Notes under the pieces: model-generated
Told to the model about the DNA's origin: nothing
Seen by the model: only the letters and a program-made list of their open reading frames with translations
Database searches by the model: none
Shown here: piece by piece, positions 1 through 32,116 of the stretch
Layout: the number at the start of each line of letters is the position of its first letter
Position numbering within the stretch: position 1 is the stretch's first letter
Source: Chloroflexota bacterium
GTDB lineage: Bacteria; Chloroflexota; Dormibacteria; CF-121
NCBI GenBank assembly: GCA_005880395.1
Contig: VBHQ01000010.1
Coordinates: forward strand, 1-32,116
DNA: 32,116 nt
Direction: 5' to 3'
Program-made: the position numbers and the translations under genes

Positions 1-1
1 A

Positions 2-544
2 ATGCTGGCGGACGTTCGCGAGGCGTTTGTTGAACTCGAGGCCGCCATTGCAACCGGGCGGGTATCTCGCTGCCGCTCGTTCGTGAGCGATTCGCTCTAC
101 GGACAGGTAACGGCTTGTGTTGATGATTTATGGGCTCAGGGGCGGCGTCGCGCTCACGGCTCCTTCGAGATTCACCACCTCGAGGTTCTCGACTCGCGGC
201 CTGCAACGGGCGTCCGCGTGCGGCTCCAGGCGACATCGTCGATCGCGCTTCTGGATCGGCAAGGCCGCATCGTCGACGGCTCATTCGCCCTCAAGATGTG
301 GGCGCAGGATGTTACGGTAAGCCGGTTCGAGGCATCGCCGCAGAGGCCGCGGTGGATCATCACCCAGCTTGGTGACCTGGCCGTCGAAGGCGACGTCAGG
401 GGGCCGGTCAACGAACCGATGTCCCCGACCCAGCGCCAAGCCCTCCAGGCGGAACGTAACCGGCGCGAGCAAGAGGACGAAGAGTTCTGGGCGGCGCTCC
501 GAACGGTGTCGAGGAACTTCTTGACGGCCGTCGGCTCGGCCTGA
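2..544 (+). CDS. Tim44-like domain protein (possibly 5'-partial)
   Basis: The 180-residue frame begins one base inside the window, so the ATG at 2 may be internal and an N-terminal part, perhaps with membrane segments, may lie upstream. The pattern resembles Tim44-like domains: an N-terminal helix (about residues 3-17), a segment around residues 23-37 resembling the family's fls-x-x-ly region, then alternating beta strands (about 54-135) with a Trp-Ile-Ile strand near 118. The last 40 residues are charged and helical (QAERNRREQEDEEFW). In bacteria such domains occur in small membrane-associated proteins of unknown role. The family call rests on pattern resemblance only. It is followed after 59 bases by the glycosidase gene on the same strand. 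Confidence 0.5.
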   Translation: MLADVREAFVELEAAIATGRVSRCRSFVSDSLYGQVTACVDDLWAQGRRRAHGSFEIHHLEVLDSRPATGVRVRLQATSSIALLDRQGRIVDGSFALKMWAQDVTVSRFEASPQRPRWIITQLGDLAVEGDVRGPVNEPMSPTQRQALQAERNRREQEDEEFWAALRTVSRNFLTAVGSA

Positions 545-589
545 CCACTGACCGTCCAAAAGAGCTGCAAGACGGATTCCAGATGGCGC

Positions 590-595
590 CATAAT
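590..595 (+). promoter_or_regulatory. -10-like element CATAAT before the GH2 gene
   Basis: CATAAT lies 8 nt before the TTG codon at 604. Transcription would start at or beside that codon, and no Shine-Dalgarno is visible, which fits a leaderless transcript. No convincing -35 hexamer is seen. Confidence 0.35.
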
Positions 596-603
596 TCGCT
601 TCG

Positions 604-2772
604 TTGCGTCCCTCCCGCCGAATGGCCGGCCTCGTCCTCCTCAACGTCATGGTCGTGCTGGCACTTCCGGCGTGTACCAGCCCCTCATCGCCAGCCGAGC
701 TGACGCCAACCTTGAGCTTCAAAAGCATTGCCGGCAGCCGGATCGCCATGCAGGACGGGATTCCGGTTCCAACCTTCTCGTATCAGCCACGCCGCCGGCT
801 CGACCTCACGGGCAAATGGCGGGTCGAGGTCATGGCGATGGACGACGACCTTTCACTCACTCCACGCTCGTCCGCCCTGAAGCAGATCGTGGCGGATGCG
901 GCTGGGCGCCAGCAGTCGGTCTACGACGATACCCACTGGCCGGCGAGCGACGTTCCCGGCTCATTCAATCCGCCGCCTTCACCGACGGGCAATGGCGCCT
1001 GGTACCGCAAGGACTTCGACGTCCCGGTCGAGTGGCAGAACCAGACCGTGACGCTGAAGTTCGGCGCCGCCAACTACATCGCTGACGTCTGGCTGAACGG
1101 CCACTACCTCGGCTATCACGAGGGCGGCTCGACGCCATTTGCGTTCGATGCGAGCGACGCCGTCATCGCCGGCGACGTCAACACGGTGGCCATCCGGATC
1201 GACAATCCGCCCTGGGGAACGCGGCAGGACATCGTGCCATGGGGATTGACCGACTGGTGGAACTATGGCGGCCTGACCCAGCCCGTATGGCTGGAGGCGA
1301 GCGCGTCGATCTATGCCGCCCGCGCCGATATCGTGCCGCACCTCGACGGTGCCGACGTGACCGTCACGCTGCATCAACGCCGGGGGACCGCGGCGTCCGT
1401 GCAGGTCGGCCTCGACATTCTGCCGGCGGCGGTCGATCCGACGAACCTGACGAATCCCGATCCCCGCAGCCTCGTCCCGCCAGACGCGGGGCCGATCACC
1501 TCCCAGCGGCTGGATGCCGGCGTGATCGGGAGCGATGCGACCAGCCAGGTGCATGCGAGCTTCGCGCTGGCAAACGCGGACCTCTGGTCGCCGGAGTCAC
1601 CGGCCCTTTACGTCCTGCGGGTGCAGGTCTTCTGGGAGGAGCGTCCAGTCGACCAGCTCTTTGAGAGCTTCGGCTTGCGCCGGGCGGTGGTTGACGCCCG
1701 CTCCCCAAGGGTCCTGCTCAACGGCAACGCCGTCGCCTATGCCGGAGTCGCCTTGCATGACGAGCGCGTCTATCCCGGGATCAATGGCCAACCGCGCGGT
1801 GGACCGGTGACAAGGCCCGACGACATCCTGATTCTGCTGGAAAAGGCGAACGCGACCAACATCCAGCTGATCCGTGCCGATCATCATCCCGGCAACCCCT
1901 TGCTGCTGATGCTCGCCGACCGGCTGGGATACGCGATCTGGGAGGAGATTCCCCTCTATCACTACACGCCCGACACCTTCGCCATCGCGATGGATCGTGG
2001 CATCCCGCAGCAGATGCTGGCGGAAATGGACCTGCGCGATATGAATCATCCGTCCGTCCTCTTTCATGGCCTTGCCAACGAATCGACCGGTGGTCCCGAG
2101 CGCGAGCAGGCGCTTGCGACGCTCCACAACCTTGACCGTTCGGTGGACGGAACCCGTCTCACGGGCCAGGCGGCCTACGGCAACCAGCCCGATGACACCA
2201 CCAGCAGCCCCCTCGATGTCGCCGGCTACACGATGTACTACGGCGTCTTCTATCAACCGGACGCCTCGACCGGCACGGCACAGGCGCTCCAAATCGCGCA
2301 CAAGACCTTCCCGCGCAAACCGATCGTGGCGCTCGAGTACGGGCGATGGTCAGACAGCAGGAGCGATCAACAAGAGCAGCGGCGCATCCTGGTCGACACC
2401 TACGCTGCGCTGGCACCCGAGCTGGCAAGCAATCCGTCCGGATATGTGGCGGGGGCGATCTGGTGGACGCTCGACGATTACTGGACACAGCGGCCGGGCG
2501 TGAGGATCGAGCACTTTGGCCTGTTCACGCCGAACGGCGATCCCCGGCCTGCCGGCCTGCAGGCGGCCGAGCTGTTCAGCGGCGGAGCAGGACAGGGCGC
2601 GCGGCAGAAGATCGTCTCGAGCGCGACCGGCGCCCCGATCCAGCCGGCCTTTGAGGGAAAACTTCTGCTCGGCTACCTTGCCTATGCCTTGACGGTTGCC
2701 CTCGCGATCCCGGCGGTCATCCTATTGGGCTTGCTCGCCCGGCAGCGCCGCCGGCGGGTGACGGTCGGATGA
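604..2772 (+). CDS. Glycoside hydrolase family 2 protein, lipoprotein-like with C-terminal membrane anchor
   Basis: This is a GH2 (beta-galactosidase/beta-glucuronidase-like) enzyme of 722 residues. Residues 1-25 form a signal peptide ending in a lipobox-like LPAC. A sugar-binding jelly-roll domain spans about 63-235 (DLTGKWRVEV, WYRKDFDVP, VWLNGHYLGYHEGG), an Ig-like domain follows to about 360, and the TIM barrel runs about 365-650. Expected catalytic residues are present: acid/base E493 in the Asn-Glu pair of HGLANES, and nucleophile E578 in VALEYGRW. After the barrel a hydrophobic helix (about 690-712) followed by RQRRRR suggests a membrane anchor, so the enzyme probably faces outward and is held to the membrane. 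The TTG at 604 is chosen because it keeps the basic n-region and sits just after a -10-like CATAAT; an ATG at 622 is the alternative. The sugar specificity cannot be read from the sequence. It overlaps the next gene by 4 bases. Confidence 0.88.
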   Translation: MRPSRRMAGLVLLNVMVVLALPACTSPSSPAELTPTLSFKSIAGSRIAMQDGIPVPTFSYQPRRRLDLTGKWRVEVMAMDDDLSLTPRSSALKQIVADAAGRQQSVYDDTHWPASDVPGSFNPPPSPTGNGAWYRKDFDVPVEWQNQTVTLKFGAANYIADVWLNGHYLGYHEGGSTPFAFDASDAVIAGDVNTVAIRIDNPPWGTRQDIVPWGLTDWWNYGGLTQPVWLEASASIYAARADIVPHLDGADVTVTLHQRRGTAASVQVGLDILPAAVDPTNLTNPDPRSLVPPDAGPITSQRLDAGVIGSDATSQVHASFALANADLWSPESPALYVLRVQVFWEERPVDQLFESFGLRRAVVDARSPRVLLNGNAVAYAGVALHDERVYPGINGQPRGGPVTRPDDILILLEKANATNIQLIRADHHPGNPLLLMLADRLGYAIWEEIPLYHYTPDTFAIAMDRGIPQQMLAEMDLRDMNHPSVLFHGLANESTGGPEREQALATLHNLDRSVDGTRLTGQAAYGNQPDDTTSSPLDVAGYTMYYGVFYQPDASTGTAQALQIAHKTFPRKPIVALEYGRWSDSRSDQQEQRRILVDTYAALAPELASNPSGYVAGAIWWTLDDYWTQRPGVRIEHFGLFTPNGDPRPAGLQAAELFSGGAGQGARQKIVSSATGAPIQPAFEGKLLLGYLAYALTVALAIPAVILLGLLARQRRRRVTVG

Positions 2773-3158
2773 TCCACCAGGTCAGCGGCCGGGTGCTCGC
2801 GGTCTCGGTCAGGGCCGCGATGATCGCCGGAGGCTGGATCGGGTTCGCGCTCGGAGTCGTCACCGGGTGTGTGCTGGGAGCAGGTCTGGCCTGGTTCGCC
2901 GGGGCGATCCTGAGCTGGCAGCGCGATCTGAGCCTCACGCTTGGCGTGACCGAGCAGCTACTCCCATTCGGTAGCCAGGTGCCCGTGCTCGAACGCATCC
3001 AGGCCAACTGGTTCATCGTCGTGCCGTTCGTCGGTGTGCTGGTCGGGGTGTTTGCCGCCCTGGTCGGCGCCCTGATCGGGGGGCTGGTCGCCGCCTCCTA
3101 CAACCGCTCCCCGTTCGGCGTTCAGGTCGTCGTCGAAGTGCCTCGCGACCCACAGTGA
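2769..3158 (+). CDS. Small membrane protein with two transmembrane segments
   Basis: This 129-residue protein starts at an ATG overlapping the GH2 stop codon (ATGA), so the two are translationally coupled. It has two long glycine-rich hydrophobic segments, about residues 17-50 and 80-110, joined by a polar stretch (WQRDLSLTLGVTEQLLPFGSQ), and a short soluble C-terminus. No family is recognised. Because of the coupling it may assist or accompany the membrane-anchored glycosidase, but this is inference only. Confidence 0.7.
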   Translation: MIHQVSGRVLAVSVRAAMIAGGWIGFALGVVTGCVLGAGLAWFAGAILSWQRDLSLTLGVTEQLLPFGSQVPVLERIQANWFIVVPFVGVLVGVFAALVGALIGGLVAASYNRSPFGVQVVVEVPRDPQ

Positions 3159-3207
3159 ACTGTTGCCGGTTCGCGATGATTTTCTAATCGAGAACACATG
3201 ACAGAGA

Positions 3208-4284
3208 GTGGTATCGCGGGTAAGCTCAGGCTCAACCGTGAGGGGAGAATCGGGTCGTTTCCTGCTGCGCCTGGCCGTCTATCCGCTGCTGATGGCGTTG
3301 CTTCCGGTAATCGCGAGCGCCGCCTATCTGGGCCCGAGCACGGTCTCGGCGGCCGTGGTCTCGTCGCCAGCGCGGGACCGAGCCCCGCAGCCCGACCCTC
3401 TCGGGAAGGCTGCCAGCCGCGAGGTCATTACCAAACCGGTTCCACCGGTCACCACCGTGCTCGTCCCCACGGCGCTTGAGCAACTGCACGCCGATCTGCT
3501 GAAGATCGGCGCCTCGAACGGCGGACGGGTCGGCATATCGCTGCAGGAGTTGAGCGGCCCGCGGCGGACGGCTGTCTCGTTAGGGGCCCGTCAGAGCTTC
3601 TACGCGGCCAGCGCCTACAAGCTGCCGTTACTGATGGCGGAGGCGCAGCAGATCGCCACCGGGCACGCCAGCCCGTCGGATCGGCTCTGTTACGACCCCG
3701 CCGACCAGGAAGATGGCTGGTTCACCGACTACAACCCGGGCACGTGCTTTACCCGGCAGGAGCTGGCGCAGCGCGCCGGCATCGACTCCGACAACACCGC
3801 GGCGCATATCCTGGTGCGCTACCTGGGTGGGCCGGATGCCCTCAACGCCTACGCCCGGTCGGCCGGCATGACGGCGTCGGCCCTATGGGTCCCCAACACG
3901 ACGACGCCGGACGACCTTGCCGCCGCCTGGGTGAACGAGGCGCTCGGCCGGCTCGGCGGCGTCGCCGCCCAACGTTGGCTCTATCCGCTGTTGACCCACA
4001 CCGCCAGTGAGCAAGGAATCCCAGCCGGCGTACCCGGCACCGTTGCCGTCGTCCACAAGGTCGGGACCTTGAGTGGATCGGAGAACGACTCCGCTTATGT
4101 CACCGGCGGACGGGTCACGTATGTCCTCTCGGTCGCGGTGGACGGAACCGACGAAGTAACCGGGTGGCGCACCATTGCGCAGATCTCCTCGCGGATCTGG
4201 CGCTATGAGTCCAGCCGTCCCGCTTACGTCGTTGTCGCTAGCGCTGGGCCTTCGGCACCGCTCTGGCCTGACCGCCGGCACTAG
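3208..4284 (+). CDS. Serine hydrolase of the class A beta-lactamase fold
   Basis: The three hallmark motifs of the beta-lactamase/PBP fold are present in order and at usual spacing: SxxK as S135-A-Y-K138, SDN as S194-D195-N196, and a KTG-equivalent K284-V-G286. An N-terminal hydrophobic segment (about residues 18-40) is a signal peptide or anchor, followed by a Pro/Ala-rich linker to about 85. The class A Omega-loop ExxLN motif is not evident, and the third motif is KVG rather than KTG. It may therefore be a penicillin-recognising or cell-wall-related hydrolase rather than a true beta-lactamase. The start is uncertain: GTG 3208 is used here, but GTG 3238 gives a cleaner signal peptide. The 3' end overlaps the convergent reductase gene by 47 bases. 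Confidence 0.82.
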   Translation: MVSRVSSGSTVRGESGRFLLRLAVYPLLMALLPVIASAAYLGPSTVSAAVVSSPARDRAPQPDPLGKAASREVITKPVPPVTTVLVPTALEQLHADLLKIGASNGGRVGISLQELSGPRRTAVSLGARQSFYAASAYKLPLLMAEAQQIATGHASPSDRLCYDPADQEDGWFTDYNPGTCFTRQELAQRAGIDSDNTAAHILVRYLGGPDALNAYARSAGMTASALWVPNTTTPDDLAAAWVNEALGRLGGVAAQRWLYPLLTHTASEQGIPAGVPGTVAVVHKVGTLSGSENDSAYVTGGRVTYVLSVAVDGTDEVTGWRTIAQISSRIWRYESSRPAYVVVASAGPSAPLWPDRRH

Positions 4285-4765
4285 CGGCTGGGCTCAGTTC
4301 GAACACGGGGCGGCGCTGCGCTGCTGCCTCAGGGTCAGTCAGGATATCGCCGCCGCCGAGAGAGCGGATCAACAGCCGTCCCATCGGCAAGCTGACGATA
4401 AAGGGCGTCAGCACCTCGCGGAAAAATCGCGCGGCATCGCTGGGTGAGAGCTCAGCCGCCTGAACCGGCTCGGCGCGACCTTTGATCGTGACGGTCGCGC
4501 GGCCGGCGGCCCGCAGATTCTGGACCCAATCGACCGGCCCGTACACACCCAGCAGCCAGCGTCGACCGCCGACGTTGATCAGCGCCACCGGCGTCGTGCG
4601 GGGTAGGCCGCTCTTGCGGCCCGCGACGGTCAGCAGCACGTTCGGGCCCATCAGGCCGGCGCGGGCAAGGCGTCGAGCCACCGGGTTGAAGAGTCCGACG
4701 AAGAACGGTGCAGCCGTCTTCCGGCTGCTCACGGGATGTTGACGAACCGATTCAGCAGGCGCCAT
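4238..4765 (-). CDS. Nitroreductase/F420 family (DUF385-like) deazaflavin-dependent oxidoreductase
   Basis: The 175-residue product matches the Ddn/DUF385 split-barrel family: NPVARRLARAG at the N-terminus, then LTVAGRKSGLPRTTPVALI (the strand-loop that holds the F420 phosphate in characterised members), RRWLLGVYG, and WVQNLRAAGRATV. These proteins reduce nitro compounds or quinones using F420H2, so the host probably makes F420 (inference). The ATG at 4765 has a strong upstream GGAGGT with a 4-nt gap. Promoter and palindromic operator lie directly upstream, between this gene and the TetR gene. The last residues run into the convergent serine hydrolase gene. Confidence 0.85.
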   Translation of the reverse strand: MAPAESVRQHPVSSRKTAAPFFVGLFNPVARRLARAGLMGPNVLLTVAGRKSGLPRTTPVALINVGGRRWLLGVYGPVDWVQNLRAAGRATVTIKGRAEPVQAAELSPSDAARFFREVLTPFIVSLPMGRLLIRSLGGGDILTDPEAAAQRRPVFELSPAASAGGQARAVPKAQR

Positions 4766-4786
4766 TGGGACCTCCGTGTCGGGATT

Positions 4787-4802
4787 TCAATCAAATGATT
4801 GA
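4787..4802. promoter_or_regulatory. Palindromic operator, likely for the adjacent TetR regulator
   Basis: TCAATCA-aa-TGATTGA is a perfect 7-bp inverted repeat with a 2-base centre. It overlaps the -10 region of the reductase promoter and lies about 40 bases past the TetR gene's 3' end. A second looser match (TCAATC...TTGATC) lies at 4823-4840, over and upstream of the -35. Size and position are typical of TetR-family operators. Confidence 0.6.
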
Positions 4803-4826
4803 TCTCAAGGTACCAGCGCGGGTCAA
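4798..4826 (-). promoter_or_regulatory. Promoter of the deazaflavin reductase gene
   Basis: On the minus strand TTGACC (4826-4821) and ATCAAT (4803-4798) are separated by 17 bp. The palindrome at 4787-4802 covers the -10, so a bound TetR protein would block initiation. Confidence 0.5.
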
Positions 4827-4844
4827 TCGCTTGCTTGATCGAGT

Positions 4845-5438
4845 TCAACTTCGCGGCCCCGGCCGCCGGAGCCAGTGGTCGAGCTCGCGAATTGCCTGGT
4901 CGCTCCGGGTGGCCGGGATGCTTGGCAGGGCCATGCTCATCAGGGTTGCCATGATCAGCGCCGCCGCTTCATCGCTGTCGCGCTCGGGTGCGATGCTTCC
5001 GGCGCGAACGGCCTGGTGCAAAAGGTCACGGATGATCCGATGCCACGCCTCATTCGTCTTTCGCATGATCCTGGCAAGACCGGGGTCACGGGCCGAACGC
5101 AAGGCCAGTTCACCCATGACAGCCCCGAGTTCGGGCTGTCTGCGCATCAGCGTGCGAACCGCCCGGACATGACTGGCCAGCTGATCATCCGAACCTCCAT
5201 CCGGCGATAGCGTCGAGCGGAAGCGGGCCATCGCATGACCGATCACCGCCCGGATCAGCGCCTCCTTGGTTGGGAAGTAGTAATGCAGCGTGGCGATATT
5301 CACGCCGGCATCGGCGGCCACGTCGCGGGTGCGCAAGCCCTCGAATCCCCGCTCGGCGATCCCTCGAAAGGCTGCCTGCACCAGGTCATGCCGGCGAGAT
5401 TCATTCGAGGGTGGTACCGACCCGGCCGGCGCCTTCAT
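4845..5438 (-). CDS. TetR/AcrR family transcriptional regulator
   Basis: This 197-residue protein has the N-terminal TetR helix-turn-helix: RRHDLVQAAFRGIAERGFEG, then TRDVAADAGVNIATLHYYFPTKEALIRAVI. The C-terminal all-helical ligand domain runs from about residue 80 and ends DHWLRRPGPRS. The start is placed at the ATG whose first bases overlap the TGA of the upstream split-barrel gene (ATGA at 5438-5435), which implies translational coupling; a longer frame from 5477 is less likely. The palindromic operator just downstream, in front of the reductase gene, is the probable target. The ligand is unknown; context suggests a flavin- or F420-linked detoxification response. Confidence 0.9.
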   Translation of the reverse strand: MKAPAGSVPPSNESRRHDLVQAAFRGIAERGFEGLRTRDVAADAGVNIATLHYYFPTKEALIRAVIGHAMARFRSTLSPDGGSDDQLASHVRAVRTLMRRQPELGAVMGELALRSARDPGLARIMRKTNEAWHRIIRDLLHQAVRAGSIAPERDSDEAAALIMATLMSMALPSIPATRSDQAIRELDHWLRRPGPRS

Positions 5439-5893
5439 GTCCGCTCGGTCCGCTGGCGATTGCCGCCCGCACGCCACCAGTCGACCACGAGCCGGTCGCC
5501 GGCGGCATTCAGGTGGGTGAAGGCGACCTCGCGGATCTCGATACGCATCCGAGCCGCACCGGGCACTGGTGACGGTGGCTCGGCCACTTCGTGGGCGATT
5601 CCACTCACCTTCGCCTCACCCAGCCAGGCTGCCGGTTGGTCCATGGGTGGATCGTCCGTCGGACTGTGGAGTGCCACCCGGGGGTCGCGCTGGAGGTCAT
5701 GGAGCTTGCGGGAGTCCGGCATCATGCCCAGATAGAGTTCGCCATCGGCAAACTCGGTCTCGATGCCGCTGATCCGGGGCGAGCCATCTTTGCGCAGGCT
5801 CGCCATCGTCTTGTGCTTCCTGATACCGAAGCGCTCCCTCACCTTCGCCGCCAGCTCCGGCTCGGCGGCCGCAAACTCAGCCCAGCTTGGCAT
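5435..5893 (-). CDS. Pyridoxamine 5'-phosphate oxidase-like (flavin-binding split barrel) protein
   Basis: This 152-residue protein resembles the PNPOx-like flavin split-barrel family: FGIRKHKTMASLRKDGSPRI, then ELYLGMMPDSRKLHDLQRDPRVALHSP, which is the usual strand-loop order. Family members bind FMN, F420 or heme and act as small oxidoreductases; the cofactor here cannot be told. The ATG at 5893 overlaps the stop of the upstream gene by one base (TGATG); a TTG three bases earlier is the alternative. The 3' end overlaps the TetR start by 4 bases, so the three genes form one operon. Confidence 0.8.
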   Translation of the reverse strand: MPSWAEFAAAEPELAAKVRERFGIRKHKTMASLRKDGSPRISGIETEFADGELYLGMMPDSRKLHDLQRDPRVALHSPTDDPPMDQPAAWLGEAKVSGIAHEVAEPPSPVPGAARMRIEIREVAFTHLNAAGDRLVVDWWRAGGNRQRTERT

Positions 5894-6606
5894 CAACCAA
5901 AACCGAACCAGCGCTGCCGCTGCGGAAAAAGGTAGCGGTCGGTCAGAAAGTTCAGGACCCTTCGGGCGGTGGCGAAGTTCTCGCTGACGGCGCCAAGCAC
6001 ATCGGTCATCGCGCCCCGGCGATCGGCGGCCCGGTGTGCGATGCGGTAGGCCCGCTGCCCAACCCGCTCGAGCAGCCAGACCCCGTCGCGTCGCTCGTCA
6101 CCGAGCCGCCGGTACACGGAGGGTCGCTCCGCTTCGGGCAAGAGCTCGGCGAGCTCGATCAGGCGAAGCGGGTCCAGCTCGCTGAATCGTTGTCGCCGCC
6201 AGCCTCGCCGGGTTTGCACCATGACGCTGCCGCTGGCGACATGCGTGTAGGAGGACAGCAACTCCGCCAGGAAAAACCGCCGCGCCGGATCGGCGCCGAA
6301 TTCACGCAGGCCGCCAACATCAAAAACAGGAACACGCTGGCCGGGCCCGACCCACTCGTCGATGAAGGATGCCTGCGATAAATCTCGTGCGGCGCGATGG
6401 ATCAGCAGGCTGAACAGGAGAAACGGTGAGGCGAGGAAAAGCGGATCTCTTGCCGGTTCATTGAAGACGGCGCGATAGGCTGCCGGGTTATCGAGCGCCG
6501 AGACCAGCGCGTCGGGGTCGCTGCCCAGGCTCGATCGTTCACTGACGCCGGCGAGGAGGGTGAGATCGCCGTCCGTGAGATGCTCGAGATAAAGTCGACC
6601 AATCAT
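5893..6606 (-). CDS. Hypothetical protein, first gene of the TetR operon
   Basis: This 237-residue protein has no domain I recognise. It appears soluble and mostly helical: a hydrophobic helix (about residues 57-70, FLASPFLLFSLLIH), a segment with RRFFLAELLSSYTHVASG, and an Arg-rich, helix-rich C-terminus ending in RWFGFG. There is no signal peptide and no cysteine. It starts at the ATG at 6606, divergent from the next gene with only 46 bases between them, and overlaps the split-barrel gene by one base, so it belongs to the flavin protein/TetR operon. Confidence 0.75.
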   Translation of the reverse strand: MIGRLYLEHLTDGDLTLLAGVSERSSLGSDPDALVSALDNPAAYRAVFNEPARDPLFLASPFLLFSLLIHRAARDLSQASFIDEWVGPGQRVPVFDVGGLREFGADPARRFFLAELLSSYTHVASGSVMVQTRRGWRRQRFSELDPLRLIELAELLPEAERPSVYRRLGDERRDGVWLLERVGQRAYRIAHRAADRRGAMTDVLGAVSENFATARRVLNFLTDRYLFPQRQRWFGFG

Positions 6607-6638
6607 CTGCCCATATGATGGCCGAGGCGATGGCCGCC

Positions 6639-6644
6639 TACACT
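6639..6644 (+). promoter_or_regulatory. -10-like element TACACT before a leaderless-type start
   Basis: TACACT lies 8 nt before the ATG at 6653 in the 46-base divergent gap. No Shine-Dalgarno is seen, so the transcript would start at or beside the ATG. No clear -35 hexamer is visible. Confidence 0.35.
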
Positions 6645-6652
6645 AGCCGCCA

Positions 6653-7288
6653 ATGGAACGACCGGCCGACGAGTGTCCGTTTCCCAAGCCGTTCCCCTCG
6701 GAATTTAGCGATTGCCCGGCGTTCCAGGCTCGTCAATTCATCCCCCTCGACACCCGCTATCAGCCGCTCGACCCGGTGATCACCTGCCGTCACCTGGAGA
6801 CACGAGGGCTGCCTCAGCGTCACCGCTGGTACGCGGCCTGCGCGTTGGGTGACGCTGAGGCAAGGCGCCGGTGGGTTCGCGAGCTGGGCCCGGCGCGCCT
6901 CGAGCGAATCCGCGGGCTTCAGGGAGAGATTGGGGAGGTCATGGGTCCCTTTAGCCCCCGACTGTGGACGTTGAAGGGCCAGCAGCTGCGCGCGATTCGC
7001 GACAATCGGGATGCGTCGCCAATCACCGCTGAACTGCGGGCGCTGGCCGGCCAGGTAACGGCATCGCTGAGCGTCTTTCTGGTCGAGCGCCAGCAGGCAT
7101 TCGCGGAAGTTGACTTGCCTGTGGATGCGGCCCGCAACCTGATCCAGGTTGCCTTTGATCGCTTCATCGAGACCCAGTTTTCGAGTGAGGTCAGCTTCGA
7201 GGTTCCGGACGATGCCCTCCAGCGGTTCCCGGAGGCGGTCCGGAGCTTCTTCCGACCTTCCGCCTCGTCCGACCCAAGTCCGGTCTAA
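6653..7288 (+). CDS. Hypothetical protein with N-terminal four-cysteine cluster
   Basis: The 211-residue product is unrecognised. Its first 65 residues hold all four cysteines, C8, C21, C45 and C63, plus H47 (CRHL) and H57, a spacing that could hold a zinc ion or a redox or Fe-S site. The remainder (about 68-200) is predicted helical and rich in Arg, Gln and Glu, with hydrophobic faces but no membrane segment. The ATG at 6653 follows a -10-like TACACT by 8 bases. It is divergent from the flavin/TetR operon and convergent with the SRPBCC gene, whose stop is 3 bases away. Coding is supported by its GC3-rich codons and its tight fit between its neighbours. Confidence 0.7.
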   Translation: MERPADECPFPKPFPSEFSDCPAFQARQFIPLDTRYQPLDPVITCRHLETRGLPQRHRWYAACALGDAEARRRWVRELGPARLERIRGLQGEIGEVMGPFSPRLWTLKGQQLRAIRDNRDASPITAELRALAGQVTASLSVFLVERQQAFAEVDLPVDAARNLIQVAFDRFIETQFSSEVSFEVPDDALQRFPEAVRSFFRPSASSDPSPV

Positions 7289-7291
7289 GGT

Positions 7292-7723
7292 CTAGGTCCG
7301 GCTTTCGCCCGCCTCAGCCTTCCGCGCGAGGCCCTGGAGCAATGCCGGAAAGGTGTCGGCGACCTGCTTGCCCATCATGCCGCCGACGAGCCCGCCGAGT
7401 GGACCGCCGACGGTGACCGCCTGACTGACCCGGGTTTTGCCGTTTGGAACCGATGCCACCTGGCAATCGAACAGGAATCGGGTGAGCGGAATCACCGTCG
7501 TCTCGAGCCGGAACGAGCGGCCGGGGACGACTTCACTCAAAACGATCTGGCGTGTCCCTTGCTTGGTCTTCATCGTGCCGGTGGTCCCGGCGACGAACGG
7601 GCCGTTGAGGGTCATCGCCTGCACATCGGGGTTCCAATCCTGCCAGGTTGACGTATCCGACCAGAGTTTCCAGACCGCCTGGGGACTTGCCGAGGTTTCC
7701 ACCGAGCGCTCGTGCGTCGCCAT
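7292..7723 (-). CDS. SRPBCC family (polyketide cyclase/START-like) protein
   Basis: This protein of about 143 residues shows the SRPBCC pattern: an N-terminal strand ERSVETSASPQAVWKLWSDTSTWQDWNPDV, then central strands (GTTGTMKTKQGTRQIVLSEV, SFRLETTVIPLTRFLFDCQV), and the long C-terminal helix after GGPLGGLVGGMMGKQVADTFPALLQGLARKAE. Such proteins bind hydrophobic ligands in a deep cavity. The ATG at 7723 is chosen because the fold begins right after it; the frame is open to a TTG at 7801 but that extension looks non-coding. It is divergent from the YCII gene. Confidence 0.82.
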   Translation of the reverse strand: MATHERSVETSASPQAVWKLWSDTSTWQDWNPDVQAMTLNGPFVAGTTGTMKTKQGTRQIVLSEVVPGRSFRLETTVIPLTRFLFDCQVASVPNGKTRVSQAVTVGGPLGGLVGGMMGKQVADTFPALLQGLARKAEAGESRT

Positions 7724-7837
7724 CGGTGAAACGGTATCGCAGGTCACCGGGGAAGTAAAGGATGTCGATCCCGCCCCGCCCTTGTTCGTCGTACTGTACA
7801 AAGCGGTACGGGCCGACTACATGCAAAGGAGCAACCA

Positions 7838-8197
7838 ATGAAGTACGTCCTGCTGTTCACAGGCACGAAGGAAGGCGAACGAGCGTGGGAGACGATGCCA
7901 GAGGCGCAGCGCAACGGCGCGATGGCACAGGTCGACAACTGGTTTCAAAAGCATGCCAGCAAGGTTCGGGGTGGATTCCAGCTGCAGCCCGAGCGGACGG
8001 CCACCACGGTGCGCTTCAATAACGGCAAGCCGGTGGTCACCGACGGACCGTTCATCGAAGGGAAGGAGTCCATCGGCGGCTACGCTGAGGTCGACGTCGC
8101 CGACCTCGACGAGGCGATCGCCATGGCGAAAGAATGGCCGACGCTTGGGCCGGTCGAGGTGCGCCCCGTCGTCGACCGTGGTGAAGCGCAGCGATAA
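7838..8197 (+). CDS. YCII-related (DGPF domain) protein
   Basis: This 119-residue protein shows the YCII/DGPF signature: an N-terminal strand MKYVLLFTG, a helix with EAQRNGAMAQVDNW, then VVTDGPFIEGKESIGGYAEVDVADLDEAIAMA and the closing EVRPVVD strand. It is a small ferredoxin-like dimeric fold, with enzymatic activity unknown in most members. DGPF proteins are commonly encoded next to ECF42-type sigma factors, as here, and are thought to be part of the same signalling unit. The ATG is preceded by AAAGGAG at a good distance. Its TAA stop overlaps the frame of the sigma factor gene. Confidence 0.92.
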   Translation: MKYVLLFTGTKEGERAWETMPEAQRNGAMAQVDNWFQKHASKVRGGFQLQPERTATTVRFNNGKPVVTDGPFIEGKESIGGYAEVDVADLDEAIAMAKEWPTLGPVEVRPVVDRGEAQR

Positions 8198-9405
8198 GCG
8201 AGCAGCAGGCCGCGACCGACGCCGCCCTCACAGCGGTCTTTCGCGAAGAGGCCGGCCGCTTGACGGCGGCGTTGGTTCGGACGCTTGGCGACTTCGACCT
8301 CGCCGAGGAGCTGGTCCAGGAGTCGCTGCTGGAAGCGCTCGAGCACTGGCCGAAAGATGGGATTCCGCAACGCCCCGGCGCCTGGTTGTTGATCACGGCG
8401 AGACGGAAAGGCCTGGACCGCCTCCGGCGCGAGGCGCGTTACCGCGAGAAGCTGGCGTTGCTCGAGGGAGATCTCATGAGTGACGACACCGCTGAAGGCG
8501 ACGACCGGCTCCGGCTGATCTTTACCTGCTGCCATCCGGCGCTGCCCCGAGACGCCCAGGTCGCGCTCACCCTGCGGGCGGTCGCCGGTTTGACCACGAC
8601 CGAGATCGCCCGGGCGTTCATCACCAACGAGGCCACCATCGCCCAGCGCATCGTGCGCGCCAAACGAAAGATCGTCGAGGCCAACATTCCATATCGAGTT
8701 CCGAACGAAAGCGAGATGGCCGACCGGGTCGGCGAGGTGCTCTCGGTGCTCTACCTGATGTTCAATGAAGGCTACCTCGCCACGACGGGCGCCCGCGCAT
8801 CGAGGCGCGACCTTGCCGAAGATGCGGCCTGGCTGGCAGGCCTGATGGTGCGGCTGATGCCCAAGGAGGCCGAGGCGATCGGGCTTCTCGCCCTGATGCG
8901 CCTGCACCTGGCGCGGTCGGATGCACGCTTCGACGCCGCCGGCAACCTCGTGCTCCTCCAGGAGCAGGACCGCCGTCGGTGGGACCAGGAGCGAATCAGC
9001 TCAGCGCTCGCCTTGTTGCGCCGCGCCGGCGAGCTTCGGCAACCTGGGCCGTACCAGTTGCAAGCTGCCATCGCGGCGTGTCACGCCGAGTCGCCATCAT
9101 GGGAGGGGACCGATTGGCAGCAGATCGTGGCGCTCTATGACGCTCTCGTCGACCTCACGCCGTCACCCGTCATCCGCCTGAATCGGGCCATCGCGCGGCG
9201 CTACCTCAACGGCCCCGCCATTGCGCTCGAGGAGGTGAACGACCTGGAGTGGGCGCTCGACAACTATTACTTGTTCCATGCGACGCGGGCCGAGCTGCTG
9301 CGAGATCTCGGCAGGACAGCGGAGGCGGATCTGGCGGTGCGTCGAGCGCTCCGGTTGACGACCAATCCAGCCGAGCAGGCACTGCTTCGCAAACGCCTGA
9401 GCTGA
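8194..9405 (+). CDS. ECF42-type RNA polymerase sigma factor
   Basis: The protein has sigma region 2 (AVFREEAGRLTAALVRTLGDFDLAEELVQESLLEALEHWP...ARRKGLDRLRR), region 4 (TLRAVAGLTTTEIARAFITNEATIAQRIVRAKRKI) and the long C-terminal extension typical of ECF42 factors: the DUF6596-like part (FNEGYLATTG...) and a TPR-like helical part near the end. The first conventional start, TTG 8260, would cut the conserved beginning of region 2. The frame is open upstream to 8185, and the residues there (SEQQAATDAALTAVF) look like a normal ECF N-terminus. The only plausible initiator is ATA at 8194, overlapping the YCII stop as ATAA. From there the length is 403 residues, normal for the family. The start is thus non-canonical or the base is miscalled. 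Confidence 0.88.
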   Translation: MSEQQAATDAALTAVFREEAGRLTAALVRTLGDFDLAEELVQESLLEALEHWPKDGIPQRPGAWLLITARRKGLDRLRREARYREKLALLEGDLMSDDTAEGDDRLRLIFTCCHPALPRDAQVALTLRAVAGLTTTEIARAFITNEATIAQRIVRAKRKIVEANIPYRVPNESEMADRVGEVLSVLYLMFNEGYLATTGARASRRDLAEDAAWLAGLMVRLMPKEAEAIGLLALMRLHLARSDARFDAAGNLVLLQEQDRRRWDQERISSALALLRRAGELRQPGPYQLQAAIAACHAESPSWEGTDWQQIVALYDALVDLTPSPVIRLNRAIARRYLNGPAIALEEVNDLEWALDNYYLFHATRAELLRDLGRTAEADLAVRRALRLTTNPAEQALLRKRLS

Positions 9406-9447
9406 ACCCGGTCTAGCGTCTTCGCTGCCCTACGATTAGGCGACGCA

Positions 9448-9993
9448 ATGGCCCGGAAAGATCCCGGATACGCGCTCAAGAGCCCCCGCGGACGTCCGCA
9501 CAACTTCGCCGCGCGCATCTTCGACTACATCGAGGACGGTATATACATCGTCGTCGCGGCGCTCCTGGTCGTCGCCGGCGTCGTCGTCTTATGGAACGCG
9601 GTTGTTCAGCTGATTCAGGACGTAGGTCATACCGGCCTGAGCCAGCTCGTGATCAACGTCCTTGATAACGGACTTCTGTTATTCATCGTGGCGGAGCTCT
9701 TACACACCGTCCGCGCCACCATCCAGGAGCGGACCCTGGTCGTCGAGCCATTTCTCATTGTTGGGCTCATCGCCGGTGTACGCCGGTTGCTCGTTTTAAC
9801 GGCGCAGCTGGCCGCGCAAAACACCAATCCAGGCTCGAATCAGACTTCCCCAGCGAGCCAGTTCACGTGGGCTCATCAAGGCATCGAGATGACCGTCTTG
9901 CTGGGACTCATCCTGGGCATGACGATCGCTCTGGTTCTTTATCACCGGTACCACGGCCGGGCCAGTCTCGAAGACGAGAGCGTGGATCGCTGA
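9448..9993 (+). CDS. PsiE-like (phosphate-starvation-inducible E family) membrane protein
   Basis: This 181-residue protein has four transmembrane segments, about residues 31-53, 66-88, 97-121 and 143-165. The pattern LLLFIVAELLHTVRATI...LVVEPFLIVGLIAGVRRLLVLTAQ fits the PsiE family (conserved Glu, EPFL and IaxVRR positions). The function of PsiE proteins is not established. The ATG at 9448 has no Shine-Dalgarno but has a -10-like TACGAT 11 bases upstream (9431-9436), so its leader is very short. It ends 2 bases before the proposed start of the glycosylase gene. Confidence 0.75.
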   Translation: MARKDPGYALKSPRGRPHNFAARIFDYIEDGIYIVVAALLVVAGVVVLWNAVVQLIQDVGHTGLSQLVINVLDNGLLLFIVAELLHTVRATIQERTLVVEPFLIVGLIAGVRRLLVLTAQLAAQNTNPGSNQTSPASQFTWAHQGIEMTVLLGLILGMTIALVLYHRYHGRASLEDESVDR

Positions 9994-9995
9994 GC

Positions 9996-10913
9996 TTGGC
10001 TCGCAAATCAACCGAACACTTTGAAATGGTGCCGAGGGGGCCGTTCGACCTGGAAAATCAGGCCGGTCGGTTCGGCGGATGGCCGAAGTTACGCGATGCG
10101 ATCGTCATGGCCTTCCCGATCGAAGGATGGACCGCCTCCGCCGCCGTCGTCATGCGCCAAGAAGGAGCACGGATCACCGGCGAGGTCCATGGAGCGGACG
10201 GGGCGATCGCCGAACAGGCCTGGGCCCAGGCGTTGGCGACGCTCTCGCTTGATGTCGATGGGATTGGGTTTGTCGAGGTGGGGAAACGCGACCCCGTGAT
10301 CGGCCGTCTACAAGCGGAACACAAGAATCTCCGGCCCGTGTTGTTTCACTCGCCGTACGAGGCGGCGTGTGCCTTCTTGATCGGTCATCGCATCACCATC
10401 CTCCAGACACGCCGCATTCGCCAGGTGATGGCCGAGGCGGCCGGCGCGGCGATCACAATTGACGGCAGCGCATTTTACGCGTTTCCGGATCCGCACGCGC
10501 TGTTGAAGCTCGAGGATTTTCCGGGCGTCTCATCGATCAAGGTGGAGCGATTGCACGCAGCGGCGCGAGCGGCACTCGATGGCACCCTCGACCGGCAGCA
10601 GCTGCGGGCGCTACCGGAGACCAACGGCCTGGAGGTGCTGCGGGCACTTCCAGGTATCGGCGAATACTTTGCGCAGGGCATCCTGATGCGGGGCGCCGGT
10701 CTGGTCGATGCCGTGACCGATGACGACCTCACACCACGAGCTATCGAGCTGCTCTATGGGCTCAAGGCACGGCCGACGCGCGATGAGGTGCTGAAGCGTG
10801 CCGAGGCCTGGCGGCCATTTCGAATGTGGGCCGTAGTTCTGCTCAACGTCTGGCTCCGGAGCCAGCCGGCCGACGTCATTGGTCGGCGACAAACCCGACG
10901 ACGCCCCAAGTAA
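9996..10913 (+). CDS. DNA-3-methyladenine glycosylase II-like (AlkA/HhH-GPD) protein
   Basis: This base-excision repair glycosylase has about 305 residues. The N-terminal AlkA-type half begins FEMVPRGPFDL and continues to about residue 105. The helix-hairpin-helix is LPGIGEYFAQGI (G220-I-G222), followed by DAVTDDDL, where D244 aligns with the catalytic aspartate of the GPD loop. It should remove alkylated purines from DNA. The TTG at 9996 is chosen because homologous N-termini begin just before the FEMVPRGPF strand; ATG 10026 would cut it, and the frame further upstream overlaps the PsiE gene and looks non-coding. The PsiE stop lies just ahead, so the pair may be co-transcribed. Confidence 0.85.
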   Translation: MARKSTEHFEMVPRGPFDLENQAGRFGGWPKLRDAIVMAFPIEGWTASAAVVMRQEGARITGEVHGADGAIAEQAWAQALATLSLDVDGIGFVEVGKRDPVIGRLQAEHKNLRPVLFHSPYEAACAFLIGHRITILQTRRIRQVMAEAAGAAITIDGSAFYAFPDPHALLKLEDFPGVSSIKVERLHAAARAALDGTLDRQQLRALPETNGLEVLRALPGIGEYFAQGILMRGAGLVDAVTDDDLTPRAIELLYGLKARPTRDEVLKRAEAWRPFRMWAVVLLNVWLRSQPADVIGRRQTRRRPK

Positions 10914-10923
10914 GGTACTCGCG

Positions 10924-11106
10924 ATGCGGAGCTTCATGAACCTTGGGCTGGGTTGCAGCGGCTGCGTCACATTCATCGGGATCATCCTGAGCGCAACCGT
11001 GATCTTCATCCACTTCGGATTCCCGCTGGTCGTCGTCGGCGTGCTGGGCCTGATCGGATTTGGCATTGGCCGCGCCGTTTTTCGCGAACCGCGCCAATAT
11101 CCTTGA
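10924..11106 (+). CDS. Small membrane protein, two transmembrane segments
   Basis: This 60-residue protein starts at ATG 10924, with AAGG about 8 bases upstream. It has two hydrophobic segments, about residues 13-29 and 31-49, and a short basic tail (GRAVFREPRQYP). Two cysteines sit at the first membrane boundary (GLGCSGCV). No family is recognised. Its TGA overlaps the TTG start of the GH15 gene (TTGA), which supports both gene models and suggests coupled translation. Confidence 0.6.
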   Translation: MRSFMNLGLGCSGCVTFIGIILSATVIFIHFGFPLVVVGVLGLIGFGIGRAVFREPRQYP

Positions 11107-12857
11107 CCGAGCGCGAGACGCGCTATCCGCCGATCAGTGACTACGGGGTGATCGGCGACCTTCGGTCGGCGGCGTTAGTCAGTAAACAGGGGTCGATCGA
11201 CTGGCTCTGCCTGCCTCGCTTCGATTCCGCTTGGGTCTTTGGACGGCTGCTCGACTGGGATCGTGGTGGCTACTTCCACTGGATGCCGATCCCTCTCGCG
11301 CGGAAACCGCTGAAGCCTCCCGAATCGCTGCGCGTGATTCGCATGCTGCAGCCCATCGCCGGATCCACGCGCTGGCGGGCGACCTTCAAGCCTCGGTTCG
11401 ACTATGGTCGCCAGCAACCTGAATTGAAACTCGTACGGGCTGGCATGCTCGGCGCGGCCGGCCCATCGGGAAGGCTCTTTCTTCAATACCCGGCCGATGC
11501 CGAGGTCGAGGTTCACGACGGGATTGCGACGATCACCGGTAATGCCATGCCAGGCCATCGAGCCTGCCTCGAATTGCATTACCTGGAAAAGGGTGGGGCG
11601 CCCGCGGCCATGTCGATCGACGATGCCCACACGATGTTGCACCAGACCGACGATTTCTGGGTCGCCTGGCTGCGAGCGATCAAATATAAAGGCCGCTATG
11701 ACGAGCCGCTCCATCGGTCGGCGCTCGCCCTGAAGTTGATGCAGTACGTCCCGACCGGCGCGTTTGTCGCAGCGCCCACCAGCTCATTGCCGGAAAGTCC
11801 GGGTTGCTCGCTGAACTGGGACTACCGCTACACCTGGATTCGGGACACCTCGGACCTTGTCAACGCGTTGAGCCAGATGGGATTTAAGGACGAGGCCAAT
11901 CGGTTTCTGCGCTGGGCGCGCATAGCTCATGACCGCCATCCGAAGAACTTCCAGATCATGTACAGGATCGATGGCGACGATCGACTCCCGGAATATGCCC
12001 TCGACGACCTGGAGGGTTATCGCGGATCGAGACCGGTTCGCATCGGCAACGCGGCGGTCGAACAACTGCAACTGGATACGTACGGCGAACTGATTCAGAC
12101 CGCGTTCACCGCCTGGCAGATGAGTCGCACCTTTCCGCGGCTCCGCCGGCGGATCATGCTCGAGATCGTCGACCACATCCTGGCGGAGTGGGACCAGGAG
12201 GACTCAGGCATCTGGGAGGCGCGGCGGCGACCGCGAAAGTACACCTACTCCAGAGTGATGCTCTGGGTTGGTCTTGACCGAGCGCTGAAGATGGACGGCG
12301 TTCTGCGGCTGGGGGCACGTCGACGAGCGGCGGTGCGGCACACGCGCGAACTCATCAAGCGGCAGGTGATCGAGCAGGGTTATGACAAGGAGATTGGTGC
12401 CTTCACCCAGGCGCTTGGTTACAAGGACCTCGATGCCACCGCGCTCTCGATTCCGATGTACGAAATGTTGCCGGCGACCGATCCCCGGGTGATCTCGACG
12501 GTCAACGTGTTACAGGAGAAGCTCAGCAGGAACGGCTTTCTTTATCGGTATGTCCCCAGTGAATCCGAGTTCCATCAACCCGAAGGCGTCTTCATCATCT
12601 GTACCCTCTGGATGGTCAATGTCCTGGCGCAAATGGGACGCCTCGAGGAAGCGGAAGCCCTCTTCAGCAAAGTGACGGAAACATCCAACGATCTGGGGCT
12701 GTTTGCCGAAGAATTCGATCCGAAGAACGGGGAGATGCTCGGAAATTTCCCGCAGGCCCTCACCCACCTGGGCGTGATCAACGCCGTCTTCAACCTCGAA
12801 AACCGGCCCTCGGGCAAGGGCCGGCGTTCGGGCAAACCGCACCAGAACAGCGGATAG
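11103..12857 (+). CDS. Glycoside hydrolase family 15 (glucoamylase-like) protein
   Basis: This 584-residue protein has the full-length GH15 layout: an N-terminal beta-sandwich (YPPISDYGVIGDLRSAALVSKQGSIDWLCLPRFDS) and an (alpha/alpha)6 barrel. Barrel motifs are YRYTWIRD (from about 241), LEGYRGSRPVRIGNAA, GIWEAR with the probable general acid E372, and GLFAEEFDP with the probable general base E536, then GNFPQALTHLGVINA. The reaction is release of glucose from alpha-glucosides; members include glucoamylases, isomaltose-type glucohydrolases and trehalases, and the substrate cannot be told here. There is no signal peptide, so it is cytoplasmic. The TTG at 11103 overlaps the previous stop (TTGA). 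The frame upstream of it is the shadow of the small membrane protein gene. Confidence 0.92.
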   Translation: MTERETRYPPISDYGVIGDLRSAALVSKQGSIDWLCLPRFDSAWVFGRLLDWDRGGYFHWMPIPLARKPLKPPESLRVIRMLQPIAGSTRWRATFKPRFDYGRQQPELKLVRAGMLGAAGPSGRLFLQYPADAEVEVHDGIATITGNAMPGHRACLELHYLEKGGAPAAMSIDDAHTMLHQTDDFWVAWLRAIKYKGRYDEPLHRSALALKLMQYVPTGAFVAAPTSSLPESPGCSLNWDYRYTWIRDTSDLVNALSQMGFKDEANRFLRWARIAHDRHPKNFQIMYRIDGDDRLPEYALDDLEGYRGSRPVRIGNAAVEQLQLDTYGELIQTAFTAWQMSRTFPRLRRRIMLEIVDHILAEWDQEDSGIWEARRRPRKYTYSRVMLWVGLDRALKMDGVLRLGARRRAAVRHTRELIKRQVIEQGYDKEIGAFTQALGYKDLDATALSIPMYEMLPATDPRVISTVNVLQEKLSRNGFLYRYVPSESEFHQPEGVFIICTLWMVNVLAQMGRLEEAEALFSKVTETSNDLGLFAEEFDPKNGEMLGNFPQALTHLGVINAVFNLENRPSGKGRRSGKPHQNSG

Positions 12858-12871
12858 AATCGACAGGCTGC

Positions 12872-12965
12872 GGAGCGGTCGCCTAGTCCGGTCGAGGGCG
12901 CGGCACTGGAAATGCCGTAACCGGGGTAACTCGGTTCGCGAGTTCGAATCTCGCCCGCTCCGCCA
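12872..12965 (+). tRNA. tRNA-Ser (anticodon GGA), CCA encoded
   Basis: The acceptor stem GGAGCGG (12872-12878) pairs perfectly with CCGCTCC (12955-12961), with discriminator G12962 and encoded CCA (12963-12965). The anticodon stem CGGCA/TGCCG encloses CTGGAAA, anticodon GGA at 12908-12910, reading UCC and UCU. A long variable arm follows, as expected for class II tRNA-Ser. The T arm is GCGAG-TTCGAAT-CTCGC. All parts are intact. It follows the GH15 stop by 14 bases. Confidence 0.97.
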
Positions 12966-13020
12966 CCACGTCTGGTAGCCGCCGAAGTGATCGCCTTCAG
13001 GCCGGCATGATGGCGGCGAC

Positions 13021-14676
13021 TCACTGAATGAGGTACGAATTCACACCAGGAGCTGGCGCAAACCGGATGTTGAACTGCACTAGCAACCCTGGGGTGCCAG
13101 GAACAATCGTCCCGGGAGCCGGGCAGGTGGCCGTCGATCCCGGGGTATTGCCGAGCACGTTGCCGTTCTGGAGTCGAAGATCGGGGGCGATAAACTCGCC
13201 GTTGATCGCGTACTGGGCAGCGGAGCCCGCGAGTCCGTTGTAGGGAATGGTATTGTGCGGCCCAAGCTCCACCCCTGTGAGGGTCATGCTCGAACTCGCA
13301 CCTGCACTGTAGACCGTCCCCCACACTTGATACCGCGGGTTGGCCGAGGTGCTGGCATCGAAGGTCTCGCTCCAGACTGTGCCCGAGACGGTATTGGTCT
13401 TCGGGAAGTAGAACGCCAGGTGCTGAGTACCGGTCGGGATTAGGCTCGGCGCGACGAAGAACACGCTGCCAGCCCCCGCCAGATCGCTATTACTGGCGGA
13501 GTACGTGCTGGTCGTGTCCATGACAAACTCGACGCCGTTGGTTCCGTCCGCAGCCGCCGGCAAGTCGGTCACCCCATCGCTGCCGTTGTAATGGGGCAGG
13601 CCATCGCTGGTATTCGCGATATAGCCGCCCGTTGTCGTCAGATTCGCCCCCACAAAGTAGTAGATGCCGTTGAGGAAGATGTAGACACTGTTCTTTGCGT
13701 CCCCACTCATGTTCCATGGAATCGACAGGTTCTGCGTGTACTTGCCGGGCACATAGATGTAGTAGTCCTGGGCGGTGCTGTTGGTGATCGTCACCTTGCT
13801 ACCACCGATGGCCGTGTAGTTGGCGATGAGTTGCGAGTTCCCCGGAGCAATATGGGTGCGCCCCGGATTCGTTGGCGTGATCGAGCTGGTGTCCGGCCCG
13901 AAATAGTCCGGCTGCGGATCGATACCGCTTCCGAAGGCCACCGGCGAGACCCAGAAGGTAAACAGCGCGTGGTTGTCGCTGGCCTGGTTGACGGTCATGT
14001 CCCCGTTGACATTTAGCGATGCCTGGTTCGGATTGGGCACGTGGAACTTGGCATTGCTGACCGAGGTCCCGAAAAGGGACGGAGTGCACACGTCCGCGCC
14101 GTCCTGCCCGTCATCGATCTGCGCGTAACCATTCTGGTCGTCGAGGATGGTATTGCCGCTGCCGCCCGACTGAAAGGCAAAGAGGGCATAGGTCTTGGGA
14201 TCGGTTCCCGCTTCCGCCACGGCATTGACCCCGATGAGGACGGTTGCGATGCCCAGCACCTTGGCGAAGCTCGTCGGGGCGGTCTTTTGCGCCGTGACCT
14301 TGACTTGCTTGCTGTCGTAGCCGATTGGTGCCGAGACGGTAACCGTATAGCCCCCAACCACATCGCTGATGGGGGTTGCGTTGTAAAAGGAGCTGCCGCT
14401 TCCATTGGTCGGTGTCAGCCCCAGGCTTTTGAACGTCTCCTGCATGGCCTGGTAGCGCGCGGACGCCGGATTCCCAGTCGGATTGGCGTTCGTGCCGACC
14501 AGTTCCTGAGCCCCGGCGAGCGCGCCGGCGTCAACGGCATTCTGCATGAAGCGACGTGCGAAATAGAGCTGGCCTGCGTCAACAGCGAGCGCCATCATGC
14601 CACAGATGGCAACCATCCCGAGTGCGACGAGCACCAGAACCTGCCCTCGCCGGCTTCGCCGAATATCTTGCAACAT
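13021..14676 (-). CDS. TadG-like pilus assembly protein with long exoplasmic domain
   Basis: This 551-residue protein begins with the Tad/TadG N-terminal segment: a basic leader (RRSRRGQ), a membrane helix VLVLVALGMVAICGMMALAVDAGQLYFARR, then MQNAVDAGALAGAQEL. The remaining ~470 residues are Gly/Ser/Thr/Asn-rich and beta-like, with few lysines, so most of the protein should lie outside the membrane. The large domain has no family I can name. Cysteines are rare (for example CTPSL and a pair flanking PAPGT near the C-terminus) and could form disulfides. It starts 2 bases after the TadE-like gene stop and is the last gene of the operon. Confidence 0.8.
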   Translation of the reverse strand: MLQDIRRSRRGQVLVLVALGMVAICGMMALAVDAGQLYFARRFMQNAVDAGALAGAQELVGTNANPTGNPASARYQAMQETFKSLGLTPTNGSGSSFYNATPISDVVGGYTVTVSAPIGYDSKQVKVTAQKTAPTSFAKVLGIATVLIGVNAVAEAGTDPKTYALFAFQSGGSGNTILDDQNGYAQIDDGQDGADVCTPSLFGTSVSNAKFHVPNPNQASLNVNGDMTVNQASDNHALFTFWVSPVAFGSGIDPQPDYFGPDTSSITPTNPGRTHIAPGNSQLIANYTAIGGSKVTITNSTAQDYYIYVPGKYTQNLSIPWNMSGDAKNSVYIFLNGIYYFVGANLTTTGGYIANTSDGLPHYNGSDGVTDLPAAADGTNGVEFVMDTTSTYSASNSDLAGAGSVFFVAPSLIPTGTQHLAFYFPKTNTVSGTVWSETFDASTSANPRYQVWGTVYSAGASSSMTLTGVELGPHNTIPYNGLAGSAAQYAINGEFIAPDLRLQNGNVLGNTPGSTATCPAPGTIVPGTPGLLVQFNIRFAPAPGVNSYLIQ

Positions 14677-14678
14677 CG

Positions 14679-15158
14679 CTAGTACTCCGCCCGCATGGAC
14701 GAGCTCGCTGTCAACGTGATCGGTCCGCCGATGGCATTCGTGATGATGTCCGTAAGCGGCGCGTAGAAATAGGTGACCTTGACCGTCACCTCGTTATGCC
14801 CAGGCGTCCGGTTTTGGGTGATCCAGATATAGCCGGTGTTCGGAGTCGTCGGAGTTGAGGGACAGGGCGTCGTCCCGCTGGCGATACAGGGGTCCTCCTG
14901 GAGGCTCACGCCACCGTCAATTTCTGCCTCGGTGGCCGCAATCAGAGTGGTGTCCGGCGGAGTGCTTCCGATGTTCTTGATCAGGATCAGCTGGCGGGCG
15001 CCATCGTGCGCCGCCTCGGCGATGGCCACGTAGGTGACAACGGCGCGGCCGAAGTCCAGCACCCCCAGCAGCAAGAGGAAAATTAGCGGAGCGAAGATAG
15101 CGAACTCCACAATTGCCTGCCCACCCTTCGCTCGCGGCAACGACCTCGACCGGCTCAT
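14679..15158 (-). CDS. TadE-like pseudopilin
   Basis: This 159-residue protein has the TadE signature at its N-terminus: a short basic leader, KGGQAIVEFAIFAPLIFLLLLGVLDFGRAVVTYVAIAEAAHDGARQ, that is Gly-Gln before a conserved Glu and one membrane helix (about residues 14-34). The C-terminal ~110 residues are exoplasmic, with two cysteines close together (CIASGTTPC) that may form a disulfide. TadE-type pseudopilins are minor components of Flp/Tad pili. The gene is butted against the previous one (zero spacing). Confidence 0.88.
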   Translation of the reverse strand: MSRSRSLPRAKGGQAIVEFAIFAPLIFLLLLGVLDFGRAVVTYVAIAEAAHDGARQLILIKNIGSTPPDTTLIAATEAEIDGGVSLQEDPCIASGTTPCPSTPTTPNTGYIWITQNRTPGHNEVTVKVTYFYAPLTDIITNAIGGPITLTASSSMRAEY

Positions 15159-15761
15159 CTAGTAGTCCGTCCTCATGCTGACCCCGGGATTGATGGTCAA
15201 AGGATTCCCAACGAGTTTCCCGAACAGAGGCGTGTAGAGCTGGAACTGGTAGCTCACCTTCACTGTGACGTCGTAGGTCTTCACGGCGTTGTTGTAATCG
15301 GCCACCCGGGTTTCGCTGGTGGGGCAGTTTGGATCGACGATGCTGTACGGCGGACAGATCCGAACGTTATTGGCCGGCACCACGATCCCGGTCCCCGTGA
15401 GCTCGTTCTGGACCGCCTGGCGGATGTTGTCGTCGGTTTGAACCGGGCAGTAGCTATACGGCGATGTGGCGCAGGTCGGAACGCGGGGTCCCAGGTAGAT
15501 GTTGACGATCCCGGTCCGTGCCCCTTCTCGGGCAGCGTTGGTAATGGCCACCTGGAAGTAATAGGCGCGGCCATAGTCCACCATGCCGAGCGTCAACAGG
15601 ATCAGCGTGGGGAGGATCAGCGCGAGCTCCACCATCGACTGTCCACGCCGGCCGCGCAGCCACGAGAAGATGCCCCTTGGCACAGGCACAACATATGGAG
15701 GCATTCCTACATGGGCTGTTACGGAATCTGACGTAGGGACCCTATCGGCGAGCTGTTGCAT
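15159..15761 (-). CDS. TadE-like pseudopilin, first gene of the Tad-type operon
   Basis: This protein of about 200 residues has the TadE motif RGRRGQSMVELALILPTLILLTLGMVDYGRAYYFQVAITNAAREGAR (from about residue 35). Its exoplasmic part carries several cysteines (CATSPYSYC, CPPYSIVDPNCP). The ATG at 15761 is chosen because GGAG lies about 9 bases upstream. An internal ATG at 15704 has its AGGA too close, and the frame further upstream to 16034 is the shadow of the divergent gene. No ATPase, platform or prepilin peptidase gene is in the window, so these three genes rely on a Tad apparatus encoded elsewhere or form an exported surface complex. Confidence 0.85.
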   Translation of the reverse strand: MQQLADRVPTSDSVTAHVGMPPYVVPVPRGIFSWLRGRRGQSMVELALILPTLILLTLGMVDYGRAYYFQVAITNAAREGARTGIVNIYLGPRVPTCATSPYSYCPVQTDDNIRQAVQNELTGTGIVVPANNVRICPPYSIVDPNCPTSETRVADYNNAVKTYDVTVKVSYQFQLYTPLFGKLVGNPLTINPGVSMRTDY

Positions 15762-15927
15762 GGTCGTGCGCTCCGGTAACAGAATGGCAACGTCCGCGCG
15801 ACGAGACTCGACGTATCGCCCGTCACGTCCAGGTGCGGTGTTGCGCTTGGCAAATGCAGACGGCCTAGCATTAGCGGAACATGCCGCGTGTGGACCGAGT
15901 GGCCGAGTGCAAGGGCCGGGCGCACGA

Positions 15928-16293
15928 ATGACTAAGCGCAGTTGGCGGACCGTAGCCTTTTGGGATCTTGCCCTGGTCGGCGGGCCGCTCGTAATCGCTG
16001 CGATTCTCGCATTTAACGGCTGGATCTGGGGCAACGTGCGCTCAGTCCTGCTCGCGATTTATGGACTTGAGCTGTTCCTTATGTTGCTGTCGGGTTGGGG
16101 CTCAGAGGCCCTCCGTTTACGCGGTAAGTCCTACGCGTCGTTTAACGCACCGGCTTTTAATGAGGTATATGCTCCGCCCGACCGTCCAGTCGCTCAAGAG
16201 GCGCAGAAGGGTCCGGGGATTAGGGATCCAATAGCTATTGGGCCGGGCATTTCGGTAGTCCTGCTGTTGCTTAGCGTCGCGATCTTTCACTGA
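15928..16293 (+). CDS. Small membrane protein, three transmembrane segments
   Basis: The predicted product of 121 residues has hydrophobic segments at about residues 7-30, 33-56 and 100-119. The loop between the second and third is soluble (RLRGKSYASFNAPAFNEVYAPPDRP). The ATG at 15928 is used because the frame upstream overlaps the divergent Tad operon. An AAGGG lies about 12 bases upstream, rather far for a ribosome site. No family is recognised. Confidence 0.55.
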   Translation: MTKRSWRTVAFWDLALVGGPLVIAAILAFNGWIWGNVRSVLLAIYGLELFLMLLSGWGSEALRLRGKSYASFNAPAFNEVYAPPDRPVAQEAQKGPGIRDPIAIGPGISVVLLLLSVAIFH

Positions 16294-16463
16294 CCCAGTC
16301 TTCGGCTCGAGCATCGCTTGCACCATCTTCTCGGACGCGGGTTCGAGCAGTTTGTCATCGACACCTGACCGACGTACAGGCCGCTGACCGCCGATTCGTG
16401 CACGCATTTCGCCGGACCACCTGCCGAACCTGCTCGCTCGTCCAGTGCGGTAGGGAACCTGGA

Positions 16464-17702
16464 TCAGGCAGACGTCCATTCGGGATTCTCGGCTGGCAGA
16501 TTCCTTACCTCCGGAATCGCCAGCACCACTGCGGTCGACAACACGATCCAGGCGAATGCTGCAATCAGCGTCGGCCGCAAGCCGAATGCAGCGGCGGCGG
16601 AGGCGGCCACGACAAAGCCGAACGGCTGCAGCCCTCCGGACATCACCCAATCGATCGAGGCCACGCGGGACAACGACTCCGACGGAATGTGCTGCTGCAC
16701 CGTGGTCTCGAATAAGGTGTTGAAGAACGTGAGCCCGAAGCCGGCACCTACCGCCGCCACGGCAATCGCGGCAGTGCCTGCCGGACCGGCCAGGAGCAGC
16801 GGCGGCACGCCCAGCAAAACGAGTGGCGGAACCGCGGCAAGCAGCGGACGGGTCGGCCGAAAGCGCAGCAGCGCCACGCCGCCCAGGACCGCGCCGAATC
16901 CAAAGGCCGCGATGATCGTCGCCCAGGCGGGCGCCCCACCGAGCGAGCGGGCTGCGACAATCGGCCCCAGCACGAAGAATGGGGCGAGCACGGCGAAGCT
17001 GCCCAGCGCCGAGTACAGGCCGTCGACCCATAGCCAGGTCCGCGAACGAAAAACTCGCCAGCCTTCAACAAGGTCGCGAAGGAACGACCCGGCTTGACTC
17101 CTGGTGACCTGGACGGCGCGGATCTGCCAGACGAAGAAGGCGCTGATCAGGAAGGTCGTGGCGTCGACGGCGAGCGCCCATCCCGCACCGACGGTGACCA
17201 CCAGCAGACCGGCGACGACCGGACCAAGTACGGAGAACGTGCTGGTGGTCAGCGAGATGAGGGCGTTCGCCTGCTGCAGACGCGGGCGTGAGACCGTGTC
17301 TGGCACAAACCCGGTCGAGGTCGGCCGGAAGAAGGCATCGCCGATGCCATAGACAAAGATCAGGCCGATAAGTTCGGCCAGAGTTGCCATGCGGGCGATC
17401 AGCAGGATCGCCATAGCCGCTTCGGCAACGAAGCGAACCAGGTCAGACGCGATCATGACCCGCTTTCGTGGGATTCGATCAGCGATTACGCCCGCAATTA
17501 GCAGGAAGATCACGAGCGAGACCGACCGGCTCGCCAGCACGAACCCGAGACCTGTGGGAGATCGATCGACGGAGAGCACAGCAAAGGGCAAGGCCACTGG
17601 AAGCAGACCGTCCCCAAATAGCGAAAAGGCGCGGGCGATGTAGAGAAACCGGAACTCGCGTTCGTTGAGCGCGCCAAGGCTCCGCTCGAATCGAGTCAAC
17701 AT
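16464..17702 (-). CDS. MFS transporter (MFS_3, enterobactin exporter-like)
   Basis: This 412-residue protein has about 12 hydrophobic segments. The major facilitator signature in the loop between helices 2 and 3 is clear: GVIADRIPRKRVMIASDL. The order ALNEREFRFLYIARAFSLFGDGLLPVALPFAV...PTGLGFVLASRSVSLVIF matches the MFS_3 group of exporters, proton-driven and often for drugs or siderophores. The substrate is unknown. The ATG at 17702 has AAAGGGG about 8 bases upstream; a TTG at 17723 overlapping the LysE stop is the alternative. It is the second gene of a two-exporter operon with the LysE gene. Confidence 0.88.
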   Translation of the reverse strand: MLTRFERSLGALNEREFRFLYIARAFSLFGDGLLPVALPFAVLSVDRSPTGLGFVLASRSVSLVIFLLIAGVIADRIPRKRVMIASDLVRFVAEAAMAILLIARMATLAELIGLIFVYGIGDAFFRPTSTGFVPDTVSRPRLQQANALISLTTSTFSVLGPVVAGLLVVTVGAGWALAVDATTFLISAFFVWQIRAVQVTRSQAGSFLRDLVEGWRVFRSRTWLWVDGLYSALGSFAVLAPFFVLGPIVAARSLGGAPAWATIIAAFGFGAVLGGVALLRFRPTRPLLAAVPPLVLLGVPPLLLAGPAGTAAIAVAAVGAGFGLTFFNTLFETTVQQHIPSESLSRVASIDWVMSGGLQPFGFVVAASAAAAFGLRPTLIAAFAWIVLSTAVVLAIPEVRNLPAENPEWTSA

Positions 17703-17719
17703 CGCGCGGGCCCCTTTCT

Positions 17720-18343
17720 TCAACGCTTCTCGAAGGCGAGGCGAGCCGCAAATCCGATGAAGACGGTGCCCGTTCCGATTTCAAGTCCCCGCCGAACCGT
17801 TCGCCGGGCGATCAGATGGCGGATTCGGCCGGCCATCACTCCCACGCTCCCGTCAATGACGAATTCGAAGGCCAGGAACACCAGGCCGAGAACCAGGAAC
17901 TGTGCCCACACATGGCCGAGCCGCGGGTCGATGAACTGCGGCAAAAACGCGATCGTGAAGGTGATCATCTTCGGATTGCTGAGGTTGGTTAGCACGCCTT
18001 GGATGTACACGTGCCCGGCGCGGCCCTCCGTTGACGACGTTCCGGCTGGACTCAGGCTGCCGTGACTGCGGATGGTCTGAATCCCCATGTACAGGAGGTA
18101 GAGGGCGCCAACCGCTCGTACCACCGTAAAGGCGGGCGGCAAAGCAAGAAAGAGCGCCGACAGGCCGGTCGCTGCCACCGTGATGTGAACCGCTTCGCCG
18201 GTGGCAACGCCCGAAGTCGCCAAGAGCGCGAACCTTCGACCTCCGGCTAGGCCTTTGGCGAGGACAAACAGCATGTCGGGCCCCGGGATGACCATCGCGA
18301 CAGTAGTCGTAACCAGGAAGGCGATGAGAAGTCGGGAGTTCAC
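17720..18343 (-). CDS. LysE/RhtB family amino acid exporter
   Basis: This 207-residue protein has about six hydrophobic segments and the LysE signature near the N-terminus: VAMVIPGPDMLFVLAKGLAGGRRFALLATSGVATGEAVHITVAATGLSALF. It also has the mid-protein GVLTNLSNPKMITFTIAFLPQFID found in the family. It should export an amino acid or derivative from the cytoplasm. It starts at a GTG at 18343 with an AGAGG about 8 bases upstream and is followed by the MFS exporter gene. Confidence 0.92.
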   Translation of the reverse strand: MNSRLLIAFLVTTTVAMVIPGPDMLFVLAKGLAGGRRFALLATSGVATGEAVHITVAATGLSALFLALPPAFTVVRAVGALYLLYMGIQTIRSHGSLSPAGTSSTEGRAGHVYIQGVLTNLSNPKMITFTIAFLPQFIDPRLGHVWAQFLVLGLVFLAFEFVIDGSVGVMAGRIRHLIARRTVRRGLEIGTGTVFIGFAARLAFEKR

Positions 18344-18347
18344 GACC

Positions 18348-18377
18348 GTAACCTCTTTTAGAGTCTACACCGGTTAC
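18348..18377. promoter_or_regulatory. Inverted-repeat element before the LysE gene
   Basis: GTAACC (18348-18353) and GGTTAC (18372-18377) form 6-bp arms around an 18-bp spacer that itself holds CTCT-ttt-AGAG. It covers the LysE ribosome-binding region and could be an operator or a leader hairpin. No regulator gene is adjacent. Confidence 0.3.
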
Positions 18378-18668
18378 ATCACGGTCCGGATGGGTTTTGC
18401 AGCCGCGGACATCCCGGCGGTGCGCGAGGAGCTCATCCGCCGAGGGCTCAACCCATCTCGGAGATCGATGGCGCGGAGTCCGGCTCACGAACCCCTGGTG
18501 CTACCTCAGCGATCTAAGGGCAACGTCTTCGAGCGATCAGAATCGTCGCGCGTGGCGCACGGGGTTGATTGCATCTTAAAGGCTGTTACCTTAGCGTTCG
18601 GTTATCAACGGTAGCCTTCGAATGAAAAGGCGTCACAACGGCCGCCGGGGTTGGCCGCTGGAGGTAAT
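18378..18668. other. Intergenic stretch between the LysE and CobQ genes
   Basis: Together with the preceding inverted repeat this makes 325 bases without a convincing gene. Short open frames on both strands have no recognisable domain and poor starts. An imperfect hairpin, AAGGCT...AGCCTT with an ACC/GGT inner pair, lies at 18579-18618, about 50 bases before CobQ. No cobalamin-riboswitch B12 box is visible to me. A CobQ promoter probably lies here but is not clear. Confidence 0.4.
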
Positions 18669-20081
18669 GTGCCTGCGCTGATGGTCCAGGGGACATCGAG
18701 TTGGGCCGGGAAAAGTTTGATGACGACCGCGATCTGCCGGCATCTTGCCCGGAAAGGCCTTCGCGTGGCGCCGTTCAAGGCGCAGAACATGTCGAATAAC
18801 GCCCGGGTTGTCAATGGGGGCGAGATCGGCGTGGCCCAGTATCTGCAGGCTATTGCCGCACGCACCGAGCCGGATGTCCGGATGAACCCCATTCTTGTCA
18901 AGCCTGAGGGAATGACGAGGAGTCAAGTTGTGGTTCTGGGTAAGCCGGATCAAGCCGTCAGCGCGCTTCCGTGGCGTGATCGCGCTCCACACCTATGGCC
19001 GGCCGTCATTGCATCGCTGCGCGCCCTGCTCGCGGAGTACGAGGTCGTTGTTCTCGAAGGCGCCGGCAGTCCAGCCGAGATCAACCTAATGGACTGCGAT
19101 CTGACGAATATTCGCGCGGCCACTCAAGCAGACGCGTCGGTGCTGCTTGTCGCTGACATCGATCGCGGCGGTGCGTTCGCGCATCTGTATGGAACTTGGG
19201 GCCTGCTTCCTGATGAGGCGCGCCGCCGACTTAAAGGCTTCATTCTCAACAAGTTCCGGGGAGATCCGGCATTGCTGGTCCCCGCCCCTGAGCGACTGAC
19301 GGCGATGACGGGCATCCCGGTCGTGGGTGTCGTCCCCTACTTCGAGCATCACCTGCCCGACGAGGATGGCGCCGCAACACCAATTAGTGACGGCACCCCC
19401 GCGACCGTCGTCGCCGTCATTCGCTACCCGTTTGCCTCCAACCTCGATGAGTTCAAGGCATTGGAGCAGGTTGCGCTGCTTCGATGGGCGCGATCCGCGG
19501 TCGACCTGGAGGGCGCCCGCCTCCTGGTACTGCCGGGGTCAAAGCACGTCGCCAGCGATCTGGCGTGGCTAAGATCGGTTGGTCTCGATAGTGCGGTTGC
19601 TGCGAAGGCACGAGTAGGAGTACGTGTGCTCGGCGTGTGTGGTGGGCTGCAGATGCTCGGACAGAGGCTGCATGACCCATATCGGGTCGATGGAGCCGGC
19701 GATGGCCTCGCTCTGCTCGCTGTGGAGACGACCTTCGAGCGTGAGAAGCTCACCAGACGTGCCACCATTCGATTTGCCTCGGGACTCCCTGTGCCTTGGA
19801 GTGAGCTGTCCAACAGAGCCGTAAATGGCTACGAGATTCGTCATGGCCGCACCGTTGCGAAAGGTGCGACGCGCATGGCAGCCACAGATGGGCTCGGGTG
19901 GATCGAGGGGCCGGTGCTCGGCCTCACGGTGCATGGCGTTCTCGAGAGCCCAGAAATTCTGATCGCGCTCTTCGGGCGGGCACCGGCGTACTCGCTCGAC
20001 GCAACGATCGATCGGCTCACTGATGTCGTAATGCGAAACATCGACGCGCGCTTTATCGAAGAGTTGGTCGGCTGCGCATGA
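18669..20081 (+). CDS. cobQ: Cobyric acid synthase CobQ/CbiP
   Basis: This 470-residue enzyme should amidate four peripheral carboxylates of adenosylcobyrinic acid a,c-diamide using glutamine and ATP, a late step of B12 synthesis. The N-terminal dethiobiotin-synthetase-like half has the P-loop GTSSWAGKS, FKAQNMSNNA, VLEGAGSPAEINL, LVADIDRGGAFAHLYGT and LNKFRGD. The C-terminal triad glutaminase has LGVCGGLQMLG with nucleophile C324, and NGYEIRHGRT. The GTG at 18669 is chosen for its GGAGGT a few bases upstream and because the family begins just before the ALMVQGTSS strand; TTG 18651 is possible. No other cob gene is in the window, but the downstream gene carries a corrinoid adenosyltransferase, so the locus is cobalamin-linked. 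Confidence 0.95.
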   Translation: MPALMVQGTSSWAGKSLMTTAICRHLARKGLRVAPFKAQNMSNNARVVNGGEIGVAQYLQAIAARTEPDVRMNPILVKPEGMTRSQVVVLGKPDQAVSALPWRDRAPHLWPAVIASLRALLAEYEVVVLEGAGSPAEINLMDCDLTNIRAATQADASVLLVADIDRGGAFAHLYGTWGLLPDEARRRLKGFILNKFRGDPALLVPAPERLTAMTGIPVVGVVPYFEHHLPDEDGAATPISDGTPATVVAVIRYPFASNLDEFKALEQVALLRWARSAVDLEGARLLVLPGSKHVASDLAWLRSVGLDSAVAAKARVGVRVLGVCGGLQMLGQRLHDPYRVDGAGDGLALLAVETTFEREKLTRRATIRFASGLPVPWSELSNRAVNGYEIRHGRTVAKGATRMAATDGLGWIEGPVLGLTVHGVLESPEILIALFGRAPAYSLDATIDRLTDVVMRNIDARFIEELVGCA

Positions 20082-20157
20082 CCATCCGAGTATGGGTGAA
20101 GCGTTTACCTTTGAGAATCGCCCACCGATCCGCAGCGGCCGAGTGTCGATTTTGGGC

Positions 20158-20188
20158 TTGCAGCTGACGTAACGTCAGGGTCTAGAGT
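20158..20188 (+). promoter_or_regulatory. MerR-type promoter with operator in a 19-bp spacer
   Basis: -35 TTGCAG (20158-20163) and -10 TAGAGT (20183-20188) are separated by 19 bp instead of 17. The spacer holds a perfect inverted repeat, CTGACGT-a-ACGTCAG (20164-20178). This is the hallmark of promoters that MerR-family activators untwist. The predicted transcription start, about 7 bases past the -10, falls on or beside the GTG at 20195, so the mRNA should be leaderless or nearly so. The adjacent MerR-family gene is the obvious regulator (autoregulation). Confidence 0.8.
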
Positions 20189-20194
20189 CGACGC

Positions 20195-21163
20195 GTGTCA
20201 ACTGACGGTCGTGCATGGGCGATTGGCGAGCTGGCGAATGCAACTGGTGTGACCGTGCGGACGCTCCGATACTACGACCAGCTCGGGTTGCTGAGGCCGT
20301 CGAGTCGGTCCACGAGCGGTCATCGGCGCTACGGTACGTCCGACGTCGCTCGGCTCTACCGCATCCTCTCTTTCCGGTCGCTCGGCTTTTCACTCACGGC
20401 GATCGACGGGCTCCTCAACGAGGACGAACGCGAGGGAATGCTGCGTCTGGTGAGAGGTCAGCTTGAGCACGTCGTCCGGCAGCTTGCGCTTCATGAGGAC
20501 TTGCGCCGGCGCTTGACGACCCTAGTTGAGGCTCTGGAACAGGCCGAGACTCCCTCAACCGACGAGTTCATACGCATCATGGAGGTGATTACGATGACCG
20601 TGCATCTATCTCGCATCTATACGAGAACTGGCGACACCGGGGAAACTCATCTTGGCGACCGAAGAAGGGTACGGAAGACGGATCCGCGGATCGAGGCGTG
20701 CGGCGATGTTGACGAGCTGTCCTCGCAGATTGGCGTCGCGATCGCCAATGGTGGCCTTTCGCGCGGTTACGTTGCCTGGCTGGGCCGGATTCAGAACGAT
20801 CTCTATGACGTCGGCGCCGACCTTGCGGTTCCCAACGATGACGCGCAGGGTAAGACTCGGCTTCGAATCGCATCCGACTACGTCCGGTGGCTTGAGGAGG
20901 TATGCGACGAGGTCAACGCAACGCTCCAGCCCCTCAAGTCGTTCGTGCTTCCCGGTGGGACTCCAGGCGGGGCGCAGCTACACGTCTGCCGGACCGTCTG
21001 TCGGCGAGCCGAGCGTCACACGCTGCGGGTAGAAGACGCCAATCCTGAAGTGGTCCGTTATCTGAACCGGCTGTCTGACTTGCTGTTCATCCTCGGCCGC
21101 GCCGCCAACAGCGGAATCGATCCCCTGTGGGACCCTGGGCGGCACATCGCGGTCACAGCCTGA
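20195..21163 (+). CDS. MerR-family regulator fused to PduO-type cob(I)alamin adenosyltransferase
   Basis: The 322 residues form two complete modules. Residues 8-75 are a MerR winged helix-turn-helix (AIGELANATGVTVRTLRYYDQLGLLRPS...SGHRRYGTSDVARLYRILSFRSLGFSL), followed by a dimerisation helix to about 130. Residues 134-322 are a full PduO-type ATP:corrinoid adenosyltransferase: YTRTGDTGETHLGD, VRKTDPRIEACGDVDELSSQIG, NDLYDVGADLA, SFVLPGGTPGGAQLH, RTVCRRAER, YLNRLSDLLFILGR. All ATP- and corrinoid-site motifs look intact. The adenosyltransferase occupies the place of the ligand-binding domain of TipA-like MerR proteins, so it may act as an adenosylcobalamin or ATP sensor, an enzyme, or both. 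An internal ATG at 20594 with a strong GGAGGT could also give the enzyme alone. The GTG start fits the leaderless promoter. CobQ lies 113 bases upstream. Confidence 0.88.
   Translation: MSTDGRAWAIGELANATGVTVRTLRYYDQLGLLRPSSRSTSGHRRYGTSDVARLYRILSFRSLGFSLTAIDGLLNEDEREGMLRLVRGQLEHVVRQLALHEDLRRRLTTLVEALEQAETPSTDEFIRIMEVITMTVHLSRIYTRTGDTGETHLGDRRRVRKTDPRIEACGDVDELSSQIGVAIANGGLSRGYVAWLGRIQNDLYDVGADLAVPNDDAQGKTRLRIASDYVRWLEEVCDEVNATLQPLKSFVLPGGTPGGAQLHVCRTVCRRAERHTLRVEDANPEVVRYLNRLSDLLFILGRAANSGIDPLWDPGRHIAVTA
20581..20596 (+). promoter_or_regulatory. Internal ribosome-binding site and start for the adenosyltransferase domain
   Basis: GGAGGT (20581-20586) is followed after 7 bases by an in-frame ATG (20594-20596) at the exact N-terminal boundary of the PduO-type domain. 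It would yield a free 189-residue enzyme, the normal length for the family, besides the fusion. Confidence 0.5.
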
Positions 21164-21188
21164 GGCGCCAGTTTCGAGCGAGGAAACG

Positions 21189-22055
21189 GTGAAGCCGCAC
21201 GTAGAACACATCCACATTGCATCGATCGCTGGCCAACGCATGACGTCACTCCGAGAGGTGCAAGCGACGAGGGGGCGTGGCCTCGTCGGCGATCGCTACG
21301 CGAAAGGAATGGGCTTCTGGCGTGATGCCCGAGTGAGCCGAGACATCACCCTTATTGAAGGCGAAGTCGTCGAGACAGTTTCGGAGGCCCTCGGCCCTCT
21401 CGAGCAGGGGATTACTCGCCGAAATCTCACCACCCGCGGCGTGCGCTTGGATGGTCTCGTCGGTCGAACCTTTTGGATCGGTGACGTACTCGCCAAAGGG
21501 ACGCTTGCTTGCTTCCCCTGTCAGCACCTCGTCGAGGTTGCGGGCAGGGCGCTGCTCAGGCCGCTGGCGCGTCGTGGGGGCCTTCGTGCCGACCTTTTGT
21601 CAAGCGGTCAGATCCGGACCGGGGACACAATTTCCGTCGTCGCGGAGCAAGCGGGGGTCGGAGTCGTCGTAATCCGAGAGGATAAGGTCTTGATCGGGCA
21701 GAGGATTTCCGCACATGGCTTTGGCACGTGGTCGACCCCGGGCGGCAAACCCGGAGCGGGCGAGTCCCTTTACGACTGTGCCATTCGGGAACTCCGAGAA
21801 GAGACCGGGCTGCGCGGAACATCACCGCGGATCATCGCCGAAACAATTGACGGCTTCCCACAGAGCCGGGCTGTGTTTGCGACAACCTTCGTGCAAGTCG
21901 ACGCAGATGGCGGAGTGCCCTGTGCATTAGAGCCTCACAAGACTGCAGCCTGGCTTTGGGGGAGAGTGGATGAGCTGCCGACGCCACTCTTCGCCCCTGT
22001 CGCATCGCTGGTGGCGAGTGGAGGCCTACAAAGTTTGGTGGCGCAACCTGACTGA
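21189..22055 (+). CDS. MOSC domain-Nudix hydrolase fusion
   Basis: Of 288 residues, about 1-155 are a MOSC domain (GLVGDRYAKGMGFWRD, TLIEGEVVE, RRNLTTRGVRLDGLVGRTFWIGDVLAKG, with cysteines in ACFPCQHL). About 157-288 are a Nudix hydrolase with the complete box GKPGAGESLYDCAIRELREETGL, matching GX5EX7REUXEEXGU. MOSC domains bind or transfer sulfur in molybdenum-cofactor-related proteins; Nudix enzymes cleave nucleoside diphosphate-linked compounds. There is no internal start or ribosome site at the junction, so this is a real fusion. It starts at GTG 21189 with an AGGA upstream, 25 bases after the MerR-adenosyltransferase gene, and is probably in the same operon. The joint substrate is unknown. 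Confidence 0.87.
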   Translation: MKPHVEHIHIASIAGQRMTSLREVQATRGRGLVGDRYAKGMGFWRDARVSRDITLIEGEVVETVSEALGPLEQGITRRNLTTRGVRLDGLVGRTFWIGDVLAKGTLACFPCQHLVEVAGRALLRPLARRGGLRADLLSSGQIRTGDTISVVAEQAGVGVVVIREDKVLIGQRISAHGFGTWSTPGGKPGAGESLYDCAIRELREETGLRGTSPRIIAETIDGFPQSRAVFATTFVQVDADGGVPCALEPHKTAAWLWGRVDELPTPLFAPVASLVASGGLQSLVAQPD

Positions 22056-22069
22056 GAAGGAGGGTAACC

Positions 22070-22669
22070 GTGCTGATTGAAATCGCAGTGTTCGATGGCG
22101 TGGACGAGCTCGACATGATGGGACCGCTCGAGGTGCTCCGCAATGCAACCAAGATGGGAGCTCCGTTCAACGTTCGTCTCGTTACTGTCGATCGGCAGCC
22201 GATGATCCGAGGCGCCCATGGTCTCCAGATAGTTCCTGACGGAACAAGTGATCCAAAAGCTGACATCCTCCTCTTTCCGGGCGGCGGCTGGATCGACCGC
22301 AGCGACCAAGGCGTGCGGGCAGAGGTCAGCGGCGGACGCTGGTCTGCGCGCATCCAACAAGCCGCTTCATCGGGAACCCTTCTTGCTTCGGTATGCACGG
22401 GCGCCATGATGCTTGCCGCAGCTGGGCTGCTCACCAATCGCCGTGCAACCACTCATCATGGTGCCTGGAAAGATCTAGAGGCTGCCGGTGCACAGCTTGT
22501 TCGGGATCGAGTTGTCGATGACGGCGACCGCGTTACCGCAGGAGGAGTCACGAGCGGTATCGATCTAGGCCTCTACTTGGTTGAAAGGTTTGTCAGTCGT
22601 GAGATGGCCGAGCGAATCGCTGACGAACTCGAGTACCCAACGAGCACGTATGCCGGCCGCCTCAGCTGA
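22070..22669 (+). CDS. DJ-1/PfpI family protein
   Basis: This 199-residue protein of the class I glutamine amidotransferase-like superfamily has the nucleophile elbow SVCTGAMML with C109, a preceding LLFPGGG strand-turn, and the N-terminal DGVDELDMMGPLEVLRNA, whose acidic residues match the site in isocyanide hydratase-like members. RRATTHHGAWKDL follows the elbow as in that subgroup. Possible roles are isocyanide hydration, glyoxalase/deglycase activity or a sensor; no AraC-type DNA-binding domain is attached. It starts at GTG 22070, with GGAGGG 5-6 bases upstream, 14 bases after the MOSC-Nudix stop. Confidence 0.88.
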   Translation: MLIEIAVFDGVDELDMMGPLEVLRNATKMGAPFNVRLVTVDRQPMIRGAHGLQIVPDGTSDPKADILLFPGGGWIDRSDQGVRAEVSGGRWSARIQQAASSGTLLASVCTGAMMLAAAGLLTNRRATTHHGAWKDLEAAGAQLVRDRVVDDGDRVTAGGVTSGIDLGLYLVERFVSREMAERIADELEYPTSTYAGRLS

Positions 22670-22722
22670 TCGGGCGGTGGACGACGGTCGCCGCTCATAG
22701 CGCGTCCACAGCGCCGGCACCT

Positions 22723-23472
22723 TTGCGGGGCGCGCTCGTCCAATTCCTGGGATCAGGTGACGCATTCGGGAGCGGCGGCCGCTATCAGGCGTGCATCCGC
22801 GTGGTAATGGGCCGAAATACTGTATTGCTCGACTGTGGGGCCTCGTCGCTAATTGCAATGAAAGCGGCGAATGTCGACCCCGGGACGGTGGACGGCATCG
22901 TCATTACACATCTTCACGGTGATCATTTTGCCGGCGTCCCATTCTTGATCCTTGATGGGCAGTTTTCTCGGAGGCGGCGGAAGCTCACGATCGCAGGGCC
23001 CGTCGGGGTGCGGGCCCGAGTCGAGGCTGCTATGGAGATACTCTTCCCTGGCTCCACGTCCGTGGCTCGGCCATTCGAGATCCAGTGGCGCGAACTCAAA
23101 CCTCGACACGCTATCACGGTAGCGGGTTTTAGCGTGAACAGCTTCGAGGTGATCCATGCAAGCGGCGCGCCGGCTCTTGCATTGCGGCTCTCCGCTGACA
23201 CCACCACCATCGCATACTCGGGAGACACCGAGTGGACGGATGAGCTTATTGCAGCAGCTTCTAAAGCTGAGCTGTTCGTGTGCGAGGCATACGCGTTCGA
23301 CAAGGCCATCAAATACCACCTTAGCTACCGGACCTTGGCGGACCACTTGAAGGCCATCTCGGCTAAACGGGTCATCCTGACACACCTCGGGTCGGATCTC
23401 CTCGGCCACTTGGACGAGGTAGCCGCAGACGTCGCATACGACGGGTTGATGGTGACGATCGATGACGATTGA
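22723..23472 (+). CDS. Metallo-beta-lactamase fold hydrolase (RNase Z-like group)
   Basis: This 249-residue protein has the zinc motif THLHGDHFAG, preceded by VLLDCGAS. AYSGDTEW provides the bridging aspartate, and later histidines (YHLSYRT, LTHLGSD) complete the site. The N-terminus LVQFLGSGDAFGSGGRYQACI is typical of the RNase Z/AtsA-like group. No RNase Z exosite insertion is seen, so it is more likely a small-molecule hydrolase or phosphodiesterase. The TTG at 22723 is chosen because the fold starts right after it; no clear ribosome site is visible. Its end overlaps the next gene by 11 bases, so the two are coupled. Confidence 0.88.
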   Translation: MRGALVQFLGSGDAFGSGGRYQACIRVVMGRNTVLLDCGASSLIAMKAANVDPGTVDGIVITHLHGDHFAGVPFLILDGQFSRRRRKLTIAGPVGVRARVEAAMEILFPGSTSVARPFEIQWRELKPRHAITVAGFSVNSFEVIHASGAPALALRLSADTTTIAYSGDTEWTDELIAAASKAELFVCEAYAFDKAIKYHLSYRTLADHLKAISAKRVILTHLGSDLLGHLDEVAADVAYDGLMVTIDDD

Positions 23473-25759
23473 CTACGTCAGACAGCAGCAGAAGGCCCAG
23501 GCGTTCCAGGCGCTCCATGTTGGAGACCCGTTCATCATCCCCAATCCCTGGGATGCCGGCTCCGCGCGCGTGCTCGAGGCGCTCGGATTCAGGGCGCTCG
23601 CGACCACGAGCTCGGGGTTCGCATTTACCCTGGGCCGGCTCGATGGCCGTGCCACGCTCGATGAAGTCGTCTCCCACGCCGCCGCGCTCAACCGGGTTAC
23701 CGAGCTTCCCGTGTCGGTCGACCTCGAGAATGGATATGGCCCGACCCCGGAGCATGCCGCCGCCGCGATCCGCGCAGTCGCAGCCGTCGGCGCGGTTGGC
23801 GGCTCGATCGAGGACTTCGATCCTTCAGGCGAGATTTACGCGATCCGCCGCGCGGCCGAACGTGTCCGTGCCGCCGCGACCGCTGCGCGCGAGCTCGGAT
23901 TTCCGTTTGTCCTAACCTCACGCGCCGAAAACCACATTAGAGGCAACCCGGATCTCGACGACACGATCAAGCGGCTGCAAGCTTACGAGGAGGCGGGCGC
24001 CGACGTGCTGTATGCGCCGGGCCTCAACAACCTCGACGAAGTCCGTGCCGTCTGTCGGGCGATCTCAAAACCGGTAAACGTGCTTGCCGTCCCGGGCCTA
24101 ACGATGACGGCAATCGCCGAGGCCGGCGCCCGGCGCGTTAGCGTCGGCGGCAGCCTTACGTGGGTAGCGGTCAGAGCGATGGTAGATGCGGTGGAGGCGA
24201 TGAGAGACTCGGGTGACTTCTCGGCCGTCGCAGCGCACGTCCCCCTTGGTAGGAGGGGAATCATGTATCGACCGAAGCGACACCAATTTGGGCTCGCGCT
24301 GTCAATCGCCGCAAGTGCGGCGTTGCTCGGGTCGGCGACAGGATTGGCATTCGGGGTCGTCTCTGTCAGTGACGCGTCCGCCGGCAAAAGCCTGTTTTCG
24401 ACGTGCCAGAACCTGGGGCCGACAGACGGAGGAACGAACTATCCGCAAACCGAGATCGAACCGCGGATCGCCGTTAGCCCGTTCAATCACGATCACATCA
24501 TTTCCGTCTATCAGCAGGATCGATGGTCGAACGGCGGCGCTCGTGGGCTGGTCGCGGCGATCTCGACCAACGGCGGCACGACCTGGAGGCAGACCGCTCC
24601 GGCATTCAGTCTGTGCTCGGGAAACAACGAATGGGATCGCGCCAGCGACCCCTGGATCAGTTTTGATCCGGCCGGCAACGCCTATTTCGTCGCACTGGTT
24701 TCGAGCGCCGATGAATCCCACAGCGGAATCCTGGTCAGCAAGCTGACCGAAAGTCAGCTGGCGAAAAACAAGTTCAACTGGAGCACCCCGTCAACGGTCA
24801 TCGACCAGTTTGCGAACAATATCGGGCTTGGCTTCAACGACAAGGAGTCGATTACCGCCGATCCGACCCGTCCCGGATACGTCTACGCGGTTTGGGACCG
24901 TAGTAATTTGCCGGGCGAGGACCGCATCAATGCGCATAGCTTCCATGCGTTCTCGTATCGGCAGGAGACCGTCTTCTCTCGTAGCACCGACTACGGCAGC
25001 ACCTGGTCGGCACCACAGGCGGAGTTTTTCAGCAACCAGGTTACGATCGGGAATCAGATCGTCGTCGAACCGGACGGAACGCTGGCGGATTTCTTTTGGG
25101 CCGGCAAAGGTTCCGGCATCCAGCCCAATGAGAACTCCAGCCATCAGGCTGTCATGTATTCGAACGATGCCGGTCTGCGCTGGACGCCGCCATCGATCGT
25201 GACGGCTGCCTACCCATTGGACGTGATGGATCCGAACAACGGCGACTTGGTGCGCGCTGGCACCAATATTCCGGATGCCTCCGTCGATCCGAACACCGGC
25301 ACGATGTATGTTGTCTGGGGCGATGGACGCTTCTCAAACTTCAGCCACGACGACATCGCCCTGGCGAAGTCGACAGACGGTGGCAAGACGTGGTCCACAC
25401 CTGCAAAGGTCAACCAGACCAGTAACGGCGCGGCGGCCTTCACAGCCAGCGTGCACGTGGCTTCAGATGGATCGGTGGCTGTGGCCTATTACGACTTTCG
25501 CAACTATGACCAGGACACGGATGGAGTTGAGACCGACTACTTCCTGGCCCGATCGACCGATGGTGCCGTCAGCTGGAGCGAATCACGGGTCACGTTGACC
25601 TCCTTCAACATTCAGCTGGCCCCAAAAACGATCAGCGGAAATGATTTCTTGGGCGACTACGCCGGCATCAGTAGCGCCGGCTCGACCTACTTCACAACGT
25701 TTGTAGGGACAGGAAGTTCAGCAGACCCGACGGACGACTACGTAGCGCGGGCAAGTTAG
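23462..25759 (+). CDS. PEP mutase/isocitrate lyase-family enzyme, frame fused to a BNR-repeat exported protein
   Basis: The open frame has 765 residues, of which about 1-262 are a PEP mutase/isocitrate lyase-type barrel: VGDPFIIPNPWDAGSARVLEALGF, ATTSSGFAFTLGRLDG, LPVSVDLENGYG (metal-binding acidic loop), GGSIEDF, LTSRAENHI and YAPGLNN. Members cleave or form C-C or C-P bonds on oxaloacetate- or PEP-like substrates; the substrate here is unknown. From residue 268 the frame continues into what looks like a separate secreted protein with its own ribosome site and signal peptide. A TAG at 24250, one base out of frame, lies just before that ribosome site, and a run of five C at 24241-24245 precedes it. 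One more C would end the enzyme there, so the fusion may be a frameshift artefact. The start overlaps the preceding hydrolase gene by 11 bases. Confidence 0.8.
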   Translation: MTIDYVRQQQKAQAFQALHVGDPFIIPNPWDAGSARVLEALGFRALATTSSGFAFTLGRLDGRATLDEVVSHAAALNRVTELPVSVDLENGYGPTPEHAAAAIRAVAAVGAVGGSIEDFDPSGEIYAIRRAAERVRAAATAARELGFPFVLTSRAENHIRGNPDLDDTIKRLQAYEEAGADVLYAPGLNNLDEVRAVCRAISKPVNVLAVPGLTMTAIAEAGARRVSVGGSLTWVAVRAMVDAVEAMRDSGDFSAVAAHVPLGRRGIMYRPKRHQFGLALSIAASAALLGSATGLAFGVVSVSDASAGKSLFSTCQNLGPTDGGTNYPQTEIEPRIAVSPFNHDHIISVYQQDRWSNGGARGLVAAISTNGGTTWRQTAPAFSLCSGNNEWDRASDPWISFDPAGNAYFVALVSSADESHSGILVSKLTESQLAKNKFNWSTPSTVIDQFANNIGLGFNDKESITADPTRPGYVYAVWDRSNLPGEDRINAHSFHAFSYRQETVFSRSTDYGSTWSAPQAEFFSNQVTIGNQIVVEPDGTLADFFWAGKGSGIQPNENSSHQAVMYSNDAGLRWTPPSIVTAAYPLDVMDPNNGDLVRAGTNIPDASVDPNTGTMYVVWGDGRFSNFSHDDIALAKSTDGGKTWSTPAKVNQTSNGAAAFTASVHVASDGSVAVAYYDFRNYDQDTDGVETDYFLARSTDGAVSWSESRVTLTSFNIQLAPKTISGNDFLGDYAGISSAGSTYFTTFVGTGSSADPTDDYVARAS
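24263..25759 (+). CDS. Exported BNR/Asp-box repeat (sialidase-like) protein, probable separate start
   Basis: From the ATG at 24263, preceded by AGGAGGGG, the product has 498 residues and a signal peptide (YRPKRHQFGLALSIAASAALLGSATGLA). It carries about five Asp-box-like motifs of the S-x-D-x-G-x-x-W type: STNGGTTW, STDYGSTW, SNDAGLRW, STDGGKTW and STDGAVSW, plus repeated strands such as AGNAYFVAL and SVAVAYYDF. This indicates a beta-propeller like sialidases or other BNR proteins. No sialidase Arg-triad can be assigned with confidence, so the activity is unknown. The signal peptide would be buried if translated only as part of the long fusion, so independent initiation is likely. It ends 16 bases before a strong hairpin. 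Confidence 0.6.
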   Translation: MYRPKRHQFGLALSIAASAALLGSATGLAFGVVSVSDASAGKSLFSTCQNLGPTDGGTNYPQTEIEPRIAVSPFNHDHIISVYQQDRWSNGGARGLVAAISTNGGTTWRQTAPAFSLCSGNNEWDRASDPWISFDPAGNAYFVALVSSADESHSGILVSKLTESQLAKNKFNWSTPSTVIDQFANNIGLGFNDKESITADPTRPGYVYAVWDRSNLPGEDRINAHSFHAFSYRQETVFSRSTDYGSTWSAPQAEFFSNQVTIGNQIVVEPDGTLADFFWAGKGSGIQPNENSSHQAVMYSNDAGLRWTPPSIVTAAYPLDVMDPNNGDLVRAGTNIPDASVDPNTGTMYVVWGDGRFSNFSHDDIALAKSTDGGKTWSTPAKVNQTSNGAAAFTASVHVASDGSVAVAYYDFRNYDQDTDGVETDYFLARSTDGAVSWSESRVTLTSFNIQLAPKTISGNDFLGDYAGISSAGSTYFTTFVGTGSSADPTDDYVARAS

Positions 25760-25775
25760 CCAAACGAACTGGTCG

Positions 25776-25802
25776 GCAGGGCGGGATTTTGTCCCGCCCT
25801 GC
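25776..25802. terminator. Strong hairpin between convergent genes
   Basis: GCAGGGCGGGA pairs perfectly with TCCCGCCCTGC around a 5-base loop (TTTTG). It is the only stem-loop between the two convergent exported-protein genes and probably serves both. No T tract follows on the plus strand, so intrinsic termination is likely but not certain. Confidence 0.65.
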
Positions 25803-25812
25803 GTGACTGAGA

Positions 25813-28104
25813 TCAACGGAAGTTGAAGCAGCAAATACCATCCACCTGGAGGGGCAGCTCGTCGGCCTCCGCCTGAGGATTGGTGACCGCCGCCTGCTGG
25901 CGCGCGGCTCCGAAGGCGTATGAGCCGACTTCCTCGAGGAGGCTCGATGTGGTCGGCGCACCGACGTCGGCCCCGGCGACCTTGATCGTGACCGTGCATG
26001 GATTGTTCGACGATGGCGTGGCAGGGCAGTTGACCGTCCCGGTCTCGTTGTTACCGCCGGTCGCGGGCGCCTCCGGATAGACGATCACATGCGGGTTGCA
26101 CGCCGAAACCGAGCAGAGGTCGATGCTTTGGGCGCGTCCCGCGAAGAACTGATACTTCCCCGCGGCAGCGAGCGCGGGAGTCGTCTCCATCATCGCGTAA
26201 TAGATGATGTTGCCCATTTGCCAACGGGTCACGTACTGAAGGAACTGCGCACCGATGACGTTGGTGCTGGCCAACGCCACGCCCGTGGCGCTGACGTCGG
26301 CGACCTTCATCGTGACCGTTAGCGTGCCGTTCTTCGACAGACTGAGCCCATTGGCGGTGAAGTCGAATCCGGGCACCGGAGCGCCTCCGATGACCGGGTA
26401 CCGGCCGTCGCCACTGGCATCCTTCATGCCGGAGGTGGGTGCGCTCGTCGGTTCGTTGCTCAGGCCGGTGACCGACGTGCCAAAGAGCCCGGGCCCGCCG
26501 TTCTGCTGCGCAATCGTTACCACCGGCGCGCCCGGATGGTCCACCAGCCCGCTCGTAGGCGTGAACGCGGGCTGGATCAACCCGTTCGAGGTGTCGTCAT
26601 ATTCGACCTGCGCGGCGCCGCTGTGATCGACGGTCACGGTGAAGAAGTCAGCCAGATTGCGGTCGCCCTTCTGCGTAATGCAGCCAGTGCCGGCCAGGCA
26701 GATGCTGTTGTAGTGCATCGGATGTGGGGACACTTTGACCATGGTCATCGTGGGTGCCGCCAGGGTCACGCCTCCCGCCGCGTCGACCGGCCAAACAACC
26801 TGGGACATGTACACGTTCCAGGCCTGGCCACCATTGGTGCTCGGGTCGATGAAGGCATCGGTGCCATACCAGACGGAATCGGAGCGGCCCGCCGCTCCCG
26901 CCACCACCCAGGGAAAGACGTTCACGTTCGACGGCGCCAGGCTCACCTGCACCGGCGTCGCCCACTGCGTCCAGTTGGTGGCGGCGCTGGCGACAGTGGT
27001 GAACACCTGGTAAGTGCTGGTCGTGCCGCTCACCGATCCAACCACGGCATACGTGACATGAAGGTTGCGGCCGGTGTCCATGGACGCTACGGGGAAGAGA
27101 TTGTCGGGATCGCCGGCGAGGCCGCCGGCGATCGTGATCAAGCCCGTTCCGACCGGACAAGTGACGGGGACGCCGCCGATCGTGATGGACGCGGGATCGT
27201 CGAGGAAGCAGAGATTGCCGCTTGCGTCCACCGGCGTGCCGATGTTGAGACAGAGGCCGTTGCCGCTTGCGCACCCCGACGCTTCGAACACTTTGCCGGT
27301 CAGCTGATCGACGGCCGGGTAGCCATCCGAACCGAAGTTGCCATTGTCGCTATTGGCCGGCGCGTAGTTCAGGCCGTCGGTGCTCTTTACCCAGTACGCG
27401 GGGTTGGCCTGCGTCGTTTGCAGGTTGTTGTACTCCATGTAGGTGAGCGGCGCCAGCGAGCGGTCCGGCGCCGTGCTGGTCACGCCTGTCAGCTGCGGGT
27501 CGAAGCCGACGAGCCACTGCCGATCCGACCCGTCTGGACGGCTCGCCGGGCTGACTGTCGGGGAATTGCAGCCGTAGGCGTTCTGCAGCGCGGTCGCGCC
27601 ATGGTCGTTCGTGGTTGCCACGCGGTCGCAGGCCAGCGCCCACAGGTCGGCGAAGTAATCCTTTCCGTTGTGGTCCACATGCTGGTCGGTATCGCCCCCA
27701 CCAGGGGGATTCGGGCTCCCGACAACCGCAGTCGGCGGCAGGCATTCGGTCGCCACCTCGCCTGACTGCGGCGCGCACTGCCCGACCAGCCGGAATGTCT
27801 CGCCCCCATCGGCGGACGCGTCCCAGATACTCCGCTGCGTTCCGGTGCCCCAGGGGCCGCTGGCGTACACCGTGCCGTCCGCCGCCGGACTGTGAACGAT
27901 GGTGGGCTCACCGACCGTGTGATTCGGGTCCATGACCATCGGGGTCGCGAACGTGATCGCGCTCGACCCCTTGGCAGCTGCCCCGGTGGGGGAACCAACC
28001 CCGACCACCGCGGCGGCAGCCAGCGCAAGCGCTCCGAGCGCTGCGATTCCACGCTTGCCATGAACCCCACCCGAGCTACTCGCCGCGCCGCTCCTTCTGA
28101 CCAT
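25813..28104 (-). CDS. Large exported protein with BNR-like segments, function unknown
   Basis: This protein of about 763 residues has a signal peptide (basic start, HGKRGIAALGALALAAAAVVGVGSPTGAAA). The mature part is beta-rich and poor in lysine, with an Asp-box-like SADGGETFRL near residue 97 and repeated strand patterns (SDSVWYGTDAF, NLHVTYAVVG), suggesting a propeller-type exoprotein. A later region (about 560-650) has Ig-like pattern NGTLTVTMKVADVSATGVAL. The C-terminus carries a vicinal cysteine pair (DGICCFNFR). No catalytic motif or anchor is recognised. ATG 28104 is chosen because AGGAG lies 7 bases upstream; GTG 28110 is too close to it. It faces the other exported protein gene across the hairpin. 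Confidence 0.8.
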   Translation of the reverse strand: MVRRSGAASSSGGVHGKRGIAALGALALAAAAVVGVGSPTGAAAKGSSAITFATPMVMDPNHTVGEPTIVHSPAADGTVYASGPWGTGTQRSIWDASADGGETFRLVGQCAPQSGEVATECLPPTAVVGSPNPPGGGDTDQHVDHNGKDYFADLWALACDRVATTNDHGATALQNAYGCNSPTVSPASRPDGSDRQWLVGFDPQLTGVTSTAPDRSLAPLTYMEYNNLQTTQANPAYWVKSTDGLNYAPANSDNGNFGSDGYPAVDQLTGKVFEASGCASGNGLCLNIGTPVDASGNLCFLDDPASITIGGVPVTCPVGTGLITIAGGLAGDPDNLFPVASMDTGRNLHVTYAVVGSVSGTTSTYQVFTTVASAATNWTQWATPVQVSLAPSNVNVFPWVVAGAAGRSDSVWYGTDAFIDPSTNGGQAWNVYMSQVVWPVDAAGGVTLAAPTMTMVKVSPHPMHYNSICLAGTGCITQKGDRNLADFFTVTVDHSGAAQVEYDDTSNGLIQPAFTPTSGLVDHPGAPVVTIAQQNGGPGLFGTSVTGLSNEPTSAPTSGMKDASGDGRYPVIGGAPVPGFDFTANGLSLSKNGTLTVTMKVADVSATGVALASTNVIGAQFLQYVTRWQMGNIIYYAMMETTPALAAAGKYQFFAGRAQSIDLCSVSACNPHVIVYPEAPATGGNNETGTVNCPATPSSNNPCTVTIKVAGADVGAPTTSSLLEEVGSYAFGAARQQAAVTNPQAEADELPLQVDGICCFNFR

Positions 28105-28252
28105 CTGCACTCTCCTCGCCCTGTGCTTGATTTATGCCGAAGGTATATCGAAAAGTGATCCCCAGTACCAGTCAAAGAAGCATACTCTGGCTGTGCCGCT
28201 AAGCGCTACCGGCTAGGCCCTGTTTGGCCTCTGCGCCGGTGGCCGATTCATA

Positions 28253-28687
28253 ATGGCTGGCATGGCCAGCGATGACCTGGTGGTGAACCGTGTTCACTCA
28301 GCGAGTACGGCCACGCCGGGCCGCTCCATCAATGAGATTCGCAACCACCAGCTCGTCATTGACGAGCCGACCCACCTTGGCGGTCCGGGCGTAGAGATCA
28401 CGCCGGCCGACGCCTTCGTGTCCGGGGTGGCAGCGTGCGGTGTTCTTCTGGTTCAGGGCCGTGCCCGGGAGACCGGCATCCAGCTCGACAAGATCGAGGT
28501 GGACCTGGAAGCCGTTCGGCATCGAAGCGATACGTCGGTGTTCCAGCGCATCGCGATGCGTTTTCGGCTCGCCGGCCCAAGTCAGCAGGAGGGCCAGGCA
28601 CTGGTCGAGCACTACCAGACTCATTGACCGCTCTACAAAGCGGTCGCGGTCGCGACCACGACCACCGTAAGCGTGGAGGTCTCTTAG
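28253..28687 (+). CDS. OsmC-family protein with in-frame TGA at the second catalytic cysteine (candidate selenoprotein)
   Basis: Up to the TGA at 28625-28627 the frame gives 124 residues of an OsmC/Ohr-type protein, including the first catalytic cysteine C62 in SGVAACGVLLVQ. The TGA is codon 125, right after LVEHYQTH, where the family has its second catalytic cysteine (typically CPLY or CPVH). Beyond it the same frame reads PLYKAVAVATTTTVSVEVS and then TAG at 28685, matching the family C-terminus in sequence and length. OsmC-like proteins reduce peroxides or other electrophiles through the two thiols. Either TGA encodes selenocysteine, or the gene has a nonsense mutation or a base error. The readthrough stop abuts the convergent antiporter gene. 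A CATAAT at 28249-28254 lies 7 bases before an in-frame ATG at 28262, which may be the true, leaderless start. Confidence 0.75.
28642..28663 (+). promoter_or_regulatory. Possible bacterial SECIS-like hairpin after the OsmC TGA
   Basis: GGTCG/CGACC, a C-A mismatch, then GGT/ACC enclose a CGCG loop. The loop begins 23 bases after the TGA and has G at its second position, within the known constraints for bacterial SECIS elements. A competing perfect 7-bp hairpin at 28626-28645 overlaps it, and GC-rich DNA forms such stems easily, so this is tentative. Confidence 0.25.
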
Positions 28688-29708
28688 CCGACCACTCGTT
28701 GGGGGAGCCGGACCAGGAAGGTCGACGCCGCGATCGTCAGCACGACGGCGGCCAGGATCGCCGAGTAAAGCTCGGCAGGGATCACCCCACGCGTGACGCC
28801 GATGGTGGCGAGCACGAAACTGAACTCCCCAATCTGGCCCAGTCCGATCGCAACCTGAAGCGGCCGGCCCGCAACCCTGCTGATCCTCGTCATCAAATAG
28901 ATTGGCGCGATCTTGGCCACGAGCAGCAACCCAAGCACCAGCAGCAGCCAAGCCCATCCACGGAGCACCGCGGCTGGATCGATCAAGGTCCCGATCGCAA
29001 CAAAGAACATCACCGCGAACACATCCCGAAATGGCAGGAGCCGCTCGCGAGCTTCGCTGGACTCGGGACTCTCGCTGATCGCCAGGCCTGACAGAAACGC
29101 AGCAAGTGCCAGCGGGATGCCGAAGAGCAAGCCGCCGATCCCAGCCAGGGCAAGGGCGCTGGCGACGGAAACAATCAAGAAGAGGTCGTGATCCGTTCGG
29201 AGCCGGCGCAGAAAGCCGGGCAAAATCCAGGTCGCCACGACCACGAGCAGTACGTAGAGCAGCGTCAGCTGCAGGGCATCCCAACCAGAACGTCCTTCCA
29301 GCCCGAGCGCGATCACGGCAATCAAGGCGATCGTCACCCCCACGATGTCCTGCAATACGCTCCACCCGAGCAGCACCTCATCGGTTGCCGGGTCCGTCGT
29401 GCGGCGGCGGCTTCGCGTGATGTTGACGACCACGAGAGCGCGAAAAGCCGACCCCGATTTCGCCCGAGCTTCAGCGGGTCAAGCTCAATGCCGACTTCGA
29501 AGAGCAGGAGAATCACGCCCAGGTCGGCGAACAACTGAAGCTGTTGACGGTCGGCGACATAACCGGGAGTGAAGGGGGAGACGATCAAGCCCGTGGCGAG
29601 GTAGCCGATCACCGCCGGAAGGCCGGCACGACGGGCCAGCCAGCCGAGAACCGCGGCCAGCAGGAGGACGAACCCGATTTCGAAAATCGCACGCGCGGTC
29701 GTATCCAT
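28684..29708 (-). pseudogene. Cation:proton antiporter (CPA2/KefB-like), broken by deletion and frameshift
   Basis: The 5' part (29708 to about 29440) encodes the first helices: FEIGFVLLLAAVLGWLARRAGLPAVIGYLATGLIVSPF, then LFADLGVILLLFEVGIELDPLKLGR. The 3' part (about 29433 to 28684), in a different frame, resumes at VVVNITRSRRRTTDPATDEVLLGWSVLQDIVGVTIAL and runs to the end of the membrane domain. In intact homologues roughly 35-45 residues, about one helix and its loop, lie between LGR and the VVV strand; here only about 8 remain. A small deletion of a length not divisible by three therefore removed a helix and broke the frame. The product would not be functional unless the join is an assembly error. 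No TrkA-type regulatory domain follows. Confidence 0.75.
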
Positions 29709-29783
29709 GGACTTTTGGGATGCGGGTTCAACTGTAGCGGCAGGCCGCCGCAGGATTACGAGGCGCCTTACCGTTGGTTCATC

Positions 29784-30161
29784 ATGACCTTCCTCCGTGT
29801 CCTCCTGAGCGTCTTCTCGATCGTTAACGTCGTCTTCTGGGCCGTGCTGGCATGGTCATGGGCCGTCAAGCCGGCCTGGGCCGCAAAACTGCCACTCGGC
29901 TTGGGTACTGCTCCGCAAAGTCGGATGAGCGTGCCAGTCTGGGCTCGTCTCGCGGCGGCCGTTGCTGGTTTCTGGGCGGTTGCGGCCGTCCTGTACCTGA
30001 CGGTCTACGAGGCGAATCGGTTGGCGCTCGTGGCGCTGTTCGTGCTCGCGGTCATCTTCTTGATCCTTGGGATCGGGGCTGCGGCTCGGATCTACCAGGT
30101 CCTGCAGATGCCCAAGGCGACGGCGATGCACCTCCCACGCGGCCAGCAGCGGGCAAGCTAA
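29784..30161 (+). CDS. Small membrane protein with three hydrophobic segments
   Basis: This protein of about 125 residues has hydrophobic stretches at about 4-26, 53-75 and 80-103 and a short basic tail. No family is recognised. The ATG at 29784 is used because membrane coding starts right there. There is no Shine-Dalgarno, but TACCGT lies 9 bases upstream, a possible -10 for a near-leaderless transcript. The frame upstream is the shadow of the antiporter gene. Its last 110 bases overlap the convergent EamA gene. Confidence 0.6.
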   Translation: MTFLRVLLSVFSIVNVVFWAVLAWSWAVKPAWAAKLPLGLGTAPQSRMSVPVWARLAAAVAGFWAVAAVLYLTVYEANRLALVALFVLAVIFLILGIGAAARIYQVLQMPKATAMHLPRGQQRAS

Positions 30162-31008
30162 CTCGACCGGTCGCGAACAGCGATCCGAGCAGGATCAGCC
30201 CGAAGCCTACGACCGCGCCCACGGTGAACGGTTCGTGCAGCACGACAACGCCGAGTAGGAGCGCGACCGCCGGGTTGAAGTAGGTGATCACGGTGGCGCG
30301 AACCGGTCCAGCTTCCGCGATCAGCGCGAAAAACAGCAAAAAGGCGAGCGCGGTGCACACGACGCCGAGCGTGGCGACGGCGAGCAGCACCTGCACGGAT
30401 GGCAGCCGAGCCGGCAAATGCGGTAAGGCCAGCGGCGCGTAGGCGACCGCCGTCAGGACCAGCGACGCGGCAACCACCCCCATCGAAGGAAGCGACGGCA
30501 GGCGCCGAGAGACGATGATCGGGCCGGTCGCGTATCCAATGGCCACCAGGCCAACCTCCACGACTGCACCCAGGTCCCGAAAGGACACGTTGAGGCCGAC
30601 CAGCGCCGCAACCCCGACCAGGCCAAGCAGCAGACCGCCGATCCGTCGAACGTCGAGGCGATCGTCGCCGCGGGTCAGCCAGGTGATGACGGCACCGATC
30701 AAGGGCACGGCCGCGATCAGCAGGCCGGTCAGCGAGCTGGACAGGCGGCGCTCGGCGTCAGAGAGCAGGAACCACGGCAATGACACTTCGACCACGGTGT
30801 AGGCGAGGACCCAGGGCCATAGCCGGAACAATGGACGGAACCCGCCAGTCATCGCCGCGACCGGCAAGAGAATCAGCGCGCCAAGCGCGGTACGGAAGAA
30901 CACGAGTGTCACTGGCGTCAGCTCGCCGACCGCGACCTTGATCAATAAGTAGGGGATCCCCCAGATAATCGCCATGGCGGCGAAAAGGGCCCAGCCGCGA
31001 CGCGTCAT
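30052..31008 (-). CDS. EamA/DMT family transporter
   Basis: This 318-residue protein has ten hydrophobic segments forming two EamA repeats, the first from WALFAAMAIIWGIPYLLIKVAVGELTPVTLVFFRTALGALILLP and the second from LGAVVEVGLVAIGYATGPIIVSRRLPSLP. The second ends in VRATVITYFNPAVALLLGVVVLHEPFTVGAVVGFGLILLGSLFA, typical of metabolite exporters of this superfamily; the substrate is unknown. After the last helix a Pro/Ser/Arg-rich tail of about 40 residues has no family counterpart and runs through the convergent neighbour, suggesting loss of an earlier stop codon. The ATG at 31008 fits the family N-terminus. Confidence 0.92.
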   Translation of the reverse strand: MTRRGWALFAAMAIIWGIPYLLIKVAVGELTPVTLVFFRTALGALILLPVAAMTGGFRPLFRLWPWVLAYTVVEVSLPWFLLSDAERRLSSSLTGLLIAAVPLIGAVITWLTRGDDRLDVRRIGGLLLGLVGVAALVGLNVSFRDLGAVVEVGLVAIGYATGPIIVSRRLPSLPSMGVVAASLVLTAVAYAPLALPHLPARLPSVQVLLAVATLGVVCTALAFLLFFALIAEAGPVRATVITYFNPAVALLLGVVVLHEPFTVGAVVGFGLILLGSLFATGRVSLPAAGRVGGASPSPWASAGPGRSEPQPRSQGSRR

Positions 31009-31078
31009 CGGACCATTGTGTGGGTGCGCTTAGCCATCCCGCTGGCGGGAATCGGCCTTTTCATTCGTGAGCCGCTCG

Positions 31079-32116
31079 TCAGCCGGCGTCTGCTTCCGGA
31101 AGGATCTCTTCGCCGGTGTACGCGGATGCCTGCAACCGGAACAGGCGGGCGTAGCGGCCACTCAGCCGCATCAATTGCTCGTGTGTTCCTTGCTCAACGA
31201 GCTGCCCGTGCTCCAGGAACAGGATCCGATCGGCCCGCCGGACGGTTGAGAAGCGGTGCGAGATGTACACCGCGGTCTTCCCGCGGGTCAGGGTGCGAAG
31301 GCGCTCAAAGAGGTCGTACTCGGCCTGGGCATCGAGCGCTGAGGTCGGCTCGTCGAGCAGCAGGATCCGCGCGTCCCGCATGAAGGCACGCGCGAGGGCG
31401 ACCTTCTGCCATTCGCCGCCCGAGAGGTTGACGCCGGCGTCGAACCATTTCCCAAGCGCCGTGTCATAGCCGGCCGGCAGGCCGGCAATCAGCGAGTCAG
31501 CTCCTGCCTGTTGACCGGCGCGCGCGACTGCCTCGCGATCGGCGAGATGGCTGAGGTTGCCGAGGCCGATGTTCTCGGCCGCCGTCGCCTGATAGGCGAC
31601 GTAGTCCTGGAACATGCCGCCAATCTGGGCGCGGAGTTGATCGGGCTCGTAATCCCGGATATCGACGCCGTCGACGAGGATCCGACCCTCGACCGGATCG
31701 TAGAGCCGGCAGATCAGCTTGAAGAGGGTCGTCTTCCCGGCGCCGTTGCGGCCGACGATCGCGACGGTCTCGCCGGGGGCGATGGTAAAGCTCAAGTCGT
31801 CAAGCGCGTTTTCCTTGGCGTCCGGGTAGGCGAAGGTGACGTGCTCGAACCGCAACTCTCCTCGGAGCGGCACGGGTACCGGGACCGGGTGGCTGGGGAC
31901 AGGGAGCTTGGTCTCGGTCGCCATGAGCTCGAACAGGTTGCTGAGGTAGAGGTTGTGCTCGTACATGCTGGAAAAGCCGCTCAGGATTCCCTGGATCGAG
32001 TTCTGGACGGATTGGGCTGCGGTCGTGTAGAGCGTCAGGTCGCCAAGCGTCAGCCGGCCGGCGATCGCCTGGAGCGCCACATATAAATAGGTCACCGACG
32101 TGGCGACGGTGCTGAG
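31079..32116 (-). CDS. ABC transporter, permease-ATPase fusion (exporter type), 5' end outside the window
   Basis: The frame is open to the window edge, so this is the 3' part (345 codons) of a longer gene. The first ~70 residues are the end of an exporter-type membrane domain (YLYVALQAIAGRLTLGDLTLYTTAAQSVQNSIQGILSGFSSMYEHNLYLSNLFELMA). The ATPase domain has Walker A GRNGAGKTT, the Q-loop at MFQDY, the signature LSGGEWQKVALARAF, Walker B ILLLDEPTSALD and the H-loop histidine in YISHRF. Such half-transporters export peptides, lipids or drugs as dimers; the substrate cannot be told. Confidence 0.93.
   Translation of the reverse strand, partial: LSTVATSVTYLYVALQAIAGRLTLGDLTLYTTAAQSVQNSIQGILSGFSSMYEHNLYLSNLFELMATETKLPVPSHPVPVPVPLRGELRFEHVTFAYPDAKENALDDLSFTIAPGETVAIVGRNGAGKTTLFKLICRLYDPVEGRILVDGVDIRDYEPDQLRAQIGGMFQDYVAYQATAAENIGLGNLSHLADREAVARAGQQAGADSLIAGLPAGYDTALGKWFDAGVNLSGGEWQKVALARAFMRDARILLLDEPTSALDAQAEYDLFERLRTLTRGKTAVYISHRFSTVRRADRILFLEHGQLVEQGTHEQLMRLSGRYARLFRLQASAYTGEEILPEADAG

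Follow-up and report, generated by a model that had tools for sequence, protein, structure and literature searches.

The question raised by this locus is whether a TGA codon within an OsmC-family gene is a stop, an error, a codon with a new meaning throughout the genome, or a site of selenocysteine (Sec) insertion. The gene is encoded on the forward strand of a 32,116-nucleotide stretch of DNA, referred to here as the window, that is part of a MAG composed of 221 contigs and estimated to be 79% complete. We conclude with high confidence, based on comparisons of nucleotide and protein sequences, that the UGA at 28625–28627 is decoded as Sec in a redox protein of the OsmC fold under the direction of a SECIS element, and that this protein represents a second type of OsmC selenoprotein. 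We therefore refer below to the residue encoded by the TGA as Sec125.

The reading frame and its conservation

The gene (28253–28687, forward strand) contains one in-frame TGA, at 28625–28627 (Table 1). An earlier interpretation, hereafter the sequence-only reading, described this codon as preceded by LVEHYQTH and followed by PLYKAVAVA and a beta strand up to a TAG at 28685, which is borne out by our analysis: LVEHYQTH precedes the TGA, and PLYKAVAVATTTTVSVEVS and a TAG at 28685–28687 succeed it. The same interpretation placed the start of the gene at 28253; given that relatives begin at the column of the fourth residue (M4), the ATG at 28262 is the likelier start. The match to the Pfam OsmC model (PF02566) spans the TGA (residues 46–138, E-value of 6e-12, 46.2 bits compared with a curated cut-off of 27.5), which makes the read-through protein a member of the OsmC family by the curated cut-off, albeit one that differs in the predicted presence of Sec at the second Cys position. 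Both redox columns of the family are filled, with Cys62 aligned to the first Cys of Ohr chains and Sec125 to the second. An alignment of the family profile with Ohr sequences from the PDB likewise places the two redox positions on the two Ohr Cys residues, with the second Cys-Pro of Ohr on the TGA column.

Table 1. Coordinates of the gene and of features within it
Feature	Position	Strand	Remarks
Gene of the probable OsmC-family selenoprotein	28253..28687	+	TGA read through; product of 144 aa if translated from 28253 and of 141 aa if from 28262, the likelier start
Likely start codon, ATG	28262..28264	+	Column shared with the starts of relatives L022 and L024
Codon of Arg24 in the N-terminal GR motif	28322..28324	+	Invariant; by sequence it may correspond to Arg19, a catalytic residue of XfOhr
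TGC, Cys62, first active-site Cys	28436..28438	+	Equivalent of the Ohr peroxidatic Cys; Sec position in the NF041052 family
TGA, predicted Sec125, second active-site position	28625..28627	+	Equivalent of the Ohr resolving Cys
Predicted SECIS hairpin, GGUCGC-GGUC-GCGACC	28642..28657	+	Within the coding sequence; spans +18 to +33, counted from the TGA T
SECIS tetraloop, N1-G-U-N2	28648..28651	+	GGUC in the window; no variation at G and U; N1 and N2 covary (GC/CG/AU)
C-terminal beta strand, TTTVSVEVS	28658..28684	+	3' of the SECIS; third codon positions about twice as variable as first and second positions in family members
True stop codon, TAG	28685..28687	+	End of the read-through ORF

The simplest alternative is that the TGA is a real stop and that the product is a truncated protein of 124 aa. 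A plain gene caller applied to the window yields exactly this product, ending at the TGA. However, a protein ending at the TGA would lack the second redox residue as well as residues 126–143, which based on structure prediction comprise the last helix and strand (the structure was predicted from a single sequence with a pLDDT of 54 and is used only for the order of the secondary structure elements). In every relative the corresponding residues are kept in frame, and neither a TAA nor a TAG occurs ahead of the homologous end; we consider it very improbable that translation terminates at the TGA.

A comparison of the read-through protein with 400 genomes of the phylum identified 24 genomes, including that of the window, in which a TGA is found inside the match. 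Seven additional genomes with the TGA belong to the same family and two belong to another class, for a total of 33 genomes. Re-translation and alignment reveal that every TGA falls in a single column, that of the second OsmC Cys, and in nearly all aligned relatives the TGA is followed by the motif PLY[KRG][AT]VAVAT. Given that the TGA occupies the same column in 33 genomes, its presence is not due to chance. The TGA forms extend to protein identities as low as approximately 35% to the window protein. Only a few close homologues have TGC or TGT in this column (L026, L033, L035, L047, and L070, the last of which is a Candidatus Tectomicrobia locus). Scans of genome contigs with a back-translated Cys query, which are blind to TGA forms, yielded a single Cys homologue, located in a MAG of Candidatus Tectomicrobia. 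The Sec and Cys forms are interleaved on the phylogenetic tree, with three to five label changes, and one bacterial family contains both forms (Cys in G378 and Sec in G482).

The region downstream of the TGA evolves as coding sequence, as had been proposed from the composition of its codons. In 12 family members, codon variation after the SECIS is 0.32, 0.29, and 0.61 at the first, second, and third positions, respectively, a pattern of a translated region that reflects constraint at the protein level. These observations bear on a second alternative, which the sequence-only reading had left standing, that the TGA arose by a nonsense mutation or by a sequencing or assembly error in an ordinary Cys-containing OsmC gene. 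The MAG does have other apparent assembly faults, with approximately 115 nt missing from the adjacent antiporter gene and 121 nt missing from selB (see below), which would be in keeping with an error. However, the conservation of the same TGA in 33 genomes at identities down to approximately 35%, the selection acting at the protein level on the codons 3' of it, and the covarying SECIS described in the next section argue against this alternative; the conservation of the TGA removes it as a serious contender, and we assign it a very small probability.

The gene neighborhood was also considered as a clue to function and rejected as such, as the only conserved component is a convergent Na+/H+ exchanger gene present in five genus members. 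The read-through stop had been said to abut this gene; the two genes are indeed convergent, but rather than abutting they overlap, as the TAG shares positions with the exchanger stop codon (28684–28686). The exchanger gene (28684–29708, reverse strand) is split into two frames, and approximately 115 nt found in relatives are missing near 29431–29443. Farther upstream in the window, an ORF on the forward strand (23462–25759, 765 aa) encodes a phosphoenolpyruvate mutase domain (residues 15–247) and a BNR repeat region (residues 557–720), which may represent a fusion or a missing junction, and an ORF on the reverse strand (25813–28110, 765 aa) encodes a protein that contains a signal-like stretch at its N-terminus and matches no Pfam model at an E-value of 0.001.

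A covarying hairpin within the coding sequence

Bacterial SECIS elements have a stem of 4 bp or more and a loop of the form N1-G-[G/U]-N-N2 in which N1 and N2 are paired (PMC13188914), and are further characterized by a distance of 16–37 nt from the UGA to the loop and a folding energy of −7.5 kcal/mol or lower (PMC13188914, a review). The candidate hairpin in the window has a stem of 6 bp, a GGUC loop, a spacing of 20 nt, and an energy of −11.1 kcal/mol, such that its stem, loop with N1-N2 pairing, spacing, and energy all fit the model of bacterial SECIS elements without departure. In an alignment numbered from the T of the TGA as position 1, columns 18–33 have the consensus GGUYGC-NGUN-GCRACC, and all seven nested pairs form in 31 sequences (30 distinct, 100% paired). 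Two of these pairs change while remaining paired: pair 21–30 alternates between C-G and U-A, and pair 24–27 is G-C, C-G, or A-U. The protein does not explain this switching given that the bases involved are third positions of Val and Ala codons and the changes are synonymous. Pair 24–27 is Watson–Crick in 24 of 24 sequences from across the phylum compared with 37% expected from codon usage, a contrast that does not amount to a formal probability as the sequences are related. Among 12 family members, the SECIS codons vary by 0, 0, and 0.18 at the first, second, and third positions compared with 0.16, 0.12, and 0.50 in the region upstream, and in Cys homologues only two to four of the seven pairs remain. 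Based on the conservation of the SECIS pairs and their covariation at synonymous positions, we infer that the AVAVAT motif located right after the Sec is kept mainly by the RNA.

The best predicted fold of the isolated window RNA is not the SECIS hairpin, but rather a rival hairpin that includes the UGA. This minimum free energy hairpin (columns 2–8 paired with 15–21) was rejected, as it shows no covariation and one of its pairs is broken in 12 of 30 sequences.

A third alternative is that TGA has acquired a new meaning (Trp, Gly, or Cys) throughout the genome instead of being recoded at this site, a reading that has in its favor solely that this codon is read through. The hairpin 3' of the codon, which is specific for UGA, is at odds with a global reassignment, as is the use of TGA as a stop codon elsewhere. 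Because TGA serves as the stop codon of other genes in the window (25813–28110, 30052–31008, and 31079–32095) and of several family members (L029, L034, L038–L041, L044, and L045), we conclude that it is not reassigned and regard this alternative as having a very small probability.

Components for selenocysteine insertion

Local recoding of the TGA predicts that the machinery for Sec insertion is encoded in these genomes. The genome of the window carries selA (532 bits), selB (323 bits), and selD (395 bits), and a tRNA-Sec with the anticodon UCA is present in 11 of the 18 genomes of the family, in support of what the sequence-only reading proposed. The tRNA-Sec was not found in the 79%-complete MAG itself, in which five sub-threshold matches all correspond to Ser, Leu, or Cys tRNAs and in which the tRNA-Sec DNA of a relative used as a query had no match. 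A selA match was identified in all 31 of the Sec-form genomes examined, one of which (G404) has only a fragment at a contig end; however, this presence is weakly discriminating given that selA is common in the phylum, scoring over the cut-off in 46 of 51 genomes. The selD gene (G000:C106:25284-26213, L014) contains an in-frame TGA of its own (GAGUACK), which places a Sec in the active site of SelD and makes it a further selenoprotein of this organism.

The selB gene of the MAG (G000:C184, about 10080–10215, L020) lacks 121 nt in comparison with four relatives and has a frameshift before the region encoding the C-terminus, such that the SECIS-binding region located there is no longer read in frame, whereas the selB genes of the relatives are intact. 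If this lesion is real, the population would be unable to insert Sec efficiently. It is plausible that the gap is an assembly fault, given the similar gap of approximately 115 nt in the antiporter gene adjoining the OsmC-family gene; the alternative is a true lesion. The comparative evidence indicates that SelB and tRNA-Sec decode the UGA at 28625–28627 as Sec, directed by the SECIS at 28642–28657 within the coding sequence.

Two OsmC subfamilies with opposite placement of the selenocysteine

The replacement of the second catalytic Cys by Sec, as first suggested by the sequence-only reading, is supported by the correspondence of the TGA column to the second Cys of Ohr and OsmC proteins together with the covarying SECIS and the Sec machinery. 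That reading also pointed to known OsmC selenoproteins. Such proteins exist, and OsmC-like selenoproteins with the motif UxxT have been listed since 2005 (PMC1088965; also PMC2398784, PMC13188914), but they form another OsmC subfamily in which the Sec is located at the first Cys. The NCBIfam model for OsmC-like selenoproteins, NF041052 (OsmC_like_Se), has a cut-off of 95 bits, and the window protein, at 36.8 bits, is below it. Members of our set A1 (n = 21) reach a best E-value of 8e-11 against this model and score 22–41 bits among the matches listed, none of which is over the cut-off. Conversely, 27 genomes of the phylum encode proteins over the NF041052 cut-off, of which 26 have a TGA; these proteins have Sec at the first position (AFU-LLTQ, corresponding to UxxT) and Cys at the second (ERACHAAQ). 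Given the name of the model and the matching motif, we infer that the recovered proteins are the UxxT family of the published lists. The window protein does not match the Sec position of NF041052, having Cys62 first and Sec second, the latter followed by PLY (UPLY).

The genome of the window also encodes a member of the NF041052 family (G000:C199:7467-7892, L098; 147 bits) with a TGA at the first active-site position. The two proteins are alike in the OsmC fold, in having one Sec in the active-site pair, in their dependence on the bacterial SECIS machinery, and in their presence in the same genome; they differ in that the window protein, with Cys first and Sec second, is a mirror image of the NF041052 protein, with Sec first and Cys second. 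The alignments thus indicate that there is a conserved OsmC subfamily with a second-position Sec that is so far without a model and mirrors the UxxT family, and that a single cell line carries two OsmC paralogues whose predicted Sec residues occupy opposite members of the redox pair. The literature searched, which was largely open access, yielded no account of an OsmC selenoprotein with Sec at the second position.

Insight into the roles of the two residues comes from Ohr. In the Ohr of Xylella (XfOhr), Cys61 is peroxidatic and Cys125 is resolving (PMC5962072), and the first Cys, activated by an Arg and a Glu, is the residue that attacks (PMC5962072). The window protein scores 29.1 bits against the Ohr model TIGR03561, below the cut-off of 88.85. 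It is similar to Ohr in the two active-site columns, in the Pro after the second of these, and in the conserved N-terminal Arg, and differs in the predicted Sec at the second position and in that the catalytic Glu of Ohr (NPEQLF) falls in another column. The TP-x-[DE] motif aligns such that its acidic residue is displaced by one column from the catalytic Glu of Ohr, and the Ohr triad is therefore not strictly kept. By alignment, Sec125, at the site of the resolving Cys, faces Cys62, at the site of the peroxidatic Cys. By analogy with Ohr, the protein may act as a peroxide or disulfide reductase by way of a Cys62–Sec125 selenenylsulfide that would be re-reduced by a cellular dithiol. We consider it somewhat more likely that Cys62 is oxidized by the substrate and that Sec125 resolves the intermediate and speeds recycling.

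Sec in redox selenoproteins is usually found at the attacking position. This tendency, the presence of Sec at the first position in the sister family, and the displaced acidic residue of TP-x-[DE], with an Ohr triad that is not strictly kept, favor the opposite order, in which Sec125 would attack and Cys62 would resolve, inverting the polarity of catalysis in the OsmC fold. The retention of the helix bearing Cys62 and of the invariant Arg24 points the other way, given that the Arg and Glu of Ohr activate the first Cys (PMC5962072). We put forward only tentatively a scheme in which the family with Sec at the site of the resolving Cys, as a second and mirror-image group of OsmC selenoproteins, attacks through Sec125 and resolves through Cys62, and in which both families act in one cell.

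Standard annotation cuts short the members of this OsmC subfamily at the UGA that specifies the second-position Sec, and a SECIS with clean synonymous covariation provides material for tuning selenoprotein finders. In this small fold, the first and the second redox position have each been converted to Sec, in separate subfamilies that coexist in one genome. As a natural pair, the two subfamilies lend themselves to the questions of why Sec is favored at a given active-site position and whether Sec can resolve.
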